From a virus: a stretch of 64,000 nt of DNA. Both the position numbers and the translations under genes were made by a program. The stretch is from positions 1-64,000 of the IMG/VR virus record IMGVR_UViG_3300028536_000014. One strand, given 5' to 3'. Of the stretch, positions 1-64,000 are shown piece after piece. The notes beneath the pieces are model-generated. The model worked only from the letters and a program-made list of their open reading frames with translations. It searched no databases and was not told the DNA's origin. How positions within the stretch are numbered: the first letter of the stretch is position 1; the number at the start of each line of letters is the position of its first letter.

Positions 1-342
1 GGTCCGTCCACTAGACAACAAGAAACCCGTTTCATCGCGATCGGGATTCAAACGGTCAAGAATACGAACCACTTCAACGTCACCAACCTTGGTCAGAATA
101 TCAATGGCTTGCAGATAATAACCAGCGAAGATGGATAATTGACTGTTCAAAACTACCCGTGTCACTGGATTGTTTAGGAGATCCTTCGACACGATGGTAA
201 TTGGTTCAACTCGTGTTAACTTCGTTGCTTCTGGAAGCGAAGTATTTTTGTAATAACTGCTATAGTCCTTAGCGGTGTTGAGGAACTTAGCGATAAAAGT
301 CAAACCTGTCGTAATTGCAGTACCAACACTGATAGGATCCAA
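1..342 (-). CDS. Partial structural-type protein, runs off left edge
   Basis: An open frame runs from a TTG codon at 342 to the window edge without a stop, giving at least 114 residues that begin MDPISVGTAITTGLTFIAKF. A GGAG ribosome-binding site lies 7 nt upstream (near 350-353), which decides the TTG start. The protein contains a run about pairing of an inner region with a repeat-rich beta segment, but no catalytic motif is seen. It is transcribed divergently from the plus-strand structural gene at 490, so a virion-component role is plausible by context only. The downstream part is outside the window. Confidence 0.7.
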   Translation of the reverse strand, partial: MDPISVGTAITTGLTFIAKFLNTAKDYSSYYKNTSLPEATKLTRVEPITIVSKDLLNNPVTRVVLNSQLSIFAGYYLQAIDILTKVGDVEVVRILDRLNPDRDETGFLLSSGRT

Positions 343-489
343 GACGCGTCTCCGGTTTTTTAAGTCTTTGATGAGGTAAAAATCTTTACGCTAAATTCGA
401 TAACCACGAACTATAAGATCTCGAAGCAGCGGCGTTAGCTCATTGGATAAACGATTCTTCTTGAATTTATATAGGAATGGAAACAAAAC

Positions 490-1629
490 ATGACAACTCA
501 GATCCCAATCTCTATCGATGATATTTTACAAAGTACAGCAGTAGGATCTCTTGATAAAGCCATTGGAAACAATCTATACGGCTTTAATCACGATCAAATC
601 CCGACTGCTGTTCCGTACAATCGCGAACGTCAAGGTTTCCTATTTTTTGTTCGACCACAATTAAATCTTCAATTAGATAACATTCGAAATTCTCGGAAGT
701 TTATGCCATTAGCTTCAGATGTCAGTGATACAACGATCCACCGTTTTGTTAGAACAACTCTGGATCCTCGATTAATGGTTGGATATCAGTTTGGTAAAAC
801 AGCTACAAAACCAGGTATTGATATTCCTCGTATTACTTGTCCATTAACGAATAACAATATGGCATTTATTCCAGTTTTAACGAATAACATATTGTCATCT
901 TCTGGCTGGCCAGACCCTGTTGTTCCTCTATTCACAAGTAAACAAGGTCGATATAACGAATCGGTGAGCTTTGTAGATGGATTGGTTGAGAACTTCGAAG
1001 AATATACAATCGATGTTACATTTCGAAATACAGTATCAGATCCTATCCTTTATATGTTTTACATCTGGACACTTTATGCGTCCTATGTATTTAAAGGACA
1101 ATTTGTTCCGTATCCAGATTTTATTACTGATAACCGTATTGATTACAATACTCGACTTTATCGAGTTCGTCTGGATCGTAATAGGTATAAAGTCAGTAAG
1201 ATTATGTCAACCGGACCTGCCATTCCGATTGCTTCTTCGGTCGGTCAGTTTGGTGATCTTAATATGGATGAAACATTTTCATCTGCAAATAAAGATATCT
1301 CAATGCGATTTCAATGTCAAGGATTTGAAATCTTTGACGATATCTTGATCTATGAATTTAATCAAACAGTTCAAATGTTTAAGAGTGAAATGAAAAATGA
1401 GAATCGCGATTCAACCATGATTCTCGTTCCACGTTCAATTAGTTATATCTTCCAACATCGTGCTTATCCAAGAATCAATCCTGATAATCATGTCATGGAG
1501 TGGTGGGTTGATCGGAATCTTTTTAATATTAGAACCCAAGCATTTTTACAATCTTTAGGGCAAGCAGATGATGATGCAATTCAATCTGCAATTAACAATC
1601 AACAAGATGATAACGAAGAAGGCGGTTAA
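490..1629 (+). CDS. Putative virion structural protein (baseplate region)
   Basis: 379 residues, ATG with an AGGA-type ribosome-binding site. I do not recognise a named family. It is rich in aromatic and polar residues, has no signal peptide or membrane segment, and ends in an acidic tail (DDNEEGG). It is followed after 3 nt by the 993-residue gene, so the two are probably translationally coupled. Pairing with a large baseplate-like gene suggests a tail or baseplate component; this is inference from context. Confidence 0.6.
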   Translation: MTTQIPISIDDILQSTAVGSLDKAIGNNLYGFNHDQIPTAVPYNRERQGFLFFVRPQLNLQLDNIRNSRKFMPLASDVSDTTIHRFVRTTLDPRLMVGYQFGKTATKPGIDIPRITCPLTNNNMAFIPVLTNNILSSSGWPDPVVPLFTSKQGRYNESVSFVDGLVENFEEYTIDVTFRNTVSDPILYMFYIWTLYASYVFKGQFVPYPDFITDNRIDYNTRLYRVRLDRNRYKVSKIMSTGPAIPIASSVGQFGDLNMDETFSSANKDISMRFQCQGFEIFDDILIYEFNQTVQMFKSEMKNENRDSTMILVPRSISYIFQHRAYPRINPDNHVMEWWVDRNLFNIRTQAFLQSLGQADDDAIQSAINNQQDDNEEGG

Positions 1630-1632
1630 CAA

Positions 1633-4614
1633 ATGACTGAGATTGTAAGTGGTTCTGCAAGTATAACTGATCTGTATAATCGGATTGGTTATTACAAAGG
1701 ATCTCCTGTCCGAATCGCTCAAGCGACTTATGATTTCCTTGATGAAGTCTTAAACAATCAAATCGATCTAGTTGATCCGACTAACCCATTCATCCTTGGG
1801 TTAGAAATGTCATCACTTCATACTGCACTTGCAGTTAACGAGTCACTTCTTAATCTTCGTCGTTCTTATGCTGGTTTGGCACAGACAGATCAAGATATTT
1901 ATCGGCATATGACGGATGCAGAATATATCGGTCGTTTTGCAACACCTGGAAGTGTCCCATTTACTTTCATGTTCGATTTGAATTCACTTTTAAATGCTCT
2001 GGTGGAAGATACCACAGAAAATTGCATGAAAGCGATTATTCCTCGTGATACTTTTATTACGATTGATACTTATACATTTACTCTGGAATACCCAATCGTC
2101 ATTCGCCAATTTCCAAATGGCGTCATGCAGATTACGCATGATACGTCAATTAGCTCACCAATTTCGACACCGTCTAATAATATCATTTCTTTCAAGACCC
2201 GTCAGGATTCCAACGGAATTAAATGGCTTTATTTCGTTGCTCCTGTAAAAGAAATGACCATTGTTACATCTAACTACGCTTTCCAACAACAGAAAGTATT
2301 TAATTTTAATATTCCATTTACATCTCAGTTCTTATTTGCACGTGTTTTTCAAAAATCGAATACGACAGGTGCTGATTGGGTTGAAATGGTAACAACACAT
2401 TCTGATCAAGTCTTTGATCAAACAACACCAACAGCTGTATTGATGGTAACAAGTTTGAATCTGAATGTTACCATTCCGTATATCTACAATACACTAGGAA
2501 CAGTTTCAGGTACAATTCGTATTGACCTCTATACAACTGATGGAAATATCGATGTCAATATGGGTGGATATACCCTGGATCAGTTTGCTATAAAGTTCAG
2601 AGCTATTGATTCTATTCGAGATACCAACGTATACACAAACATCTGGAGTACTGTCAATTATTTAACTTTCAGTGATCAAATTCTCTCTGGAGGATCTGAC
2701 GGTATAGCTTTTACAACACTGAAAAATAAAGTCATTAACTACGCTTTCGGTGGTTTTAATATTCCAATCACCACAGCACAGTTGGATACAGTAGGTGAAT
2801 TAAATGGTTTTACGATTGTTAGGAATGCCGATACTTTAACAGATCGTTATATGTTAGGTATTAGACCTATCCCTAATATTAGCATTGCAAATACTAGTAG
2901 TACTAGCACTACTTCAACAGGTGTTGTTACAAGTAATAATCAAAAATTATTAAGTCGTGCTAATGTCGGTATGATCCGTTTCTCTAGTGAGATTTCTGAT
3001 CTTCAGACGTCAGATAATGTTGTCAACAACAGTAACCGATTCACATTGTTGTCCAATACCGCATTTTCTTTAAATAATGGTATTGCATCATTGGTAGAAA
3101 GTTCGGTTATCAGCTCGATCAAATCTCAACCTGTTAATTCATTGGTTAGCACAGTGAATGCAGCTAGTTATGTTTATACGCCGTATTATTATGTTTTTGA
3201 TCTCCAGGATAGTTTACTGGATGTCAGACCGTACGATTTAGATCATCCAGATATCGCTAATCTAAACTTTATCCTTCAGAACAACACCCTGGCTTTGGTC
3301 GTTAATACTGGTAGTTACACTATTACAAAGACATCGACAGGTTATACTCTGACTATTGTAACTATTTCAGGATCTGCATATAAACAACTGAATGATAACC
3401 AAGTAGGTGTTCAACTTCGATTGGTGAATGAAGATGGGTCATTATCGGGTACGATCAATGGTGTTCAACAAGGAGTTGATTCGACTTCGAATGAAAGAAT
3501 CTATACGTTTGATATTCAAACGACTTATGACATTGATGGAAACAATTGTATCGAAATCATTAATGTCTATAATTCCGATGGTTTGATTTCTAATTTCTAT
3601 GTTGCATTGGATCGTGTTGTAGACATACTCTATACCACAACTTCTGTAACGAGTGGATTTGTTTCAGATGAAACCGATACATTAGTTAATAAAGCACAGC
3701 TTCCAATAGGTTCTGTAGGAAATACTCACGATCAACTTGAAGTTACATTCGGTAGTTATCTTGAGCATCTCTGGGCGCGTGTTAGAAGCTATGCAACAGG
3801 TGCTGACTATCAGACCTCTCCTTCGGATGTCCCGCAGCTCTATACGAAAGATATTTATCAGATTAACCCAATCACAAATTCCATGCTATTTATAGACGGA
3901 TCAGGTAATCCGTACTATAACAAAATTCACAGTATTGGTGATCCTGTTTTAGATGGAAGTGCGAATCCTGTTTATACTTATCGGGCTGGTGATAATATCC
4001 TCGATAACAATGGAAACCCAATTATCATTAGTGAAATTGGTGCTAAGAATGATTTCGATATCTTAGTCATTGATGCTAACTTGCTTTTCACAACTGATCC
4101 TAACTATGTAAGTTATAGAGATCAAGTTGTGAAAACTATGACAGAATGGATTACAGTAGATATTCTGGAAGTTCAAGCTCGTCTAATCGAAAGAACTGAA
4201 ATATTCTTCTATCCTCAAGCTTCGCTTGGTGTTACACAGATTATTGTTAACAATAATCAGAATGTTTATATTGATTCTGAACAAAGTCTTACAATAACAG
4301 TCTTTATTGATCAATCTGTTGTAAATGATACAGGTGTGCAAAATACCAACACCAATATCATTTCAGACTATCTGGATAACAATATTACACAATTGAAATT
4401 CACTATTAATCAAATGGAATCTGATCTCAAGACAGCGTTGGGTAATAACGTTTACGGTGTTACTATTCGTAATCTGGGTGGTACGTCGGATTATAAGTCC
4501 ATGACCATCACCGATCAACACAATCGTCTCTGTATCGCACGTAAACTGATTGCTAATCAAGATAACACTGTTACGATCCAACCTGATCTTAATATCATCT
4601 ACACAGGTTTCTAA
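1633..4614 (+). CDS. Large virion structural protein, baseplate-wedge-like
   Basis: 993 residues. The N-terminal 120 residues are helical and polar, and the rest is beta-rich with many Thr/Ser/Asn. Length, composition and tight coupling to the preceding gene fit large baseplate wedge proteins of myoviruses (T4 gp6-like role), but no diagnostic motif can be named by eye. A Ser/Thr-only tract near residues 418-430 (TSSTSTTSTG) looks like a linker. A bidirectional hairpin follows the stop. A structure-based search would be needed to confirm the role. Confidence 0.6.
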   Translation: MTEIVSGSASITDLYNRIGYYKGSPVRIAQATYDFLDEVLNNQIDLVDPTNPFILGLEMSSLHTALAVNESLLNLRRSYAGLAQTDQDIYRHMTDAEYIGRFATPGSVPFTFMFDLNSLLNALVEDTTENCMKAIIPRDTFITIDTYTFTLEYPIVIRQFPNGVMQITHDTSISSPISTPSNNIISFKTRQDSNGIKWLYFVAPVKEMTIVTSNYAFQQQKVFNFNIPFTSQFLFARVFQKSNTTGADWVEMVTTHSDQVFDQTTPTAVLMVTSLNLNVTIPYIYNTLGTVSGTIRIDLYTTDGNIDVNMGGYTLDQFAIKFRAIDSIRDTNVYTNIWSTVNYLTFSDQILSGGSDGIAFTTLKNKVINYAFGGFNIPITTAQLDTVGELNGFTIVRNADTLTDRYMLGIRPIPNISIANTSSTSTTSTGVVTSNNQKLLSRANVGMIRFSSEISDLQTSDNVVNNSNRFTLLSNTAFSLNNGIASLVESSVISSIKSQPVNSLVSTVNAASYVYTPYYYVFDLQDSLLDVRPYDLDHPDIANLNFILQNNTLALVVNTGSYTITKTSTGYTLTIVTISGSAYKQLNDNQVGVQLRLVNEDGSLSGTINGVQQGVDSTSNERIYTFDIQTTYDIDGNNCIEIINVYNSDGLISNFYVALDRVVDILYTTTSVTSGFVSDETDTLVNKAQLPIGSVGNTHDQLEVTFGSYLEHLWARVRSYATGADYQTSPSDVPQLYTKDIYQINPITNSMLFIDGSGNPYYNKIHSIGDPVLDGSANPVYTYRAGDNILDNNGNPIIISEIGAKNDFDILVIDANLLFTTDPNYVSYRDQVVKTMTEWITVDILEVQARLIERTEIFFYPQASLGVTQIIVNNNQNVYIDSEQSLTITVFIDQSVVNDTGVQNTNTNIISDYLDNNITQLKFTINQMESDLKTALGNNVYGVTIRNLGGTSDYKSMTITDQHNRLCIARKLIANQDNTVTIQPDLNIIYTGF

Positions 4615-4623
4615 ATGAACTTC

Positions 4624-4660
4624 CATACACTCAAGACCATTATTAGGTCTTGAGTGTATG
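4624..4660. terminator. Bidirectional hairpin between convergent genes
   Basis: Arms at about 4625-4638 and 4646-4659 (ATACACTCAAGACC and its complement) form a 14-bp stem. It lies between the stop codons of the plus-strand gene ending at 4614 and the minus-strand gene ending at 4669, so it can serve both. Confidence 0.75.
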
Positions 4661-4668
4661 GAGTATAC

Positions 4669-5742
4669 TTATAGTTCCAAATATGTCAATAAAAGCTGTT
4701 TAATGGCAAGGTTCAAAATGGTTAGATGATGAACCAATCCAGAATATTTCATCAGACAATGATGGAGAGAAATAAAGATCTCCGCTCTTTCAACTACCAG
4801 CTTCGAAATCAAATCAGGCTTATCAGAGATTGCTTTGGCTTCTACAGCCAGATCCGTAACGATTTTCAATCTAGCGATAAGATCTTGATAAAATTCATTC
4901 AACTTTGAACTTATATTAGGACTCATGACAAATGTCATTAAATCAACCATCGATACTTCGCTATCGTCATCAAGACCAACAATTATATCAAAGAATAACT
5001 TAGCGTGATGACAGTTGAAAACTTCTTTGATAGCTTTTAGTGCATCTGTAAACTCACTAATGGAATTAAGATGTGTATTGATCAAAGATGTATCAAATCT
5101 TAAAAGATTGATCTTATTCAAATCTATGAACACTCCATCTTTTAAAGGAATCGTGCTGTTAGGGTTACCAAGAATTTTCTCATGATTGACTTGTAATTCA
5201 GAACGTAATGATTCTGAAATACGAATCAAACCAGGTAGATAGTTTTCTTTAATAGAAGTAATCATTGAAAAAGTATCAGTTAAAGGACCTTCAATATAGG
5301 TTTTGAAAAGATCCATCAACTGGGCTTCTTCTTTAGCGACAATTGATTTTACATAGACTTGAGTTTCTTTATACCCAACTTTGGTAGGGATATGTGTAAA
5401 CCCATTTTTCGGAACAACTGAAAACAGTTCTGTAAATGACTCTGCCATGATTTCAGCACGACCAGAATCAATTGTACCCGATTTAGAAATATCATTATCA
5501 ATATCTTTCAAAGATATGAGTTTGATATTCTGATCTTCTACAAGTTTGAATTCTATTGATAAATCTGGAATATTAAATAACGCTTCCAAATCAGGATTGG
5601 GAATCATCGGAATCTTACTTGGTTCTAAGAAAATCTTAGGGTCTGTATTAGACTTAAATATTGGTGATTTGATAACAGAAAGATCGGGTTCATTTCCAGA
5701 ACTTACATCAGGAAATAATGGATCGTAATCGACGATACTCAT
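4669..5742 (-). CDS. Hypothetical protein, helical
   Basis: 357 residues, not recognised. The first 60 residues are Pro/Asp/Ser-rich and probably disordered; the remainder is predicted helical, with long Leu/Ile-rich stretches. Its ATG overlaps the stop of the upstream gene as TAATG, indicating translational coupling with the 167-residue protein and the metallopeptidase in one minus-strand operon. No catalytic motif is seen. Confidence 0.6.
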   Translation of the reverse strand: MSIVDYDPLFPDVSSGNEPDLSVIKSPIFKSNTDPKIFLEPSKIPMIPNPDLEALFNIPDLSIEFKLVEDQNIKLISLKDIDNDISKSGTIDSGRAEIMAESFTELFSVVPKNGFTHIPTKVGYKETQVYVKSIVAKEEAQLMDLFKTYIEGPLTDTFSMITSIKENYLPGLIRISESLRSELQVNHEKILGNPNSTIPLKDGVFIDLNKINLLRFDTSLINTHLNSISEFTDALKAIKEVFNCHHAKLFFDIIVGLDDDSEVSMVDLMTFVMSPNISSKLNEFYQDLIARLKIVTDLAVEAKAISDKPDLISKLVVERAEIFISLHHCLMKYSGLVHHLTILNLAIKQLLLTYLEL

Positions 5743-6245
5743 TAAGTAACCTGATCGTTCGGTTTTCCATCAAAAAACCCAATCTCTGTTGTCAGTTGTG
5801 TGAGATTCAAGATATCGGTAAGAATCGAGACATGATCTTTCTCGATGATTGCTAAATCTTCTTTGGAAAAGAAACGTGTGATACCAAAGAAATCAGCAAT
5901 AGCAGTTTCCTTAGAATGCACCACATTCATCCACCCGTTCCAACACGTCTGTGATTGACGATATTGATATAACTTGGCGGTATAGTACAATACTTTATCA
6001 ATATCCAATTTCAACATTTCATTGAGATCATTCAGCTTACCAACAAGTTTGATCCCATAAGTACGAACAAAATAATGTTCATCAGGAGTTTCGTTGGCAT
6101 TATAAGCCGCTGTTTCCATCGCATTGATGAGAACGCACGCCATTGCGAAGCTGAAAGAATCTGAACGAGAACGTGCTGTTCCTACAAAAGAGAAAATGAA
6201 ATCCTGAGACTTTCGGCACAGCCGGTTCATTGCATACATGGTCAT
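5742..6245 (-). CDS. Hypothetical protein
   Basis: 167 residues, ATG with AAGGAT ribosome-binding site. Not recognised. A short Ser/Arg patch (TARSRSDSFS) near residue 23 precedes a hydrophobic helix, then helical text with several Trp/Tyr. It lies between the metallopeptidase (18 nt upstream) and the 357-residue protein (1-nt stop/start overlap), so the three are likely co-expressed. Confidence 0.6.
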   Translation of the reverse strand: MTMYAMNRLCRKSQDFIFSFVGTARSRSDSFSFAMACVLINAMETAAYNANETPDEHYFVRTYGIKLVGKLNDLNEMLKLDIDKVLYYTAKLYQYRQSQTCWNGWMNVVHSKETAIADFFGITRFFSKEDLAIIEKDHVSILTDILNLTQLTTEIGFFDGKPNDQVT

Positions 6246-6263
6246 AATAGATCCTTAGAGGGT

Positions 6264-7664
6264 TTACGTATGGGCAACACGAAGTGAAGCAGATGCAAGA
6301 TACAAATCACTGGCAGAAAGATCCTCTAATAATCGTTGAAGTTGAATATCGTTCTGAGAATCTTTGTGGCCTGGTGTGAAGAAATCAATAAGAAGTGTCA
6401 CCAGATTTTTATATTCGTTTTTATTTTGGATAATTTCATCCAGAAGTTTAATCTGATCAATGGTTTCTTTGACCTGATGTTCAGGAAGATCACTATCTTT
6501 AAGTAAGAAAATTAATTGATTTCGAACTCTTTGATAACGATGTTTCAGATCATCATAAGTCATTGGTTTAATATAGGTGGAATGACTGATTACGTATGAA
6601 CCTAATACCACACCTGCTATTAAAGAATAAAAAACAAATCCAGTACCAGTTAACAATGATGTCACTCCAGCACCAATAATAAATAAAAAGGCTTCGAAGA
6701 ATAATGATAAAAATAGAAATGTCCAAATCGTAATTAAAAGAATACTTCCAATTGACCAAAGGATGCTTCCAGCTAGAGATTGATCAGGATTCAAGAATCC
6801 AGAACCCTGCATTTTATCCAACGCAGCAATTAAATCAGGACCATACCCCCAACGTGAGGTAAAGTTATCTGCTAATGTTTCACTAGCATTATCATTATAA
6901 CGGTCATTCGGCATCTGACTTTCAATTGTTTCTTTTAAAAACTTCATGGTTCGACGACCAAGGATAGTATTGCTTCCAGAAAAGATCTTATCCAGTTCTT
7001 CGTTGGTTGTCTTTGGATTCAATATTTTAAGTTCTTTGAAAATATAGTCTTTTGACAAATCCTTTTTATTAACGGTATCTTTCAAAAGCTGAGATAGAAC
7101 TTGATTATTCGAATTTAATCGATTAGAATATTCATAGGCAGTAAAACAATGTCCTAATTCATGAAGAAAAATCGCTGTCACCATTCCAGGTGATAATTTC
7201 CATTTCAGGAATGTTTGAATATTTACATGAAGTGGATTTGTATACTCAGAAAAGATACCGGATACTTCACACTTTTGAATATCCACGATTCCTTTTTGTT
7301 CCAACGCTTGATCGATAATTTTAAGCTGTTTGGATAAAAAAGCTCGACTTAAAGGGCCGTCGTACAAATTACCTCTAAGTTGTTTATTAATAATCGAAGA
7401 ATATTCATTTGGATAAAATGGAATAACCGCACCAGGTAATCCATTTGGAATGAGATCCAATTTGATCCCCATTCGTTTAAACGTGAGTTCTTCGATAGCT
7501 TTAACGTTAGGATGTTCTTTCCACCTTCGATATTGATTTGGATTTTCTGAAAAATCTTTCATCAAAATACTGAACAATACTTCTATATCTCGAGCATAAG
7601 AATCCGACTGAAAGTCGATCATCTCAAGAGAGACGGTTGTATCCCTCTCATAAAACTTAGTCAT
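6264..7664 (-). CDS. Membrane zinc metallopeptidase (HELGH)
   Basis: 466 residues with a gluzincin-type HExxH motif (FLHELGHCF, residues about 166-174). A later acidic ETLAD segment (near residue 264) could supply the third zinc ligand. Residues about 300-365 hold two to three hydrophobic spans (ILWSIGSILLITIWTFLF, then further segments), so the enzyme is likely membrane-anchored with its catalytic domain N-terminal to the anchors. Substrate is unknown: maturation of phage proteins or action at the host membrane are both possible. A strong ribosome-binding site (GAGGGGA) precedes the ATG. The HExxH motif is seen; activity is inferred. Confidence 0.75.
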   Translation of the reverse strand: MTKFYERDTTVSLEMIDFQSDSYARDIEVLFSILMKDFSENPNQYRRWKEHPNVKAIEELTFKRMGIKLDLIPNGLPGAVIPFYPNEYSSIINKQLRGNLYDGPLSRAFLSKQLKIIDQALEQKGIVDIQKCEVSGIFSEYTNPLHVNIQTFLKWKLSPGMVTAIFLHELGHCFTAYEYSNRLNSNNQVLSQLLKDTVNKKDLSKDYIFKELKILNPKTTNEELDKIFSGSNTILGRRTMKFLKETIESQMPNDRYNDNASETLADNFTSRWGYGPDLIAALDKMQGSGFLNPDQSLAGSILWSIGSILLITIWTFLFLSLFFEAFLFIIGAGVTSLLTGTGFVFYSLIAGVVLGSYVISHSTYIKPMTYDDLKHRYQRVRNQLIFLLKDSDLPEHQVKETIDQIKLLDEIIQNKNEYKNLVTLLIDFFTPGHKDSQNDIQLQRLLEDLSASDLYLASASLRVAHT

Positions 7665-7749
7665 AATTCCCCTCTGAGATGGTAATTTAATATTGGGTTG
7701 ATCGATTCATACCATTTCGTTAAACATAAAAAGATAAAAAAAAAAGAAT

Positions 7750-7777
7750 AGGAGGACTGGTTTTATCCAGCCTCCTA
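7750..7777 (-). terminator. Rho-independent terminator
   Basis: GGAGG-type stem at about 7751-7775 with a short loop. On the minus strand it is followed by a long T-run. It ends the transcript of the 89-residue gene. Confidence 0.7.
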
Positions 7778-7794
7778 TCTTTATAAAAAATAGA

Positions 7795-8064
7795 TTATAT
7801 CTTAATACCTTTAAATCCAAGTGCTTTGGCTGCTTTATCGCGAGGATATCCAGATCCACCAATAAAACACATCCCATCCGTTTGATAAAATTCCTCATCT
7901 TTTTCGTGATCAATGATGACACTTCCCATGTGCTTCTTGTCGTTTGATTCAACAAGGATATGTTTCGCTCCTGGTTTCTTACACAATACAACTGCTTCTT
8001 TTACAACCGCTCGATTATTACCGAACCGAACTTTGATTACATCGCCAATCTGAACTTCTTTCAC
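7795..8064 (-). CDS. Small hypothetical protein
   Basis: 89 residues, GTG start with GGAGAA about 9 nt upstream. It has beta-rich text with several Val/Lys (VIKVRFGNNRAVVKEAVV), resembling a small SH3-like fold, but no family is recognised. It has its own promoter-like motif at 8130 and a terminator at 7750, so it is a single-gene transcription unit. Confidence 0.65.
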   Translation of the reverse strand: MKEVQIGDVIKVRFGNNRAVVKEAVVLCKKPGAKHILVESNDKKHMGSVIIDHEKDEEFYQTDGMCFIGGSGYPRDKAAKALGFKGIKI

Positions 8065-8129
8065 TGTTGGGTTCTCCGATTTGGTTGAAGTCCATTTTAA
8101 GAGGTTTTCTTAAAAAGCCTAAGCTCATC

Positions 8130-8153
8130 TAGAGTATATAGAGTTATGATTTT
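8130..8153 (-). promoter_or_regulatory. Phage promoter-like motif
   Basis: The minus strand reads ATATACTCTA followed by GATGA, matching the recurrent TATACTCTA element. It sits about 65 nt upstream of the GTG at 8064. The upstream TTTCARTCA half is degenerate here. Confidence 0.55.
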
Positions 8154-8216
8154 TTAAGAATGGGATAATTCCATTCACTCAACACATCAGATAGAATTAC
8201 TCATAAGTGAGTTATC

Positions 8217-9953
8217 ATGACAGAACAAAACAAAGTTATCGAATCTGAAAAAGATGAGATAATTAGCCGTGAGTGTCGTTTCGTAATTCATGTTCCTAAA
8301 AATAAAGAACGACCAGATTTACATTTAATAAAAGAACGTGTACACTGGAAAAGCGGTCGTTCAGAACCACGTTTACGTTGGATCAAAAATTTCACAAGAC
8401 CATTTTGGATCACTAACAAGAACTATCAAACTCACAAGCAAAAGAAAGAAGTTGAGTCGATTGATAGATTAACGCAACATAATTGTACGCAATCTGATTT
8501 AAGAGATAAGATAGCTACTGCATTAGGATTTGATTATTCACAAAACCATATTCGTAAATTAGCAAATAGTCCTTACTTATACGGAACTGAAATTGGTAGT
8601 CAAGCTATTATCAAACACCAATATCAAACTGCTAATAAAACGCATAATACTCAGTTCTCGGTCATGATGTTTGACATTGAAACCGATATGTTAAATGGTA
8701 CACAAGAACCTATCATTACCACAGCAGCATTTGGTAATGAACTTTATATTGGTGTCACTAAAGATTTCATAAAAGGAATTGTTGATCCTGAAACAAACTT
8801 TAGAGAAAAATGCATACAATATATTTCAGAGTTTACTGACATCTCTAAATATGTTATTACTTATATCGAAGCAAATGGCACTGTCGATCTGATTCGTAAA
8901 GCATTTGATTGGATACATATTCGTAAACCTGACTTTCTTGCAATTTGGAATATAGATTTCGATATTCCAAAGATTTTGGATACTCTGAAACGCTATGGTG
9001 TTGATCCTCGAGATATTCTCTGCGATCCGTCTGTACCAGAACCGGCTAGACTTTGTCAGTACAAGGAAGGACTTAGAAAGAAAAGAAAAGCCAATGGTGC
9101 TGAATATCCAATCGATTATGCTGATCAATGGCACAGTCTATTATTGACAGCTAGTTTCTATGTTATTGACGCGATGTGTGTTTATAGACTATTACGTTTA
9201 TCCAAACAAAAACAAAATTCTTATGGTTTAGATGCAACATTGGATCGAGAACTAGGAGTTCGAAAATTGAATTTCAAAGAAGCCGAAGTCTATAAGAAAG
9301 ATCGTTGGCATATTTTCATGCAGAAGAATTTCAAAATAGAATACATGGTCTATGCGTTATTCGATTCTCTCTCCATGAAATTGTTAGATGATAAAACGTT
9401 AGATCTCTGTTTTACTATCCCTAGTTTTGCAGGTGATACTCATTTTGCAAAGTGTAATTCAAAACCGAAGATGATTGCAGATATGCTTCATTTCTTCGCA
9501 TTAGAAAGAGGATATGTTCTTAATTCCGTTGGTGAACAGAAAGATCCAATAGAAGTCAAGGAAACAATAGTAATAGAAGAAGGCGCAGAAAGAGAACCTT
9601 CTATAGAAGGAGAACCTGAGACATTATCATTATTGGATTGGATTATGACCTTACCAGCACATTTAGTAGTGCCTGGATTACCACTTGTATATGAAAATCT
9701 TCATATACGCACTAAGTTAAGAGCGTTTGTATACGACAGTGACTGCGTATCTGCCTATCCAACCTGTACATCAATACTTAATGTTTCTAAGAGTACAACG
9801 AAACGCGAAATTGTAGATATCAATGGAATTGAAGAATCTGTTTTTAGACGACAGAATATCAACTTATGTTCTGGTTATGTTAACTCATTAGAGTATGGTA
9901 AAGAGATGTTTGGATTACCAAATCTATTTGAATTGAACGAGTTAATTGATTAA
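8217..9953 (+). CDS. Family-B DNA polymerase, exonuclease part to palm motif A (split)
   Basis: 578 residues. 3'-5' exonuclease motifs are visible: Exo I FDIETD (about 152-157), Exo II-like AIWNIDFDIP (about 243-252) and Exo III-like YALFDSLSM (about 380). Near residue 505 the text DSDCVSAYP matches family-B palm motif A (DxxxxYP). The protein ends about 65 residues later, without motif B (KxxxNSxYG) or motif C (YxDTD). A family-B polymerase normally has 750 or more residues, so the rest of palm, fingers and thumb must be encoded elsewhere, or the gene is truncated. A terminator follows at 10032, so this is a finished gene rather than one broken by a nearby frameshift. Confidence 0.8.
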   Translation: MTEQNKVIESEKDEIISRECRFVIHVPKNKERPDLHLIKERVHWKSGRSEPRLRWIKNFTRPFWITNKNYQTHKQKKEVESIDRLTQHNCTQSDLRDKIATALGFDYSQNHIRKLANSPYLYGTEIGSQAIIKHQYQTANKTHNTQFSVMMFDIETDMLNGTQEPIITTAAFGNELYIGVTKDFIKGIVDPETNFREKCIQYISEFTDISKYVITYIEANGTVDLIRKAFDWIHIRKPDFLAIWNIDFDIPKILDTLKRYGVDPRDILCDPSVPEPARLCQYKEGLRKKRKANGAEYPIDYADQWHSLLLTASFYVIDAMCVYRLLRLSKQKQNSYGLDATLDRELGVRKLNFKEAEVYKKDRWHIFMQKNFKIEYMVYALFDSLSMKLLDDKTLDLCFTIPSFAGDTHFAKCNSKPKMIADMLHFFALERGYVLNSVGEQKDPIEVKETIVIEEGAEREPSIEGEPETLSLLDWIMTLPAHLVVPGLPLVYENLHIRTKLRAFVYDSDCVSAYPTCTSILNVSKSTTKREIVDINGIEESVFRRQNINLCSGYVNSLEYGKEMFGLPNLFELNELID

Positions 9954-10031
9954 TTGTTTATCAAGTGAGCGGTTTGAACTCCTTAGTCGCTCATTCAGGT
10001 TATCATCCCTCCCGTTTTAACCTGATAACTT

Positions 10032-10056
10032 TAGCCCTGCTTTGATAGCAGGGCTA
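10032..10056 (+). terminator. Rho-independent terminator of the polymerase gene
   Basis: Stem TAGCCCTGC / GCAGGGCTA with a 7-nt loop, followed by TCTTTTTC on the plus strand. Confidence 0.8.
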
Positions 10057-10080
10057 TCTTTTTCTTATTAATACAACTTC

Positions 10081-10112
10081 ATACTCCCAGACCGATAAGG
10101 TTCTGGGAGTAT
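10081..10112 (-). terminator. Terminator hairpin for the minus-strand unit
   Basis: Stem ATACTCCCAGA/ACC with complementary arm at about 10099-10112, just downstream of the stop of the 206-residue minus-strand gene. Confidence 0.65.
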
Positions 10113-10135
10113 GAAGTATGTCAAATGTATATCTA

Positions 10136-10756
10136 TTAAGCTTTATAAAACAACAAAACGTTTTGTTTACCTGTTTCAGTGAAAACAAGTGATGTTGTTT
10201 TAACAATATCAACCCGAGATAAAACCTGGCCACGTGTTTCTGGGTTTGCTGAAACTAGACACAAATTCATGAGTCGTTGAAAGACAGTGAGATTAGGATC
10301 ATCTTTCATCCAGTATTCAGAGAACCGATTGATATACCGTTCACCAAGCGCTGCTTTCTTATATTGCCAAAAGAACGACAAAACGATAATCCAATTCCGT
10401 CGAAAATCTTCAGGGGGTGATTTCTCAATAACCTTAATCAGCATCCTGCAGAAAGAAAGTTGATAATTCGCACCAGGAATGCCACCCGTCTTACTCATAG
10501 TGGTACCTGGTGCCATATCTGTAACATACTGCTGCATGAAAGTAATGAGTTCTGTTTTCAGCGGATCATTAAGTGCCAAAGAACGTTCAATTAGTGCGTT
10601 GAAGTCTTTGGTGAATGAATCTTCAACAGGAAGGATTACTTTTCGAATAGGTGTACCAACTTCTGGTCGTTTCACTATGGAATCATTAGATCTTAAAATC
10701 TTGATCTTTTCAGGTTTTATTTCCACTTCGACTGAACTTGTAACAGGATCGGTCAT
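10136..10756 (-). CDS. Hypothetical protein
   Basis: 206 residues, ATG with AAGGAA ribosome-binding site. Basic/acidic N-terminus of about 40 residues, then a helical domain with several Phe/Trp. Not recognised. It lies 9 nt downstream of the SLOG-like gene and in the same unit as the beta-prime-like gene, so it may act in transcription or DNA metabolism; that is context only. Confidence 0.6.
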   Translation of the reverse strand: MTDPVTSSVEVEIKPEKIKILRSNDSIVKRPEVGTPIRKVILPVEDSFTKDFNALIERSLALNDPLKTELITFMQQYVTDMAPGTTMSKTGGIPGANYQLSFCRMLIKVIEKSPPEDFRRNWIIVLSFFWQYKKAALGERYINRFSEYWMKDDPNLTVFQRLMNLCLVSANPETRGQVLSRVDIVKTTSLVFTETGKQNVLLFYKA

Positions 10757-10765
10757 GATATTTCC

Positions 10766-11539
10766 TTACGGTGTTTGAATGTGAAGGTATTTCAATAAAC
10801 GTTCTCTGGCATCCTGTTTCCCAAAATTAAAAACAGGGATATTAAGATGATGAGCAACTGCGATAACATGACTTGAATTACCAGTCTTTGGAGATCTAAT
10901 TTTAGGATCTTCACATCCGTCTTCTGTCCAAACAACAACGAATTGTGCAAGACTCTTAAGATTTTGTCCACAAACAAGACGAACATTTTTAGCCAAGAAT
11001 TTCTTTACTGTATCTTTCATGTCGTCAAACTTCGGAAAGAATTGTTTAGCAAAATACATTGCTTCTTCTGAAGTAAAGGTCAATTTTGATTGGCTATCAG
11101 CAAAATTACGCCAAGGAATAATAACCTCTTTATGTTTAGCATCCATGAACATTTTGTCAGGACCATCGAAGGCGCTAGTACGAACTGTGTAACCTCGTTG
11201 ATCCAATATGTCTCTGATTTCTTTCAACGCTGCTAGCGCCGTTTCTGGGACTTCTGCATTTCCGGTTCCGACGTACGGTCTGTAGAAAATAGGCGGGTCC
11301 ACAGAAAAGTCACGAGGTACCTCAGGAGCATTCCGACGAGAATTACCGCCGAAACGAGAAAAACCACCAGACTGAGAACCGGCATTCTTACGATAATTGT
11401 TAGAAGAATAATTATTCCCGCCAGTATAAGAACCACGCTGGTCTTGGTGTGTGGATGATTCTTTTGGTGCCGAAGGAGCAGAGTATTCTTGAAATCCTTT
11501 GCTTTCGTATCCAGATGAGTTTGATTCTTGGTCACTCAT
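10766..11539 (-). CDS. SLOG/DprA-like Rossmann protein with disordered N-terminus
   Basis: 257 residues. Residues 1-75 are low-complexity Ser/Gly/Asn/Gln. From about residue 80 the text fits a SLOG-like nucleotide-binding fold seen in phage proteins: GYTVRTSAFDGPDKMF (usual GxxLRSGxAxGAD), an IIPW segment, FVVVWTEDG, and TGNSSHVIAVAHHLNIPVFN near the C-terminus. The usual RSGGA is changed to RTSAF, so ligand binding may be altered. SLOG domains bind nucleotides or nucleotide-derived signals; the partner here is unknown. Ribosome-binding site AAAGAGGG. Confidence 0.65.
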   Translation of the reverse strand: MSDQESNSSGYESKGFQEYSAPSAPKESSTHQDQRGSYTGGNNYSSNNYRKNAGSQSGGFSRFGGNSRRNAPEVPRDFSVDPPIFYRPYVGTGNAEVPETALAALKEIRDILDQRGYTVRTSAFDGPDKMFMDAKHKEVIIPWRNFADSQSKLTFTSEEAMYFAKQFFPKFDDMKDTVKKFLAKNVRLVCGQNLKSLAQFVVVWTEDGCEDPKIRSPKTGNSSHVIAVAHHLNIPVFNFGKQDARERLLKYLHIQTP

Positions 11540-11555
11540 TACGCCCTCTTTTTAT

Positions 11556-12866
11556 TTATGTCAGTACAGAACGAAGATCAACTTCTGCAGTTGACAACAC
11601 TTTGCCGTGCATAGCCTTTAACGACTGGTTCAGGATGAGATGTGAAACTTCCGTTAGTGGAATGACTAAACCTTCCTTATATTGGGAAAGCGCACGTCCA
11701 GAACACATTCGACATAGTCGATCGCCAGGACCTGCTTGACAATACGCTGGTGAACGTATAATCACGCTCTGGTCTAAATAATGGTTAGCATCTTCTATTT
11801 TTTCTATTAGTTTCATTTCAGTCTTTTCAATGATGGTACGACCAACCAACATCCCGATCGTATCTTTGGTATAGACTTTCTTGAGACCCAGTGTTGTTCC
11901 ACAATCTTCCATATCGATGGAATAGTTACTTCCTATACGAATCACTGATTTAGATACCACACCACCGTTGATGGTTTCTGTTCCACGTGAATAAGAACCA
12001 AAACGAGCACCGTTTAAAGATGCTGTATATTCAACTGGATCGGTTGGTTGACCTTCTTCCAACGTTCTGGTAATGGGAACGATAGGATCTTTCGGATCCA
12101 AACGTTCGGGTATACCAATAGCTAAAAACATTTTCTTTCTGGAAACATCCAGAACTTTTCCTTTATAGAAAGTTCCAAAGGCCTGATCATCTTTAAGCCA
12201 TTCACGATCAAAAGCTTTAAGTTTATTTTCATATTCAGCAAATACAGTAGGATCATTCAGGTTACTACCATATTCATTTAAGAGCTGTGTTCTATAGGCT
12301 GCTAACTCTGGAGACTTTGTAATACCTTTACGAGTAGCCGACCAGTTAGTAATGGGTGCAAATTGTTCAAGATAAACTAAACTGTCTCGAAACTTTAGAT
12401 ATTCATCAACATAAATTTTAGCATTGTCTCTGATTTCACCAGACTTAGGAGTGTCAATTAATCGAGATGCGATATACTTCTCATGGTTTTGGACACTTAA
12501 TTTTCCATTATCAAACGGATACTTAGGTCCAAAATTTGGTAGAATAATGACTGCATTGAAAATAAGATTTCCAATACAAGTTTCGAAAGACTCCTTGATA
12601 TTAGGCATCCAACTCGAATCTACTTTAATTCTTTCTTTGAAATGAAAGAGAGGTTCTTTCGTTAGACTATCATCAATTGTTTCAAGCGTTCCATCTTTAT
12701 TAATGAATCGATAAGCTGGATTAAAACTAATGATTCTTAAAAAATAAGTATTTTCAAGATAAGCATCTGATTTTTCTTTCGTTACACAGAAAGCTGAAAA
12801 TATCCAAGATAGATTATTCGCTAGACCAGCTTGAAGTGCTCTTTTAAGATAATCGTGTCTTTTCAT
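11556..12866 (-). CDS. RNA polymerase beta-prime-like subunit fragment (first set)
   Basis: 436 residues. Residues about 285-330 carry GARFGSYSRG and EDCGTTLGL, matching the bacterial beta-prime GAR(K)G...DCGT region. Residues about 375-395 have IIRSPAYC...LCRMCSG, the CxxCxG zinc-type element of beta-prime. The end (SHLILNQSLKAMHGKVLS) corresponds to the start of the bridge-helix/trigger-loop part. phiKZ-like phages split beta and beta-prime over several genes and carry two polymerases, one virion-packaged and one early-to-late. This is one beta-prime piece; the gene at 19441 is a different one. Its ATG lies inside the end of the upstream gene. Confidence 0.8.
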   Translation of the reverse strand: MKRHDYLKRALQAGLANNLSWIFSAFCVTKEKSDAYLENTYFLRIISFNPAYRFINKDGTLETIDDSLTKEPLFHFKERIKVDSSWMPNIKESFETCIGNLIFNAVIILPNFGPKYPFDNGKLSVQNHEKYIASRLIDTPKSGEIRDNAKIYVDEYLKFRDSLVYLEQFAPITNWSATRKGITKSPELAAYRTQLLNEYGSNLNDPTVFAEYENKLKAFDREWLKDDQAFGTFYKGKVLDVSRKKMFLAIGIPERLDPKDPIVPITRTLEEGQPTDPVEYTASLNGARFGSYSRGTETINGGVVSKSVIRIGSNYSIDMEDCGTTLGLKKVYTKDTIGMLVGRTIIEKTEMKLIEKIEDANHYLDQSVIIRSPAYCQAGPGDRLCRMCSGRALSQYKEGLVIPLTEVSHLILNQSLKAMHGKVLSTAEVDLRSVLT

Positions 12867-13701
12867 TGTTAATCTTCCTGGTATCTTGAATTTTACTAAT
12901 CATCTTCAATACAAAATTTTCAGCTCTACCAACCAGATCGATCGATTTAAATGCCGTTTCACCGACATCACGATAAGTTGTTAGAATCGCTTGTTCTGGT
13001 GTATCAGACATATAAATGATTGAAAGAATATTCAATGCAGATTGTTCATTGTTGTTTTCCACAACAAGATGTTCCTCTACAAAAGGAAGATAAAGACGTA
13101 ATGGATATCCTACTTTCATTCCAGCATCCAGTAAGACAAATCCAATATGAGATTTACCTAAAACGTCATTGAACAATTTAACACGCTCAATAATAGAGTA
13201 ATCAACAGGTTCTTCTTCTTCGAATTGAAGTTGATTTTCGATATAAAGTTCAAGAAGTTCTAATGTTCTTACATTAACTTCTTTTAATAAGTGAAGAAAG
13301 TGAGCTTGATCATATTCTGTCAGTTCTTCCAAAATTCTAGATAGTTTATCAACACTATCTTCTTCTGAAGTCAATATAGAAATAATCGTAATGTAATTTT
13401 CTAGATGTTGAATACGAAATAATGCATCTAAAATAATAATACGATCATGAGTTGTTGCGTTATCTGTTAACTCGATAAGATGTTGTTTAACGATGTAATC
13501 TAGTTGATTGTTAAGTTCAATTACAAAATGATTAGCTCTTGATTGAATATCAGAAACTGATTCGTTTGTAATTACATCAGTGATCCCACCATATGCATTT
13601 TGATGTTCGAATGCTTCGAAAAGACTAATTGCTTTTCGAATATTTTCAATGTATCCTGGTGTGAAGACATGAGAAATGAAGTCTTCAATAAGTTCGTTCA
13701 A
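12844..13701 (-). CDS. Hypothetical helical protein coupled to RNAP gene
   Basis: 285 residues, TTG start chosen because AAGGAGAGG lies at the right distance. The whole protein is predicted alpha-helical and acidic, with no recognised motif. Its last 23 nt overlap the start of the beta-prime-like gene, so the two are translationally coupled. An RNA polymerase accessory role is possible by context only. Confidence 0.6.
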   Translation of the reverse strand: MNELIEDFISHVFTPGYIENIRKAISLFEAFEHQNAYGGITDVITNESVSDIQSRANHFVIELNNQLDYIVKQHLIELTDNATTHDRIIILDALFRIQHLENYITIISILTSEEDSVDKLSRILEELTEYDQAHFLHLLKEVNVRTLELLELYIENQLQFEEEEPVDYSIIERVKLFNDVLGKSHIGFVLLDAGMKVGYPLRLYLPFVEEHLVVENNNEQSALNILSIIYMSDTPEQAILTTYRDVGETAFKSIDLVGRAENFVLKMISKIQDTRKINNEKTRLS

Positions 13702-13788
13702 TGACCCTCTCCTTAAGAATTTAATTCATACCACACTTATTAATTAGTGCGGGTCGTCACATCATGCTAAAACTAATAGGTAAAATTA

Positions 13789-14415
13789 ATGTCAAAGAAG
13801 ACAAGCTTTCCCACAAACAAACGTGTATCTCGCACGATCATGCAGGCTGAAGAACATAAATTTCCATTTCCTGTTTCAATACCAACCACTCAACGAACTG
13901 CGATTTCTAAAGAAGCTCGCAAACTCTCTCAACATTCAAAGCCTAATGTTCGCTCCCAACCTCGAACAACAGAATTAGAATGGAATACATTTAACGGGCT
14001 TTATCAATCAATAGCCAAAGGTATTCTGGAATTTTCTGAAGCAATTTTCCATAATTTAAAAGCCGTTGAAGCAAATAAGGAACATACGGGTGAAAAGGTT
14101 GATCCTGTTTTTCTTCGATTTGTTCAACAGGCTATTCAAGATTGTGAAACATTCTCAAAAGAATTGGTTCTTATAAAAGATCGTCATAAGACCAAAGAAG
14201 GTCAATTAGTGACTAATGATGAGATGGAAGAGTATTATGCACTCGGTGAAGCTTATTACAGTTTCTTCGAGCGATTCAAAACGATCGCTTTCCAAGCATC
14301 AGTCGAAATTACTGCTTACTTATCTTCGGAAGTTACTAACGTTGATGAAAATCAGAATCTTCAGAATCTAGTCGCAAATGCAACCAATACAATTTCCTCT
14401 ATAACAACAACTTAA
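13789..14415 (+). CDS. Hypothetical protein, assembly cluster
   Basis: 208 residues. Basic, disordered N-terminal 65 residues, then a helical domain, ending in an Asn/Thr/Ser tail. It is 8 nt upstream of the frameshift gene and in the same plus-strand unit. Not recognised; a role in tail or head assembly is guessed from neighbours. Confidence 0.55.
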   Translation: MSKKTSFPTNKRVSRTIMQAEEHKFPFPVSIPTTQRTAISKEARKLSQHSKPNVRSQPRTTELEWNTFNGLYQSIAKGILEFSEAIFHNLKAVEANKEHTGEKVDPVFLRFVQQAIQDCETFSKELVLIKDRHKTKEGQLVTNDEMEEYYALGEAYYSFFERFKTIAFQASVEITAYLSSEVTNVDENQNLQNLVANATNTISSITTT

Positions 14416-14423
14416 AGCAAAAC

Positions 14424-16052
14424 ATGAACGAACATATTGAAGGTAGTGAAACTGGACAGACTGCAGTTGAACCATCAGTCATTGTAACTGAGGTAACTTC
14501 TTCTCCGTCTGTTGCAACTGCAACAGACGGAATTCAGCAGACAGATGCGGACTATCTTCAGGAACCAGATCCGCAAAAAACTGATCGATCAGAAGTTTCA
14601 GAATTTTCTTCTGAAGCACCAGAACCAACTTATAGTAAACGTCCCAATCAGAACGTATTTCTTGATTCGGTAGTCTCTAAGGATAATCCTGATCCTGCCG
14701 GCATTTCAATATCGCTTCCTAGTGATACTTCGACACGAACAGAAGAAGTCATTACTAATATTCCAAATATCGACGTGTCAGGAACCGAACAGGGAACCAA
14801 GTGGGCTCAAGCTGTACAAGCTGCTCTTGGCTTGAATTCATATGAAGATGTCTTCCTGTCAACACTGGAAGACCAAAATGCTGATTTTCATCAGAGCTTG
14901 GAAGTCAATGGAACAAAATTTGGTTCTAATGAAGTCAAATTCAGAGAACGCCAAAATACCTCCTTTGACGGTGAAGCAGCTGTTCTTCGTACTATTTCAC
15001 ATTTGGGGCTTGGAAGCACTTGGAATACCGGACTTTACAATACTGGTATTTGGATTACGTTCAAACCACCCACTGAAGAAGATCTAGTTGAGCTTTATCG
15101 TCAACTTACTGCAGATCAGATTGAAATGGGACGGATGTCTTATGGATTGGCATATGCTAACACTAGCTCGTATCATATCGAACGGTTATGCCGATTTGCA
15201 CAACAACATATTTATCGCATTAATGCAAATCCTGATGAAATTGGTCCGGCCAATATTCTTGACCATATCAAATCTCAGGATATCACATCACTGTTATGGG
15301 GACTTGCTTGTACAATGTTCCCTAAAGGTTTCAACTATAGCAGAGCTTGCATGGTTGATCCTGAAAAATGTCAACACGTTACAAATGAAATTCTGAATCT
15401 AAGAAAATTGCAATTAGTCAATCGTGCAGGTTTGACAGATCGTCAGAAAGCTCATATGGCTGAACACCGTGGTGGAACTAAGATTACTGTTAAGGATCTG
15501 CAATCCTACGGATCTGAGATGACACGAGCCTCTTTCCATCGAGTTGTTGTCAACGAAGGTGAGAAAGACGAAATTACAATTAATTTACGTTCACCTTCTA
15601 TAACTGAGTATATCCAAACAGGTCACCGTTGGATTGACGACATGGTCAATAATGTCGAACAGGTTTTAGGTTCCACTGGTACTGTGGAAGAAAAGAATAA
15701 ATTGATCGATATGAAATCTCGCGCTACAATCATGCGTCAGTATTGTCATTGGGTTAGTTCGATTGAACTTGACACCAATCAAATTACCGATAGGGCTTCT
15801 ATCGAAAAGGTATTGAATAACATCAGTGGTGATCAAAATATTCGTGAAACATTCTTAACGGAAGTGAAGAAATTCATTGAGAACTCTTCGGTTTCAGTTG
15901 TCGGTATACCCACCTATGATTGTCCTAAATGTGGTAAACCTAATGAAGGTAATATTACCTTTCCGTATCGGACCAATATGATTCCGATCGATGTCATCCA
16001 ACTTTTTTTCGTCCTGCTTACTCAGAAACGCAGGGATCTGGAGAACAGATAA
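14424..16052 (+). CDS. Baseplate/tail-assembly-type protein, zero-frame product of a likely frameshift
   Basis: 542 residues. Residues 1-120 are acidic and Ser/Thr/Glu-rich; the middle is helical; residues about 494-502 form a zinc-ribbon-like half site (YDCPKCGKPN). The zero frame ends about 14 codons after a T7 run at 16003-16009. There the heptamer T TTT TTC is in the correct phase for -1 slippage, and coding text continues in the -1 frame to 16537. The zero-frame protein and a fused product of about 700 residues may both be made, as in tail assembly chaperone genes. The combination of Cys-ribbon and downstream helical tail resembles baseplate-hub or chaperone proteins, but I cannot name the family. 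Confidence 0.7.
   Translation: MNEHIEGSETGQTAVEPSVIVTEVTSSPSVATATDGIQQTDADYLQEPDPQKTDRSEVSEFSSEAPEPTYSKRPNQNVFLDSVVSKDNPDPAGISISLPSDTSTRTEEVITNIPNIDVSGTEQGTKWAQAVQAALGLNSYEDVFLSTLEDQNADFHQSLEVNGTKFGSNEVKFRERQNTSFDGEAAVLRTISHLGLGSTWNTGLYNTGIWITFKPPTEEDLVELYRQLTADQIEMGRMSYGLAYANTSSYHIERLCRFAQQHIYRINANPDEIGPANILDHIKSQDITSLLWGLACTMFPKGFNYSRACMVDPEKCQHVTNEILNLRKLQLVNRAGLTDRQKAHMAEHRGGTKITVKDLQSYGSEMTRASFHRVVVNEGEKDEITINLRSPSITEYIQTGHRWIDDMVNNVEQVLGSTGTVEEKNKLIDMKSRATIMRQYCHWVSSIELDTNQITDRASIEKVLNNISGDQNIRETFLTEVKKFIENSSVSVVGIPTYDCPKCGKPNEGNITFPYRTNMIPIDVIQLFFVLLTQKRRDLENR
16004..16010 (+). promoter_or_regulatory. Candidate -1 ribosomal frameshift heptamer
   Basis: TTTTTTC in zero-frame phase T-TTT-TTC, a canonical XXXYYYZ slip site. 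Slipping joins the 542-codon frame to the frame that is open to 16537. Confidence 0.6.
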
Positions 16053-16537
16053 GTAAATACCTTGTAGGTCATCCGGACTATGGTCGTCACATTGATCCGG
16101 CTTCGATCTTGCAAAGTGTTCTGGGTGCGGATGTTATTACCGGTAGCATAGAGATACAACAAACGATGATGGACGTTTATGAAACTATTTATAACGTCTT
16201 TAATCATCTTAAGAATTTCAAAAGTCCTCCAGCTTCGAGGAGACCTTTAGCTAGCGTTGCTTTCCATAAAGGTGAAGATTTTACTACAGGAAGTCTATTG
16301 GAAGATACGATGCGCATATTTCGTGATCTCCCAATTAAAGATATTTTCGGTATTGACTACTTACAGTTTATGAAACTACCGGTTGATATCGTAGAAATGA
16401 TGGTTAAGATGGCTCGTGAAAAACATGAAAATGAATCTAAAACAGCCGCTAAAGCAGATCATGCATTAAAATCATCACTGCGAGAAGAACAACAAAGACA
16501 TGCCGATGCATTAAAAGGTCGGAAAATGATTCGATAA
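16010..16537 (+). CDS. -1 frame extension (C-terminal part of frameshift product)
   Basis: This frame is open from 15953 and reads as coding from just after the T-run (RPAYSETQGSGEQISKYL...). No ATG or GTG is available near its start. The first TTG (16109) has no ribosome-binding site, so independent translation is unlikely. It gives about 175 residues: helical, with FGIDYLQFMKLPVDIVEMM near the end, similar in flavour to tail assembly chaperone C-termini, then a charged Lys/Glu/Arg tail. If the T-run length is a sequencing error, the two frames would be one ordinary gene of about 717 codons. Confidence 0.65.
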   Translation, partial: RPAYSETQGSGEQISKYLVGHPDYGRHIDPASILQSVLGADVITGSIEIQQTMMDVYETIYNVFNHLKNFKSPPASRRPLASVAFHKGEDFTTGSLLEDTMRIFRDLPIKDIFGIDYLQFMKLPVDIVEMMVKMAREKHENESKTAAKADHALKSSLREEQQRHADALKGRKMIR

Positions 16538-16540
16538 ATG

Positions 16541-16575
16541 ACATACACCTACAGGTAATTCCTGTAGGTGTATGT
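16541..16575. terminator. Bidirectional hairpin between convergent genes
   Basis: Perfect 15-bp arms ACATACACCTACAGG and its complement around a 5-nt loop, between the plus-strand assembly unit and the minus-strand peptidase gene. Confidence 0.8.
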
Positions 16576-16586
16576 TTATGTTTGTT

Positions 16587-17171
16587 TTAAGGTATCGTGT
16601 TGAACAAAATTACATGTTCAATAGCGGTATGTTTAATTTCTTCTGTTGTATAAACTGCTTTTAAAGATGGGTCATAAATTTTGTCACCATCCCAATAAAC
16701 AAAATGAGAAAGCGTTTTATAGTTTTTTGATGGAACTTTAAGAATAGCTTCACGTTTCCATATGTATAAAACTGGTAAACTAAATCCTCTACTAGAGAAT
16801 CCAACAACCCACTGATAATCTTCTCCTTCATTCATTCCTAAAGCAGTAAAGATTTCGTGTAATTTATTGTTGTATGAACCGTTATGCTGAATAAATGAAG
16901 TAAGAGTGCTTCCCAATAACTCTGCGATTTCTCGATAATCAATTCGCATTACCATAGCCATACAAGCGATAAGACAATCGTGTTTATCAGCTTTTTGTTG
17001 TACCAATTTAGGTGGTTTTAGATGACGTTCAAGTTCATCTACTCCTTTCACAAGGAGTTCATGATGTTGAAATGATTCTTCCACCTGAGTATTCTTCCAA
17101 AAACGCCAAGTGTAATATTGGGCTTTTCTGAATAGAGGAACAAGTCGCCGTATAATTTTACCAATTTTCAT
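16587..17171 (-). CDS. C39-like cysteine peptidase domain protein
   Basis: 194 residues. The text KHDCLIACMAMVMRIDYREI (residues about 64-83) fits the catalytic-Cys helix of C39-like papain-fold peptidases. LSHFVYWDGDKIYDPS (about 154-169) fits the downstream His and Asp block (H-F-V then YDPS). It lacks an ABC-transporter part or an obvious secretion signal. Role unknown: processing of a phage or host peptide, or an inhibitory pseudo-enzyme. It overlaps the next upstream gene by 4 nt (ATGA type), so is coupled to the zinc-binding 97-residue protein. Confidence 0.65.
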   Translation of the reverse strand: MKIGKIIRRLVPLFRKAQYYTWRFWKNTQVEESFQHHELLVKGVDELERHLKPPKLVQQKADKHDCLIACMAMVMRIDYREIAELLGSTLTSFIQHNGSYNNKLHEIFTALGMNEGEDYQWVVGFSSRGFSLPVLYIWKREAILKVPSKNYKTLSHFVYWDGDKIYDPSLKAVYTTEEIKHTAIEHVILFNTIP

Positions 17172-17461
17172 TTGATATTATCCATTCGTTCTTTCCAACC
17201 AACCAAATGAATCTGTTCATGAAACCCACAAACTTGACAATCAACTATATGAGGACAAACAATTGAAGGATTAACATCTCCATTTTTACTGATGACATAT
17301 GTTATTAATGCTCCATCTTTCGTGATTTCACATTTTAATAAATGCATAGGACCTCCACATTTTGCACAATAATAAATAGCGCTATACTTGCAATCATTAT
17401 CTATAGTGAGTTTCCACTGTCCTTTATTACGACCGTGAGTTGATTTCAGTATACCAGACAT
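17168..17461 (-). CDS. Small four-Cys zinc-binding-like protein
   Basis: 97 residues with two Cys pairs: YYCAKCGGPM near residue 32 and CPHIVDCQVCGFH near residue 76, suggesting a treble-clef or zinc-ribbon fold. ATG with GGAAAT upstream. Lies between a 52-residue gene and the C39-like peptidase gene in one unit. Confidence 0.6.
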   Translation of the reverse strand: MSGILKSTHGRNKGQWKLTIDNDCKYSAIYYCAKCGGPMHLLKCEITKDGALITYVISKNGDVNPSIVCPHIVDCQVCGFHEQIHLVGWKERMDNIK

Positions 17462-17470
17462 AATAATTTC

Positions 17471-17629
17471 CTATTTCGTTTTCTTTGAAACAGATCCCGG
17501 CTTATGTTTTTCTTTTTGTGCTTTTTCGATACGATTCAATGTTCCGAATACATAAGCATCTTTTTGCTTACCATGTAGACCTTTTTTCTTGGCCTCTTCT
17601 TCTAATCGCTTATGAAGTGCTTCAGGCAT
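17471..17629 (-). CDS. Small basic phage protein (52 residues)
   Basis: ATG at 17629 with GGAG 7 nt upstream; stop at 17471. The sequence begins MPEALHKRLEEEAKKKGLHG and contains DAYVFGTLNRIEKA, a pattern I have met in many small phage proteins of unknown function (xxAKKKGLxGxxxDxYVYGTL). Highly basic, probably nucleic-acid or protein binding. It is first gene of the unit leading to the C39-like peptidase. Confidence 0.7.
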   Translation of the reverse strand: MPEALHKRLEEEAKKKGLHGKQKDAYVFGTLNRIEKAQKEKHKPGSVSKKTK

Positions 17630-17660
17630 AAATATCTCCTATATAACTAGGGTTAATTAA

Positions 17661-17686
17661 AAGAGAAGTATTGGTACTAAAATATA
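17661..17686 (-). promoter_or_regulatory. Weak phage promoter-like motif
   Basis: A degenerate copy of the recurrent motif (plus-strand text AGAGAAGTATTGGTACTAAA) 30-55 nt upstream of the 52-residue gene. Confidence 0.35.
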
Positions 17687-17735
17687 TGAATAACACCACA
17701 CGATCTCGTAATAATTATTTACGATTAAAAAAAAT

Positions 17736-17760
17736 AGAACCTGGATATAACCCAGGTTCT
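17736..17760 (-). terminator. Rho-independent terminator
   Basis: Stem AGAACCTGG / CCAGGTTCT with 7-nt loop; on the minus strand it is followed by ATTTTTTTT. It ends the helicase transcript. Confidence 0.8.
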
Positions 17761-17788
17761 ATTTGAATGAATCTGCTAGTTAAATACT

Positions 17789-19357
17789 TTATAAACAGAC
17801 ATTACTCTTAAACTCTTTGAATGAAGCAACTCTATCTAAAAGTAAATCATGTCTTTTTCTTGCATAATCATAGTGTTTCTTAATATTTTCAGAAAAGACA
17901 AAGAAACAACGAGCTGTACCTGAAGGTGGTTCTCTTAATCTGCCAAGCATTTGGATATTTGCAACTGGTGAATCTATGTTGTCTAAACAGATTATAGTCA
18001 TCAATCCTTTCAGATCATGTCCAGTACCACCAGATTGATAGGTTGTAACTCGAATAACTGGCTCAATTAGATTTTCGTAGGGATCTTGTTCAGTAAACTT
18101 ACGAATATCATATTGAGGATAAATGAGTTTTAAGAACTTAGTGATAACTTCACACATTGCGATCGTTCGAACATAAATGATACATTTATGCCCTCGTTCA
18201 AAATTATCAAAGAAACCATTGATCAAAACTTCTTCAATTAGAGACATATATTTTTCGGTTAGCTTTTTATGTTTTAATATTGAACGTTCAAAAGCAACTT
18301 GAGAATAGGTGGTATTGCCACGTTCAGACGTTCTGATCAATTGTAGACTTTGACTAGAAATTGAATAAGAAATACCATAAGTCCTAATATACTTTTTCAT
18401 CTTGACTTCCTCAAAGCGAATTTCGCGAGGAAACATGATGTGTTGCATCTTATCAATGAATGGATCTCTAGATAGAAATGTAGCAGATAATCCGATACAT
18501 AGATCAACATTCATAAAACATTGTGTTTTATAAACACCAAAAAATTGTCGATGAATTTCATCAATAAGAACAGTTCCGATCCCAAGAAGTTCATAAATAT
18601 TTTCTGGAGCACATCCGTATTCATCATTAATACAAATGTTTCTATTCTCCAAATAAGACGTAATGAAATTTGTCCATGTCTTTGAAGATATAATCACAAT
18701 TTCAGTTTTATATGTTTTTGTTTTACCAAGTTCTATTAAACCTCGTAATGAATCACCACCTTGAACAACCATAATGTCTTTTTCTTTTAGATTTGTAACA
18801 TTCTGGATCTCAAAGATAAATTTGTCTATGAATGAAGGTTCTATAATAATAGCTGTTCTATAAGCTCTTTTACAAATGGTCCATAGCGCAATAAGACCTT
18901 TACCATAACCTGTTGGAAGAGTGACCAAACGACTATTAAGATCATCAGCTAATTCCTGTATTAAAAAATCAACTACATCAGGTTGACGATCTCGAAGCTT
19001 CCATTCATCTTTTATTTTAACAGTGATTGGAAAAGGTTCTGGTATAACACCTATATCAACAATATAAAACCCTCGATCATATCCAGTTTTCTGAAGATAA
19101 TCTTCGAAATGATTAAACTGTCCTATATGAAACCGATATTCGTTAAGATCATGACAAGATAATCCATATATTTTATCTGGAGATTCTTTCAATGGTATTT
19201 TGAAGTTGTATTTATTAGGAGGTTTAAATCCTTTATGGGTATATAGTACGAGAAAATGATCCAATAGTTTACGACCCATTGGAGTAATTCTTGTCACTTT
19301 AAAGAAATGAGAATAGATTGATATTACAAAAATCGGATCAAATTGTACCGATGACAA
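17789..19357 (-). CDS. SF2 DNA helicase, UvsW-like
   Basis: 522 residues, close to T4 UvsW length. Helicase motifs in order: I TLPTGYGKG (about 146), II VLIDEIHR (about 263), III GLSATFLSRD (about 293), V TTYQSGGTGHDLKG (about 446) and VI IQMLGRLREPP (about 474). UvsW-type helicases unwind branched DNA and help origin-dependent replication give way to recombination-dependent replication. The N-terminal 120 residues form a separate domain. TTG start, supported by GGGAG. Neighbouring RNA polymerase genes put it in a nucleic-acid metabolism block. Helicase class is firm; UvsW equivalence is inferred. Confidence 0.85.
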   Translation of the reverse strand: MSSVQFDPIFVISIYSHFFKVTRITPMGRKLLDHFLVLYTHKGFKPPNKYNFKIPLKESPDKIYGLSCHDLNEYRFHIGQFNHFEDYLQKTGYDRGFYIVDIGVIPEPFPITVKIKDEWKLRDRQPDVVDFLIQELADDLNSRLVTLPTGYGKGLIALWTICKRAYRTAIIIEPSFIDKFIFEIQNVTNLKEKDIMVVQGGDSLRGLIELGKTKTYKTEIVIISSKTWTNFITSYLENRNICINDEYGCAPENIYELLGIGTVLIDEIHRQFFGVYKTQCFMNVDLCIGLSATFLSRDPFIDKMQHIMFPREIRFEEVKMKKYIRTYGISYSISSQSLQLIRTSERGNTTYSQVAFERSILKHKKLTEKYMSLIEEVLINGFFDNFERGHKCIIYVRTIAMCEVITKFLKLIYPQYDIRKFTEQDPYENLIEPVIRVTTYQSGGTGHDLKGLMTIICLDNIDSPVANIQMLGRLREPPSGTARCFFVFSENIKKHYDYARKRHDLLLDRVASFKEFKSNVCL

Positions 19358-19403
19358 GTTTAAACTCCCGTTTTAAAAAACATTCGTCACACATCTCTAT
19401 AAT

Positions 19404-19431
19404 GGAGGCTAGCCCAAACGGACTAGCCTCC
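19404..19431 (-). terminator. Terminator of RNAP beta-prime unit
   Basis: 9-bp stem GGAGGCTAG / CTAGCCTCC with 10-nt loop just downstream of the stop at 19441. Confidence 0.65.
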
Positions 19432-19440
19432 TATGATGTT

Positions 19441-21471
19441 TTAAACTATTTTGGAATGAGAACCTAAGTTTGTATGCATGTGAAGATTTTCTACTACCTC
19501 TTTTGGTGTTAAGAATACGTCTATAGGAGAACTTGGACGATTTTCTTGGAAGAAGTTTCTTGGATTTGAGATCGTCTTAAACTGATCTTCATATGCATAA
19601 GCCGCACCCAAAGAACGATTTGTAATAACAAATCTTGCTACATGAAGTCCTGCATTCGGATGGTGTCGTGCCATTCCGTAATCTTCCACACCAGGCGTCA
19701 TGACAGCATAGATCAATACTTCAAGTAAACTTAAATTAACATCAATTTTAGTATTGACCTGATCAAATAACTCTTGAAGAATAAGCACGGGGGCATCAGC
19801 TTGTGCTCGCTTATGAAGATTCTTCGTATTAGATTCGATAATACTAGCAATATGATCAGCATGATCAGCATAGCTATATTCCATATCAGGAACACGTATC
19901 ACTGGAAACTTTGCATTCCATCCAGTCAAATCAAATACGAAATGATCATACTCGTTTGTACTCCATCCTTTATCTTTCAGGAAGTGAAGAAATTCATACG
20001 AGAAATATCCATAACGTTTATTCTGTTCGATCTGTATCGGTATCTCGACTATAGCGCCGTTGGACAAGGTTTCTTGAATAACGATCTGAGACAATGCGCT
20101 GATACGTCGTGGATTGATCTGATCGATCGTTCTTAACAGTTTAAGATCAGTAAGACCAATGGCGGTATTACGATTCACAATCATCTTGTATTGAGATGTT
20201 TTATTAAACGGTTTAAGATGAAACGACATGGTATTAAACATGAATGTCAAATATCGTTGAGCATCTTCTTTCATCAAAATCTCAGTACCAACAGCCGAAC
20301 CAATGATGTGTTTGGTTGACAGAATGGTCTGAGTCAGCTGTTGAGTTAAAGTTGCCGCACATAGATGTCCAAGGTTAGCAAACCGAGAAACATTATGATG
20401 AAGCATACCAAAACAGACTGAACAAACTTTATGAGGATTATTTTCCTGACAATGTAGTGATGAACGAATTGAAATAATCTTTCCGTATAGATGAGATTCT
20501 TTTCCGATAATTTCTTTTAAACTATTTGTGGTTTCATCCAGATACATCTTACCTTTCATGAACTTGAGATCACCAGCATAAATTTGGCGACCTGTTTCTG
20601 TATAGGAAGGTGGTTTAACTAACCACTCAATATATTTTGTTGAACCACAATCACCAGGTGAAATACTTTGCACAACCATCCCAGAGAGCTGTAGACGTCG
20701 TGCAAAGTATTCGGTATCCTGAAGTGGTGCTTCTGCAGAATAAAGATGCTTAGCAGCCGCACGAGACTCTGCAACGTAGTCATACAACTTATACATTCCA
20801 GTTGTATAATTCGACATGATCGGTGTACTCATGATCGTTCCGGTAACTTCAATCGGAAATCCACGTGCAAGAACACACTGATTAACTTGATTGATATTCA
20901 AAATCTTCATTCGAATAAATTGAACCAGATTATTTCTCTGGAACTTCGGATCATTAAAAATGACCTTGTGTGAATTCGAATAAAAATCTGCAATTGAATT
21001 AGCTGTCGGTTCTGTTTTATTTCTCAATTCGACAATTTGTTCTGCCTGAGCCAATTCTAGAATATCGAGAATATCTAAAGTCGCTACATAACGACCTGCA
21101 AATTTCATCAATTCATTATGAAGCTGGTTAGTGACGTAATAGATAACGCCAAGAATCTCTTCTTTCTGTTGATAGCTGGTGAGGTTATGATCCATAATTA
21201 GTTGTTTTGAGATTCGGCTAATAAGATCAATGTGTGTATTAGACGATAATAACTGACCATTCATAATGCTATCAGCATGATGAGAGTGTGTCAGAGGTAA
21301 GAATGGATACCGTCTATGAAACTCCCAGAAGTACCAGGAATAAACAGCTTTTCGAGTACTTGATGTAACTGTGATTCCATCATCATAAATGAGGTCAATT
21401 GTTTTCGGATAAGTTTCAAGAATAATAGTTGGAGTTAATGGTAATAAATCTCTAGCTTTAATTGCTGTCAC
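19441..21471 (-). CDS. RNA polymerase beta-prime C-terminal part (second set)
   Basis: 676 residues. SPGDCGSTKYIEW (about 271) matches the beta-prime DCGT element, SLHCQENNPHKVCSVCFG (about 337) the CxxCxG element, and the LCAATLTQQLTQTILSTKH stretch (about 371) the bridge/trigger-loop region (bacterial IAAQSIGEPGTQLTMRTFH). It extends far beyond the 436-residue paralogue at 11556, so the two belong to different polymerases or polymerase parts. GTG start inside the end of the small membrane-protein gene. In phiKZ-like phages such split subunits form a rifampicin-resistant polymerase; which of the two polymerases this is cannot be told here. Confidence 0.85.
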   Translation of the reverse strand: MTAIKARDLLPLTPTIILETYPKTIDLIYDDGITVTSSTRKAVYSWYFWEFHRRYPFLPLTHSHHADSIMNGQLLSSNTHIDLISRISKQLIMDHNLTSYQQKEEILGVIYYVTNQLHNELMKFAGRYVATLDILDILELAQAEQIVELRNKTEPTANSIADFYSNSHKVIFNDPKFQRNNLVQFIRMKILNINQVNQCVLARGFPIEVTGTIMSTPIMSNYTTGMYKLYDYVAESRAAAKHLYSAEAPLQDTEYFARRLQLSGMVVQSISPGDCGSTKYIEWLVKPPSYTETGRQIYAGDLKFMKGKMYLDETTNSLKEIIGKESHLYGKIISIRSSLHCQENNPHKVCSVCFGMLHHNVSRFANLGHLCAATLTQQLTQTILSTKHIIGSAVGTEILMKEDAQRYLTFMFNTMSFHLKPFNKTSQYKMIVNRNTAIGLTDLKLLRTIDQINPRRISALSQIVIQETLSNGAIVEIPIQIEQNKRYGYFSYEFLHFLKDKGWSTNEYDHFVFDLTGWNAKFPVIRVPDMEYSYADHADHIASIIESNTKNLHKRAQADAPVLILQELFDQVNTKIDVNLSLLEVLIYAVMTPGVEDYGMARHHPNAGLHVARFVITNRSLGAAYAYEDQFKTISNPRNFFQENRPSSPIDVFLTPKEVVENLHMHTNLGSHSKIV

Positions 21472-21670
21472 AATTTTTATCCGTTTTAGGTCTGTTTCGA
21501 AATATTTTCATAATAGCATAAATTGGCCACACTAACCATGTTACTCCTATAAATAAAGACAGTAACATAATAACCGTAGGTTTTTGTGAACTCTTGTTAC
21601 TATTTTTAACGATAAACACACAAGCTACGATTATTGCTATTTCGATATAAGCAATTTCAATTATCTTCAT
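21458..21670 (-). CDS. Small two-span membrane protein
   Basis: 70 residues from the ATG at 21670, which has AGGAAAGAG upstream; an earlier in-frame start at 21730 lies in the RNAP beta gene and lacks a site. Two hydrophobic spans (IAYIEIAIIVACVFIV and VIMLLSLFIGVTWLVW) with a basic, Cys-ending tail. It overlaps both RNA polymerase genes, an unusual position for a membrane protein. Function unknown. Confidence 0.6.
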   Translation of the reverse strand: MKIIEIAYIEIAIIVACVFIVKNSNKSSQKPTVIMLLSLFIGVTWLVWPIYAIMKIFRNRPKTDKNCDSN

Positions 21671-23825
21671 CGTCTCTTTCCTGAATATACTGATTAATTT
21701 CCGGTAAATACTCAGGTTTAAATCCAGCACACATGAAGATATGATTCACAATCTGAATAGGACGAGAAGCACCTAGTGGTATTACATCACGATCAATAAT
21801 CCGACTAATCTGACTAGGATTATTAGATGCCAATAAATTCCAGTAAATGTTACGACGTGTTACAGGATTGTTAGTCCGATCGAACATTTCCGCAATAGAT
21901 TCGGCTCCAGTATAGCAAGCAAAGATTCGAGATTCAGTTTCTCCAGAAAGACGAGTTGGAGAATTACGATAAGGGTAAGCGAATTTCTCGGATTTAGTTA
22001 CGGAAGAAAGAATGCCGAAATGTTGTAGTCTAGCAGTAGAAGTTGCAGACCATTCACTTGCTAACTTATCCAGAAGGAACATATAAACCTTTCCGATTCT
22101 GATCTTCTTAACTGTTTCAACTTGTTGACCTGATTGGTCAACATATTTAACTGTTGTTCTAGTTGGTTTAAATAGTTGTTCGATTTCTGGAACAATTTGA
22201 TCAGGTAATTTCTTGTTATCTACCGGTAAGAATATCTTACAGGTCCCGTCGTTAATGATGTCACATAGATGTTCAGATTGTTCATTGCGAGATAAAGCAC
22301 TGAAATAATCCGGCATGATATCATTGAAAACACGATAGAAACTCATCAAGTAATCGTAACACTCTAAAAACAGTTCTTGATTTATTTCTAATAACATTTC
22401 TTGATTGACTTCTGGACGCTTATTAAAATCATCAATATGATTTGTTGGTATAATTCCCAACTGTTGTGTAATACGAACAGTAATGTCGTGACAAGCACAG
22501 GTCATATATTGTTCATAAGACTGACCAATATTCATTCGGTGGAAAACCGGACCTGGATCGATAATCATGTCGGCACGAACACCATCAGGACGAATAGGCA
22601 TTTCGTGATCTTCCATGATTTTACAAACGACACCTTTACTTCCGCTTTGATTACTAAACTTATCTCCAATATTTGGAATCAGTTCATATTCGATTACAAA
22701 TTTAGCGTGATACTCATCAATATGTTCTTTTCGATAAATGAGTTTCAATGTTTGTTTCATTTTCTCAGCGTTATGATTTGTGATCGCAAGTGCTCTGACC
22801 AGAATCTTATTAAACGCAGGACTGATATTAATAAACGGTGTTCCAAACTTACGTTTACGTTCAGATCGTAAACGTTCTTCTGTTTCTACTATTTCACGAT
22901 TATAACGTAGAAATGCTTGGACATACTTATCAGCATGATCCGACATTCCAACAGGTGTATTTCGAATAGGGTTATTATTCGAAATGATTTCTATATCGAT
23001 AACACGACCACGTCCTTGACGAACATAAATCTGTTTATCAAATGTATAGTCAATTTCACGCATATCGTTGATACCCATATCAACAACATAGGTATCTGGG
23101 TCATAGGTACGTAGCGCCATCAATAATCCATCTTCTCGAAGATAATCTCCGATGTCTGGAAATGGTTTATTATCACCATAGATATTGATAGGAAATTCAT
23201 TACTTCCCCATTCAACAACACGAGTGTCATAAACTTTATATTTCCAATTCTCAAGTTCCCCACGACGAACAGCGATACCATCTTCAGAAACACCTGGGAT
23301 AGCCATATAGGTTACGTTAACATTACGACCATATGCGTAATTATTTCCGTCTTTAACACCAGGGCTATCCATGAAAACTGTATCTTTAGGAATATAAGTA
23401 GTGTGGCGTAAAAGATCCATTCCTTGTTGAGGGACACAACTCCAACCGAAATACTGATGGAAACTTCGATAAATCGGAATCATAAAACAATCGATTTCTC
23501 CAGTTTCCGAATTTTCATAGATAACCAGAGATTCGGGATTAAGTTTTAAACTATCCTGACCTACACCTTGAGGATATCGATCTATTACCTTAATGATCTT
23601 GCCATTGGCAGGCATGCGAACACCCAAGGTATATTTTGCCAATTCAGATTCAGGACCAGCTTGGATAATCTTTTCTTCCAATCCGTTAGTGATCAAATGC
23701 TGACTGACATGACTTGCCATCATCACTGAACGTGAGCTTGAGTTATTGATTGCGAAAGGGTTAATCGCATGGATCCCCAAAAACTGAGGACGAATCTCGT
23801 TTACTCTATCACTCTGTTTTTCCAA
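21657..23825 (-). CDS. RNA polymerase beta C-terminal half
   Basis: About 722 residues. GDKFSNQSGSKGVVCKI (about 390) matches the bacterial beta GDKMAGRHGNKGVISKI catalytic lysine block, and FHRMNIGQSYEQ (about 432) matches PSRMNIGQILE. The C-terminal part YMFLLDKLASEWSATSTARLQ corresponds to the switch and clamp-contact segment. Together with the beta-prime piece downstream it forms an operon of one phage multi-subunit RNA polymerase. The TTG at 23825 has AGGAG at good distance; the TTG at 23831 is too close to it. The beta N-terminal half is not recognised in the window. Confidence 0.85.
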   Translation of the reverse strand: MEKQSDRVNEIRPQFLGIHAINPFAINNSSSRSVMMASHVSQHLITNGLEEKIIQAGPESELAKYTLGVRMPANGKIIKVIDRYPQGVGQDSLKLNPESLVIYENSETGEIDCFMIPIYRSFHQYFGWSCVPQQGMDLLRHTTYIPKDTVFMDSPGVKDGNNYAYGRNVNVTYMAIPGVSEDGIAVRRGELENWKYKVYDTRVVEWGSNEFPINIYGDNKPFPDIGDYLREDGLLMALRTYDPDTYVVDMGINDMREIDYTFDKQIYVRQGRGRVIDIEIISNNNPIRNTPVGMSDHADKYVQAFLRYNREIVETEERLRSERKRKFGTPFINISPAFNKILVRALAITNHNAEKMKQTLKLIYRKEHIDEYHAKFVIEYELIPNIGDKFSNQSGSKGVVCKIMEDHEMPIRPDGVRADMIIDPGPVFHRMNIGQSYEQYMTCACHDITVRITQQLGIIPTNHIDDFNKRPEVNQEMLLEINQELFLECYDYLMSFYRVFNDIMPDYFSALSRNEQSEHLCDIINDGTCKIFLPVDNKKLPDQIVPEIEQLFKPTRTTVKYVDQSGQQVETVKKIRIGKVYMFLLDKLASEWSATSTARLQHFGILSSVTKSEKFAYPYRNSPTRLSGETESRIFACYTGAESIAEMFDRTNNPVTRRNIYWNLLASNNPSQISRIIDRDVIPLGASRPIQIVNHIFMCAGFKPEYLPEINQYIQERDDEDN

Positions 23826-23885
23826 AACCAAACTCCTTTAATAGTTTTATACATCAACAAAGAAAAACCAGCATCAGCTATCATT

Positions 23886-23910
23886 TAGAGTATATATCTT
23901 TGAAAAAAAT
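23886..23910 (-). promoter_or_regulatory. Phage promoter-like motif before RNAP beta
   Basis: The minus strand reads GATATATACTCTAAATGA, a close match to the recurrent TATACTCTANNTGA core, about 60 nt upstream of the RNAP beta start. Confidence 0.65.
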
Positions 23911-23921
23911 AAGGAACATGA

Positions 23922-24254
23922 ATGAAAATCAGTTCACTTTTACCTGTTACTGATTCCTATTATCAGAACTATGATTTCGAAACTTTTATTGAGTCTCATA
24001 TTCCATACATCATTCAGAATTATATTTCTATTCAGAAAGATGTTCCTGAGAACGTCACTATTGTTTATAAAGGTGATTTCTATGGTCTCCTATCTTCATT
24101 ACTGATTCCAATGGACTTACACTATATAGTGATGCGTGTGAACGGATTTTACAGTAGTCAAGATTTCACAGGTGAAGCAATTGTTGTCATGGTTCCAAAT
24201 GACAAAGAAATAACGCTACTCAAAAATGTTTATAAGACCACACAAGTTGCTTAA
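23922..24254 (+). CDS. Hypothetical protein, lone plus-strand gene
   Basis: 110 residues with AAGGAAC before the ATG. Mixed alpha/beta text, no motif. It is an isolated plus-strand gene between two long minus-strand units, divergent from RNAP beta, and ends in a bidirectional hairpin. Confidence 0.6.
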   Translation: MKISSLLPVTDSYYQNYDFETFIESHIPYIIQNYISIQKDVPENVTIVYKGDFYGLLSSLLIPMDLHYIVMRVNGFYSSQDFTGEAIVVMVPNDKEITLLKNVYKTTQVA

Positions 24255-24261
24255 TTCATAA

Positions 24262-24295
24262 AGACCTCAGACGCTTGTATAGGCGTCTGAGGTCT
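24262..24295. terminator. Bidirectional hairpin
   Basis: 13-bp perfect arms AGACCTCAGACGC and complement around an 8-nt loop, between convergent genes. Confidence 0.8.
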
Positions 24296-24301
24296 ATGAT
24301 G

Positions 24302-25792
24302 TTATTTGAAATTCCAACCAGGCGGTGGTGGTTGTTGAGCGTTTGGATTCATATAAGTAGGTTGTGGTTGATATCCTGCTTGTTGCTGGATAGGAACTTG
24401 AACATACTGATTATTTTGAACTACCCACTGATGACCAAGTGCGGGTGGTGGTAATTGAACCTGTGGTTGTTGCTGATAAACAGGTTGTTGATATCCTGCT
24501 GGAATATAACCAGCTTGAGATGGAGGATACATTGGCTGCTGTCCTGGATAATTCATCATAGGAGCGTTTTGTGGAGCAGCCCAACTAGGTACCTGTTGAA
24601 CTTGAGGTGCTCCAGGCATCATAACGCCAGGAGGAGGATATCCATATGTACGAATATGATTGTTGATATATTCTTGTGCAAGAATAGGCGCCATCGGGTT
24701 AGGCTGCATTGCCATAACTGGATTAGCTCTGAGCATATCAGTAAAATTAAGTTTACCATCAGCAGTTTCACGAACAACTGGCGCTTGATATTGAGGGGCC
24801 TGAGTTGGTTGAGGCGCTTGTTGATAAATAGGTTGTTGCTGAGTGGTTTGAGTAGGAGCTGGCGGATCTTGCTTATATTCAACCTTCTGAATAGGATGAT
24901 TTTGTTCACTTACTGTCGCTCTACCTCCATTACCTTTTACTAACTGAGGTAATTTTTCGATATCTGATCGCAGATCATCCAGATCTTGAAATGCTGCAAA
25001 CCATTCCATATCGAAAAGAGAGTCTTCATAATTAGGAATGAAATCTTTGTACATTGTAGTAATATCGTTCAAGCGTTGTGCAATAATTGCAGAGGTAGAC
25101 ATCAGAGCATCCAGATAAGGTGCTACTCGAGTCCTAGTTCCATAATTATAACTTTCCGATTTCTTGATATCAGGAAAGATAAACTCAACGATTTTCTTAA
25201 AAGCAGAACGATCTTTTACTCTGAGATGATCATATTTATCTGCAGTCAAATCCTGATAGAACGGAAAGGTCACAATACCCAATCGTGAATAAGCTTCTCC
25301 TCTCCATGTTCCAGAATGTTTCAGATAAAGTTTGATATAGGTTTCACTAAGATGTTGTTTAAGCAACTTCATCATTAAGTTAGACCAATGAATAGCTGTC
25401 TTATCATCGGCTTCACTGATAAATTTCAACAAAGCAATCTGATCTTCATCCAAACGTTTATGTTGTTCTGGAGAACCCAATAGACTAAGAAGATATTGAG
25501 CGGTGATTCCAAAAACACAATTGAATCGAATTGCGATATATTCTCTAAGTTTCTGAACAACCTCAGATTCACCTCTTACAAAGTTTTCACAGAAAGGATG
25601 GAAATAAACTCTTTTCTGATCAGGATTATTGAACTGAGAATGAATAGGAAGTACAAGTGGTTCACCATTAATTTCCACTTGTATTGAATCAGAATTTTTA
25701 TTGGGTTGAACATAAATGACACCATCACTGTCTGCATGAAGCCCTGCAAAAGACAGAATGGAAGTATATATATCCAGTATTTTCTTAGACAT
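24302..25792 (-). CDS. Hypothetical protein with Pro/Gln-rich C-terminus
   Basis: 496 residues. Residues 1-285 form a globular, helical part. From about residue 290 to the end the protein is Pro/Gln/Tyr-rich (runs such as QQQPIYQQAPQPTQAPQYQ), likely disordered and sticky, with many short PQ and YQ repeats. Start overlaps the upstream stop as TAATG. Such tails are found in proteins that form condensates or multivalent contacts; no family is recognised. Confidence 0.6.
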   Translation of the reverse strand: MSKKILDIYTSILSFAGLHADSDGVIYVQPNKNSDSIQVEINGEPLVLPIHSQFNNPDQKRVYFHPFCENFVRGESEVVQKLREYIAIRFNCVFGITAQYLLSLLGSPEQHKRLDEDQIALLKFISEADDKTAIHWSNLMMKLLKQHLSETYIKLYLKHSGTWRGEAYSRLGIVTFPFYQDLTADKYDHLRVKDRSAFKKIVEFIFPDIKKSESYNYGTRTRVAPYLDALMSTSAIIAQRLNDITTMYKDFIPNYEDSLFDMEWFAAFQDLDDLRSDIEKLPQLVKGNGGRATVSEQNHPIQKVEYKQDPPAPTQTTQQQPIYQQAPQPTQAPQYQAPVVRETADGKLNFTDMLRANPVMAMQPNPMAPILAQEYINNHIRTYGYPPPGVMMPGAPQVQQVPSWAAPQNAPMMNYPGQQPMYPPSQAGYIPAGYQQPVYQQQPQVQLPPPALGHQWVVQNNQYVQVPIQQQAGYQPQPTYMNPNAQQPPPPGWNFK

Positions 25793-27279
25793 TAGACGAG
25801 CTCATTAACGGAAGATGGACTAGTGTCTTGTTGAACACTCTGAAGAATTTGGGTAAAGTCGTATACGTTATTACGGACTAATTGTTCATCTGTAGTAATG
25901 ATTGGGGCCATCAATGAGTCACAGAACGATGGCGCAACATACCGTGTCATTGGGTCAACTCCAATCTGTATATCGATAACAGTATCACCTAACAAATCGA
26001 TACTCATCTGGAGCATATAGGTTTCTTGATTTCCATGAGTTAAGTCATGCATAACCTCATGAATAAATCGTTGTTTAAAGACATTCAGGCTTTGTGAGAT
26101 ATCACGACCCATAATGTCTTTAGCACCCGTAAATAGAACATGATTTACGCCCATGTGGTCATGATTGTTCGAAGTGAATTGAAGTTTAAGGATCATCATC
26201 TCCATCATGATCGTTGGAACAGCATTGATCAGAACAGAAGCAACCCATGCACCACGATCATTCGGGTTATGCCAATATTCAGATTGCCCCGCGTGATTCA
26301 ATCTTGTCATGGCGGCGGATGTCAATGTAATGAAGTTTGAAACAGAGCGATCAAGAACATTGTTGTCTATCATCACTAAATGTTTCAATTTGAAGGTAGT
26401 TGAGTCAGGTTGACCTGTAACGTCAGATAAACGCCTAAAGAACGCTTTCTCTGATAAACTACCTTCATGCACATAACCTTTACAACGGCTATAAATATCA
26501 GCTTGACCAGATCCATAGGAAAGTAACGCTTGTCCTGTCTGATAACTATTAACCATTGTTGCCAAAATATTGGCTGGAAGATTATTAGAACGAGAATTTG
26601 GAACAGATGAACGAGATAACGTATGACGTTCATCTTTTATTCGACTATGGTTGTCTTGATCGAATATTTCCTGAGCAATAGGACCGTGTTGCATTACGGT
26701 ATAGAGTTCATTTGGACGCATTCCGTAGACGTCATGATTGAGCTGACTCGAAACTAACCGACCATTAATGACTTGCGCTGATTCGGTTACGATTTCACGT
26801 GTTTCGATACCCGTTGGAGTCAAAATCTTGGTTTGACTGATTTGAGTATAAGAATTAATAAAGAACAACATATCAGGATCAGGAGTACCTACCAAACTGG
26901 TATCAAAATGACTGGTATATCCTTGAATATGGAGTTGAAAAGTTGAACCAGTGCTACTGGTTATTTCCACAACCATACTGAACCTACCACGAGGATTTTC
27001 CCACCCGTTTGTAATGGGAATAACCCCCATGTGTTGTGGTGACGGCATCATGATACGATTAGCAATACCTGCCATTAGACTGGTTGTTGTTCCACCAGGT
27101 CCATTGTTAGCAACTCGTTTTGCTAAATCGTCTGCAATACTGGCATCATAATGTGTCTCGTATGGACGAGAATACATTGGGTTATAAGTACCTGAACGCA
27201 TAACGATCAATTTCAGAATACGTAGACCGATAGTCACAGGACGTGCGAAAGATTGTGTATAACCAGCTTGAGTATTAAT
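25792..27279 (-). CDS. Large hypothetical protein, possible ATT start
   Basis: About 495 residues, not recognised. The text is mixed alpha/beta, with an N-terminal Met/Pro/Gly region. No good ribosome-binding site precedes the GTG at 27237 or ATG at 27201. AGGAG lies 6 nt before an in-frame ATT at 27279, directly after the stop of the upstream gene, so ATT initiation is the best-supported start. It is between two large unknown genes in one unit and may be structural. Confidence 0.55.
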   Translation of the reverse strand: MNTQAGYTQSFARPVTIGLRILKLIVMRSGTYNPMYSRPYETHYDASIADDLAKRVANNGPGGTTTSLMAGIANRIMMPSPQHMGVIPITNGWENPRGRFSMVVEITSSTGSTFQLHIQGYTSHFDTSLVGTPDPDMLFFINSYTQISQTKILTPTGIETREIVTESAQVINGRLVSSQLNHDVYGMRPNELYTVMQHGPIAQEIFDQDNHSRIKDERHTLSRSSVPNSRSNNLPANILATMVNSYQTGQALLSYGSGQADIYSRCKGYVHEGSLSEKAFFRRLSDVTGQPDSTTFKLKHLVMIDNNVLDRSVSNFITLTSAAMTRLNHAGQSEYWHNPNDRGAWVASVLINAVPTIMMEMMILKLQFTSNNHDHMGVNHVLFTGAKDIMGRDISQSLNVFKQRFIHEVMHDLTHGNQETYMLQMSIDLLGDTVIDIQIGVDPMTRYVAPSFCDSLMAPIITTDEQLVRNNVYDFTQILQSVQQDTSPSSVNELV

Positions 27280-27288
27280 TTCGTTCTC

Positions 27289-28851
27289 CTATTTAAATAG
27301 CGGTGTTGGATGCAGATTATTCCGACTTTGAATCTCGATCACTAATCTAGCGAGATCAGTTTTAATATCTGGTTTGATTGGATACCGCATTGTTCGATAA
27401 CCCAAGACTTGTTCAACTCGATCTATTTCTGTGGTAGGTCGCCAACCATACGTCATTAAGTTATTAGTAAGCCGATCAATGGATTCCATAGCCAGATTGG
27501 CTCCTCTGTTATCTGCTTTCTTAATACGTTGACTACGACGATAAGTATATAAAACATCCAGTTGTTCGATGAGAGGTTCTGCTATTCTCATCTTACTATC
27601 AACTGTAGAAACAACCATTTCTTTATCAGATCGAATCGGATGAGATGTAATTAATAAAGAAAGGTAGTGATGTCCACGTCGCCAAAGAACAGCTTCAGCA
27701 ACACCCATCAGTTGTTTTAATAGCTGGTCTGGTAAATAATGAATGATTTTCTGAGAAACAATCGATCTGAAAATCCATCGTAACAATGTCACTTGGGGTT
27801 CTGTGGTTAGCCCTTCATAATCTTTCATATGTTCAACACAACGAAGAACATCATTATGATCGATACCAGGTGATAAATATTGTCCAACTCGAAAAAGATC
27901 CGACAGAAAATATTCGATCTCAACAATATCACCGATAGCAATATTAGCTTTGATTTTATACCGTTCCAGTGCAGAAGCACGAGCGGTATTTTCATCCATC
28001 GTGTCGTCAATCTCTTTATTCTTTATCTTCGAATCGCCGGTATCATCTTTAGTTGACAACCGACCGGAAATGAACATATACATAAATGTAACAAGATGGG
28101 CTTCTGGATTAACACCTCGAATATCTCCAGTAGCTAAACACCGAATACAAACGAGTGCTAATAGCCAACGTGGATAATCGGAAGTTGGAATTCCTTTGAA
28201 CACATTCATCTGACGTGTCAGATTGGCGGAATGAATCGTGTTATCGATATAGTTCATAAGTTTCTTGACTGCAGGAACTTCCGCGTTCAATACCTTATCA
28301 ACAAGTTGGAAAGCTAACATTTCTTTGAAACTATCATCTGTTTCTTGTTTTATACTAGAAATGTATTCTCCCCAAATAGGAATCATACAACGTAGTACTA
28401 AAGACAATGTTGTTAATCGACGATAATCACTCGCAATATATGTTTTGCCTGATGATGTATTACGATCAACATCTACAATAAACTCGTTTGGTATTGATAA
28501 TGGAAGTTTAATATCAATTGCTTTGAAAGCAATCCATTCTTGAACTTTTACAAGATCGTGATAGCTGAGAAGTTCTTTGACTTGCTCCTGAAGAAACTCA
28601 CGAAGTGTCTGTTTGGTATAACCAATATCGTCGAAAGAGTTCAGGATATTTCGATAGATATTGAAAATAGTTTGTTGAACTTCAGGTGTCTGATCAGCCC
28701 AATAATCATTAATCTGACTAAAGACATCCATATCACCAGAGAAGACCGTTCGACGATAGAACGATATGGAGAAACTAAGAGTCTGACCTAGATGTTCTAT
28801 GATGACCGATGGTGTCACATTCGCCAATGAAACCGAGGCAAAGATTTTCAA
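27289..28851 (-). CDS. Large hypothetical helical protein
   Basis: 520 residues, TTG start with AAGGAG at proper distance. Mostly helical, with an acidic, disordered insert near residues 280-295. No motif recognised. First gene of a unit with a promoter-like motif at 28879 and followed by two further large unknown genes. Confidence 0.6.
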   Translation of the reverse strand: MKIFASVSLANVTPSVIIEHLGQTLSFSISFYRRTVFSGDMDVFSQINDYWADQTPEVQQTIFNIYRNILNSFDDIGYTKQTLREFLQEQVKELLSYHDLVKVQEWIAFKAIDIKLPLSIPNEFIVDVDRNTSSGKTYIASDYRRLTTLSLVLRCMIPIWGEYISSIKQETDDSFKEMLAFQLVDKVLNAEVPAVKKLMNYIDNTIHSANLTRQMNVFKGIPTSDYPRWLLALVCIRCLATGDIRGVNPEAHLVTFMYMFISGRLSTKDDTGDSKIKNKEIDDTMDENTARASALERYKIKANIAIGDIVEIEYFLSDLFRVGQYLSPGIDHNDVLRCVEHMKDYEGLTTEPQVTLLRWIFRSIVSQKIIHYLPDQLLKQLMGVAEAVLWRRGHHYLSLLITSHPIRSDKEMVVSTVDSKMRIAEPLIEQLDVLYTYRRSQRIKKADNRGANLAMESIDRLTNNLMTYGWRPTTEIDRVEQVLGYRTMRYPIKPDIKTDLARLVIEIQSRNNLHPTPLFK

Positions 28852-28878
28852 CTTAACAAACTCCTTATTAACAACAAG

Positions 28879-28906
28879 TAGAATATATAGGACTGAAACA
28901 TTTTAG
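28879..28906 (-). promoter_or_regulatory. Phage promoter-like motif
   Basis: The minus strand reads TTTCAGTCCTATATATTCTA, a good match to the recurrent motif, 28 nt upstream of the TTG at 28851. Confidence 0.65.
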
Positions 28907-28915
28907 CAGGTACTT

Positions 28916-28950
28916 GATCTACTCCGTTCATAGACTGAACGGAGTAGATC
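28916..28950 (-). terminator. Terminator hairpin
   Basis: 15-bp perfect arms (GATCTACTCCGTTCA and complement) with a 5-nt loop, between the SSB-like gene stop and the next promoter. Confidence 0.75.
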
Positions 28951-28971
28951 TATGTTTTGTGTCCTTATTAA

Positions 28972-29643
28972 TTAATAGGGAATATCAGATTCATCCATAT
29001 TGTCATAAACACTACCTGTTGGCTTAGAAGTTGTGATATTCTCTGTCTGATTTCCACGCTGACTATAAGGAAGTGATTTCTCTCTTGGAGTCGATGTATT
29101 GCGGAAATGCAAACACTTATCGATGAAATGATGACGAAGAATAGGTACTAGTGTTAATGCACGTGAAATAGAACCCTCACCCTTTGTCATCAACTGACCA
29201 GTCGAGTTACGGAACTCATGGAAATCAGATAGTAAGATTTCGAAGACGATCTTTGGACGATTCGGTTGTTGTGCCGAGATCCAAACCACACCTTCTTCAT
29301 TCTTTCCGAACCAAAGCTCACCAGTCACTTCACGGTCACCAGTAATCTTACCTGCAGTATCGCGTGGGAAATGTTTGATATTCACCATTTCTTTAGAAGG
29401 ACCATTGGTCTTAACAACTTTCTCAAAGTGATTCAGAAAGATAAGGAAATGTTCCAAGTCAAATGACGCAATAATAGCGCCTTTACCATCATGATCTGAT
29501 TGGGTATTGGTAAACACCGTAATACGGGGATATCCTTCCTTGATACCGAAGGACATCGCTGCACGTTTGTTTCCTTCGACTGATGTCCAGAACGTATATC
29601 GATCAAGTTCGAAAATTGGTGGCCTTGCTTTTACTTCACTCAT
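28972..29643 (-). CDS. SSB-like protein with acidic DIPY tail
   Basis: 223 residues. Beta-rich N-terminal 140 residues, with text such as TFWTSVEGNKRAAMSFGI, then a disordered linker, and a C-terminus NMDESDIPY. This acidic tail ending in an aromatic mimics the DDDIPF tail by which bacterial SSB recruits partners. The overall layout (fold, linker, acidic tip) fits a single-strand DNA-binding protein, but the OB-fold cannot be confirmed by eye. Neighbouring replication genes agree. Confidence 0.55.
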   Translation of the reverse strand: MSEVKARPPIFELDRYTFWTSVEGNKRAAMSFGIKEGYPRITVFTNTQSDHDGKGAIIASFDLEHFLIFLNHFEKVVKTNGPSKEMVNIKHFPRDTAGKITGDREVTGELWFGKNEEGVVWISAQQPNRPKIVFEILLSDFHEFRNSTGQLMTKGEGSISRALTLVPILRHHFIDKCLHFRNTSTPREKSLPYSQRGNQTENITTSKPTGSVYDNMDESDIPY

Positions 29644-29698
29644 ACATCATTCCTTCCCATGTTTTGGTTTGATACTACAGTGGTTAATCGAATAAATC

Positions 29699-30553
29699 TT
29701 ATCGGCTAAATTCCATTAGAAATTGAATATCTGCAGGATGAGTAATAAATGTTCGATAAGATTCATGAACTCTATCAGCTCGAAAAAATGGTGTCCATTT
29801 TGCTTTTAGGCTAATATCATAAACCATTTGACGAGTCTTACGATGTTGAGGTTCTAAATGATTTTTATCTCCAAAAATTAGAAGAAGTTCTTCTAAGAAA
29901 GGAAGGTGTGATAAAGAGTCCTGACCAAAAGCAGCGTACTTTGTATTCCAAGTTGTTCTAGTCTTGAGAACGCCTGTATGGCTCTCTAAGAGATCCAATT
30001 GCCTGAATTGATCATAGCTAGTAAGATCGTACGGAATGTGTGTCATGATAAGCGCAGATGATCTATGATGAGGTTTTAATTCACTATCTAAAACACGGAT
30101 AGAATCAGTACTCTTATTCAATCGAGTTAAAACTTGTTCTTCTTTGAGGTCATAGCTCCGCTGAATAACGGTCGTACTTTCCCGGAATTTAACACGGTTC
30201 TTGTGACGTGCCTTCAGAGTATGATAGGTACAATAATAAAAAATTGGGAGACAGACTCCAGATCCCTCATTCTGAAATAAAGAGGTAATAATATCGATTT
30301 CAGTATTCAAAATCTCTAACACATGAAGAGAATTACATTCCATATATCTAATCCGATCAACCGATTGAGCGATATTACGAATAAGAGTTTGAATGTTAAT
30401 CCAGATTTCTGTATAATTCGATATCTTGACTGTATTAGGAACTTTTCTTAATGGATCATAGGAAGGCGCTGGCCGTAGAAATATCGATTCCAAAGCCATT
30501 GACGTACCGATTGATAAAGGTAAAGCACCTATTGTACGTGTGTATAATTCCAA
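29699..30553 (-). CDS. Hypothetical protein
   Basis: 284 residues, TTG start with AAGGAGAG upstream. Basic, helical, rich in Arg/His; not recognised. Follows the unit of small genes from 30583 and precedes the SSB-like gene, so a DNA-related role is possible. Confidence 0.55.
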   Translation of the reverse strand: MELYTRTIGALPLSIGTSMALESIFLRPAPSYDPLRKVPNTVKISNYTEIWINIQTLIRNIAQSVDRIRYMECNSLHVLEILNTEIDIITSLFQNEGSGVCLPIFYYCTYHTLKARHKNRVKFRESTTVIQRSYDLKEEQVLTRLNKSTDSIRVLDSELKPHHRSSALIMTHIPYDLTSYDQFRQLDLLESHTGVLKTRTTWNTKYAAFGQDSLSHLPFLEELLLIFGDKNHLEPQHRKTRQMVYDISLKAKWTPFFRADRVHESYRTFITHPADIQFLMEFSR

Positions 30554-30582
30554 AATTACTCTCCTTGAACTTTAACCCACTA

Positions 30583-30843
30583 TTATCCTACATTATGGTA
30601 ATATTGTCCAATTTCAGTATGACCAAGAACTTTTGCAGGTCCTTTATAGACCAGATTAAAAGGTTCAATTTTCATGTTATAAGAATGTTTATAGGACAAA
30701 GACATATCACATGTTTGTATGTTAGAATTTTTGAGTATACGAGCAGCTTCACGTTTGTTATTAGCAGCAACAATTGCGACACCTGCAGTATAAACATTTT
30801 TATCCTGAAACCAAAAATGAACGGTAATTTGATAAACTTTCAT
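30583..30843 (-). CDS. Small hypothetical protein, paralogue of the 32294 gene
   Basis: 86 residues, GAGG upstream of ATG. Text AGVAIVAANNKREAARIL resembles AGVKSVIAAENQSRAEEFF in the gene at 32294, and both end in a short Gly/Pro-His-Gly pattern. The fold is likely beta-alpha-beta. No function known. Confidence 0.6.
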   Translation of the reverse strand: MKVYQITVHFWFQDKNVYTAGVAIVAANNKREAARILKNSNIQTCDMSLSYKHSYNMKIEPFNLVYKGPAKVLGHTEIGQYYHNVG

Positions 30844-30845
30844 TA

Positions 30846-31493
30846 TTACCTCATATCAACTTTAAGTGAACGATCATATATATCTTCAAGTTTTTTCTGT
30901 TTGTTGATATAACGATTGATAATATGTCCTTCCTTCCGAAGTTCATCGATCATATTTTTACCGATAATACCGTTATTAAGCGCATCCAGAAAATCGAAAC
31001 TTTCTTTTGGATGTTTATTAACTTCGATACCATCATGATTTACTAAACCGGTATAAATATCTTCGTTCTCTTCTTTTATAATTTTCAAGAAATTACGATC
31101 TTCAATAACACGTAAAATCTTTGGAATTGCTACATTTTCGTTAAACTTCATCCAAGCATCGATTGCTAAATGTCGATTATTCGTACAACAGAGTTCGACG
31201 TTAATTGGAAGTGAAAATAACACGCTTTCACTAGCTGGATTATTTGCTATAATCACAACTCGTTCATTTCTTTTAGAAAGATCGACAATAACTTCTCTAA
31301 GAATATCTGTGGGATAAATAAGTCCAAGAATATAAATAGTTCTGTTTGAAACATTTTGGATTTCTTGTTTGTTTGTAAATGGACAGAAATCAAATCCATT
31401 AAGTACCGAACATTCGATAGCCCAACAAGCGGCGATATTATCTACAGGTGAGATTGGGTCGTAAATAACAAAAGGTTTACAATAAATATTCAT
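30846..31493 (-). CDS. Hypothetical protein, degenerate DHH-like fold
   Basis: 215 residues from ATG 31493 (AAGAGG upstream). The layout KPFVIYDPISPVDNIAACWA, then YILGLIYPTDILREVI, then RVVIIANNPAS resembles DHH phosphoesterases (HxxxDGxxAAW, then D-f-s-y block, then DHH), but the catalytic D and the DHH itself are replaced (IANN). If related, it has lost catalysis. Low certainty; otherwise unknown. Confidence 0.5.
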   Translation of the reverse strand: MNIYCKPFVIYDPISPVDNIAACWAIECSVLNGFDFCPFTNKQEIQNVSNRTIYILGLIYPTDILREVIVDLSKRNERVVIIANNPASESVLFSLPINVELCCTNNRHLAIDAWMKFNENVAIPKILRVIEDRNFLKIIKEENEDIYTGLVNHDGIEVNKHPKESFDFLDALNNGIIGKNMIDELRKEGHIINRYINKQKKLEDIYDRSLKVDMR

Positions 31494-31505
31494 GAACACC
31501 TCTTT

Positions 31506-31739
31506 CTACATTAGTGGTATTACTGCTTTTTCAGTTAATCGTCTCCGAATTTCTTCTTTGAGTTCAAAAGCACGATTATGAAGTGATTCACTACAGTGAG
31601 GATGACAAGCCCTTGCATAGAGTTGAAAAGCAAGCTCTAGAAGAAGTTCAATTGTCATGTCTTTTGGGTCATCTCTGAAGTCACTTCCTTTTGGATGACG
31701 AGGTATGTGATCATAAGCTGGCTCAACGATCTCAGACAT
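31506..31739 (-). CDS. Small hypothetical protein
   Basis: 77 residues from ATG 31739 with AAGGATA upstream; the longer frame to 31781 lies inside the preceding gene. Helical, charged, with a HPHCSESLH segment. Not recognised. Starts one nt after the stop of the CPCG paralogue. Confidence 0.55.
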   Translation of the reverse strand: MSEIVEPAYDHIPRHPKGSDFRDDPKDMTIELLLELAFQLYARACHPHCSESLHNRAFELKEEIRRRLTEKAVIPLM

Positions 31740-31740
31740 T

Positions 31741-32031
31741 TTAGTTATCCTTATACAGAACAGTCCAGTGATTGGAATCACTACATGGATGCTTCACACT
31801 CTTTTTTGGAAACTCGTCTATATTGACAGAACTTTTAACTCCACACGGACAAATAATTGATATGACTTTATTCGTAGCGTATTTAACCAGATTATTCTTA
31901 TCCAAACTGTTTATATCTGTAATATAAATTCCTACGAATGTATTGATCTTACCAGACCCTGTTGTTAACAGAGGTTTACTAGAATTGAAAGCTTGTTTCT
32001 TATTACCTAATATATCGTCTTTATTAGGCAT
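31741..32031 (-). CDS. CPCG-motif small protein, copy 2 of a tandem pair
   Basis: 96 residues from ATG 32031. Its C-terminal 70 residues match the upstream neighbour: TFVGIYITD, IICPCGVKSSVNI, KHPCSDSNHWTVLY versus TFIGIYLSD, IRCPCGVESPVSI, KHPCDNPDHWTIRY. The CxC and HPC cysteines could bind one metal. An N-terminal extension of about 25 residues is unique to this copy. Recent tandem duplication is likely. Confidence 0.65.
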   Translation of the reverse strand: MPNKDDILGNKKQAFNSSKPLLTTGSGKINTFVGIYITDINSLDKNNLVKYATNKVISIICPCGVKSSVNIDEFPKKSVKHPCSDSNHWTVLYKDN

Positions 32032-32284
32032 TTTCTTTATCTTTGTTTGCGTAACGGATAGTCCAGTGATCTGGATTATCACAAGGATGTTTCACATTTT
32101 CCGTTGGAAAGTTCCTGATACTAACTGGACTTTCGACACCACATGGACAACGAATGATTACGAACCGATCCAATGCAGATTCATCAGAAAGATAAATACC
32201 AATGAATGTTTTAACCGGATCGGTTATTGTTATTTTCAAAGATGGATCTGATAGATTAACAGTCGCTATACTTTTATTACTCAT
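32024..32284 (-). CDS. CPCG-motif small protein, copy 1 of a tandem pair
   Basis: 86 residues with AGGAG upstream of ATG. Shares the CPCGV...HPC...HW pattern with the next gene, whose start it overlaps by 8 nt. Cys and His positions suggest a small zinc site. Function unknown. Confidence 0.65.
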   Translation of the reverse strand: MSNKSIATVNLSDPSLKITITDPVKTFIGIYLSDESALDRFVIIRCPCGVESPVSIRNFPTENVKHPCDNPDHWTIRYANKDKENA

Positions 32285-32293
32285 TTTACACTC

Positions 32294-32539
32294 CTATCTT
32301 TCCAATCCAACATCATGAATTACTATACCTGGGTTACCGATATACATACCAGGAAGTTCAATAACATGTATGTTAGCATAATCTGGACAAAACCAATCTT
32401 TTACCTCTACCTGCTTAAAAAATTCTTCTGCTCTAGATTGATTTTCTGCAGCGATAACAGATTTCACGCCAGCGATTCGAGTGTCAATTTTATTAACACT
32501 GCAAAGCTTAGTGTAGATCCAAAACAATTTCAATTCCAT
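32294..32539 (-). CDS. Small hypothetical protein, paralogue of the 30583 gene
   Basis: 81 residues from ATG 32539, which has GGAG 6 nt upstream; longer in-frame starts lie in the preceding gene. Contains AGVKSVIAAENQSRAEEFF. See the 30583 entry for the similarity. Confidence 0.55.
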   Translation of the reverse strand: MELKLFWIYTKLCSVNKIDTRIAGVKSVIAAENQSRAEEFFKQVEVKDWFCPDYANIHVIELPGMYIGNPGIVIHDVGLER

Positions 32540-32573
32540 GACGGACTCCATTACTTTGAGAATGCTGATAAGT

Positions 32574-32813
32574 TTATGATTTTGGTATAACCCAACGCTG
32601 ATCTGGATAGGGTACATTACAAAGCGCTTCAGCATAAACATGTAGAGCTTCGGTACCGTGAAAATTACCTCTTTCATCACGTGACAATAGTCCAAACTCC
32701 ACCAAAAGACTGTGACAGTCTATATGCTCAGAACCCCAAATATCACCGATATCGTAATTACCTGGTCGAGTGTGGTACCAAAGTGCTACTTCGATTTGTA
32801 ATGGGCTAGCCAT
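32574..32813 (-). CDS. Small phage protein (SPLQIEVALWYHTRPG type)
   Basis: 79 residues from ATG 32813 with AAGGAA upstream; the longer frame to 32867 would run through the promoter motif and is rejected. The opening MASPLQIEVALWYHTRPG and closing PYPDQRWVIP recall a small protein common in tailed phages that looks like a winged-helix fold. Function unknown. First gene of a unit of tiny genes. Confidence 0.65.
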   Translation of the reverse strand: MASPLQIEVALWYHTRPGNYDIGDIWGSEHIDCHSLLVEFGLLSRDERGNFHGTEALHVYAEALCNVPYPDQRWVIPKS

Positions 32814-32849
32814 GTTTTTCCTTTTGTTTGTTTCAATGGATTCCGTATA

Positions 32850-32874
32850 TAGAGTATATATTTTCATATTTCGT
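32850..32874 (-). promoter_or_regulatory. Phage promoter-like motif
   Basis: The minus strand reads AAAATATATACTCTATATA; strong core, weak upstream half. 37 nt before the ATG at 32813. Confidence 0.55.
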
Positions 32875-32883
32875 TAAGAAATC

Positions 32884-32913
32884 ATAGACACTTGGCGATC
32901 GCCAAGTGTCTAT
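32884..32913 (-). terminator. 30-nt perfect palindrome, terminator
   Basis: A perfect inverted repeat with GCGATCGC at its centre, placed between the membrane-protein stop and the promoter at 32850. Besides termination, such a palindrome could bind a dimeric protein. Confidence 0.65.
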
Positions 32914-33230
32914 GTAAATGTGATGTAAATTACAATAATCATTTTGATAAATAAATGTAAACCTTGATCCACTCCAAAAGAAATGTTTTTATTACATTTG
33001 AAGTAATCAATCAAAGTATGTGAAATCAATTCAAATAGAAAACAAACGAGATTGGTTGTAATTAAGTAAACACCAAACGCATGCATAAATGCGTGTGAGA
33101 TCAGAATCAAAAACCATGGCACACCTGGCTTTGGTGATAAATGGTTTTTGGCCTGAGCCATAAAGTCAGCTTGTAGAGGATAATCCATTAGGAGATGAAC
33201 GAAGATCAGATTCAGTAGAAAATTTACCAT
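32910..33230 (-). CDS. DUF3307-like membrane protein
   Basis: 106 residues. FVHLLMDYPLQADFMAQAK near the start and a later SHAFMHAFGVYL block fit DUF3307 membrane proteins, which carry conserved His/Asp at the membrane face. Three to four hydrophobic spans. Function of the family is not established. The end overlaps the terminator palindrome. Confidence 0.65.
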   Translation of the reverse strand: MVNFLLNLIFVHLLMDYPLQADFMAQAKNHLSPKPGVPWFLILISHAFMHAFGVYLITTNLVCFLFELISHTLIDYFKCNKNISFGVDQGLHLFIKMIIVIYITFT

Positions 33231-33247
33231 TCTGGTATTATTCTCTT

Positions 33248-34489
33248 TTACGCAACCGCTGGTAAGTCAATAAGAATTTTTTCCAGACGTTTCTTATCAA
33301 ATTCAGATATATCTGGAGAAAGTTCTTTGATAATCAGATTAACGATGTTTTCTGGACGAATTTCAACTACTGAATAATTAAACTCATTAGTGTTTTTAAT
33401 TACTGATTGTTGTTCTTCTTCCTCTTCAAGACTCAATTTAGAGAAATGAATAAACTGGTATTGTTTCTTTAGTTCGGAGATATGAACAAGAATTGGATGA
33501 AGTTTTGGTGCTTTAATTCTAATGTAGGATTCATTCGGAATTTTTAATAGAATACGTTCAAGTTGGTGTAAACACTTTTGAAGGTCTTCTGATTTAATCT
33601 CAATAGTCTTAAAAATCTTGGCTTTCTTATTCTCGATGAATTCATAATAATCAGAACCATCATCCCTAATCGTCATTAGAACACCACCCTTAGGTTCTTC
33701 TTCGCCATGTGCTAAGCGATCAAAAGAACCTTGGGCAATAATACGTTCATAATTAGAATGAGTGTGAATATGACCTACATTAATAAAATGTTTCACTAAA
33801 CTCAAGTAAGCTGTTTCGTTATGTGTATCGTGTTGACCAGGTATACATCGCATTTGGTAATTAAACGCACCATGCATCATGGCGATATCAACTTGTTCTA
33901 TCCCTTGATTTTTAAAAAGATCATATACTAATTGTAACGTTATATCAGTAGAAGCGGTATATTCATCTGGCACATAAAGAATAGAAAGATTAAGATCTTC
34001 CATTCGTTCTACCATCAATGTTTTAATCCACTTAACATCAGCTACTGATTCTTTAACTGATGAAATAAATTCAAATAGACGAGATTGTTGACGATCATGA
34101 GAGGGGGTTCCTTCCAAGATTCGTAATTTGATTTTATTACGACCACAGAAACTAACCAATCGTGTTATGAATTCCAATGCTTCATAAAGCGCAGGGCCAC
34201 TACAATCGATCAATTGATCAAATAAATCCCCAACAATAAAGATGATATCAAGTCTTGTAAAAATAGATTTGTTTGTAAATTCAGAAAAGTAGTCAGCAAG
34301 GTTGCTAACGATGGCTTTCGCAGGATTTCTAGCATGACCTATATGAATGTCTGATAAACATAAATATCGAAGTTTAGGAGGAGGAATAGACCACTCGTTA
34401 ATAGCAGTCTGTTTATGAACTTCGATATGATTACCATCATCACTTGTTGTAGAATTATTCGTCGTCGAAGACAAGATCATCACTACCAT
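33248..34489 (-). CDS. SbcD/Mre11-like nuclease subunit
   Basis: 413 residues with calcineurin-like phosphoesterase motifs: LCLSDIHIGHA (about 44), IFIVGDLFDQL (about 84), LEGTPSHDRQ (about 123, the GNHD-type block altered to GTPSHD), MMHGAF (about 203) and VGHIHTHSN (about 236). In T4 the counterpart gp47 pairs with gp46 (SbcC-like) to resect DNA ends. No SbcC/gp46 partner lies next to it in this window. The ribosome-binding site is weak and the start overlaps the upstream gene by 35 nt, so a shorter start is possible. Confidence 0.8.
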   Translation of the reverse strand: MVVMILSSTTNNSTTSDDGNHIEVHKQTAINEWSIPPPKLRYLCLSDIHIGHARNPAKAIVSNLADYFSEFTNKSIFTRLDIIFIVGDLFDQLIDCSGPALYEALEFITRLVSFCGRNKIKLRILEGTPSHDRQQSRLFEFISSVKESVADVKWIKTLMVERMEDLNLSILYVPDEYTASTDITLQLVYDLFKNQGIEQVDIAMMHGAFNYQMRCIPGQHDTHNETAYLSLVKHFINVGHIHTHSNYERIIAQGSFDRLAHGEEEPKGGVLMTIRDDGSDYYEFIENKKAKIFKTIEIKSEDLQKCLHQLERILLKIPNESYIRIKAPKLHPILVHISELKKQYQFIHFSKLSLEEEEEQQSVIKNTNEFNYSVVEIRPENIVNLIIKELSPDISEFDKKRLEKILIDLPAVA

Positions 34490-35048
34490 TATTTTGATTA
34501 TCGGTAGCTACACCCGTTTTAGTTTTTGGATGTTCAATACCATAACGATTGAAGATTTGATTCCACCGATCTTTATCAGTCTTTTCCGGTTCCACTTTCA
34601 TTTTTGAAAGTTTATCTGCCGATTGCGCTCCAAGTACACGTTCACCAAGAACCGGAAGACGATTTGCTTGATTACGAGCATTAACGAAAATCTCGCTGAA
34701 CTTACGACCTCTTAGGTTCTCACTTGTCCTAAGGAAGTCAGTTGACATTAATGACGGGACCGTATAAAGAACTTTACCAGTTGAGTTATCTGTAACATCA
34801 ACCGGGTTCATAGGAGATCCTGCTACAGCAACCCAATGAGTGGTAATATTCATACTTCTATCATCATGAACCTTACCAGCAAAAAACGGTAGGAATTTAT
34901 CAACAAAAATAGATTCCGGAAGTTGGTTTGGTGCTGAGTCTTGATTGAACAAATCGCTGTAGGCTTGATCAATATCAGAACTACCTTCTTTATGGACGAG
35001 TTTATTCACTGCTTTTGCTACGTCTGGTGCTTTGTTCTGTTTGCTCAT
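34455..35048 (-). CDS. Hypothetical protein
   Basis: 197 residues from ATG 35048. Helical, charged N-terminus, beta-rich middle, acidic end (DDLVFDDE). Not recognised. Lies between a 140-residue gene and the SbcD-like gene. Confidence 0.55.
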   Translation of the reverse strand: MSKQNKAPDVAKAVNKLVHKEGSSDIDQAYSDLFNQDSAPNQLPESIFVDKFLPFFAGKVHDDRSMNITTHWVAVAGSPMNPVDVTDNSTGKVLYTVPSLMSTDFLRTSENLRGRKFSEIFVNARNQANRLPVLGERVLGAQSADKLSKMKVEPEKTDKDRWNQIFNRYGIEHPKTKTGVATDNQNNGSDDLVFDDE

Positions 35049-35064
35049 GATTAATCTCAACTTG

Positions 35065-35108
35065 TACCTTGTGTAATAGCGTTATTTACCTTGTGTAATA
35101 GCGTTATT
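35065..35108. repeat. Tandem duplication of 22 bp
   Basis: Two exact copies of a 22-nt unit (35065-35086 and 35087-35108) at the 3' end of the 140-residue gene. The second copy makes a stop codon two codons earlier than the text after the first copy would give. Confidence 0.85.
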
Positions 35109-35504
35109 AATGATTTCAAATTTCGAACCATTAATCTGTGCAATTTTTGAAATGTTAGAAACAGCCCCACTAGCAGTTTCAAACTCAACGTAAATCCCCA
35201 AAATAAATTCACTTGGGGAATTAGCATTAGTCTGATTAGTACATTCAACGATTACATTATTGAAGTAACGTCCGAAAAGCGTATTAAGTACTTTCGTCAT
35301 CTCAGTAACAAGAAGTTCAGGTTCATTGTTATAAGTAGCAACTAACCAACCGAATGAAGAAATATTACCACGATGAACATAAGACTGACTTTGATCAGCA
35401 GCAAGAAAATATGCCATGATATAATCGGCCTGTTTCAAGCTTGAAAAAACCCAGCCATCGGTATCTAAACTCGGTATAGCAACAATATCAATATTGGCAG
35501 GCAT
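35082..35504 (-). CDS. Hypothetical protein, possibly virion-associated
   Basis: 140 residues with GGATAA upstream. Beta-rich, starts MPANIDIVAIPSLDTDGW. Its end is shaped by the 22-bp duplication: it now reads NNAITQGK, while the other copy still encodes ITQGTS followed by a stop. I have a weak impression of phage structural proteins but cannot name a family. Confidence 0.55.
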   Translation of the reverse strand: MPANIDIVAIPSLDTDGWVFSSLKQADYIMAYFLAADQSQSYVHRGNISSFGWLVATYNNEPELLVTEMTKVLNTLFGRYFNNVIVECTNQTNANSPSEFILGIYVEFETASGAVSNISKIAQINGSKFEIINNAITQGK

Positions 35505-35553
35505 TTTCTATTATCCAGTTCTATGACCCACTAAATACACATGTCTATATATC

Positions 35554-36645
35554 TTATATTTCAATTAAATAAATTGGTTTATTTAACTTTCTCATAGTTT
35601 CGACCATATGTGTCGTTCCTGGAGATTTATCTTTCTTGATGGCGATTAATACATCGGCGTATTTAGCCATCTCCTCATTTCTGATAAAACCAGCTCGTTT
35701 CTGATATTGATCCCAATCTGCTGGAAATTCTTTAAATGGAATAAACCGTTCTTCAGCAAAACGTCTTCCTAACAAATCAACTCCTCTTGCCCCACCTTCA
35801 ACAATCTCTCCTATATTAAACATAGAGCTGTTGATTGTATCACAAACTAGATCGTAATTATCAATAGAACGACTTCCAGCTACAATGACTTTAAGATCTT
35901 TATTATTAATTAGACCTTTAAGCTGGTCTCTTAACTTGCCATAATAATAATTAAACCAACTCGATGTCCAATGTCCTATAGCTTTAGTATCTAGACCATT
36001 TCCAACCATAAAGTAATGAGTGAAAGGTAGTGTTGATTCTTTAAACGCTTTAAGAAGATGAGGAGTTTGAATGATCTTTAATCGAACTGCTTCTTCTATG
36101 TCACGTATGAAAGTTGGATATTCAACTCTCTGAAATCGTTTTCCTTCTTCCTTAGCTTTGAAACCATAAAGTATTCTGAACTGGTCATGCTTACGTTCGG
36201 TTAACAACCAATACCAATATCCTTCGATACTAGCAAATCGACCGTGTTTAGGATGTTCGAATCCGATATTAGCGAAGTGTGATAAATTTCTACCTAATTC
36301 ACTTCTTGCTTTCGACCAACAATTGATGTGGTCAATTGTATCTTCTAATGGATTATAACGAACTCGAATTGGATTTTTCATCTCTTCGTTTGCTACCTTA
36401 ATTAAAATATGGCCATGACAAGCTAATGGGCTACACCAACAGATTAGATCGCGGCCTTTTAATTCTTCTCGAGCTTGTTGTTTGAGTTCTTCGTTTTTAT
36501 CTAACCATTCTTGATACAACTGACAAACCTTATCCCGATCTGCTTCTGAATGCATTGGAAATGGATTTCCCCACTTTGAAGGTCGTCCAATATAAACGCT
36601 ATCCTTCGTAATAATATCAGTCCGTTTATTAAGAACTTTTGGCAT
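35554..36645 (-). CDS. DUF4326 - NADAR-like - SLOG (YspA-like) fusion protein
   Basis: 363 residues, three domains. Residues about 6-85 look like DUF4326 (VYIGRPSKWGNPFP, LICWCSPLACHGHIL). Residues about 95-235 look NADAR-like: LSHFANIGFEHP, SIEGYWYWLL, then AKEEGKRFQR, matching the usual LSNFyp, EhxyqaxK and aKrlGR blocks. Residues about 250-363 are a SLOG/YspA-type domain (VIVAGSRSIDNYD, VEGGARGVDLLG, ADVLIAI). Known: NADAR proteins remove ADP-ribose from guanine, and phage NADARs can counter DarT toxins; SLOG domains sense NAD-derived nucleotides. Inference: an anti-defence or NAD-signal-handling enzyme. The NADAR catalytic residues need checking, since EH is EG here. Confidence 0.75.
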   Translation of the reverse strand: MPKVLNKRTDIITKDSVYIGRPSKWGNPFPMHSEADRDKVCQLYQEWLDKNEELKQQAREELKGRDLICWCSPLACHGHILIKVANEEMKNPIRVRYNPLEDTIDHINCWSKARSELGRNLSHFANIGFEHPKHGRFASIEGYWYWLLTERKHDQFRILYGFKAKEEGKRFQRVEYPTFIRDIEEAVRLKIIQTPHLLKAFKESTLPFTHYFMVGNGLDTKAIGHWTSSWFNYYYGKLRDQLKGLINNKDLKVIVAGSRSIDNYDLVCDTINSSMFNIGEIVEGGARGVDLLGRRFAEERFIPFKEFPADWDQYQKRAGFIRNEEMAKYADVLIAIKKDKSPGTTHMVETMRKLNKPIYLIEI

Positions 36646-36707
36646 AGCTATTTCTCATACTACTCCTTACACTTTATATGTTCATCAAAACAAAATTAAA
36701 AAAAAAA

Positions 36708-36736
36708 TACAGACTAGGAATTAACCTAGTCTGTAT
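36708..36736 (-). terminator. Terminator hairpin
   Basis: 12-bp arms ATACAGACTAGG and complement, followed on the minus strand by a long T-run. Ends the 36747 gene. Confidence 0.75.
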
Positions 36737-36746
36737 GATGTTATAT

Positions 36747-37250
36747 TTAGTTATCTGTGTCGTTACATGCGTTAACAAAATCAGTCAACGTTGTTGATTG
36801 GTTATTTTTACCAATCAACATAAATAATGTCTGACGGTCTAATAGAGCACAGAACCCATCATCCACATCTTCCCATGCAAGAGTATAAAAATAATCTCGC
36901 ATATCTTCATTAATATCGTTGAAAGTTAGAAGAAATATACCAAATAATTTCTCAGGTTCATCGTCATAATAAAGTTCATATAACCAAAAGAGTGTAGAAC
37001 CAACTGGTACAGCAATCGCACGCTGTTCTTTACCAGTAACTTCAAAACAAACCGTAAAAGGTTCTACATATTCAGAATCAAAATCAGGATCGTGATTGAA
37101 GTATCGTTTTGTGATACTATCAATATGTTTTCGTATTTCAGATTGTTCAGTGATAATGATAGTTTGATCATTATAGAAAGTTTGACTATATCGAATCTCT
37201 GAATACCGTTTGATGAAAGTCAGTGCGACTAATTCTTTATCACTTACCAT
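36747..37250 (-). CDS. Hypothetical acidic protein
   Basis: 167 residues with AGAGGAAC upstream. Strongly acidic in the middle, with Asp/Glu clusters, and aromatic-rich; this could be a DNA-mimic or protein-binding surface but no family is recognised. Follows the 37263 gene in one unit. Confidence 0.55.
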   Translation of the reverse strand: MVSDKELVALTFIKRYSEIRYSQTFYNDQTIIITEQSEIRKHIDSITKRYFNHDPDFDSEYVEPFTVCFEVTGKEQRAIAVPVGSTLFWLYELYYDDEPEKLFGIFLLTFNDINEDMRDYFYTLAWEDVDDGFCALLDRQTLFMLIGKNNQSTTLTDFVNACNDTDN

Positions 37251-37262
37251 TACTGTTCCTCT

Positions 37263-37595
37263 TCAGTTAATAACTTGTCCAGTATTCTTGGAAAAATATA
37301 GCGTTTTAATTTTCTCAATGAATTCGATTGGTTTCTGATATTGTTGTTTTAATACTTTCCATTCCTCGTCTTGTAAAACAACATAATGTTCGATATCAGG
37401 AAGTTCAGGTTCGTAATTTTCGTTTATACGTTGAAAAATGATGATGACTTCTTCTAGATAAATACTAAAATATTTAAATAGTTCACGTTCCTTCATATGT
37501 TTGCATCTTACATCACGATCAAAATTCTGTTTGATTGATTTTTCTATTGCCTCTCTAAAAGGCAGTATAATTTTAACGATAGATGAATTTGACAA
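37263..37595 (-). CDS. Hypothetical protein
   Basis: 110 residues from a TTG at 37595, chosen because AAGGA lies 7 nt upstream. Longer frames to 37682 or 37637 would run through the promoter motif at 37641. Helical, with basic patches. Not recognised. Confidence 0.55.
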   Translation of the reverse strand: MSNSSIVKIILPFREAIEKSIKQNFDRDVRCKHMKERELFKYFSIYLEEVIIIFQRINENYEPELPDIEHYVVLQDEEWKVLKQQYQKPIEFIEKIKTLYFSKNTGQVIN

Positions 37596-37640
37596 AATGA
37601 ATTCCTTGAGTATGAAGTTACTAGAGACTACTCTCATATG

Positions 37641-37666
37641 AGAGTATATAGTGTTATAATTTAATG
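37641..37666 (-). promoter_or_regulatory. Phage promoter-like motif
   Basis: The minus strand reads CACTATATACTCTCATATGA; strong TATACTCT core. Its position rules out longer starts for the gene downstream. Confidence 0.55.
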
Positions 37667-37678
37667 ACAAAAAAAAAC

Positions 37679-37704
37679 ACACAGCTCGTTATATAGAGCT
37701 GTGT
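37679..37704 (-). terminator. Terminator hairpin
   Basis: 9-bp arms ACACAGCTC/GAGCTGTGT followed on the minus strand by GTGTTTTTTTTT. Confidence 0.75.
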
Positions 37705-37738
37705 TGATATAACTGTTTTAAAAACTCTGAGAAACAAA

Positions 37739-38008
37739 TTATTCTAACGGTTTAGGAATACTGTATTTATTCCAATCTGAGTCACCCGTTACTTTATGTA
37801 AAAGATCGCCAGTTTTTCCAGTTATGAACATATCTTTGGGGAGAAAAACACGTGGAAATCTATCATGCCAGATCCCTCTAGGTTTACAGCCTACTTTGCT
37901 GCAAACACAACAAAGCTTCTGACCCTTTAAGTAAACATGTTCATAGAAATAATTACAATAGGCTGTGTTTTCAACTGTCCCACATTCATCACACTGAAAT
38001 AAAGACAT
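37739..38008 (-). CDS. Small zinc-ribbon-like protein
   Basis: 89 residues. FQCDECGTVENTAYCNY near the start, and CCVCSKVGC at about 33, form two or three Cys pairs. The text GIWHDRFPRVFLP recalls a common phage small zinc protein. Function unknown. Confidence 0.65.
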   Translation of the reverse strand: MSLFQCDECGTVENTAYCNYFYEHVYLKGQKLCCVCSKVGCKPRGIWHDRFPRVFLPKDMFITGKTGDLLHKVTGDSDWNKYSIPKPLE

Positions 38009-38029
38009 TGGGTTATTGACCTATCTTGA

Positions 38030-38488
38030 TTATTTCATCCACACACGATAATTAATACCGGTGACTGTAATGATGGTAGAGATAATCTCCATGGCTGCAT
38101 CAAGACTTGTCGCTCGAACCCCACCCTTCGTTCGTTGAAATTTCTCTTTGGGAATATTTGGGTTCTGTTTTGCAGAATGATAAACAACACCCTTATCATC
38201 GATGTAGTATTCTTCCGTTTCGTAACAAATATCCATAAAGTCGGCTTCTGGTACGAACTGAATATCGGTTACTTGACCATGACAGCCTGGTTTAATAACC
38301 CAATTATTGGTAGTTGCATTCCATTCATGTGTAGAACCGAAAACGTCGTCATAAGGTGCATAGAACGACAAGGTAGACATATCGTTGGGAATGAAACCGG
38401 CATTTGCCCAAGCAGTATCAAAGGTATCACCCTCAATAATTACTGCTGGTGTTGCGTTGAGATTCCAGTAAATCATCCATTTAGCCAT
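38030..38488 (-). CDS. Member of the IYW-HEWN module family
   Basis: 152 residues, TAGGAG upstream. The first 65 residues (MIYWNLNATPAVIIEGDTF, a DTAWANAGF block, THEWNATTNNWV) match modules in the genes at 53406, 53661 and 54137. The C-terminal half (from about residue 70) is unique and includes an EEYYIDDKG segment. Function unknown. Confidence 0.65.
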   Translation of the reverse strand: MAKWMIYWNLNATPAVIIEGDTFDTAWANAGFIPNDMSTLSFYAPYDDVFGSTHEWNATTNNWVIKPGCHGQVTDIQFVPEADFMDICYETEEYYIDDKGVVYHSAKQNPNIPKEKFQRTKGGVRATSLDAAMEIISTIITVTGINYRVWMK

Positions 38489-38544
38489 ATAGGTCTCCTA
38501 AGTGAGTTTTGTTGAAATAACGTTGATGGTCAAATGATGTTCAC

Positions 38545-39138
38545 TTATGATTTTCTTTCCTTTGATGGAAAGAATTTATCGATTGCCATATTGACGGTAG
38601 AAAGATTGAGCTTGCTATAGTGTTTTGATATACCTGCTTCATCTATGATCGGAGGAGTCTTACATAGTTTTGAGCTATCGTCAGTAATATTGACACGGTC
38701 ACCATACTTATTAGCGATGAAATGATCCTCACTTTTTGCAATAAATTCTCCAGTTGCAGTAAAATACAAATCACTTAGAGCAATTTTAATTTCTGAAAGA
38801 TTCATTGAAGCACGATAACCTACCCAATAGTTAGTCGTGGTTTGTTTCATCAAAGTGTATGGTGCATCAGAATCTACGATACTCCCATTACTACTAAGGA
38901 AGGGAATATCTTTCGGATCGTCAATTTCACGACCTTCGAAGTAGATAACACGCCCAGTTGTTGTAACGATGATCGCTTTCTTACCGAGCGTTCCTCTATC
39001 TTGATTCTTGTTCTGATAAACTTCAGCTTCACTGATTAAGAGATTGAGATTTTTACTGGCATTATTACCACAATAGATTCCATTATTTTTCTCTAGCAAT
39101 AAAAACATGTGTTTATGACTGTGTTCTGGATCTGTCAT
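38545..39138 (-). CDS. Hypothetical protein
   Basis: 197 residues, TTAGGAG upstream of ATG. Mixed alpha/beta with a Lys/Asp-rich beginning; not recognised. Ends in a hairpin-free gap before the next gene; a terminator at 39169 lies on its upstream side. Confidence 0.55.
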   Translation of the reverse strand: MTDPEHSHKHMFLLLEKNNGIYCGNNASKNLNLLISEAEVYQNKNQDRGTLGKKAIIVTTTGRVIYFEGREIDDPKDIPFLSSNGSIVDSDAPYTLMKQTTTNYWVGYRASMNLSEIKIALSDLYFTATGEFIAKSEDHFIANKYGDRVNITDDSSKLCKTPPIIDEAGISKHYSKLNLSTVNMAIDKFFPSKERKS

Positions 39139-39168
39139 AACTAACTCCTAATCGTATTTAGAAATAAC

Positions 39169-39198
39169 CACAGGACTTGGGTCATTCCAAGTCCTGTG
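39169..39198 (-). terminator. Terminator hairpin
   Basis: 12-bp arms CACAGGACTTGG and complement, 6-nt loop, downstream of the 39225 gene. Confidence 0.75.
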
Positions 39199-39224
39199 AA
39201 TGTATGGTTGATTTGTTTATCAGT

Positions 39225-39536
39225 CTAATACATCAGTTTTGATTTCTGACTGACTGGTTCGTTTTCTGTGAGATTCAATGCACGCAACTCACGAAATTGC
39301 TCGATTGCTGAACGTGGTCCTGTGATGAAAATTAGGAGTAGCACGAGTAGAGATAGCGGCATCGTAGCGATTTTCATCGCGTATGATCCGAGTCGTCGAT
39401 GCCAAAGAAGATTTCCATTACGACTGTGCTGAATATGGAGTGCTTGGACGAACAACACTTTCAAGACAATCCCTGCCATCAACCAGCAGAGAAGAAAGAT
39501 GAAGAAATTGAAACCAGTAAAAACTGAAGAAAACAT
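39225..39536 (-). CDS. Small membrane protein
   Basis: 103 residues, AAAGGAG upstream. Two hydrophobic spans (FNFFIFLLCWLMAGIVLKVLF and IATMPLSLLVLLLIFIT) with a basic connecting loop. Function unknown. Confidence 0.6.
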   Translation of the reverse strand: MFSSVFTGFNFFIFLLCWLMAGIVLKVLFVQALHIQHSRNGNLLWHRRLGSYAMKIATMPLSLLVLLLIFITGPRSAIEQFRELRALNLTENEPVSQKSKLMY

Positions 39537-39648
39537 CGGACTACTCCTTTGGTGAATTACTTGATTTGGTGATTCATTTAAACTGCTCCTTTAAAGAACT
39601 GTAGTAAAGTTTCCACAATATCTACAGCTACATTAATGAAATTAATCG

Positions 39649-40245
39649 TTATATTTTGCTAGCTTTTGCTTTGATGTAGAACCCATGAAGATTGGTTAAA
39701 TAAGTCAAAGCTTTTTCCATACCCCAAGCATGGACCATACAATTTTCCTTGGTGACATCATCGTCCGTAATGGTTCCACGAACGTCAGGCATACCTTCCC
39801 AGTCGATAGAGATAACACGTTTACGCCATCCCATGATGATATAACCCATATCAGTAAATACCATCAACCATGGATCGTCTTCTGATCTGGAATCGTATTG
39901 ATTCACCAAATGGAACTTCTTCAGGATCGTGAACCCAGCGACTTCTATGAGTTTGGCAAATTTCTCAACATCCGGTTCTGGCTTGGGTTCTGAAGCTTTC
40001 TTTGAAAGAGCACCACCGCGTCGAGTATATACCGCTCCACTCTCGATAGTATTTAATGCAACCTGATCAAGACTTGGTATGGTTTTAAACAACTGATCAA
40101 CCAACTCCGGAACATTCTTCTCACTCTGAGGACCTAGTATACTAAAATATCCTCTAATTGTAAGAGGAATAGATGAGTAAGCACCATAATACGGTACCTC
40201 CTGTTTATCAAAACTGAAACTCAAACCACAATCGTTATCATTCAT
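39649..40245 (-). CDS. Hypothetical protein
   Basis: 198 residues. Beta-rich beginning, then a charged central part and a C-terminal ITDDDVTKENCMVHAWGME segment. Not recognised. Follows the 40276 gene. Confidence 0.55.
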   Translation of the reverse strand: MNDNDCGLSFSFDKQEVPYYGAYSSIPLTIRGYFSILGPQSEKNVPELVDQLFKTIPSLDQVALNTIESGAVYTRRGGALSKKASEPKPEPDVEKFAKLIEVAGFTILKKFHLVNQYDSRSEDDPWLMVFTDMGYIIMGWRKRVISIDWEGMPDVRGTITDDDVTKENCMVHAWGMEKALTYLTNLHGFYIKAKASKI

Positions 40246-40275
40246 GTTAAACCCTGTTGTTAAAGTAAATGTTTG

Positions 40276-41193
40276 TCATTGAACGATGTAATCGTGTTCA
40301 ATCGTTCCTAGTTCTCGTTGACCTCTAAAATGCCTAGGGATCACTGTAACCCACCAGCCTGTTTTACCTTTCCATTCTTTGTTTTCCATCCATTTAGAAT
40401 TCTCAGTTTGAGCTTCAAAATGACGAAGATGTGATCGGCAGCTATGAAGTCGTTTAGGTGAACCACTTCCTCCATTTTGACCTTTTAATAATTCACGATC
40501 AACAATTGTAACCGTTCGATACCCATCCATCGGGGTTCTATTGTTCTTAATACATTTCTTATTAAGAACAGAAGAAGGCACAATTTGATTAATCCTGGTG
40601 GATTTAGAATTAATCATTAGTGTTAAATAGAAAAATATCACTTGACGATTGACTGTTTCCTCTATGAGTTTTTCTTTCGAATCACCGGTTTGTTGTTCAG
40701 CTAGAGCAAAATCAAAATGAGGTATGTCTGAGCGGATTTGGCCATATTTTCCGTCAGTAATAAACCATTCTATCATGATCGGACTCAACCCTATCTTTTC
40801 TTTTCCAACACCGTTGAGTATAAAATAAAACATTTTCCAGCTTTTCTTAATACCAGTAATATCAGCCGGAATAGTTTTATTTTCGTTAATAAACTCGCTG
40901 GTATCATAAACCAAAAGCCCGTAATGAATCGAATCACTACGAGTCTTATCAGGTATCTTAACTTCATACCAAACGACTTCACCTGGAGTCGGAATCAATC
41001 CTTCACTAAACCATTCTTTTTCGTATAATTCAAGTTTAGGAATCGGTTCACCAACAACAAATGGGACGGACTGGAATTCAACTTTTTCTGCTTTCTTCAA
41101 TAAAGCAATGAGTGCTAAGAAAAAGTCTTCATTATTATGTTGAGTTTTTCTTACACGTTCAAGTAAATAATCAGTAACTCTATGAGCTTGCAT
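40276..41193 (-). CDS. Hypothetical protein with Arg/His-rich C-terminus
   Basis: 305 residues, CAGGAG upstream. The C-terminal 75 residues are basic (RLHSCRSHLRHF, then WWVTVIPRHFRGQ), a pattern recalling phage proteins with a RRSHxRxxH...WVxPxxVG ending. The N-terminal part is helical. Promoter-like motif at 41241. No function known. Confidence 0.6.
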   Translation of the reverse strand: MQAHRVTDYLLERVRKTQHNNEDFFLALIALLKKAEKVEFQSVPFVVGEPIPKLELYEKEWFSEGLIPTPGEVVWYEVKIPDKTRSDSIHYGLLVYDTSEFINENKTIPADITGIKKSWKMFYFILNGVGKEKIGLSPIMIEWFITDGKYGQIRSDIPHFDFALAEQQTGDSKEKLIEETVNRQVIFFYLTLMINSKSTRINQIVPSSVLNKKCIKNNRTPMDGYRTVTIVDRELLKGQNGGSGSPKRLHSCRSHLRHFEAQTENSKWMENKEWKGKTGWWVTVIPRHFRGQRELGTIEHDYIVQ

Positions 41194-41240
41194 ATTAGGC
41201 TCCTGAGGATGGAATTAGAAAAACGTTGTTAATCTTCAAT

Positions 41241-41266
41241 TAGAGTATGTATGATTGAAATAATTT
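41241..41266 (-). promoter_or_regulatory. Phage promoter-like motif
   Basis: The minus strand reads TTTCAATCATACATACTCTA, nearly identical to the copy at 49970. Confidence 0.7.
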
Positions 41267-41281
41267 AAAAACAAAAAAAAA

Positions 41282-41311
41282 ATAGAGAAGAGACTTCGGT
41301 CTCTTCTCTAT
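41282..41311 (-). terminator. Terminator hairpin with TTCG loop
   Basis: 13-bp arms ATAGAGAAGAGAC and complement around TTCG, followed by a T-run on the minus strand. The sequence closely resembles the hairpin at 50008. Confidence 0.8.
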
Positions 41312-41336
41312 ATCGATGTTGTTTGAATTAAACTGG

Positions 41337-41639
41337 TTATTCTGGATGTGTGTAAAGTGTTACACTGACCATGCCGGAACAACGCTCGCCATCTTCGTCT
41401 GAGTTTCTAACAAACACACGCGCCCAATTCGATTCTTTGCAACGTTTGACAATCGCTTCTTTGTCACCGAGTGTAGCATAACCTGGGATAGTGAACACGA
41501 GGTTTTCATTTCGAGTACCTCGGGCACGAACGGAATCGATAAAATTATCGCGGCTGAGATCAGCGGTAATTGCTTTTATTGCAACCTCCGTGAAATCAGT
41601 CATTTTCTGCAAAACTTCTGGACCGGGTATTTTCGTCAC
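41337..41639 (-). CDS. Small hypothetical protein
   Basis: 100 residues, GTG start with AAAGGAAA upstream. Mixed fold, with FTIPGYATLGDKEAIVKRCKE. Single-gene unit with its own promoter and terminator; not recognised. Confidence 0.6.
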   Translation of the reverse strand: MTKIPGPEVLQKMTDFTEVAIKAITADLSRDNFIDSVRARGTRNENLVFTIPGYATLGDKEAIVKRCKESNWARVFVRNSDEDGERCSGMVSVTLYTHPE

Positions 41640-41679
41640 GTCACATTTCCTTTTTAAATGAGATTAGATAATTCTCACT

Positions 41680-41705
41680 TAGAGTATATGTTACTGAAAT
41701 TTTTT
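41680..41705 (-). promoter_or_regulatory. Phage promoter-like motif
   Basis: The minus strand reads TTTCAGTAACATATACTCTA; 41 nt before the GTG at 41639. Confidence 0.7.
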
Positions 41706-41709
41706 AAAA

Positions 41710-41742
41710 ACACAGACTCCAGGTAACCCCTGGAGTCTGTGT
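41710..41742 (-). terminator. Terminator of nrd unit
   Basis: 14-bp arms ACACAGACTCCAGG and complement with 5-nt loop, followed by TTTTTAAAAA on the minus strand. Confidence 0.8.
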
Positions 41743-41753
41743 AGATTATGTTA

Positions 41754-42857
41754 TTAGAAGTCTATGTCGTAAATAACACCACTGTCATTACGAGTCATAA
41801 TGTTCACTTTGTAACTTGCTAATAATTGTTCTTGAGGACTTCCTTGAGATTTAGAAAGGTCCATATAGTTAGTCATATAACCAAGAGGATTCTTTTTCGG
41901 AATAATAAGATCAGAATCTGGTTTAATCTCAAGGAAATTATAAACATCTGAAGCAGAATGCATAACCCAGGCTTTTAGGTTTTTACCGTTTAGTCCTGAT
42001 AATGGATCTTCATCCATCCTCATATAGTCAACCCACGCACATTCTAGATCGATCGCACCACGAATCATTTTGCGAACGAAAGGTAATGTTTGTATACGAG
42101 CAATCTTTCCACGTTCAGTTAAATGTTCGTTTCTAAGAACTACTTTATCCATCTCGACATGAATCTCGTATTCATCATGACAGATCTTCTTGACGGCTTC
42201 GACAATTTGCATGAAAGCATTTGTTTCACCAATTGCAAACGTCACTGCAAAACTTGGCATAAACTGTATGCGTTCTAAAACCAAGAGAGCAATAACGAAG
42301 AGATAAGCTGCATTGTAAGTCTCTTGATTGTTTTCACGAAGTCCTAAGGAGTATTCGTGAGAGATACGATGTGTTGCACTCATGACATCACCAACTACAG
42401 AGAGTCGTTCTAATGCTTTCTTTTCTTTCAAAATACTAGCCATTGCAGTTTCGCTATCATCGAAACTGTTCTTGACAATCTCAGAATAAGTAGCAGCATG
42501 AACAACTTCTGATGCAGTAATCACTGACCATGCAGCAAAAGCTTCTGTAGACGTAATGAATGGTGCTAGTGTCGTCAGAATTGAATTAGCCGCAATAGAA
42601 TCAGCTTCCCATTGCCAAGCAATTGTTTTGACCATTCGATCGACCAATGACTTCGACCGTGTTTTGAATTCCACATTCATGGGTTTGAAATCGAATTCGA
42701 GTTCATCCCAATCGTCTGATTTCATACTTTTATAAATCTTCCAGATCTCTGGATGATTCTTGTGAACCGTATCAAACAAACCACGAGGTTGACCTAGGAA
42801 TATACTTCCTGTTTCATTATAATCTGTTTTGTTTGCATTAAAGATGTTCTCATTCAT
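41754..42857 (-). CDS. nrdB: Ribonucleotide reductase class Ia beta subunit
   Basis: 367 residues, full length for NrdB. It houses the di-iron tyrosyl-radical centre. Visible ligand blocks: EADSIAANS (first Asp), ASEVVHAATYSEI (ExxH with the radical Tyr four residues after the His), FAIGETNAFMQIV (Glu), and CHDEYEIHVEMD (ExxH). All match the E. coli pattern, so the enzyme should be active. Its C-terminus should dock to NrdA. It starts 15 nt after the nrdA stop, so both are made together to supply dNTPs during replication. Confidence 0.9.
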   Translation of the reverse strand: MNENIFNANKTDYNETGSIFLGQPRGLFDTVHKNHPEIWKIYKSMKSDDWDELEFDFKPMNVEFKTRSKSLVDRMVKTIAWQWEADSIAANSILTTLAPFITSTEAFAAWSVITASEVVHAATYSEIVKNSFDDSETAMASILKEKKALERLSVVGDVMSATHRISHEYSLGLRENNQETYNAAYLFVIALLVLERIQFMPSFAVTFAIGETNAFMQIVEAVKKICHDEYEIHVEMDKVVLRNEHLTERGKIARIQTLPFVRKMIRGAIDLECAWVDYMRMDEDPLSGLNGKNLKAWVMHSASDVYNFLEIKPDSDLIIPKKNPLGYMTNYMDLSKSQGSPQEQLLASYKVNIMTRNDSGVIYDIDF

Positions 42858-42872
42858 GATTTCTTATACATC

Positions 42873-45365
42873 CTAAAGTGAACATGAGCCGCTTTCACAA
42901 CCAACACTCTCAAGTTCCTCGTACACTTGTTCAGGTTGTTCTGGTCCAAGAATTTGGAATACTTCCTCTTGTTCAGGTTGATCCAAATTCACTTCTTTTG
43001 AAGTTTTTGCGTTGGTGTAGTATTGAGTCTTCATACCTACGCTATACATCATGAATACATGTTGAAGCATTTCGTCACTAGAAACTTTACTGTCTCCTAA
43101 TAGACGTTGGAAGAAATCTGCTGAGATTGACATATCCGTCCATTTCTGGAAGATACCATACATCTCGATCTGGTCTTTAATTGGAACATCCCAAGCCAGT
43201 TCATATTGGTCAGCAAGCGTATCGCTATCTGGAGCAGTCCAATAGACTTTTGCATGACCATCGGTTTTCATCAATGAAAGATCACGAGCAGGATAGATGG
43301 AATTAAATCCACCAGAGGCTTTCGATGAACTCTCACCAGGCATATAAGCGACTAATGCTGAGTTTCGAATACCACCGTTCGCAATAATGTCAGTCTTGAG
43401 TTGATCCCAATCATATTGGTTTTCAACACCACCGATGATCTTATCCACATTTTTGTTATAAGTATCCAGAGGAGTCCATCCTTCTGTCCACTTGGTACGA
43501 TGGATCCAAGGTGCGTTACCCAGTTCTTGACCCAATCGTAACGATGCCTTGATAGCGAAATACATGTGACGTTCTGCAACACGATGCATTTCCTGCTTAC
43601 CTTCAAGTGTTGAATACTTGAGTCCTTTCTTCGCCATGTAGTGCGCCAGACTCATGATACCAACACCAGCGTTAAGTCGATTCTTCGCAGTATATCCTAC
43701 ATGTGGTAATGGATAATCCGACATGTGAATACATTTATCAATCATTAACAACGAATAATACATTGCTTCTTCGTATTCTTCATCATCTTTAATGTTAGGA
43801 AGAACAACACCAGCCAACGAACACAATGCAACCTCAGGTTCTTTCTTCAAGTTTACGATTTCATCAACAGTATAGACTGTAGTGTCGTCACAATAAAAAC
43901 TACTTCCGACTTTTAGGTTTTGAGCTGCATCACGTGTTCCATCGACTAAATGAACAATATCAGAAGCATTAAGCGTTAATGCAATATGACGTCCTTTCAC
44001 AGTAAACGAAATATAACCTACACCTTGATCTGAATACAGATCTTTCATGTCCTCATAAGCACAAGTAGGTTCACAGATTTCGACACATAAATTGGAAGAA
44101 TAGATCGGATCCTTAAAAGGAGTATGACGGTTGATTTCACCGATATCAGCGAAATAGGCACGACCCGTTTCATACGCTTCATTTCGACTGTGAAGAAGGA
44201 TCTCACGTGCTGACATATAAGTTTTCTTAAATGTCGGATCGTTTTCATACCGCTCATAGATCTCGATGAATTTATCCAGATCTCCGCTGTAGAATGCTTC
44301 GTTTAGATCAGGAGCAGTAAATGCATTGAAAAGAAATACATCTTCCTTACGAGCAGCTTTACGACCTAAGAACTTATTTGTGAGCATCGCATAGTCAAGA
44401 CCACGGATCTGCTTATCAGCAGGTGTCATGGGGTTCTTGAGTCGCAGAATATCTCTGTTCTCTGGATCAAAAGCAGAAAAGAAAACGTTACAGGCTCCAT
44501 TACGACCATTCTTGATATTAGCTTGAACAGCACCGTACAATGCTCGGTAGTATGGTATCTTACCACGATGAGCAAACAAACCACCACGAACTGGATCACC
44601 GACAGAACGTGTTTGAAGATTAGTGCCGATACCTGCTGACATGACAGTCATCATGTACGCAATATGATCACCAACGCCTAGAGAGCGAGCATTATCATTG
44701 ATGTTGATCAAACAACAACTGGCATAACCATTCAGCTTCGTAGCAAGATTAGTATAATTCGGAGTTGGACAGTTGATCACATTTTTGGAAAAGTATTTGT
44801 ACCAAATTTCTACATCTTTGATTCGACGTTCCTTAGGTTGATCATTCCCTAATGCCATCGCCATTCGCATGAACACAAACTGGGCAGTTTCGTATTCTTC
44901 TTTCGTCAGATGGTTACGAAGTGCATACTTGTTACGAATTTGTTCTAACTGAGTATGTGCATAATCGAAATCACGTGTATGTTGAATCACGGTATTCAAA
45001 TGCACATATTCTTCATCGGTATATGAAAGCGGAACCATATAACCGATATCAATCAGCTTTTGATGTAATTCTTTAATAGTTGGGATCTCATCCCCATAAA
45101 AGATTTTGTGCAAACTGGCTCCATAAAGACGACCCGCCATACGGTTGTTTGCCCAGGTTCCTTGATTAAGAAAATGACGAATCAAAGCATCTTGAAGATC
45201 ATTACTGGTTGTCTTTACTGGTAATGATCTAACAGCTGCCATAACACCAGAAGCCCAATCAACATGGTCACCTAGAACTTCAGCAGCCCATATCCCCCAG
45301 CCGTTAATTTTTTTAGCCTGGTATGGTTCTTCTCTTCCGTTTCTTTTAATGATAGTCTCAATCAC
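42873..45365 (-). CDS. nrdA: Ribonucleotide reductase class Ia alpha subunit
   Basis: 830 residues. N-terminal ATP-cone (IIKRNGREEPYQAKKI), then a catalytic barrel with the CLININDNARSLG (redox Cys) and NLCVEICEP segments, and GEDxx-like MPGESSSKASGGFNSIYPAR near residue 680. The C-terminus ends GCESGSCSL, the redox-active Cys pair as in E. coli NrdA (CESGAC), which allows reduction by thioredoxin or glutaredoxin. It has a GTG start. No thioredoxin-like gene is nearby in the window. Confidence 0.9.
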   Translation of the reverse strand: MIETIIKRNGREEPYQAKKINGWGIWAAEVLGDHVDWASGVMAAVRSLPVKTTSNDLQDALIRHFLNQGTWANNRMAGRLYGASLHKIFYGDEIPTIKELHQKLIDIGYMVPLSYTDEEYVHLNTVIQHTRDFDYAHTQLEQIRNKYALRNHLTKEEYETAQFVFMRMAMALGNDQPKERRIKDVEIWYKYFSKNVINCPTPNYTNLATKLNGYASCCLININDNARSLGVGDHIAYMMTVMSAGIGTNLQTRSVGDPVRGGLFAHRGKIPYYRALYGAVQANIKNGRNGACNVFFSAFDPENRDILRLKNPMTPADKQIRGLDYAMLTNKFLGRKAARKEDVFLFNAFTAPDLNEAFYSGDLDKFIEIYERYENDPTFKKTYMSAREILLHSRNEAYETGRAYFADIGEINRHTPFKDPIYSSNLCVEICEPTCAYEDMKDLYSDQGVGYISFTVKGRHIALTLNASDIVHLVDGTRDAAQNLKVGSSFYCDDTTVYTVDEIVNLKKEPEVALCSLAGVVLPNIKDDEEYEEAMYYSLLMIDKCIHMSDYPLPHVGYTAKNRLNAGVGIMSLAHYMAKKGLKYSTLEGKQEMHRVAERHMYFAIKASLRLGQELGNAPWIHRTKWTEGWTPLDTYNKNVDKIIGGVENQYDWDQLKTDIIANGGIRNSALVAYMPGESSSKASGGFNSIYPARDLSLMKTDGHAKVYWTAPDSDTLADQYELAWDVPIKDQIEMYGIFQKWTDMSISADFFQRLLGDSKVSSDEMLQHVFMMYSVGMKTQYYTNAKTSKEVNLDQPEQEEVFQILGPEQPEQVYEELESVGCESGSCSL

Positions 45366-45633
45366 GGTTAATCTCTATTTTATTCATTGGAAAAAGGTAC
45401 AACTCAGGTAACATTAATGGTTTCCTTTACATGTGAGAGTTGTCAGTTTAGAGTGTGCCAATCGATCTGTTATATAACATTTCTTACAAGAGTTTATTTT
45501 TTCTTTATCATGTAAACTTAAACTTCTTGCATGTTATCAGTGAACCTAAACATTAATTACAAACAGCTTAAGAAAACCTCATTTATATTATATTTTTATA
45601 TATAATAAGGTAAAAAAAATATAACGAATGAGA
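45366..45633. other. AT-rich intergenic region upstream of nrdA
   Basis: About 270 bp with no gene. It contains a partial promoter-like core (plus text TTTAGAGTGTGCC at about 45449) that could serve nrdA, and a very AT-rich stretch at 45575-45620. I see no RNA gene here. Confidence 0.5.
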
Positions 45634-46011
45634 CTAATTATCATTCGGTAAAACAGATTGAGGTATTTCTCGATTAATTTGTTTGATACAACCTGCGACC
45701 AAACTGTCAGCATAAGCAGATGATACCGTTTCCAACAGTTGGCGTGCTTGCATCAGACTTTGTAAGAGCTTCAAATAAGCATCAATTTGAGCATTCTGAC
45801 TGAAAGCATTTCCATAGTTAGGAAACGGTAATGGTGTAAATCCGGCTGGAAAAGTTGACTTATTTAAAGGTTGTTGAATAAAACGATGATGAGAAGGAAC
45901 GTAAGTTGATGTAATCGTTAATAACTCAGAATTGTTACTACGCGTGTTTTCAACCTCTTTTTCCAACATTCTGACGAGATCAGCAGTGTGTTTCAAGACA
46001 TCGTGATTCAT
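45634..46011 (-). CDS. Hypothetical protein
   Basis: 125 residues with AGAAGGAA upstream. Helical ends with a Pro/Phe/Asn-rich middle. Not recognised. Follows the secreted-peptide gene in one unit. Confidence 0.55.
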   Translation of the reverse strand: MNHDVLKHTADLVRMLEKEVENTRSNNSELLTITSTYVPSHHRFIQQPLNKSTFPAGFTPLPFPNYGNAFSQNAQIDAYLKLLQSLMQARQLLETVSSAYADSLVAGCIKQINREIPQSVLPNDN

Positions 46012-46029
46012 CTGGATATTCCTTCTGGA

Positions 46030-46251
46030 CTATCTGATACACCGAACATTCTTATCTTTACCACCTTCTACTAGCTTTAATCTGAGATATTCACACTGAG
46101 TCTTCGAGATATCTTTGATTATCTTAACCTGACCATTGTTATCGGTACTAAATAAGACATAGTGTTCATCACAATTGTCTTGAGCAAATGTTACAGAATA
46201 AGGAAACAGGATAGCAAAAACAGCAAAGCTATCCAAAAAAATATTTTTCAT
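46030..46251 (-). CDS. Small exported Cys-containing protein
   Basis: 73 residues. MKNIFLDSFAVFAILFPYSV then TFAQD is a signal peptide with a likely cleavage site at Ala (about residue 23). The mature part of about 50 residues has three Cys, so could form one disulfide. A phage protein sent to the periplasm could alter host envelope functions, but no family is recognised. AAGGAA upstream of ATG. Confidence 0.65.
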   Translation of the reverse strand: MKNIFLDSFAVFAILFPYSVTFAQDNCDEHYVLFSTDNNGQVKIIKDISKTQCEYLRLKLVEGGKDKNVRCIR

Positions 46252-46278
46252 GTTGATTCCTTAAAAGAAAAAATAAAG

Positions 46279-46307
46279 TGAAGAGCACGGAGTTCCGTGC
46301 TCTTCAC
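46279..46307 (-). terminator. Terminator of the IS110-like gene
   Basis: 14-bp arms GTGAAGAGCACGGA and complement around a single base, followed on the minus strand by TTTATTTTTTC. Confidence 0.8.
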
Positions 46308-46315
46308 TAACTTTG

Positions 46316-47533
46316 TTACCGACGCTGCCAGTTCCCTTCTTTTGCTACCCGATGCTTTTTCAGAAGTACTCCCTCCGAATATTCAGACGCCACCGGAAGA
46401 CCTTCAGCCGTACGATACGCGGTATAAAAATCCACCAAGAACCGTTTGACACAGAACCGAAGAGCCATGCGATGCTTCTGCAGAGGAGACTTTCCAGCAT
46501 GCTTAGGATTGTTTCCAAGCCGTTCCTTGTAGTTGTAGTAGGCCATCCCGTACGGAGAACCTTCACGCTCAACTGTGAAGCCCTGTCCCATCAGGAAATC
46601 ATTGATGACAGAGTTGGGATCTTCTTCGCCGATGGTCTTCTTGTCGAGTCCATGCTCAACAGCCAGCTCGAGACGTTTTGCCATACCCATTGCTTTGCCG
46701 TTGACCTTGAAAGAGGTCACCTTGAGGAATGCCGGTCCGATGACACCCAACAGCTTGGTTTTGAGGAACGGAGAATAGGTAATGGAATCACGAACAGCTG
46801 GGTTGTCGTTCTTGTCGATGTAGTCACGCTTCACCAACGAGTAGGACTTCATGTCACGTGCAACGCCCACCACATTGCACACCACACCCTTGTGAAAGAA
46901 CACGCCGTCCATGTTTTCCAACTCCGGAGCGTTCATCGCCTGTTCGAACGAAAGCCTGATGGTCTTGTTACCGACTTCGTATTCCACCACCTGGACGACA
47001 TCCAAACCACCGTACGCCCAAAGACTGGACGGGTACTCGGCCTTGTGGATGTCGATCTCGGAGATGAGAACACCAGCCGCTGCCGGGCCGATACCTGCTA
47101 CGCCTTGAAGAAAGTTCTTGTAGACAGGAACCGTTTTGAGCATGATGCCGATGTCAGCGAAGTGCTGCTCTTCGACGTCCAGAATCTTGACGTAGTTCTC
47201 GATCAGGAACAATTCGGCCATGTTGGTGATCAAATCGTCGGGTTGGAAATTGCGTTCCATCTGCAGACGTGTGACCATCTTGCCGCCGGTGATCTCGATG
47301 ATGCCGTCAGTTATACGATTGTAGGAATCACGCAGACGCTTCAGGATACCCTTTTCCTGAGCTCCGAGTTCCTTCTCAGACATGCCGTCGGTCGACATTC
47401 CAAGTTTGGTTCTGAAATTGCCAGCGGTGCGGTTACCGATCATGATACGCAGCTGCTGAAGATCGTAAACCGAACGAACCATCGTCCGAATCTGGGATCT
47501 TTGATATGCGGTGTTTGATGTGGGGTTACTCAC
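46316..47533 (-). CDS. IS110-like (Transposase_20, HhH) protein without RuvC domain
   Basis: 405 residues, GTG start with TAAGGAG upstream. Residues about 143-180 (GVAGIGPAAAGVLISEI, then LWAYGGLDV) match the helix-hairpin-helix start of the Transposase_20 domain of IS110/IS116 transposases. SPFLKTKLLGVIGPAFLKV (about 254-272) and the NPKHAGKS...ALRFCVKRFLVDFY end (342-370) also fit the family. The N-terminal 90 residues are helical and charged; the usual RuvC-like DEDD domain (GIDVSK-type opening) is not visible. No SG-type catalytic serine block is obvious after AYGGL. The gene is clearly more GC-rich than its neighbours. It lies directly downstream, in transcription sense, of the 36-nt array. 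Known: IS110 enzymes use a bridge RNA. Whether this one is a recombinase or a domesticated binder is open. Confidence 0.75.
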   Translation of the reverse strand: MSNPTSNTAYQRSQIRTMVRSVYDLQQLRIMIGNRTAGNFRTKLGMSTDGMSEKELGAQEKGILKRLRDSYNRITDGIIEITGGKMVTRLQMERNFQPDDLITNMAELFLIENYVKILDVEEQHFADIGIMLKTVPVYKNFLQGVAGIGPAAAGVLISEIDIHKAEYPSSLWAYGGLDVVQVVEYEVGNKTIRLSFEQAMNAPELENMDGVFFHKGVVCNVVGVARDMKSYSLVKRDYIDKNDNPAVRDSITYSPFLKTKLLGVIGPAFLKVTSFKVNGKAMGMAKRLELAVEHGLDKKTIGEEDPNSVINDFLMGQGFTVEREGSPYGMAYYNYKERLGNNPKHAGKSPLQKHRMALRFCVKRFLVDFYTAYRTAEGLPVASEYSEGVLLKKHRVAKEGNWQRR

Positions 47534-47942
47534 AATGATACTCCTTAGATTGATCTCACCTTTTTATTAAGGATGAGAAGATTGGCTTAACAGCTGGATG
47601 AAACGTTGACAACTCTGAATTCGGTTGATGCGCTACTTTCTATTGGTTTGCTTATACGCGTTGACACACTACGAGCAGATGGATGTCTTTTTTCACGTGA
47701 TTGAAACGTTGATGTCCTTTGGGGAAATCAGTTTATTTGACACACTTGTACGTCATGGGTGAATATCTAATTATGATGCACTAAATCCTTCTGGGTTACT
47801 AGCCAATAGAAATACGCTTAGTGTCGTTGTGTGAACACATTTCAATGACCTGACACGCTTTCATAGTGCGGATTACTACTTTTCATTGACACACTTGCTT
47901 ACATTGGGTAGCTATGAGAAGGTGATTGCACTGAACTCTCAC

Positions 47943-47968
47943 ATAAAGTATATGTGACTGAAATTGTT
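47943..47968 (-). promoter_or_regulatory. Promoter-like motif inside the array
   Basis: The minus strand reads TTTCAGTCACATATACTTTA, one mismatch from the consensus core. It replaces about two array units and points to the IS110-like gene 410 nt away, through the last units. Confidence 0.65.
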
Positions 47969-49317
47969 TCAGAATGGAGCGCTGTATCTTTAAGGTTTAC
48001 TCACGATCAGTTGACACACTTTTTCTCAATGGGTGACTAATTAGGGTTGATACACTAATCGAAAATGGGTGAATACGTCCTTTTGATACGTTAACGTCGT
48101 TTGGATTTACTTACGGCGTATGACTCACTTTTTTCCAATGGATAACTATGGATCGTTGGAACACTTTAACTTGCTGGATGAATTGCAGAAGATAGTGAAA
48201 CACTAGAATCTCGTGGATGGATACTTCCCGTTGATGCGTTTATCTGATATGGATGTCTACTGATGGTTAACACACGCTCGCGCTATTGGGTTTATTATTT
48301 CCACAGACACGTTCGTTGACACTGAGTGAATAAATTACTATGACACGTTCTGTACTTGTGGATGACTCTGGCGACAATAACACACTCGCTTATATTGGAT
48401 TACTTTGATATAATGATACATTCGCTGATTTTGATGGATAACTCGAATTCCATGACACATTCAAATACTAAGGTTGACTCTGATTCTTTAACACGTTTTA
48501 TCTTAGTGGATGTCTACAACCCAATGACACAATTAATCTTTGAAGGGTTTCTTTTCTCTTCTAATGTTCACTCTTGATCTTTGGATGAATACAGATCAAT
48601 GATCCGCTAGTTCAAATTGGGTTACTTCCGTACATTGACACACTTTTGTTGACTGGATGTCTACCGACTGATGATGCACTTAGCATTTATGGATTACTAT
48701 ATGTAAAAGGTACGATCTTTGCCCTTGGGGTTCTGAGGAAACTTGACTCAATTGATCGTTTTGGTTGACTTCTTCTTCAAGTTACACTTGTCACTACTGG
48801 ATGTCATGTAGATTTTTATTCACATATCAAGCATGGTTATCTTTTCATCTTTGATACACTTTCCACTAGTGGGCGACTTTTAATTCCTGATACGTTTTAC
48901 GGTTATGGTTGACTATTTGTCTACGACACACTTGAACCCCATGGTTGACTAATTGTAGTTGATACAATAATAACATCTGGATTTTTTCCTTATATTGTTT
49001 CACTACTTAACATTGGGTTTATTACCGCGTATGGTGCGCTAACGTTCTTTGGGATACTTTATTGATTTGACACACTTTTGATCTTTGGGTCACTTTAGAT
49101 CACTAATTCACTAGCCGATATGTGGTTATCTTCTTCCTCTAGATACGTTTAACCACTATGAATGTCTTAACTTCTCTGACATACTTTATGGAGATGGGTT
49201 TCTTTAATGGAATGATACATTTACGCAATATGGGTTCATCTTGAGTGATGACACACTATCGTTCTTTGGTTGACTTTCAGACAGTGGTTCACTAGATACT
49301 TATGGAGATCTTTTTTT

Positions 49318-49328
49318 GGGGGGGGGGG
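49318..49328. repeat. Run of 11 G after 7 T within the array
   Basis: The tract T7-G11 (49311-49328) adds about 8 nt and shifts the array register once. It could be a slippage-prone tract or a sequencing/assembly error. Confidence 0.8.
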
Positions 49329-49950
49329 TGATTCGTTTCCTCATTATGGATTTCTATTTGACATTAACACATTAATTTTCGCTGGGTTTATTCACACCGA
49401 TAACACGATAGATGATATTGGGTTTCTCCAGCATTTAACACACTAAGCTAATTTGGGTGAATGGTTTTAATTGATACACTTCGTATCGATGGTTGAATTC
49501 CAACATTTGGTACATTTTACTTCGATGATTTTCTTGATCTCTTTGATGCGATTGTATTCAATGGTTGTCTACACACTTATGTCACATTAGGTTATTTTGG
49601 ATGACTTTTTGTCGATGACGCACTAACGCTACTTGGATAACTCGTTTTCGATGATACATTGTCAGTTCACTGGGTGACTGTCGTCTTTTGATGCACTTTG
49701 AAAGGGTAGGTTTATCGGAGTCTGTGATACACTAAACCTCTATGGTAGAATTATGGTTATTGATACACTTGAATATTTATGGGTTACTGATAGTCAATGA
49801 TATTCGCTGCGTTCTTCTGGTTGACTCACTAATGGTAACACATTTGGTTGCTATGGTGTTCTTTCTTCTTCAAATTACACTAATGAATCGTGAGAATATT
49901 TCTATTGTGATACACTTGTACCTAATGGATGAATCTTTTCCCATGATTAT

Positions 49951-49966
49951 GAGAACTCTCGTTCTC
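49951..49966 (-). promoter_or_regulatory. Small inverted repeat at the likely array RNA 5' end
   Basis: GAGAAC-TCTC-GTTCTC: a 6-bp hairpin just downstream of the promoter core, so it would form the 5' tip of an array transcript. Confidence 0.5.
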
Positions 49967-49969
49967 AAA

Positions 49970-49995
49970 TAGAGTATGTATGATTGAAATAATTT
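49970..49995 (-). promoter_or_regulatory. Promoter-like motif at array start
   Basis: The minus strand reads TTTCAATCATACATACTCTA, identical to the 41241 copy over this stretch. It directs transcription into the array and on to the IS110-like gene. Confidence 0.75.
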
Positions 49996-50007
49996 AAAAA
50001 CAAAAAA

Positions 50008-50033
50008 AGAGAAGAGACAAAAGTCTCTTCTCT
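50008..50033 (-). terminator. Terminator insulating the array promoter
   Basis: 11-bp arms AGAGAAGAGAC and complement, 4-nt loop, followed on the minus strand by TTTTTTTG. It ends the HTH-gene transcript just before the array promoter. Confidence 0.8.
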
Positions 50034-50054
50034 ATGAATTTCTTTTTTTTTTAC

Positions 50055-50387
50055 CTACATGATTACTCGGTCGGAAAGACCGTCAATCACGCTATTGATC
50101 AACTCAGGATGCTTGTTGATCAACGTCAATACAAGACACTCGATATCATCCGGAGTCTTCTGCCCCGTTTCCCACCGCTGCATCGAGCCAGATGCAAACC
50201 CGTAGTAATTTTCAAATTCTCGTCGGGTAAGATCAGTCCGTGTCCGCGTAACCATGATGTTGAAAGGAGTTAACATCATAGCTTCACGAGTGGGTTTTCG
50301 ATCACCCACTGTACATTCCACTATTTCTTTGAGACCACGCAAAACAACTGCTTGCATTCCTTCAGACTGCCAGCCTTCATGTTGCAT
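50055..50387 (-). CDS. HTH regulator, Xre/NadS-like
   Basis: 110 residues with AGGGGG upstream. Residues about 52-95 (DLTRREFENYYGFASGSMQR, then WETGQKTPDD) form an Xre-type helix-turn-helix resembling NadS/HigA-type antitoxin regulators (LTQxEFAxxLGVSxxTVQRWExGxxxP). No toxin gene is adjacent. It sits at the right edge of the repeat array and is more GC-rich than the surroundings, like the IS110-like gene, so it may regulate that locus; that is inference. Confidence 0.75.
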   Translation of the reverse strand: MQHEGWQSEGMQAVVLRGLKEIVECTVGDRKPTREAMMLTPFNIMVTRTRTDLTRREFENYYGFASGSMQRWETGQKTPDDIECLVLTLINKHPELINSVIDGLSDRVIM

Positions 50388-50398
50388 TGTAAAACCCC

Positions 50399-50719
50399 CT
50401 ATTGAGTGATTTCGCGTAATACTTCGTCAAAGGTTAAACCATCTTGAGGTACTTCATCCTGATATAAATCAGGATCTGTGGAATCATTTTCTCCGATCTC
50501 AGTTTCAAGACCTAAAGAAATCAATTCCAAAGCTTTTTCACCTGACCACTGATATGCTCCAATCGATACGTTGATATCGATACGGCCGCGATATCCTATT
50601 GCGACTTCATCGTTCGTAATAGGATTAGTCCAGAATATCTCACAATCACCGTGAGTATGATCGGGATATTCGGTTCGAATACAATTGGATAAGAAGATCT
50701 TGGCTTCATCTAGTGTCAT
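50399..50719 (-). CDS. Hypothetical acidic protein
   Basis: 106 residues with AAGGCTAAAT upstream. Mixed fold, acidic C-terminus. Not recognised. It lies 11 nt upstream of the HTH gene and overlaps the membrane-protein gene by 4 nt. Confidence 0.55.
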   Translation of the reverse strand: MTLDEAKIFLSNCIRTEYPDHTHGDCEIFWTNPITNDEVAIGYRGRIDINVSIGAYQWSGEKALELISLGLETEIGENDSTDPDLYQDEVPQDGLTFDEVLREITQ

Positions 50720-51111
50720 GATTTAGCCTTAGATCTTATAACAGCATCCCAATCTGCTATTGCTGGATCATATTTTGTGTTATAAACAATGCTTGTTGAT
50801 CGTTTACAATCATAACAAAAACCAGTATAATCCTTAAAATCATAATGTTCCCAATGTTGTTTTTCAACATTCCATTTTGATAAAGAATTGATTGTGATAT
50901 CTTCTCCTAAACAAGAGATACAACGCATCTGTTTATATGAGATCGATTTTCCTTTCTTTTTCATCTTAATGAAAAAGAAAGTGGTCATAATTAATGCAGT
51001 AAAAATGACAATTACTGCTAGACCCAAAATAAGACTTAACCCTTCTAGACCTAACGTTAGAGTTAAATCACGAACGAAGTAATACGATAAATCATTAACA
51101 AAATGTTCCAT
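50716..51111 (-). CDS. Membrane protein with Cys-pair domain
   Basis: 131 residues from ATG 51111 (AAGGAAAA upstream), in preference to 51141. One hydrophobic span (LILGLAVIVIFTALIMTTFF), a Lys-rich stop-transfer segment, then MRCISCLG and FCYDCKRS Cys pairs that may bind zinc on the cytoplasmic side. Function unknown. Confidence 0.6.
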   Translation of the reverse strand: MEHFVNDLSYYFVRDLTLTLGLEGLSLILGLAVIVIFTALIMTTFFFIKMKKKGKSISYKQMRCISCLGEDITINSLSKWNVEKQHWEHYDFKDYTGFCYDCKRSTSIVYNTKYDPAIADWDAVIRSKAKS

Positions 51112-51141
51112 CTTATTTTCCTTATAAAAAAGTAAAAACAT

Positions 51142-51174
51142 ATCTCTAGAGTAGGTTTGACCTACTCTAGAGAT
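51142..51174 (-). terminator. Terminator hairpin
   Basis: 14-bp arms ATCTCTAGAGTAGG and complement, 5-nt loop, T-run on the minus strand; ends the 51200 gene. Confidence 0.75.
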
Positions 51175-51199
51175 TTATTGTTATAGTTTTGAACAAATG

Positions 51200-51433
51200 T
51201 CAATCTGGATTCCTGGGAATTCTGTCGATTGTAACACTTAAATCGACAGAAAGTTGTGGAATGTAAATGTGATCACACGTCCATATCGTGAAATCATGAA
51301 CATCCTGAAGTTCCTCATCAAGAGAACGTTCAAACTCTTCTTCAGACAGGGTGCAGACTTCAATGTCAGAAAGCGTTTCTCCACATTCTGACATCCTATC
51401 AAGTAAAACTTCCTTAAAGATTGCGCTTGTCAT
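51200..51433 (-). CDS. Small acidic hypothetical protein
   Basis: 77 residues with GAGGTAT upstream. Highly acidic (EEEFERSLDEELQDVHD). Not recognised; a small acidic phage protein of this kind might inhibit a host DNA-binding protein, but there is no direct sign. Confidence 0.55.
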   Translation of the reverse strand: MTSAIFKEVLLDRMSECGETLSDIEVCTLSEEEFERSLDEELQDVHDFTIWTCDHIYIPQLSVDLSVTIDRIPRNPD

Positions 51434-51551
51434 GACGATACCTCACTTTGTTTGGGTTAAACGGTTAAATACAAATCTCCGCATCCCCCATCCTCTCAAG
51501 CACGATATAGTTCGTTATGAGATTTTTTTACAATCTATTCAAAAAAGTTGT

Positions 51552-51593
51552 AACTAATATATCACCTCATAAAATATTAGTGATATATTAGTT
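51552..51593 (-). terminator. AT-rich hairpin after the 51592 gene
   Basis: 14-nt arms AACTAATATATCAC and complement with a 14-nt loop; T-run follows on the minus strand. Confidence 0.55.
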
Positions 51594-52224
51594 ATCCTAT
51601 TTTTTCACCCCACGGAGATGTTGGATCTTCTCCAGCTAATGCAAACATTTTAGCAATACGTTGATTGTGACGAATATCAATCTTCTGGTCCCAAGTCAAT
51701 TCTTTATCTCCTTCACGGAGATCTTCGAAATAGGTAGTAGAAATCCATTGTTCATTATCACCTTCGAAGCGAATTACTCCATTTTCCACTCGTCTAAAAT
51801 CATAATGTTCGTGACGAAGAAACGAAGGATCCATATCGATATAATTGCCTGCAAAACCAGAACAAAGTTGATGATGATACTTATCTCTGATATAAGGTTC
51901 AGCCATAATATACCGCTGCATCAATGGTGGAGCTGATTGAAGTTCTTCAAGTGAGTCGTAACGATTAATAGCGTTAGGATTGACGATATTCTTCGCCATT
52001 CGAACTGCTGCTCTAGCAGCACGTTCTACAGAGCTATCATAAAACTGTTCAACCAGTTTCTTGGAATCTTCAACAAATTTACGACCAGATTCCATAATCG
52101 TACTTCCAATATTCTGGAATTGATTCTGGATATAGTTAAAAGTATTCGGATGCTGTTCTGGATATAAAAGATAATCAAATGTTTCCGGTGAATTGGATTC
52201 CATTACATTAAGGTTATAACTCAT
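51592..52224 (-). CDS. Hypothetical protein
   Basis: 210 residues, CTGGAGAT upstream. Helical beginning with a Lys/Glu amphipathic segment, then a Tyr/His-rich middle. Not recognised. Confidence 0.55.
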   Translation of the reverse strand: MSYNLNVMESNSPETFDYLLYPEQHPNTFNYIQNQFQNIGSTIMESGRKFVEDSKKLVEQFYDSSVERAARAAVRMAKNIVNPNAINRYDSLEELQSAPPLMQRYIMAEPYIRDKYHHQLCSGFAGNYIDMDPSFLRHEHYDFRRVENGVIRFEGDNEQWISTTYFEDLREGDKELTWDQKIDIRHNQRIAKMFALAGEDPTSPWGEKIG

Positions 52225-52274
52225 GCTATCTCCAGGATGAATTCAGAGGATAAGTAAATTGAAATGAAATACAT

Positions 52275-52302
52275 ACAGATATCAAGGAACCTTGATATCT
52301 GT
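52275..52302 (-). terminator. Terminator hairpin
   Basis: 13-bp arms ACAGATATCAAGG and complement with a 2-nt loop; overlaps the 3' end of the 52282 gene. Confidence 0.65.
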
Positions 52303-52539
52303 AATTTTAATTGTTTTTACGAGATTAACAATACCCGTTCCGAACTCCATGACATTCGGAGGTGTTCCTGCTTTATGAAGACGGATTAATTCAGCCTCCA
52401 ATTCAGGTGTATGTCGCATACGTGTGCGAAGATAAACGACGTCGTTCGCACAAGCTTGACTAATACCAGGTTGTTTCTCGAGCTCATTGATTTGATTCCA
52501 CCAATCAGCAAATAAATTATGTTTCAAAACTTCACTCAT
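52282..52539 (-). CDS. Small hypothetical protein
   Basis: 85 residues from ATG 52539 with AAAGAGG upstream; the longer frame to 52578 reaches the promoter motif. Helical, with one Cys-His cluster. Not recognised. Confidence 0.55.
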   Translation of the reverse strand: MSEVLKHNLFADWWNQINELEKQPGISQACANDVVYLRTRMRHTPELEAELIRLHKAGTPPNVMEFGTGIVNLVKTIKITDIKVP

Positions 52540-52579
52540 TTTACTAACCTCTTTCAATTTTATTGACTGGAGCATCAAA

Positions 52580-52606
52580 TAGAGTATTTATGACTGAAAA
52601 TGTTTA
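52580..52606 (-). promoter_or_regulatory. Phage promoter-like motif
   Basis: The minus strand reads TTTCAGTCATAAATACTCTA; about 40 nt before ATG 52539. Confidence 0.65.
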
Positions 52607-52610
52607 GGAA

Positions 52611-53003
52611 TTACTCTCGTTCATCTTTAAGATAAAATGGAAGTAATGGAATCTTAACTGTTTGTCCTACCAGTTTATGGGTACAATCAGATAGGAATTC
52701 GATAGTTCCATTTCTTACATAAGAGTGACAATGAGTGCAGAGCGTTGGTCTTCGTTCAATTGCTGCTTCGTTACATTCTTCACAATGTGGTGGTTGAAGT
52801 TCACCAGAAACGTAATGCCCTGTTTTGACATCAACAGATGGGTTAAAAGTTGGATAATGATGATTTCCATTATATTCCCAAGATGGACGAACATTAGAAT
52901 CTGTTCGAATTCGAAGAATATGCATATCTTCGCAGCCAGGACAATAAAAACCAATACGTTCTTTAGTACTTTGATACAGAATAGGACTCAAAATCATACC
53001 CAT
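52611..53003 (-). CDS. DUF6527-like zinc-binding protein
   Basis: 130 residues. YCPGCEDMHIL near residue 20, W-x-Y-N-G-N, PTFNPSV, then CEECNEA and CTHCHSYV, and a final IEFLSDCTHKLVGQTVKIP. This order fits DUF6527-type phage proteins (CPGCGxxH...PTFxPS...GxIxFLxDxxH). Function not established; Cys/His pattern suggests structural zinc. Confidence 0.65.
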   Translation of the reverse strand: MGMILSPILYQSTKERIGFYCPGCEDMHILRIRTDSNVRPSWEYNGNHHYPTFNPSVDVKTGHYVSGELQPPHCEECNEAAIERRPTLCTHCHSYVRNGTIEFLSDCTHKLVGQTVKIPLLPFYLKDERE

Positions 53004-53045
53004 ATTGAATTCCTCATCAAGTTTCTCAATAGATGAAGAAAAAAA

Positions 53046-53071
53046 AACACTAGGAGGAAATTCCTAGTGTT
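53046..53071 (-). terminator. Terminator hairpin
   Basis: 10-nt arms AACACTAGGA/TCCTAGTGTT, T-run on the minus strand; ends the 53077 gene. Confidence 0.75.
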
Positions 53072-53076
53072 TTGGT

Positions 53077-53382
53077 TTAATCATGATTCCACCAATAGTC
53101 TGTTTCTTTAACTGGTTTAAATTTAACTTCCAACACTTTCGATGTATCGATTTTATAACGATTGAACTCTTCCGTTGTTAGTCCAACTGCTTTCTTAACA
53201 TCGGTAAGGAAACGACCCATTTTGTTTCGTTTGAAAACGCAAACGTTGGTTTGTTCACCTTTCCGATAAAGAAGTAAAACGATCTGTGTCGTAGTGGATT
53301 GATCGATGATAAAATATCGACCCTGTACCTTTAAAGCGCTGCTAAGTTGAACAAACTTGTTTTTGTTTTCTTGAGTCAACAT
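53077..53382 (-). CDS. Small hypothetical protein
   Basis: 101 residues, GGGAATA upstream. Beta-rich, basic. Not recognised. Last gene of the unit carrying the HEWN modules. Confidence 0.55.
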   Translation of the reverse strand: MLTQENKNKFVQLSSALKVQGRYFIIDQSTTTQIVLLLYRKGEQTNVCVFKRNKMGRFLTDVKKAVGLTTEEFNRYKIDTSKVLEVKFKPVKETDYWWNHD

Positions 53383-53405
53383 AGAGATCTATTCCCGATT
53401 GATGT

Positions 53406-53639
53406 TCAAGCTCTTACGTCGATGATTGGAGTTGTTCGTACCCACTGTTTGGTGTTGGTGTTCCATTCATGAGTTTGACCGACAGACTCGATGTATGTTG
53501 CGAAGAAATCGATCGCCGCCACAGCACCTCGTTGGATGCCAGCTTTCCTGAATGCATCAACTTCATCGATACCTTTAACAACACTCGTATGACCATCGAG
53601 CCAGTAAATGATAAAACTCTTATCATTTTGAAAAGACAT
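53406..53639 (-). CDS. Single IYW-HEWN module protein
   Basis: 77 residues, TAGGAGG upstream. Matches the module pattern: FIIYWLDGHTSVVKG, a DAFRKAGI block, FFATYIESVGQTHEWN and a WV end. One of five modules in the window (see also 38030, 53661 twice, 54137). Confidence 0.65.
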   Translation of the reverse strand: MSFQNDKSFIIYWLDGHTSVVKGIDEVDAFRKAGIQRGAVAAIDFFATYIESVGQTHEWNTNTKQWVRTTPIIDVRA

Positions 53640-53660
53640 GATAACCTCCTAATAGATTAT

Positions 53661-54113
53661 CTAAGCTATAGCAACACTGACAAATGGTGGACGATGGTAT
53701 GTTATAGCTGTCCAATGATTGGTTTGAGTGTTCCAAATCCAACGAATCTCTTTCTCGTTTTTACATTCGTAGAAATCGAACAACTCTGACATTTTGTCGA
53801 GACTATATCCAGCATCGACATAAGCCGGAATGATATCTTCAGCTGAACTCACAGCGGTTGTTCCATCAACCCAGTGAAACCGGAACATCTTAACCGATAT
53901 CAAAGATGTTTTCAATACCCACGTATTTGTCTTGTGTGACCAGATGAAACGATTGCCGATCAGATTATGGAACTCATGATCGTGAACGATACTTTTAACT
54001 GTATCGGTGCTAAAACCAGCTTTCTTACAAGCATTGTCGAGAGTTGTTCCTTCCACCTGAATAGAACTACCGTTTTTCAGATAGATCATGTACCGCTTGA
54101 TTTTACCAGACAT
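53661..54113 (-). CDS. Double IYW-HEWN module protein
   Basis: 150 residues from ATG 54113 (AAAGGAA upstream). Two modules in tandem: residues about 8-68 (RYMIYLKNGSSIQVEG, NACKKAGF, NTWVLK) and about 76-140 (FRFHWVDGTTAVSS, PAYVDAGY, WNTQTNHWTA). Internal duplication is clear. Function unknown. Confidence 0.65.
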   Translation of the reverse strand: MSGKIKRYMIYLKNGSSIQVEGTTLDNACKKAGFSTDTVKSIVHDHEFHNLIGNRFIWSHKTNTWVLKTSLISVKMFRFHWVDGTTAVSSAEDIIPAYVDAGYSLDKMSELFDFYECKNEKEIRWIWNTQTNHWTAITYHRPPFVSVAIA

Positions 54114-54136
54114 TTTAAATATTCCTTTAATAAATG

Positions 54137-54343
54137 TTAAAAGGTGTTGGATCGTTTGATCCATTGTTCATTAACAGGATCCCATTTATGGGATTTGCCT
54201 GTTCTAGGATAATAATCAGTATGAAAAGAAACTTCAAGTAACTTTCCTTCATAACCGGCGTTAATGAAAGCTTCAGCTGCTGTTTCTCCAACGATATTTT
54301 TTGACTTACCATTTGCAAAATAAATAGTGAAAGTTTTTGACAC
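54137..54343 (-). CDS. Single IYW-HEWN module protein
   Basis: 68 residues from GTG 54343, which has GAGG 9 nt upstream; the ATG at 54352 has the site too close. Contains FTIYFANGKSKNIVG, EAFINAGY and HKWDPVNEQWI. First gene of the module unit. Confidence 0.6.
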   Translation of the reverse strand: MSKTFTIYFANGKSKNIVGETAAEAFINAGYEGKLLEVSFHTDYYPRTGKSHKWDPVNEQWIKRSNTF

Positions 54344-54386
54344 GGTAATCATCCTCAATAAGTTGGAATAACCAACAGAATTCAAT

Positions 54387-54412
54387 TAGAGTATATGTGA
54401 TTGAAATATTTT
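54387..54412 (-). promoter_or_regulatory. Phage promoter-like motif
   Basis: The minus strand reads TTTCAATCACATATACTCTA, the best consensus copy; 44 nt upstream of the module genes. Confidence 0.75.
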
Positions 54413-54415
54413 CAA

Positions 54416-54451
54416 AGAGACTACTATCAGGATATCCTGATAGTAGTCTCT
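54416..54451 (-). terminator. 36-nt perfect palindrome, terminator
   Basis: A perfect palindrome centred on GGATATCC, between the stop of the wHTH gene and the next promoter. Confidence 0.7.
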
Positions 54452-54474
54452 AATGAATATGTTATTCTTGATTT

Positions 54475-55530
54475 TTAAGTATGATTTTGAACCAAGCTAT
54501 ATTGTTGCGCAATCATTATTTTTCGAGCACGTTCTATAGGTGTCATCGTTAATTCTTCATAAATCTTAACAAGCTCTTCGGCAGTTAACCGAATTTTCTT
54601 ATGATGTTTCAATCCTGTTAGGATAGCTGTTCCATCATCATTCATTATTGCATAAAAATTCTGTTCATATTCCTCAAGAACTTCTACTGCAGGAATTTGT
54701 TCCTTCTCTTCAAGAACTGGAGGATTAGGCATTACAAAACGTTTAGCCCAAGGACTTGTCCGACTACTCCGACAAATTCTACCAGCAGCTGCAAGTTTGT
54801 TCAAACGGACATAGACCGTCTGATACGACGCACCGATATGAGCTGCATAATCAACAGTATTAACAGTGTGATTACTAATGTAATCAACGATCTCATCATC
54901 CGTAACTGTTTTCCAATCTCTTTTATTGTTTTTGATTCTTTTACATAAAAGCATATCCAGCTCTTCCTTAGATACTAAGGGAAGTGGATCCTTAATGGGT
55001 TGAGTTGAAGATATAAGACTAGAACTGTCAGTAAGACTGACGTCAGGAGTATCTGGATTCTGAGATTCATTTTTGGGTTTAGATGATAATTTAGCAATCG
55101 GTTTGACATCTTCCGTTTGTATATTAACCTTATCATCCTTAATAACAGGTTCTGGTACTCGTTCTTTTTTCTTGATATATTTCAATAATTGATTAGAACC
55201 ATCGATTCTGCGCTCAATGATCTTTTGATTATCAAGATATCTCAGAACAGTAGTAAGTTCGTTCTTAAGATATGTTGGAGCTTTTTTCATCAAACCAAAT
55301 TCGAGAGCTGTTAGTGACATCTCACCATCAAAATCTTTGATACAATCCAAAACATGATGTTCAAGTGTTCGATGATGATCAGTATATATGTTAGGGTCAA
55401 TAAACTTTGGCTTAAAAGGAGCAGGACGTTCTTCCACAAGTATTTTTGGTTTTGGTTGAGAATGAGAAGTTTGTTTCTTACGAAACTTTTCATTAAACTT
55501 CTGGATTGGATCAACGTCTGGACTGCTCAT
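54475..55530 (-). CDS. Winged-helix DNA-binding protein
   Basis: 351 residues from ATG 55530 (AAGGCG upstream). Two wHTH-like segments: about 65-115 (SLTALEFGLMKKAPTYL, VLRYLDNQKIIERRI) and about 215-265 (DEIVDYISNHTVNTVDYAAH, ASYQTVYVRLNKLAAAGRI). Between them is a disordered Pro/Ser/Lys linker. It could be a phage transcription regulator or replication initiator-type protein. Its target is unknown. Confidence 0.65.
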   Translation of the reverse strand: MSSPDVDPIQKFNEKFRKKQTSHSQPKPKILVEERPAPFKPKFIDPNIYTDHHRTLEHHVLDCIKDFDGEMSLTALEFGLMKKAPTYLKNELTTVLRYLDNQKIIERRIDGSNQLLKYIKKKERVPEPVIKDDKVNIQTEDVKPIAKLSSKPKNESQNPDTPDVSLTDSSSLISSTQPIKDPLPLVSKEELDMLLCKRIKNNKRDWKTVTDDEIVDYISNHTVNTVDYAAHIGASYQTVYVRLNKLAAAGRICRSSRTSPWAKRFVMPNPPVLEEKEQIPAVEVLEEYEQNFYAIMNDDGTAILTGLKHHKKIRLTAEELVKIYEELTMTPIERARKIMIAQQYSLVQNHT

Positions 55531-55593
55531 GTTTTTTCGCCTTATGTAATACCCTTTGTTCACATGAATACTACATCAATTAAAAAAAAAGAT

Positions 55594-55620
55594 ATACACG
55601 AGCTTTTTAGGCTCGTGTAT
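55594..55620 (-). terminator. Terminator hairpin
   Basis: 10-bp arms ATACACGAGC/GCTCGTGTAT with T-run on the minus strand; ends the nucleotidyltransferase-like unit. Confidence 0.75.
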
Positions 55621-55640
55621 ATAGGATTGTTTTTTGATGA

Positions 55641-56090
55641 TTATTCTGATCGATCTGGTTTCATAAAACGCAAACCCATGGCGTCACGACGTTTACCTTT
55701 ATGACGATTATTAGCATGTATCTGAGGTTGAAATTGGAAATCGATAGGAAGTCCACTGATCTTGGTTAAATGTTCTGAAATAAGAACAGTCAGAAGAAGC
55801 CATCGAGGATCATGTTCCCATTGACCATTTGGACCAGAATCAGGAAACAATTTCGCAAACCCTTCATCTGACATAATGTATCTTAAATCGACATCTCTCC
55901 AATCAGGTCGTTCTAATACAGACCCAACTAAATAAATACCGTATTCACCAAATGCATCATGCAGATTCTGACAAGCTTGTTCCAATATGAATTTGGCTGG
56001 AGCACCGACATAACAAAACTTAGTTCGAGGTTTAAGCGAATTTTCAGTTTTGACAACTTCATCAGTTACTTCAGCGGTTTGTTCACTCAT
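55641..56090 (-). CDS. Nucleotidyltransferase-fold protein
   Basis: 149 residues. IYLVGSVLERPDWRDVDLRY (about 50-69) has the GS...DVD pattern of the pol-beta nucleotidyltransferase fold, and LPIDFQFQPQIHAN (about 118) a late DFQxQ strand. Such small proteins occur in many tailed phages. Substrate unknown. The ATG overlaps the upstream stop (TAATG), so translation is coupled. Confidence 0.65.
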   Translation of the reverse strand: MSEQTAEVTDEVVKTENSLKPRTKFCYVGAPAKFILEQACQNLHDAFGEYGIYLVGSVLERPDWRDVDLRYIMSDEGFAKLFPDSGPNGQWEHDPRWLLLTVLISEHLTKISGLPIDFQFQPQIHANNRHKGKRRDAMGLRFMKPDRSE

Positions 56091-56515
56091 TACGCTGCTG
56101 ATTCTGCGGTGCTTTCTTGTACTGGAGCCACCTGTGATTCCAACACGATATCGAAATCTTCATCGGAATATTCTGTCTTACCTTCCAAGATATCGGTAAC
56201 GATACCTACCAGAAAAGGATTGAGAATCATTTCACCCACGATATCCTTGACCAACTTGAGATCGTCAATCAATAGACCAGGCTTCTTACGCTTGGAGATT
56301 TTGCGAATGAGGTTATACTTGGCCATCTTCTGACCCATGGTATCGCGTTCTTTCGTTGGTTCAGAATTCAGCGCCATCAACAACACCTTACGAAGTGTGA
56401 AGGGGATGTGCTTGAATTCCTTTCCGTTATTTGTTGCTGGATCAGTTGCAACAACTTCGGCAAAAGGTTTGCCGTCAAAATTCATCAACTGTTGATCATA
56501 ATCAATGTCAGCCAT
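56090..56515 (-). CDS. Hypothetical protein, tail-assembly-chaperone-like
   Basis: 141 residues with AAGGAGTG upstream. DIDYDQQLMNFDG start, a basic middle (RKISKRKKPG) and an acidic end. The layout resembles small phage proteins with a KLVKDIVGE...VGIVTDILE pattern, some annotated as assembly chaperones. Uncertain. Confidence 0.5.
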   Translation of the reverse strand: MADIDYDQQLMNFDGKPFAEVVATDPATNNGKEFKHIPFTLRKVLLMALNSEPTKERDTMGQKMAKYNLIRKISKRKKPGLLIDDLKLVKDIVGEMILNPFLVGIVTDILEGKTEYSDEDFDIVLESQVAPVQESTAESAA

Positions 56516-56549
56516 CTACATCACTCCTTAATCAAAAAGTAGAAGACTT

Positions 56550-56573
56550 GTGGAGTAAAATATTTTACTCCAC
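56550..56573 (-). terminator. 24-nt palindrome downstream of the tail-fibre region
   Basis: GTGGAGTAAAAT and its complement form a perfect 12-bp inverted repeat. It lies about 115 nt beyond the tail-fibre stop, with a second hairpin at 56641-56677 (ACGGTAACA arms) in between. Confidence 0.5.
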
Positions 56574-56640
56574 ATAAGTCATTTGTTTTATACAGATCGA
56601 AATAGAGCCTATTTTGATGTTAGCTCCATCCGCATTAAAT

Positions 56641-56677
56641 ACGGTAACACTACATTTATTAATGATAATGTTACCGT
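56641..56677 (-). terminator. Hairpin after the tail-fibre gene
   Basis: 9-bp arms ACGGTAACA/TGTTACCGT with a 19-nt loop directly after the tail-fibre stop. No T-run follows, so its role as terminator is uncertain. Confidence 0.4.
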
Positions 56678-56687
56678 ATGTTTAAGT

Positions 56688-59600
56688 TTACGCACTACCC
56701 TTTATAAAGCCTTGAGCAACAGCCCAGTTTCTTAACTCATTAACCAATGTTACAATCCCATCAGCTTGAACTTGTGTGGTATAACCGAATGGTGCTGTTA
56801 CAGTTGAAGCAGTTGTAGCCACTGCTGCTTGAGCTGCTCCGGATCTTTGTGCTATTGCAGTTACTCCATAGAACCCAAGTTTCTGAGTTGTTGCAGTACC
56901 AATAACAGTACCAGTACTCGTACCAACTGCAAAATTTATGGCATCGCTAACAGTGATCTGAGCACCTAAGGTGGTCGGTGCATTAAGCGCTAAAGTAGCA
57001 CTTGAATTACCGATGATGACAGCACCACTTGAAGTACCTGTATTAATATTGGTAGCAGTATTGTTACTAACATTGATGTTAGTAATACCTAAGAACTGTG
57101 CAGCAATATTAGTCGTAGCACCTGCTGGTGCTTTAACAGTTAAGCTATAAGCAGTTCCTTGTGCACCAACGTTACCCGCATCAATATAAAGTGCGTGTGT
57201 GTTTGTTGCAGTATTATTCGTACCCTTTACAACAGCACCCGCTATATAAACATTGATAGCGTCTGTTGTTGTAACGGTAGCGTTAGTTGAAGCCAGCGTC
57301 TGTAATAAGAACGACGCCATTGTTTCGATAACAGCTGTACCACTAACTGCTGTAGAACTGTCTGTAAGCGTCTGTGCTTGGACGGAAAAAGAAGTCGCTG
57401 CCGTACCCCAAGCTGTTCGTGTAACGCCTCCTCCGACGAATACACCACCACCAGAGACAGATGCACTACCATGGAAGAAAGATGCCCCTTCAACCCATAA
57501 TGCTCTTGCATTGGTAATAGTTACGTTTGTACCATTAACCGGTGCTCCAGCAATATAAAGAGTGCCAGCATTTGAGTAGGTAACGGATGTATTAGTGGAT
57601 GCAATAGTCGGAATACCAATTGCATTGATAGCAGCGTTCGTGACAGTACCAGACGTGGCTGTTGAGCTGTCAGTATATGTGGCTGCATCAGTACGTATGT
57701 TGATACCGTTCGTATTCCATGCAGCAGCACTAATAGCTCCTAGGGTATGTAAACGGGCTGCTCCAGTTCCACCGATACCCAAACCAGTTCCTGATGCGAA
57801 TGTTAAACCGGAGTTATCGGTTAAACGTCCACCTGTTGTTGAAAGAGCAACTCGTCCTGATGTTAAAGCAATATCAGTCAGAGCAATCGTCTTTCTAGCA
57901 GTACCTGTTGTAATCGTAAATGATAAAGTATCGGTTACGAATTCAACCACACCCGCTACTGCTGATGTATTAAGCACCCCAGAAGTAAACTTCAAAGGAG
58001 ATAAAGTTGTCGTACCAGCAAATACTGTTATAGGTCCAGCCAGTGAAATCGTATTTGCTGTATTACCAATTGTAACTGCGGATGATGTTGTACCTGTACC
58101 AATGCCAACAGTAAAATTGGAAGATGAATTAATTAATACAGCGCCACCAGCAGAAGTAAATGCTCCGGTAACTGTAGTAGGAGCCAACAATGCTAATGTG
58201 TTAGCTGAATTTCCTATCGTTACTGCAGAAGTAGTACTTCCAGTACTAATATTGACAGCAAAGTTAGAAGATGGATTAAGATTAATAGCACCACCAGCCG
58301 ATGTAAATGTTCCTGTAACTGTCAAAACAGTTGTAGGATCTACAGTACCACCGATCTGAGTATTACCATTAATGACATTCATGGCTGTGCCAGTCATTCT
58401 TAGGTTATACTTACCAGTAGCTGATGCTATTAATCCTTGAAAAGCGGTAGCGTTTCCAGATCCTTTTGTTTGATCTGAAACACTAAACCCTGTTAATGAA
58501 GTTGCAGTCGCTCTACCTATGTTAGGAACATTGAATCCTAATATTGAACTGGTAAAGTCTCCTGTACCAGAAAGACTGGGTACAGAACAGGAGAAATATG
58601 TCCAAGCTCCAAAATTACCAGTTGATGTAGCTGACGATTGTGGTAAAACTGTAACACCTGTACCTGCCACATGTCCTGCATTAGAAACTCTTGGTATGAT
58701 GTATGAACAAACAATATTCATAGTAGCCGCAACAGTGTGTGATGCTACTAATTGAATACGACTTGCTGCAATAGAAGAAGCTGTTTGTATAGCACCTGTT
58801 ACATTGAGTTCATCTACCTTTCCGGTAACGTTAGATGCACCTCCGGAATCAAGAGATCCCATATAACGAAGTACATTACCGTAAGTAATTCCTGTAGGGA
58901 ATACTCCACCAGGAATCTGGCCTAACGTGTTTGCTGGATCGATCGATGTAGTCTGATAATTTAATTGACCTGTTAATAATGCAGATCCATTAATTTGAAG
59001 TGTGGTTGCTAGATCATCGGTTGTTCCTCCAACCAACGTTCTTCCACCACTACCTTGTATCATCAGAGATCGAAGAGTTCCAGTACCGCCGTTTTGGGTT
59101 TCGATTCTATATAAATTATTAGTGTTATCCCAGAAAATAGATCCTCTTTCATAATTCGTCAGAGTTGTTTCAAGAGTGTTATATAAGTTAAATTTAACTC
59201 TTGGATCAGTTCCTGAAATTGGAAGATGAGTTTCTAATATATTGCTATTAGAATCAAATACTCTGTAATAAGGACCTGTCTGTGATGCGATACCTTGAAT
59301 TGAAAAGACGGTATCGGTAACAATACTGCCTGATATAGATAAAATACCTAAATTACTACCCGATGCAATATTGAATCCAGCACCAGAAGTAAATTCCTTA
59401 TATCCTGTTATTACTTCGCTTCCTGCTAAATGAACAACAGAACTATCGGTTGCTTTAGCTGCTAAATCTGTAGTCAATCCAGAAACTTGGGACTCACTAA
59501 TTGATCCAGTAATAGAGACAGCATTACCAGTAATATTACCATTTATTTTGGAACCAGCCAAAGCGGTTATCCAAGAAGGATCATTATAAGAACCTGATGT

Positions 59601-60866
59601 AAGAACAACAGGATCCGCAATACCATATCCACTCAATGATGTAGGAGTTGACCCAATCTGAGCGAATGTGTAATCGCCTATTTGAGCAGTCACTGCTCCA
59701 ACTCGAGTATTAAACGATGCAACACCAGCAGCAGCTGTTATAGCTGAAGTTACGAATGCCGTTGTTGCCAGTTGTGTTGTATTAGTCCCACCTGAAGCTG
59801 TTGGCGCAGCAGGTGTACCTGTAAATGTCGGACTGTTAAGTGGCGCCTTAGCAGCAAGATCACTCGTCAAACTAGTAACTTGAGATTCTGAAATAGACCC
59901 GGTAATAGAAGCAGAATTACCAGTAATGTTACCTGAGATCTTAGAACCAGCAAGTCCTGTTATCCAAGAAGGATCACTATACGACCCACTAGTCAATACG
60001 ATTGGATCCGTAATACCATACCCGGATAATGTCGTGGGTTTAGAACCGATCTGAGCGAACGTGTAGTCACCAATCTGCTGAATAACTATTCCAATTCGTC
60101 CAAAAACTGATACAACAGGAGCGGCAATATTCCCAATTGCAACCATAACGAATTCTGTCGTTGCAAGCTGTGTAGAGCTATCAGCAACTGTTGCAGTAGG
60201 ACCAGTAGGTATACCTGTGAATGTAGGACTGTTAAGTGGCGCTTTAGCTGATAAAACAGTTGTTAAACCTGTTACTTGACTTTGACTAATTGATCCAGTA
60301 ATAGAAACGGCATTACCAGTAATATTACCGGAGATTTTAGAACCAGCCAGAGAAGTGATCCAAGAAGGATCTGAATAAGATCCACTCGTAAGAACAACAG
60401 GATCAGTAACACCATATCCTGACAATGTCGTAGGTTTAGAACCGATCTGCACAAATGTGTAATCGCCAGATTGGGCAACAACAGCACCTGTTCTTGAAAA
60501 GACACTCGTAACATCACCTCCGCCACCACCGGAAGATTGTGCTGAACCTGATCGAGGAACGTTAGAAGTGACAGCAGTTAAATTAATGTCACCACTGATC
60601 CAAGAATGTGAACTCACTGAAATAAATTGATATCCAGCAACATCAAGTAAAACATCAGTATTGATACCAGTGGTTAAATCAACAATATTCCCATTCTCAT
60701 CATAAAGGTTAAGTGTATACCCCTGACCAGATTGAGCAACAAAACCTTCAATGACAACATTAGCGTTATAAGTACCGTTTATATTTAAACCAACACAAGC
60801 GGTATCTTCAGAAATTGGTATTCGAAAATTGTCAATGGACTGACTAAGTGTTTTTCTGATGAGCAT
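56688..60866 (-). CDS. Tail fibre protein with internal repeats
   Basis: 1392 residues. A globular N-terminus of about 110 residues, a GGGGG hinge, then three tandem repeats of about 128 residues (about 118-245, 246-373, 374-480). Each has a SGDYTFxQIGSKPTTLSGYG segment, SGSYSDPSWITxLAGSKI, and SPTFTG...TQLATTxFV. Later parts have shorter repeats (SAVTIGNSANTLALLAP) typical of elongated beta fibres. It has no chaperone-type C-terminal peptidase. It probably forms a trimeric host-binding fibre. The start overlaps the upstream gene by 23 nt. Confidence 0.85.
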   Translation of the reverse strand: MLIRKTLSQSIDNFRIPISEDTACVGLNINGTYNANVVIEGFVAQSGQGYTLNLYDENGNIVDLTTGINTDVLLDVAGYQFISVSSHSWISGDINLTAVTSNVPRSGSAQSSGGGGGDVTSVFSRTGAVVAQSGDYTFVQIGSKPTTLSGYGVTDPVVLTSGSYSDPSWITSLAGSKISGNITGNAVSITGSISQSQVTGLTTVLSAKAPLNSPTFTGIPTGPTATVADSSTQLATTEFVMVAIGNIAAPVVSVFGRIGIVIQQIGDYTFAQIGSKPTTLSGYGITDPIVLTSGSYSDPSWITGLAGSKISGNITGNSASITGSISESQVTSLTSDLAAKAPLNSPTFTGTPAAPTASGGTNTTQLATTAFVTSAITAAAGVASFNTRVGAVTAQIGDYTFAQIGSTPTSLSGYGIADPVVLTSGSYNDPSWITALAGSKINGNITGNAVSITGSISESQVSGLTTDLAAKATDSSVVHLAGSEVITGYKEFTSGAGFNIASGSNLGILSISGSIVTDTVFSIQGIASQTGPYYRVFDSNSNILETHLPISGTDPRVKFNLYNTLETTLTNYERGSIFWDNTNNLYRIETQNGGTGTLRSLMIQGSGGRTLVGGTTDDLATTLQINGSALLTGQLNYQTTSIDPANTLGQIPGGVFPTGITYGNVLRYMGSLDSGGASNVTGKVDELNVTGAIQTASSIAASRIQLVASHTVAATMNIVCSYIIPRVSNAGHVAGTGVTVLPQSSATSTGNFGAWTYFSCSVPSLSGTGDFTSSILGFNVPNIGRATATSLTGFSVSDQTKGSGNATAFQGLIASATGKYNLRMTGTAMNVINGNTQIGGTVDPTTVLTVTGTFTSAGGAINLNPSSNFAVNISTGSTTSAVTIGNSANTLALLAPTTVTGAFTSAGGAVLINSSSNFTVGIGTGTTSSAVTIGNTANTISLAGPITVFAGTTTLSPLKFTSGVLNTSAVAGVVEFVTDTLSFTITTGTARKTIALTDIALTSGRVALSTTGGRLTDNSGLTFASGTGLGIGGTGAARLHTLGAISAAAWNTNGINIRTDAATYTDSSTATSGTVTNAAINAIGIPTIASTNTSVTYSNAGTLYIAGAPVNGTNVTITNARALWVEGASFFHGSASVSGGGVFVGGGVTRTAWGTAATSFSVQAQTLTDSSTAVSGTAVIETMASFLLQTLASTNATVTTTDAINVYIAGAVVKGTNNTATNTHALYIDAGNVGAQGTAYSLTVKAPAGATTNIAAQFLGITNINVSNNTATNINTGTSSGAVIIGNSSATLALNAPTTLGAQITVSDAINFAVGTSTGTVIGTATTQKLGFYGVTAIAQRSGAAQAAVATTASTVTAPFGYTTQVQADGIVTLVNELRNWAVAQGFIKGSA

Positions 60867-61470
60867 TTAGTCTCTCTTTTGATTTTAATGTAAGTTCCCC
60901 ATTATGCAAGTATCCATGCCAATCGCGCCAGACAATTGAACCAGCTCCAGCTTGACAGGTGTGGCCGTTTTTATCAACGTGTAGCATTTCGCCAAACGTT
61001 CCATGTCGTACCCAACAGCGGTGTGTATCATCATTATTCATCGTACAATTACTTGCACGACTTTCAGGATACCACCAACCGCCGTCATACATGACAACAG
61101 CAATTGCTAAACCATCTATGCCATATCGACGTGGATAAGACTGATGATTGTCTAGTTGTCGACTCGCAATTAACAATGCACCAAATGGTAACTTACCAAA
61201 GATGACTTCACCAGTATCGGATCGTTTATATCTTGGTGAGCCTCTACCACTATAGTCATCAGAAGTGAAAAGGTAACCACATGCACAGTTCTTCGGTGCA
61301 TGTGGCCATCCATACGGTTCTTCACCTTCCACTCGTTCTATGGGTTCTGATTCTGCTTCATGGTAATCGCCATATATCGGACACGGTCCTTTACTTAATG
61401 CAGAATAAACCCAATCAACTATGGGTAGTTTTTCAACCCAAAATGTCTTAGTTTCAACATTAGAGTTCAT
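60844..61470 (-). CDS. Hypothetical tail-region protein
   Basis: 208 residues. Rich in Trp, Gly, His and Cys (CACGYLF, GGWWYPESRA, CWVRHGTFGEMLH). The many conserved-looking His/Cys hint at metal binding. It sits between a tail adhesin gene and the fibre gene. No family recognised. Confidence 0.55.
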   Translation of the reverse strand: MNSNVETKTFWVEKLPIVDWVYSALSKGPCPIYGDYHEAESEPIERVEGEEPYGWPHAPKNCACGYLFTSDDYSGRGSPRYKRSDTGEVIFGKLPFGALLIASRQLDNHQSYPRRYGIDGLAIAVVMYDGGWWYPESRASNCTMNNDDTHRCWVRHGTFGEMLHVDKNGHTCQAGAGSIVWRDWHGYLHNGELTLKSKERLNAHQKNT

Positions 61471-61511
61471 GACCCGTCTACATGAAAAGATAAATCTTTG
61501 ATTAACATGAT

Positions 61512-62414
61512 TTATGGAATCGTTGATGGTAAAGTATATGTATCACCATAATAACGACCACCAACTGTTAAACAGGCTGCTGTAAAGAGTTTTGCATCAA
61601 GAGTTTCAATAGTTGAGTAACTACGTCCAGATACCGTTCTATCTTCCATATATAAACGATAAACAATATTGGACGATGTATGGTTTCCATATACGTTATG
61701 ATCATTAAAAGGTGAAACTAATCCCCATGCGGCAAGGATATTAAACCAACTTGAAGTTGTACCAGTATGAACTGTAGGTGACCAGGCTGAAAAAGTAGGA
61801 CCTGTATAAATAGACGATGGAGGATTGATAGTTGTGTTACCCGCTTGTGCGCCACCCGTAGTCGTATAAGGTTGACGATACGTCAAGAAATTAGCAGTTG
61901 ACGCACCGATAATCATATCAACACCGCCACCACTAACAGTAGCTGGTCGCGTGATATTACGCCAAGCTGAGAAATAATAAGCATGATCGGGATTGGCTAA
62001 GACGTAGCTAATAATACCACTCGGTAATACAATACTTGCACCACCATTATCTACTGTGTCATATACTTGTGAGATAATACCATGTAAACCACCGAGTGTT
62101 GAGCGCTCGAAAAATTTCCTAGTATTAGCACCGCTATTAACCGTAGAAGTATTCATACTAGAAGGAGATAATGCAAGCGAATTGATATCTCCACTACCTA
62201 CGAGAGATTTCGCTTGATTCCACGCAATATTTGGAATTGAATTTGATCCAGATGGAATTCCACTAAGTGGATTTGCCCAATGGTTCAATTCGACTAAAGC
62301 AATACCACCTTGTTGTGGTAATATAAGATCGTAATCATCCCGCCACGGAAGAGTTGAATCAGGATCAACAGTGGAGGGAATCTTGATTCTAAGGCCGGTA
62401 ATGATAGCAGTCAT
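61512..62414 (-). CDS. Putative tail adhesin component
   Basis: 300 residues with TAGGATT upstream. Beta-rich and Ser/Thr/Gly/Asn-rich, typical of virion surface proteins. It starts 14 nt after the SGNH-hydrolase gene and precedes the fibre genes. Role in host adsorption by context. Confidence 0.6.
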   Translation of the reverse strand: MTAIITGLRIKIPSTVDPDSTLPWRDDYDLILPQQGGIALVELNHWANPLSGIPSGSNSIPNIAWNQAKSLVGSGDINSLALSPSSMNTSTVNSGANTRKFFERSTLGGLHGIISQVYDTVDNGGASIVLPSGIISYVLANPDHAYYFSAWRNITRPATVSGGGVDMIIGASTANFLTYRQPYTTTGGAQAGNTTINPPSSIYTGPTFSAWSPTVHTGTTSSWFNILAAWGLVSPFNDHNVYGNHTSSNIVYRLYMEDRTVSGRSYSTIETLDAKLFTAACLTVGGRYYGDTYTLPSTIP

Positions 62415-62428
62415 TGTTTCAATCCTAG

Positions 62429-64000
62429 TTAAAAGAGAGCGGGCAACGACTGCCCACTGTCGGTAGTTGCCCAGCCAAGTGTACGAATTTGGTTATAGAT
62501 ACGAAGAGCGATAAATTTATCACCGAAGCTATTTGGATGTTCGAAATCATTATTAGCGTGGTCTCGCATTCCACTAGGAATTTGTCCATTAGCAAGATCA
62601 ATCGCATCGGTACTTCCATTGCTGTACGCACCATAATTATCCGGAACAAAACCTATGTAAGCCATCTCAGCTGTTGTAGGTGGTGAGTTATTGACCTCAA
62701 CATAAGTCAACGGACCCTGCGCTTGAATAGCTGTATTGATTGTTATCTGAGCAGCGTGATCGGTCATATTACCGGCGATGCTAATAATCGATACTCGTAA
62801 CTGTTTCTGATTGTACGATTTAATATAAGCTTTACCCAATGTTAAATCTGTAGTGATAGCGGTTTGATTAGGACCATTACGACCCCATAGACAGATTTGT
62901 ACAAAAGTCTGAAGAGATACACCGATATCGGTAACAAATGCTGCACCACCAGACGGTATTGTTACCGTACTTGTTGGCCCAGTAGATGGGGTAAATGTCA
63001 TACCTGTAGGTTGACCATTACCATCATAACCGGTAGCGTTTAATGTACCATGAACAGAAGTAGAAACTCCACCTACTGTACCCGTAACGGTACCTGTTAC
63101 AGTTCCAATGTTACCAGAAGTCTGATTGGTGATAAGACCAACTGTGAACCCAACAGCTAATGCTGAAGTACTTCCAGACGGGATTTGATTACTTGGAAAT
63201 GTTAACAAAGTAGGATTACCACCTTGTAATGCTACAATCTGATCAGCGGTATAACCACCAACTCCATACCGACTTGTTGTATATTTGGTTGCACCACCCG
63301 CTGCCAAAAATGTACCAAGTTGTGCCATATATGTTGTGCCAGCTGGATGCGAACTATAAGTTTCGCTATCACCAATACCAACAAAAGTACTATCAGCATT
63401 AACAGGCCATAGTTGTGTACTGGTCCCATCTGCTTTACAATACATCTCACGTCCGTCTCCATCACTCCAAAATAAGACATTATTGTTATTGTCTAATTCT
63501 GGATTACGATAAGGAGATGAACCGGAAGTTAATTGCAAACTCTGAGATGTGGTTTTGTTAAATGAATGGATTTGCAGAATTCCATTAACATCGTATCGAG
63601 ACTGTACTGTAAATGAATTATTAGCACTTGCACTACCACCTCCACCAAATCGAGTGGAAAGGTTGACTGTGGGTAAATCAGCCATTTTAGCATCACTCGG
63701 TATCATCATCCGAGATGGAGAAAACCCATTGGCTTTATCCCATTCAAATAACAACCGATTAGCCCAAGTAGCACTTAGAACCCCAGTACCATCAAACTGT
63801 TGCCCTACACCAATCAGCATAGAACTAATAATAGATGACAACAATCGCGATGTAATAGCTGATGTAACATCATCATCTATTGTTGTATTTGCTGGTAATG
63901 TTGCTTTTCGTGGATAAAATCCATTCGTGGGATCTATTGTTGCATAAAGTCGATTACTAATTAAGATATCGAGTTCTGTTCCTGGTGCGTTATATAAATT
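62429..64000 (-). CDS. Partial tail protein with SGNH hydrolase domain
   Basis: The frame is open through the right window edge (residues NLYNAPGTELDILISNRLYA at the edge), so the TTG at 63844 need not be the start. Two similar segments near the edge, ISNRLYATIDPTNGFYPRK and WANRLLFEWDKANGFSPSR, suggest an N-terminal repeat. The C-terminal part has SGNH blocks: FVGIGDSETY (block I), YGVGGYTADQI (II), CLWGRNGPNQ (III-like) and NDFEHPNSFGD (V, DxxHP). SGNH esterases on phage tails often deacetylate surface glycans. The Ser-Gly-Asn-His set appears complete. Confidence 0.75.
   Translation of the reverse strand, partial: NLYNAPGTELDILISNRLYATIDPTNGFYPRKATLPANTTIDDDVTSAITSRLLSSIISSMLIGVGQQFDGTGVLSATWANRLLFEWDKANGFSPSRMMIPSDAKMADLPTVNLSTRFGGGGSASANNSFTVQSRYDVNGILQIHSFNKTTSQSLQLTSGSSPYRNPELDNNNNVLFWSDGDGREMYCKADGTSTQLWPVNADSTFVGIGDSETYSSHPAGTTYMAQLGTFLAAGGATKYTTSRYGVGGYTADQIVALQGGNPTLLTFPSNQIPSGSTSALAVGFTVGLITNQTSGNIGTVTGTVTGTVGGVSTSVHGTLNATGYDGNGQPTGMTFTPSTGPTSTVTIPSGGAAFVTDIGVSLQTFVQICLWGRNGPNQTAITTDLTLGKAYIKSYNQKQLRVSIISIAGNMTDHAAQITINTAIQAQGPLTYVEVNNSPPTTAEMAYIGFVPDNYGAYSNGSTDAIDLANGQIPSGMRDHANNDFEHPNSFGDKFIALRIYNQIRTLGWATTDSGQSLPALF

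Follow-up and report, generated by a model that had tools for sequence, protein, structure and literature searches.

The NADAR protein gp30.3 of bacteriophage T4 (PF08010) hydrolyses guanosine-ADPr on DNA and RNA in vitro (PMC11125620, PMC11833690), but neither gp30.3 nor YbiA gave cells protection from DarT1 (PMC11125620). Characterized NADARs carry a phosphate-binding lysine seven residues after the conserved glutamate (position E+7; K50/K95, with K95 described in PMC11543638). In the E. coli C7 NADAR, mutation of K95 abolishes guanine-ADP-ribose hydrolysis, while catalysis in vitro does not require the counterpart of K75, which is nevertheless needed in cells (PMC11543638). Fusions of DUF4326 to SLOG, Macro and NADAR domains in jumbo phages are described, in the available text of a 2021 survey (PMC7824862) and a 2022 survey of viral NAD–ADPr proteins (PMC9503650), as predicted to act on ADPr derivatives. 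The available text of the latter also proposes that viral SLOG domains sense or cleave cADPR-type signals and that DUF4326 is a rhodanese-phosphatase acting on the phosphates of ADPr products.

The window analysed here, a 64 000-nucleotide stretch, comes from a virus record of 244 725 bases that encodes a split multisubunit RNA polymerase of the phiKZ type. Subunit genes of this polymerase lie at 19441–23831 (−), the second having its nearest annotated relative in Burkholderia phage FLC9 (39% identity). A single open frame at 35554–36645 (−) encodes a protein of 363 residues in which a DUF4326 domain, a middle domain and a YAcAr-type SLOG domain follow one another. The domain families and the kind of phage are those of the published fusion network (PMC7824862, PMC9503650), and the available text of these surveys already contains both the fusion class and the idea of counter-signalling, although it does not name this exact order. 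New here are the specific order in four phages, a NADAR domain that is seen at the level of fold and missed by Pfam, and the pattern of lysines in that domain. We consider the protein to be a single-chain enzyme of phiKZ-like jumbo phages that processes ADP-ribose derivatives, with a probability of roughly 0.55; catalysis, substrate and purpose (whether it serves counter-defence or repairs ADP-ribosylated nucleic acid of the phage) are what we infer from the comparisons below.

Domain organization and fold of the middle domain

The 363-residue protein was characterized from its open reading frame, Pfam and PHROGs matches and a whole-length model with a pLDDT of 91.4 and a pTM of 0.59, in which each of the three domains is predicted to fold well and their relative orientation is uncertain. 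The DUF4326 domain (about residues 1–85; 36391–36645, −) is matched by PF14216 at residues 12–82 with an E value of 4.5e-23 and 82.1 bits (curated cut-off 25). It contains the motif C69-x-C71-x-P-x-x-C76-H77-G, which is present in every aligned DUF4326 row, and is the sole DUF4326 in the virus record. The YAcAr/YspA-type SLOG domain (residues 249–363, stop included; 35554–35901, −) is matched by PF10686 at residues 252–314 with an E value of 2.6e-11 and 43.6 bits (curated cut-off 28.2) and displays the motifs AGSR, GGARGVD and ADW...AG..RN. To our knowledge, no function has been tested so far for DUF4326 or for phage YAcAr SLOG domains.

Comparison of the whole-length model with the PDB returned SLOG folds in every row listed and is hence silent on DUF4326. 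The SLOG model gives Z scores of about 12 to YpsA, DprA, ShosA and Moco carriers and of 8.8–10.4 to the SLOG domain of ThsA, and PADLOC gave just a weak match, of SLOG to ShosA (E value of 0.011). The first-pass annotation had connected the SLOG domain with NAD-derived signals used in defence. The fold does include the cADPR sensor of ThsA, but DprA, YpsA and ShosA are at least as close, and a cADPR ligand is thus not specifically indicated by the model.

The middle domain (residues 97–246; 35908–36357, −) had no Pfam match at E ≤ 10, including PF08719 (NADAR) and PF08010 (gp30.3), and PF08719 had no match in the entire virus record at E ≤ 1. Residues 91–246 match PHROG 652 (phrog_652) with an E value of 2.4e-31, and residues 91–353 match phrog_11222. 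T4 gp30.3 also matches phrog_652 (E value of 9.2e-51), and a pairwise BLAST between gp30.3 and the 363-residue protein gave no credible match. An AlphaFold2 model of the middle domain, built with an alignment of 17 viral relatives, has a pLDDT of 90.6 and a pTM of 0.84. Among 350 542 PDB chains searched with Foldseek, the top matches were YbiA (2b3w; E value of 5e-4) and two NADAR entries (8bau, 0.017; 8bat, 0.11), with probabilities of 0.90–1.00 for these three and ≤ 0.09 for the other matches listed. VIA comparison of the same model with the PDB gave Z scores of 11.6, 10.7 and 8.9 for the three solved YbiA/NADAR entries and no further chain at Z ≥ 2. The best PDB sequence match to the profile of the viral-relative alignment (hmmsearch) was again 8bau, with an E value of 0.036 that is weak by itself; in profile alignments, the core motifs of T4 gp30.3 and YbiA line up in register with that of the middle domain (LSNFA...EG, shared with gp30.3). 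As modelled, the middle domain has the NADAR (YbiA) fold, an assignment that draws jointly on fold and motif register, the sequence matches taken singly being weak. Its membership of the NADAR family is visible by fold and not through the PF08719 profile.

These data confirm the triple fusion proposed in the first-pass annotation: Pfam identifies both ends, the predicted structure of the middle domain matches 2b3w, 8bau and 8bat only, and the same order recurs in three further contigs. A chance or assembly fusion is ruled out because the three-domain order spans the full length in those contigs.

Active-site residues and the lysine pattern

In the alignment to 8bau (numbered along its 189-residue chain, with the first residue as −1), E43, K50, K75 and R79 correspond to E141, L148, K165 and K169. 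The conserved NADAR glutamate (E43 in P. nicotianae, E88 in E. coli C7) is therefore represented by E141, and this position is Glu in 95% of the family. His210 lies on the first strand that the model shows beyond the helical core, is conserved as His in 95% of the family and is likely to be the phage-type NADAR histidine, the local alignments ending short of it. The NADAR-like domain of the first-pass annotation accordingly has not only the fold but also a group of conserved polar residues, E141, K165 and H210, so that the refuting outcome named in that annotation did not occur. With T4-type rows set apart, these three (K or R at 165) are retained jointly in 80 of 85 distinct phage relatives, and the remaining five are degenerate copies that lose or alter several of them at once.

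The lysine at E+7 is replaced by Leu148 in the alignments to both 8bau and T4 gp30.3, and roughly one third of the clade has K or R at position 148. Unlike the 363-residue protein, which has Leu at E+7 and Lys at 165, T4 gp30.3 consists of one domain and has Lys and Gln, respectively, at these two positions; the catalytic Glu is shared by both. E. coli YbiA shows the reverse arrangement as well, with Lys at E+7 but a residue other than Lys at 165. YbiA and the eukaryotic and DarT1-linked NADARs share the fold of the middle domain (Z scores of 8.9–11.6), but retain the E+7 lysine and have Glu or Asp, not His, in the last strand (PMC11125620). This distribution suggests that K165 may assume the lysine role in the clade of the 363-residue protein, and it poses a specific mutational question on NADAR chemistry; caution is warranted because the K75 equivalent is dispensable in vitro in the E. 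coli C7 enzyme. Judged by its sequence, the protein is not classed as a proven guanine-ADPr hydrolase, as it has Leu in place of the E+7 lysine.

Compensation for the lost lysine by a nearby basic residue was considered and rejected, as positions 151–152 showed no association; with related sequences counted as independent, lysine loss was associated only with positions 172, 182 and 184. Lys148 is present in none of the eight SLOG-fused NADAR domains seen, whereas roughly one third of the domains elsewhere have it (p about 0.05, relatives counted as independent), and at this p value we do not claim that its loss is due to SLOG fusion. A second, degenerate NADAR-like domain is located in a 612-residue protein of the same phage (L027, 187–2022, −; G000:177723–178094), with Glu changed to Ser, K165 to Gln and His to Met, and is probably inactive. 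Pairs of NADAR domains per contig also occur in L188 and L179, where the second copy (e.g. L188, 3431–3940) is without the Glu and K165; the second NADAR-like open reading frame of L188 has lost the His as well.

Relatives and fusion partners

Scanning of viral contigs with a profile yielded 124 confirmed relatives of the middle domain, and domain orders were examined in 80 of these. The DUF4326–NADAR–SLOG order was found in four proteins (the window, L138, L141 and L161), the DUF4326–NADAR order in three (L129, L149 and L198) and the NADAR–SLOG order in one viral contig. The 363-residue protein is 37–40% identical to its three counterparts, and all four phages have a phiKZ-type polymerase. 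The fusion ties DUF4326 and SLOG to NADAR in four divergent large phages and offers a compact protein for questions of substrate and division of labour. The NADAR tree gave no resolution on a single origin of this order, and one relative (L226) weakly matches PF08010 (E value of 0.001). The same scan on 84 980 cellular species returned only ten relatives, mostly from metagenome bins, and the clade is nearly confined to phages. In one such bin (WOR-3; L223, 4457–4948) a DUF488-N3a protein immediately follows the NADAR-clade gene.

Among the closest described proteins are those of Erwinia phages. RAY gp153, the best match among viral models, and AH06 gp160 are NADAR–SLOG proteins that keep the E/K165/H residues of the 363-residue protein, and RAY also resembles the window phage in its phiKZ-type polymerase. 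QXO10117 of phage pEa_SNUABM_37 combines Macro, NADAR and SLOG in one chain and shares the NADAR–SLOG order and these residues. DUF4326 is absent from all three, their N-terminal slot being empty or occupied by Macro; in RAY and AH06 a separate Macro gene lies shortly upstream of the NADAR–SLOG gene.

More broadly, many jumbo phages carry NADAR together with Macro, SLOG and DUF4326, either fused or in the same genome. Among 17 phages with a phiKZ-type polymerase, six have DUF4326 above the cut-off, one of them with Macro, whereas the 11 without DUF4326 all match Macro (one below the cut-off). With related phages counted as independent and a weak Macro match in a 724-residue frame of G006 discounted, this reciprocal pattern has a Fisher p of 0.001, or 0.005 without the below-cut-off match. 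On the same counting, the association is positive in 31 other phages (p 0.007), and replacement of Macro by DUF4326 was dropped as an explanation in view of this reversal. Two further arrangements were observed. In Salmonella phage SA002 (L210, 4955–6828), a Macro–NADAR gene (290 residues) is followed by a gene for a Macro tail, NADAR and SLOG (326 residues), and a nearly identical part shared by these neighbours looks like a tandem partial duplication. In L018 (4968–6980), three separate neighbouring open reading frames on one strand encode NADAR, a DUF4326-like protein (two half matches) and SLOG.

Gene neighbourhood and possible function

The 363-residue frame is followed downstream by a block at 33248–35504 comprising genes for a phrog_3294 protein (35082–35504, −), a phrog_5171 protein (34455–35060, −) and an SbcD-like nuclease subunit (33248–34489, −). 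No defence or toxin gene adjoins the frame, the neighbours being the SbcD-like nuclease and genes of no known function. In contig G004, a DUF4326–NADAR gene precedes the same block (phrog_3294, phrog_5171, SbcD and further genes), and the two genes therefore seem to occupy one locus, with the SLOG domain as the difference between them. A gene order shared with Erwinia phage RAY was rejected, as a 140-residue neighbour in the window is unrelated to RAY gp151.

In the single-chain enzyme that we favour, NADAR would most likely be an N-glycosidase that takes ADP-ribose off a base; its substrate would probably be guanine of nucleic acid or else a related soluble ADP-ribosyl nucleotide. SLOG would bind a nucleotide or single-stranded nucleic acid, or cut a base–ribose bond, and DUF4326 would act on a phosphate or on the end product. 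The purposes considered next, repair and counter-signalling, are narrower forms of this reading, so that their likelihoods overlap with it and do not add up to one.

As a repair factor, which we regard as a plausible proposal at somewhat less than even odds, the protein would strip ADP-ribose from phage DNA or RNA by means of NADAR, with a DprA-like SLOG domain tethering it to single-stranded nucleic acid. The proximity of SbcD in the window and in G004, and of a UvsX-like recombinase and RNA polymerase subunits to the NADAR–SLOG gene in the Erwinia phages, argues for such a role, as does T4 gp30.3, which is active on DNA and RNA (PMC11125620, PMC11833690) and is encoded three genes away from DNA ligase. 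The neighbourhoods nevertheless vary among phages (a helicase and RNAP take the place of the SbcD block in G006), and the absence of the E+7 lysine weighs against this chemistry.

A counter-defence role is possible. The first-pass annotation had envisaged blocking of DarT toxins, which is not favoured now: the E+7 lysine is absent from the 363-residue protein and from all eight SLOG-fused NADARs seen, and T4 gp30.3, active in vitro, failed to rescue cells from DarT1 (PMC11125620). Alternatively, SLOG could capture an NAD-derived messenger (a cADPR isomer or similar) for destruction by NADAR and DUF4326, blocking a Thoeris-like defence. Such counter-signalling is proposed for the viral SLOG/Macro/NADAR/DUF4326 network in the available text of the 2022 survey (PMC9503650) and is consistent with the similarity of SLOG to the ThsA sensor, but the greater or equal similarity to DprA, YpsA, ShosA and Moco carriers leaves it rather unlikely. 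In its most specific form, which we hold to be a long shot, SLOG would bind an NAD-derived immune messenger, NADAR would open the base–ribose bond with the relocated active-site K165 and DUF4326 would remove phosphate; if true, phiKZ-like jumbo phages would possess an enzymatic anti-signalling protein of a new kind. It is improbable that NADAR has become a binding-only sensor or scaffold, with DUF4326 or SLOG doing the chemistry, as L148 in place of K50/K95 and the degenerate copies in the same phages (L027) could suggest, since E141, K165 and H210 are tightly co-conserved both without and with K/R at 148 (57 and 23 distinct sequences, respectively).

Elsewhere in the window, positions 39001–64000 have no near-identical DNA in the phage collection. 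This part includes a transposase-like open reading frame at 46316–47533 (−), located inside the jumbo phage and matching phrog_4285 with an E value of 5e-22.

What the first reader, a model, noticed from the sequence alone, without database searches (positions are those of the whole stretch)
47594..49952. A 2.35-kb array of 36-nt composite repeats beside an IS110-like gene
Two different 10-nt boxes (A, TTGATACACT; B, ATGGGTTACT) alternate every 18 nt for about 64 full units, with 8 variable nt after each box. Fourteen successive A boxes from 48635 to 49103 are exactly 36 nt apart. This is not a CRISPR (the repeats are short and degenerate), not coding, and not a simple tandem repeat. IS110 enzymes are known to use a non-coding bridge RNA with short guide loops, encoded next to the gene. 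An array with over 100 short variable segments upstream of an IS110 relative could be a multi-guide RNA system, or a binding array for that protein. I know of no described system of this form.
Basis: partly seen in the sequence, partly recalled or inferred. Interest (0 to 1): 0.95.

Follow-up and report, generated by a model that had tools for sequence, protein, structure and literature searches.

The report
TIGR-Tas guide-RNA array in jumbo phage
A large bacterial virus carries more than 60 short paired guide sequences next to a protein that belongs to TIGR-Tas, an RNA-guided DNA-targeting system first described in 2025; related giant phages keep the same arrangement, and they preserve the guides themselves, which gives a way to ask what these guides aim at.

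Summary
The array is real: autocorrelation at 36 nt has z = 14, about 63 units, and no gene runs through it. It is a dual-repeat TIGR array, and the "IS110-like" gene is its Tas protein. The protein hits NCBIfam TIGR_Tas_endo (E 3e-22, below that model's cut-off), and the ten best PDB fold matches are all TasH or TasR, ahead of IS110 recombinases. The claim that no such system is described is not: TIGR-Tas was published in 2025 (PMC12045711). No nuclease domain was found, so this is a TasA (solo Nop) type. At least six other jumbo phages of the same kind carry the same locus, and 45 of 49 full-length viral homologues have an adjacent 36-nt array. New here: a second, distal array in the same phage; units inherited as two-spacer cassettes; and spacers more conserved than repeats in shared units. 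Burkholderia phage FLC9, a relative, lacks the locus. No natural target was found in own, sister, FLC9 or (for one guide) 399 Burkholderiales genomes. New member of a known kind.

The parts
46316..47533 (-). tas gene (TasA type, 405 aa, GTG start): solo Nop-domain protein with two jumbo-phage-specific insertions (aa 185-224 and 275-323)
   Evidence: NCBIfam NF052498 TIGR_Tas_endo E 3.2e-22, below the model's cut-off of 100 bits; PDB 9mty (TasR) E 3e-13 and TasH E 7e-9 by profile; AlphaFold2 model pLDDT 83.6 whose ten best PDB fold matches are all TasH/TasR; insertions
47598..49948 (-). TIGR array, about 63 units of 36 nt. On the minus (tas-sense) strand: edge repeat AGUGUAUCA, 9-nt spacer, loop repeat AGUCACCCA, 9-nt spacer
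   Evidence: sense strand
47598..47925 (-). tas-proximal sub-array (about 9 units), downstream of the internal promoter-like element
47974..49948 (-). tas-distal sub-array (about 54 units)
47945..47965 (-). internal promoter-like element (read on plus as AAAGTATATGTGACTGAAATT), 412 nt upstream of tas
   Evidence: 20 of 21 match to an intergenic motif found about 15 times between minus-strand genes; promoter function inferred
49971..49991 (-). promoter-like element just 5' of the array
   Evidence: 17 of 21 match; promoter function inferred
50008..50033 (-). intrinsic-terminator-like hairpin ending the upstream gene, bounding the array on its 5' side
   Evidence: 11-bp stem and T-run

Best explanation
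This is a TIGR-Tas locus of the TasA kind. The array is transcribed leftward on the minus strand, probably from a phage promoter at about 49991, and continues into tas; a second promoter inside the array probably drives tas and the last 9 units. By analogy with characterised systems, a Tas dimer binds the box-C/D-like repeats and the transcript is cut in the edge repeats into 36-nt tigRNAs, each carrying two 9-nt guides. One guide would pair with each strand of an 18-bp DNA site. With no nuclease domain found, the complex most likely binds, unwinds and bends its targets, silencing transcription or replication of host or competing DNA, rather than cutting. Shown here: Tas family and fold, dual-repeat array, conserved linkage, cassette inheritance of spacer pairs, low divergence of spacers in shared units. 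Inferred: expression, processing, targeting, silencing.
For: Protein: NCBIfam TIGR_Tas_endo hits 4 of 4 clade members, best 2e-28; the profile matches TasR and TasH chains; the top ten fold matches are TasH/TasR, then IS621/IS110, then archaeal Nop5. Array: 36-nt period, two alternating 9-nt repeats with 9-nt spacers, matching the published 8-12-nt repeats, 9-nt spacers and 36-nt tigRNAs. Linkage: an exact DNA search for the repeat pattern in 2.9 million viral contigs found four contigs, all with the array at a tas homologue; 45 of 49 full-length homologues have an adjacent 36-nt array. Sense strand: on the tas strand the arrays share repeats beginning A-G and ending CCA/UCA, and most non-jumbo loci have an A-rich loop repeat, as described for TIGR box C and loop repeats. 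Guides: in units shared by phages 89-92% identical, spacers differ by 2-6% against 9-15% for repeats; spacer distances are bimodal, conserved or replaced, while tas third codon positions differ by 20-27%. Unit logic: single units have moved between arrays with both spacers flanking the loop repeat intact.
Against: No natural target: opposite-strand 18-bp sites are no commoner than with shuffled spacer pairs in own, sister and FLC9 genomes, and one conserved guide has no site in 399 Burkholderiales genomes. The NCBIfam score is below the curated cut-off in the window protein (79.5 against 100 bits). Box D differs from TasR's UG. No terminator was seen at the array's 3' end. No within-copy base-pair covariation was found in the edge repeat. 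A naive whole-array alignment, in which replaced units count as substitutions, shows no spacer-repeat difference, so the conservation claim rests on matched units, which were partly chosen by spacer similarity.
Confidence: 0.93

Rival explanations
1. A DNA-level binding array (centromere-, origin- or decoy-like): the Tas/IS110-like protein or another phage protein binds the repeated boxes as duplex DNA, and the variable segments are unselected linkers.
For: Regular 18-nt spacing of related boxes; the array is intergenic; TIGR TasA loci are sometimes linked to ParB-like genes in the literature.
Against: In shared units spacers are more conserved than the boxes; units move as two-spacer cassettes; the protein fold is that of RNA-guided Tas proteins; 18 nt is not a whole number of helical turns.
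Confidence: 0.04
2. An IS110-type mobile element: the protein is a transposase and the array is a set of bridge-RNA-like guides directing transposition.
For: Weak Transposase_20 match and PHROG 'transposase' label; the locus is present or absent between related phages.
Against: No DEDD domain hit in Pfam or NCBIfam; the protein starts directly with a coiled coil; IS621/ISCro4 fold matches are weaker than TasH/TasR; bridge RNAs are single units, not arrays of 60.
Confidence: 0.02
3. A true TIGR-Tas locus whose targets are the phage's own or sister phages' DNA, for example in competition between co-infecting jumbo phages (a narrower version of the best explanation, so its confidence overlaps with it).
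For: Two G003 units have 17/18 matches with 0-2 bp gaps in the G003 genome, one of them in a gene conserved in sister phages G002 and G005.
Against: The total number of 17/18 matches equals that of shuffled controls; no excess in FLC9.
Confidence: 0.15

Closest known systems
TIGR-TasA dual-repeat systems (Faure et al. 2025, PMC12045711)
   Same: Solo Nop-domain protein next to an array of two alternating repeats with 9-nt spacers in a 36-nt unit; repeats share box-C-like ends; phage-borne.
   Different: About 63 units against the 5-15 stated as most usual; two arrays about 87 kb apart; internal promoter-like element; repeats begin AGU rather than UG; Tas has two extra insertions (40 and 49 aa); hosted by phiKZ-type jumbo phages, which the paper's main text does not mention.
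TIGR-TasR / TIGR-TasH
   Same: Nop fold (best PDB matches 9w04, 9mty, 9vzx) and array logic.
   Different: No N-terminal RuvC or HNH nuclease domain in the window protein.
IS110/IS621 bridge-RNA recombinases
   Same: Related RNA-binding domain (ranks 11-15; Pfam Transposase_20 at E 0.026).
   Different: No DEDD domain found; array of many dual guides instead of one bridge RNA.
Box C/D snoRNP Nop5/Nop56/58
   Same: Distant fold similarity of the Nop domain.
   Different: No K-turn, L7Ae or fibrillarin known here; found in phages.

Membership tests
TIGR-Tas | Tas protein with a Nop domain | tested here: met
   NCBIfam NF052498 E 3e-22, sub-cut-off score; TasR/TasH by profile and by fold
TIGR-Tas | Adjacent array of two distinct alternating 8-12-nt repeats interspaced by about 9-nt spacers | tested here: met
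   in all seven jumbo-phage records and 45 of 49 full-length homologues
TIGR-Tas | 36-nt unit | tested here: met
   lag-36 autocorrelation z 14.2
TIGR-Tas | Edge and loop repeats share covarying box D (start) and box C (end) motifs | tested here: met
   On the tas strand both repeats start A-G and end UCA/CCA in the window clade and in its relatives; the TasR-type UG start is not present
TIGR-Tas | Array followed by an intrinsic terminator | tested here: inconclusive
   The 3' end of the array runs towards tas; no strong terminator between them
TIGR-Tas | Processing into 36-nt tigRNAs bound by Tas | not testable with these tools
   needs RNA sequencing
TIGR-Tas | Spacers A and B pair with opposite strands of one DNA target | tested here: inconclusive
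   no target excess in own, sister or FLC9 genomes; one conserved guide absent from 399 Burkholderiales genomes
TasR / TasH subtypes | N-terminal RuvC or HNH nuclease | tested here: not met
   no nuclease domain in Pfam/NCBIfam; model begins with the coiled-coil helix at residue 4
IS110 transposase | N-terminal DEDD (RuvC-like) domain | tested here: not met
   no Pfam or NCBIfam DEDD hit; N-terminus is a coiled coil
IS110 transposase | Single bridge RNA with target and donor loops at the element end | tested here: not met
   about 63-unit dual-repeat array instead
CRISPR array | 25-36-nt repeats with long spacers | tested here: not met
   9-nt degenerate repeats, 9-nt spacers

The most novel reading that the evidence does not exclude
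A nuclease-free, RNA-guided silencing system of giant phages: a set of more than 60 inherited dual guides, held by purifying selection and exchanged as cassettes, directs TasA to bind (not cut) a fixed panel of host or competitor DNA sites during infection. This would give a native role for TasA, which is so far unknown.
Probability: 0.35. Interest if true: 0.8.

Novelty: new member of a known kind. Interest (0 to 1): 0.5.

Why it matters
TIGR-Tas is a recently described RNA-guided DNA-targeting family whose natural targets, array growth and the role of its nuclease-free TasA branch are open questions. This clade of jumbo phages offers a comparative data set: long arrays in closely related phages, unit-level gain, loss and movement, spacers conserved as if under selection, and a cultured relative (Burkholderia phage FLC9) that lacks the locus.

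Tried and rejected
TRF did not see the array; Rfam gave nothing above gathering thresholds. BLAST of the locus DNA and of the Tas protein found no match in 50,697 phage records. The A1 profile found no homologue in genome contigs. Target searches: four geometries in eight own/sister genomes, own genome only and FLC9 gave no excess over shuffled pairs. A genome-contig scan for one conserved guide pair in the wrong strand geometry gave 46 scattered hits, in effect a negative control. The right geometry gave 3 viral contigs, about chance; the one examined (L224) looks like a tailed phage's structural-gene region. The same pattern gave no hit in 399 Burkholderiales genomes. Within-copy covariation in the edge repeat was not significant. 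The 'end element' first read as an array terminus is an intergenic motif used genome-wide.

Full report
What is there. Between window 47598 and 49948 lies an intergenic array with a strong 36-nt period (z 14.2 at lag 36, 9.3 at 72, 7.4 at 18). A cyclic alignment resolves about 63 units: a 9-nt repeat (plus-strand TGATACACT), a 9-nt variable segment, a second 9-nt repeat (TGGGTGACT) and a second 9-nt variable segment. The window is the first 64 kb of a 244,725-bp virus record. It encodes split RNA polymerase beta subunits and a DNA polymerase of the phiKZ-type jumbo phages.

The neighbouring protein. The gene at 46316-47533 (minus, 405 aa) matches Pfam Transposase_20 only marginally (E 0.026), but NCBIfam's TIGR-Tas model at 3e-22, and all four clade members match it. 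The window protein's score (79.5 bits) is below that model's curated cut-off of 100. A profile of the clade finds TasR (9mty, 3e-13) and TasH (7e-9) in the PDB. An AlphaFold2 model (pLDDT 83.6) has TasH and TasR as its ten best fold matches, followed by the IS621/ISCro4 bridge-RNA recombinases and then archaeal Nop5. No RuvC, HNH or DEDD domain was found by profile, and the N-terminus begins with the coiled coil. It is therefore a TasA-type (solo Nop) protein. Against smaller viral TasA homologues of about 285 aa it carries extra segments at residues 185-224 and 275-323.

What is known. TIGR-Tas (Faure et al., Science 2025, PMC12045711; [quoted passage not shown] It is processed to 36-nt tigRNAs whose two 9-nt spacers pair with opposite strands of one DNA site. 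Arrays most often have 5-15 units. TasA is the commonest effector and its function is unknown; natural targets have not been identified.

Strand. On the tas strand (minus) the repeats read AGUGUAUCA (edge) and AGUCACCCA (loop). In 44 of 49 full-length viral homologues the adjacent array's consensus on the tas strand contains CCA or UCA, and the arrays generally share repeats beginning A-G, with an A-rich loop (AGAAAMCCA) in most loci outside the jumbo-phage clade, whether the array lies upstream or downstream of tas. A 21-nt motif that recurs between minus-strand genes of this phage, typically 40-70 nt upstream of a gene, sits just 5' of the array (49971-49991) and again inside it (47945-47965); calling it a promoter is inference. 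Minus-strand order: gene 50387-50055, terminator-like hairpin, promoter-like motif, array, tas. A second array of 5-7 units, with the same motif on its 5' side, lies at 134822-135053 upstream of a different gene.

Distribution. An exact search for the repeat pair in 2.9 million viral contigs returned four contigs of 172-313 kb, all with the array beside a tas homologue 46-51% identical to the window's. With the homologues found by profile there are at least six further distinct jumbo phages with the locus (G001-G006; G007 is nearly identical to G002). Across IMG/VR, 45 of 49 full-length homologues have an adjacent 36-nt array; of the other four, two have the gene at the contig edge. Tas ranks first to third in amino-acid identity among about 75 proteins shared by the window phage and its relatives, although most share only about 32%. 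Burkholderia phage FLC9, collinear with G002 and 73% identical over 206 kb, lacks both tas and array; the 3.5-kb G002 segment with the locus is replaced by other small genes.

Array evolution (new here). G002, G003 and G005 are 89-92% identical in DNA over 91-94% of their length. They share 11-18 units pairwise. Several single units occupy different places in different arrays, with both spacers around the loop repeat preserved, while no isolated pair around an edge repeat was seen. This independently marks box A as the edge repeat and the loop-centred unit as the cassette. In matched 9+9-nt units spacers differ by 2-6% and repeats by 9-15%. Using all units with up to 6 of 18 differences, spacers differ by 4.6-8.7% and repeats by 9.3-14.2%, with a gap between conserved (4 or 5 at most) and replaced (7 or more) units. 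Tas third codon positions differ by 20-27%. Caveat: the matched set is chosen by spacer similarity, and an alignment of whole arrays, where replaced units count as substitutions, shows no spacer-repeat difference. The reading that spacers are under purifying selection rests on the bimodality, and would need more phages. Shared units lie mainly in the tas-distal part; the tas-proximal part is the more variable.

Targets. Opposite-strand spacer pairs with 0-2 bp gaps are no commoner than with shuffled partners in own and sister genomes and in FLC9. One guide pair conserved in G001, G002, G003 and G005 has no site in 399 Burkholderiales genomes and only three viral contigs, about chance. Two G003 units with 17/18 self matches are a lead, not a result.

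Mechanism. Best supported: the array is transcribed on the minus strand, processed at edge repeats into 36-nt tigRNAs bound by a Tas dimer, and used to bind DNA at two-strand sites without cutting. The protein family, array anatomy, linkage, cassette behaviour and sequence conservation are shown here; expression, processing, DNA targeting and silencing are inferred from the characterised systems.

Verdict. It is a new member of a known kind, with an unusually long array, a second array in trans, and a comparative handle on two open questions about TIGR systems.

Noticed in passing
window phage genome 134822-135053 (L012:10822-11053): Second, distal TIGR array of about 5-7 units with the same repeats and the same promoter-like motif on its 5' side, upstream of a 293-aa gene of unknown function rather than tas.
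   Followed up: partly
window 41242, 41681, 47945, 49971, 54388 and about 10 sites elsewhere in the phage: Intergenic 21-nt motif (plus strand AAAGTATATGTGATTGAAATT) between minus-strand genes; probably a phage promoter for leftward transcription.
   Followed up: partly
L012:6629-9196: Large ORF that looks like the terminase large subunit with an intein-like insertion (CFVGSTLVRT...VHNC), judged by eye from the translation.
   Followed up: no
window 50055-50387 (-): Gene just upstream of the array encodes an MqsA/Aca2-like helix-turn-helix protein (Pfam PF15731 E 1e-7); it could be a regulator.
   Followed up: no
window 49316-49327: Run of 10 or more G inside one array unit, a length irregularity in an otherwise regular stretch.
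   Followed up: no
L225-L231 (Burkholderia phage FLC9) 152342-154863: FLC9, related to sister phage G002, has other small genes exactly where G002 carries tas and the array, so the locus is a swappable module.
   Followed up: partly
G003 genome about 111634: A G003 guide pair matches 17 of 18 bases with a 2-bp gap at the end of a 363-aa gene of unknown function conserved in sister phages; within chance for the whole search.
   Followed up: partly

What the first reader, a model, noticed from the sequence alone, without database searches (positions are those of the whole stretch)
49951..49995. A phage promoter drives the array as a minus-strand RNA
The motif at 49970-49995 is identical over 20 nt to the motif at 41241 that precedes a protein gene. 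Here it precedes no protein gene until the IS110-like one 2.4 kb on. A terminator at 50008 insulates it and a 6-bp hairpin follows. This predicts a long A/C-rich, weakly folded RNA that carries all units.
Basis: partly seen in the sequence, partly recalled or inferred. Interest (0 to 1): 0.8.

Follow-up and report, generated by a model that had tools for sequence, protein, structure and literature searches.

The report
Early-promoter TIGR guide-RNA array, jumbo phage
A giant bacterial virus related to phage phiKZ carries an unusually long bank of about 63 paired mini guide-RNAs (a TIGR array), read as one minus-strand RNA from one of the virus's own promoters together with the gene for a nuclease-less guide-binding protein (TasA), but what it targets is still unknown.

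Summary
49965-49989 (-) is one of 22 minus-strand copies of a phage promoter motif in this 244,725-bp phiKZ-like phage (0 forward, 0 in the reversed control). A strong terminator lies upstream (50033-50008) and a 7-bp hairpin downstream. The 39-nt identity with 41241-41279 is the only dispersed exact repeat of 30 nt or more in the window. The array (49948 to 47626, 63 edge repeats, 36-nt period, two alternating ~9-nt repeats, ~9-nt spacers) is a TIGR array. The 'IS110-like' gene (46316-47533) is a nuclease-less TIGR-associated protein, TasA. Minus-strand polarity is shown in three independent ways. (1) The experimentally studied Salicola phage array reads AGCGAGCCA/AGACAACCA in the same sense. 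(2) Adjacent edge repeats covary as base pairs, with 39 G.U against 1 A.C on the minus strand. (3) About 35 related loci carry such arrays next to tas, almost all on the tas strand. New here: a second, perfect promoter copy inside the array (47939-47963), an orphan array at 135 kb behind the same promoter, and relatives whose arrays gain and lose whole units internally. No target was found. Expect 36-nt processing, not 18-nt.

The parts
50008..50033 (-). Intrinsic terminator upstream of the promoter; insulates the array from the upstream minus-strand gene
   Evidence: 11-bp stem, loop UUUU, followed by T-run; dG -17.6 kcal/mol, z -5.3. The same hairpin-promoter cassette occurs at 41 kb.
49965..49989 (-). 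Phage promoter of the array (TTTCAATCATACATACTCTATTTGA); inferred start near 49965
   Evidence: 1 of 22 minus-strand sites genome-wide, 0 forward, 0 control. Early promoters of jumbo phages that encode RNA polymerase are AT-rich motifs centred near -10 (PMC7598289); the assignment to that class is inference.
49950..49967 (-). 5' leader hairpin UGAGAAC-GAGA-GUUCUCA
   Evidence: comparable TGAGA..TCTCA hairpins follow the internal promoter and the orphan-array promoter. One also follows the promoter at 41675 by eye, so it is not array-specific.
47626..49948 (-). TIGR array: 63 edge (AGTGTRTCA) and 63 loop (AGTMAYCCA) repeats, spacers mostly 9 nt; begins with a 5'-truncated edge (AATCA, 49948-49944)
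   Evidence: homologous arrays in relatives
47939..47963 (-). Second copy of the promoter inside the array (perfect match to the consensus), with its own leader hairpin at 47913-47943
46316..47533 (-). tasA: Nop-domain TIGR-associated protein without a nuclease domain, 405 aa
   Evidence: NF052498 TIGR_Tas_endo E 3.2e-22, below its curated cut-off; family profile finds TasR 9mty E 2e-22 and TasH E 2e-14; model pLDDT 86.6 aligns to TasR with Z 17.2, rmsd 2.0 over 192 residues, starting at TasR residue 111
41236..41260 (-). Comparator copy of the promoter in front of a protein gene (40276-41193), again with a terminator hairpin upstream

Best explanation
The feature is the promoter and leader of a TIGR-TasA operon in a phiKZ-like jumbo phage. 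A phage-specific promoter (49989-49965, minus), insulated by a terminator, starts a minus-strand transcript near 49965 that opens with a 5' hairpin and carries a 63-unit TIGR array and then the tasA message. A second promoter inside the array (47963-47939) gives a shorter transcript with the last units plus tasA. The precursor is cut once per 36-nt unit, in the middle of each edge repeat. Each 36-nt tigRNA is closed by two pairs between its own edge halves (edge position 6 with the next edge's position 3, and 7 with 2) and is held by a TasA dimer. TasA has no nuclease, so the complex should find 18-bp DNA sites (one spacer per strand) and bind or bend them without cutting. Shown by sequence here: promoter class, terminator, array architecture, RNA polarity, edge pairing, Tas identity, absence of a nuclease domain. 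Inferred: early transcription by the phage's virion RNA polymerase, start site, cleavage by a host RNase, DNA binding. Unknown: the targets and the benefit to the phage.
For: Array parse: 63 + 63 repeats, 105 of 125 spacers exactly 9 nt. Polarity and processed unit: in the window, edge(i)6-edge(i+1)3 pairs 58/62 (permutation mean 48.2, max 55 in 20,000), with 39 G.U against 1 A.C summed over both pairs. Over 42 arrays the first pair is WC 872, G.U 22, A.C 6 and the second WC 506, G.U 373, A.C 7. The Salicola CGphi29 array, the experimentally studied SpTIGR, is found by the window's repeat models on its tas strand with score 271 against 7. Arrays lie beside tas, on its strand, in about 35 of the related viral loci. 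Tas identity. Promoter: with a similar motif in related phage genomes. phiKZ-like context: terminase 37% to PhiPA3/Psa21; phage RNA polymerase domain at 22059-23024, in an ORF that itself follows a copy of the promoter at 23881. Operon logic: the array is directly 5' of tas on the same strand in all six closest relatives.
Against: No RNA data exist for this phage. The Tas scores 79.5 bits against NCBI's curated cut-off of 100. No target was found: 900 spacer pairs against 584 kb gave no excess over re-paired controls. The early/virion-polymerase reading rests on analogy with PMC7598289. The leader hairpins are not significantly more stable than shuffles (z -0.6 to -1.8).
Confidence: 0.88

Rival explanations
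1. The gene is an IS110-family transposase and the array is an expanded bridge-RNA or recombination-site region of an insertion sequence.
For: Weak Pfam Transposase_20 (E 0.026, below cut-off) and NCBIfam IS110 (E 0.004). The model aligns to IS621 recombinase with Z about 13.
Against: The alignment to IS621 starts at residue 124, so the DEDD/RuvC catalytic domain is absent. TIGR_Tas scores far better (E 3e-22) and all 37 family members match it. A 36-nt dual-repeat array is next to tas in about 35 relatives. IS110 bridge RNA is a single two-stem unit (PMC12045711).
Confidence: 0.02
2. The array is transcribed from the plus strand and ends at the hairpin at 50008-50033.
For: The hairpin also has a T-rich stretch on its plus side.
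Against: Edge pairs would have 39 A.C mismatches against 1 G.U on the plus strand. Salicola SpTIGR and nearly all relatives read in the tas sense. The promoter motif has no plus-strand copy in the genome.
Confidence: 0.03
3. The array is a DNA element (iterons, partition or packaging sites) that only happens to be transcribed.
For: Regularly spaced short repeats in a phage; no target found.
Against: Covariation that links the two halves of adjacent edge repeats, with G.U wobble on one strand only, is an RNA signature. Variable 9-nt spacers, and linkage to a Tas gene in many genomes.
Confidence: 0.02
4. The operon is what it seems, but the promoter is read by host sigma-70 polymerase rather than by a phage polymerase.
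For: TATACT resembles a -10 element.
Against: The sigma-70 scan does not pick this site and finds no more sites than shuffles (7 against 9.9). The conserved TTTCA block directly upstream is not a sigma-70 feature. phiKZ-type phages transcribe their genes independently of host polymerase (abstract of PMC10612078), and this phage has its own polymerase gene.
Confidence: 0.12

Closest known systems
TIGR-TasA systems with dual-repeat arrays (Faure et al. 2025, PMC12045711)
   Same: Nop-domain protein without a nuclease; alternating edge and loop repeats of about 9 nt with 9-nt spacers; 36-nt period; 5'-truncated first edge; closing pair between successive edge repeats.
   Different: 63 units instead of the usual 5-15; repeats strongly degenerate, with the closing pair changing from unit to unit; array upstream of tas behind a phage promoter; second promoter inside the array; orphan array in trans; about 115-aa insertion in the Nop domain compared with ~285-aa relatives.
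SpTIGR-TasH of Salicola phage CGphi29 (HQ634153)
   Same: Repeats AGCGAGCCA (edge) and AGACAACCA (loop) match AGTGTRTCA and AGTMAYCCA in the same sense.
   Different: HNH nuclease present; array downstream of tas with its own terminator; 11 units.
IS110/IS621 bridge-RNA recombinases
   Same: Shared Nop-type RNA-binding fold (Z about 13).
   Different: No catalytic domain, no bridge RNA, array of many guides.
Archaeal box C/D RNPs (Nop5)
   [quoted passage not shown]).
   Different: No fibrillarin or L7Ae; a DNA rather than RNA target is inferred.
phiKZ-type early promoters
   Same: AT-rich conserved motif upstream of operons in a phage that encodes its own multisubunit RNA polymerase (PMC7598289).
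   Different: Different sequence; start sites not mapped here.

Membership tests
TIGR-Tas (dual-repeat type) | Nop-domain Tas protein | tested here: met
   PDB profile hits 9mty E 2e-22 and TasH E 2e-14; model Z 17-19 to TasR/TasH; NF052498 E 3e-22, below its curated cut-off
TIGR-Tas (dual-repeat type) | Two distinct alternating 8-12-nt repeats with ~9-nt spacers, 36-nt unit | tested here: met
TIGR-Tas (dual-repeat type) | Box C at the 3' end of both repeats, conserved between edge and loop | tested here: met
   Both repeats end in YCA; same positions as AGCGAGCCA/AGACAACCA of SpTIGR
TIGR-Tas (dual-repeat type) | Additional covarying pair between the edge halves of one tigRNA | tested here: met
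TIGR-Tas (dual-repeat type) | Processing to 36-nt tigRNAs bound by Tas | not testable with these tools
   needs small-RNA sequencing
TIGR-Tas (dual-repeat type) | RNA-guided DNA binding through tandem spacers | not testable with these tools
   no target found in 584 kb of held sequence
TasR/TasH nuclease subtype | N-terminal RuvC or HNH domain | tested here: not met
   Model aligns from TasR residue 111 and TasH residue 61-66 onward; the N-terminus is helical only
IS110 transposase | DEDD catalytic domain | tested here: not met
   Alignment to IS621 begins at residue 124; IS110 models below cut-off
Jumbo-phage early (virion RNA polymerase) promoter | Conserved AT-rich motif about 10 nt before mapped starts of early genes | tested here: inconclusive
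   Motif conserved and directional, but starts and timing are not mapped

The most novel reading that the evidence does not exclude
Jumbo phages deploy a large, early-expressed bank of dual-spacer guides with a non-cutting TasA as a multiplexed RNA-guided DNA-binding programme during infection, supplemented by an orphan array supplied in trans. In this class units are gained and lost throughout the array rather than at one end, and each tigRNA carries its own matched edge-closing pair.
Probability: 0.35. Interest if true: 0.8.

Novelty: new member of a known kind. Interest (0 to 1): 0.56.

Why it matters
The TIGR-Tas discovery paper leaves open what these systems do in phages, how arrays grow, and how the precursor RNA is made. 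This locus gives a directional, phage-specific promoter and leader for a TIGR array in a phage type with a well-studied transcription programme (phiKZ-like). It also gives three related phages whose arrays can be compared unit by unit, and sequence evidence of RNA polarity and of the processed unit. It makes timing, processing and targets testable.

Tried and rejected
Pfam alone finds no Tas domain in the gene. Rfam has no match anywhere in the window. Target search: exact and near matches of spacer pairs in both geometries with gaps 0-2 in the window and held loci gave no excess over re-paired spacers. The one unit shared by four relatives (ATCTGCTCC/TTGTGATAG) has no match with fewer than 3 mismatches, in the one geometry tested, in seven phage genomes, and only 3 + 1 scattered, mutually unrelated hits in IMG/VR, as chance would give. 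Single 9-mer spacers show no clear enrichment or avoidance in the window (81 observed, 99.9 expected). No relative was found in GTDB genomes, and the window protein itself had no hit among annotated phages (its relative found two). The first structure model (7 sequences, pLDDT 55) was too poor and was replaced. An array-specific leader hairpin was considered and dropped, because a similar hairpin follows the promoter at 41675. One failed attempt to hand in this report was a formatting error only.

Full report
WHAT IS THERE. The window is bases 1-64000 of a 244,725-bp viral record. Its terminase is 37% identical to those of PhiPA3 and Psa21, and it encodes a multisubunit-type RNA polymerase domain at 22059-23024 (E 2e-18), so it is a phiKZ-like jumbo phage. 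On the minus strand, reading down from 50.05 kb, come an 11-bp terminator (50033-50008), a promoter-like motif (49989-49965), a 7-bp hairpin (49967-49950), a 2.3-kb repeat array, and a 405-codon gene (47533-46316).

THE PROMOTER. The block 50008-49970 equals 41279-41241 over 39 nt, the only dispersed exact 30-mer repeat of the window. The wider motif TTTCANTCANATATACTNTANNTGA occurs 22 times in the genome with up to 3 mismatches, always on the minus strand, never forward and never in the reversed control. All eight sites in the window are intergenic and six immediately precede a gene, among them the ORF that carries the polymerase domain. A similar motif occurs in the genomes of related phages. 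A review of jumbo-phage polymerases states that each such phage has a conserved AT-rich motif centred near -10 in front of early operons, read by the virion polymerase, whereas middle and late promoters are not predictable bioinformatically (PMC7598289). This class assignment is inference.

THE ARRAY. A dynamic-programming parse of the minus strand gives 63 repeats of type AGTGTRTCA and 63 of type AGTMAYCCA in strict alternation, with 105 of 125 spacers exactly 9 nt. This is the dual-repeat architecture of TIGR arrays (PMC12045711): edge, spacer A, loop, spacer B, 36 nt in all. [quoted passage not shown] The same start is seen in L012, L016 and L018. The published arrays usually have 5-15 units.

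POLARITY AND UNIT. Position 6 of an edge repeat covaries with position 3 of the NEXT edge repeat (z 66 over all arrays), and 7 with 2, but not within one repeat. In the window alone 58 of 62 first pairs are Watson-Crick or G.U; 20,000 permutations reach at most 55. Over both pairs there are 39 G.U against a single A.C. Over 42 arrays the totals are 872 WC, 22 G.U, 6 A.C and 506 WC, 373 G.U, 7 A.C. The pairing therefore joins the two ends of one 36-nt unit, as in the tigRNA structure, and G.U (not A.C) shows that the RNA has the minus-strand sequence. Independently, models trained on the window find the experimentally studied Salicola phage CGphi29 array on its tas strand with score 271 against 7. 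About 35 related viral loci carry such arrays beside tas, all on the tas strand but for one weak case (L054). Two repeat positions per unit thus change in a matched way from unit to unit here, in the closest relatives and in L055, L043, L047 and L065, whereas most other arrays keep one fixed pair.

THE PROTEIN. NCBIfam TIGR_Tas E 3e-22 (below its curated cut-off). All 37 aligned relatives hit the same model, and a profile of them finds solved TasR (E 2e-22) and TasH (E 2e-14). An AlphaFold2 model (pLDDT 86.6) superposes on TasR with Z 17.2, rmsd 2.0 over 192 residues, beginning at TasR residue 111, and on TasH from about residue 61-66. The RuvC and HNH nucleases of those proteins are therefore missing: this is a TasA. 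Most relatives have about 285 residues; the window protein and its nearest kin carry extra segments at residues ~181-250 and ~272-325.

RELATIVES AND TURNOVER. In the six closest relatives (jumbo-phage-sized except L018, 114 kb) the array lies directly 5' of tas on the same strand: 58, 35, 46, 25, 41 and 5 units. L013, L015 and L017 share 22-24 collinear units with gains and losses scattered through the interior, unlike the leader-end growth of CRISPR arrays. In shared units the spacers change no more, and often less, than the repeats (for example spacer A 3-8% against loop repeat 9-14%), with the caveat that units were matched by spacer similarity. One unit (ATCTGCTCC/TTGTGATAG) is identical in L012, whose array is otherwise almost entirely different.

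ORPHAN ARRAY. Only two arrays are found in this genome. The second, about 134.82-135.06 kb on the minus strand, has six to seven units, the same promoter (135,076-135,100), its own upstream terminator-like hairpin, and no tas beside it; it runs into a 293-aa gene of unknown function. The only Tas in the genome is the one at 46-47.5 kb, so the orphan array would have to be served in trans (inference).

MECHANISM. Shown from sequence: terminator, promoter class, array, polarity, edge pairing, TasA without nuclease, operon order. Inferred: early transcription by a phage polymerase; cutting once per 36 nt by a host RNase (Tas is required but does not cut, per PMC12045711); binding and bending of 18-bp sites without cleavage. 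Unknown: targets. Spacer pairs show no excess of matches to the window, to relatives or to each other's surroundings, so self-regulation is not supported and the targets are probably in hosts or rival elements not held here.

LIMITS. No transcript data. The phage host is unknown; no relative of the protein was found in GTDB genomes. The record may be incomplete.

Noticed in passing
window 49318-49328: A run of 11 G (plus strand; C11A6 in the RNA sense) replaces a normal spacer in one unit, making it 17 nt; possible slippage site or assembly error.
   Followed up: no
G000:C1 134820-135100 (L010 about 6820-7100): Orphan TIGR array of six to seven units with the same promoter but no tas, followed by a 293-aa gene of unknown function.
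   Followed up: partly
L010:2630-5197: The terminase large subunit appears to be interrupted by an intein-like insert (CFVGSTLVRTIKGNIPISELKIGD ... VNDILVHN), judged by eye.
   Followed up: no
L021 (PP438412.1), 6510-6860: Microcystis phage Mvi-JY20, a cultured phage with a known host, carries what looks like an unannotated TIGR array with spacers of about 8-9 nt directly after a 241-aa Tas-like gene, ending in a terminator.
   Followed up: partly
L018:5732-5935: A small five-unit array is followed by a terminator-like hairpin between array and tas, suggesting attenuation of the tas message.
   Followed up: no
L066-L069: Short 63-67-aa ORFs resemble only the N-terminal helix (residues 13-78) of the Tas family; no array was found near them.
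   Followed up: no
window 50055-50387: MqsA-like helix-turn-helix protein (Pfam PF15731, E 1e-7) just upstream of the array's terminator.
   Followed up: no
L013, L015, L017: Homologous arrays with internal gain and loss of whole units, useful for studying TIGR array evolution.
   Followed up: partly
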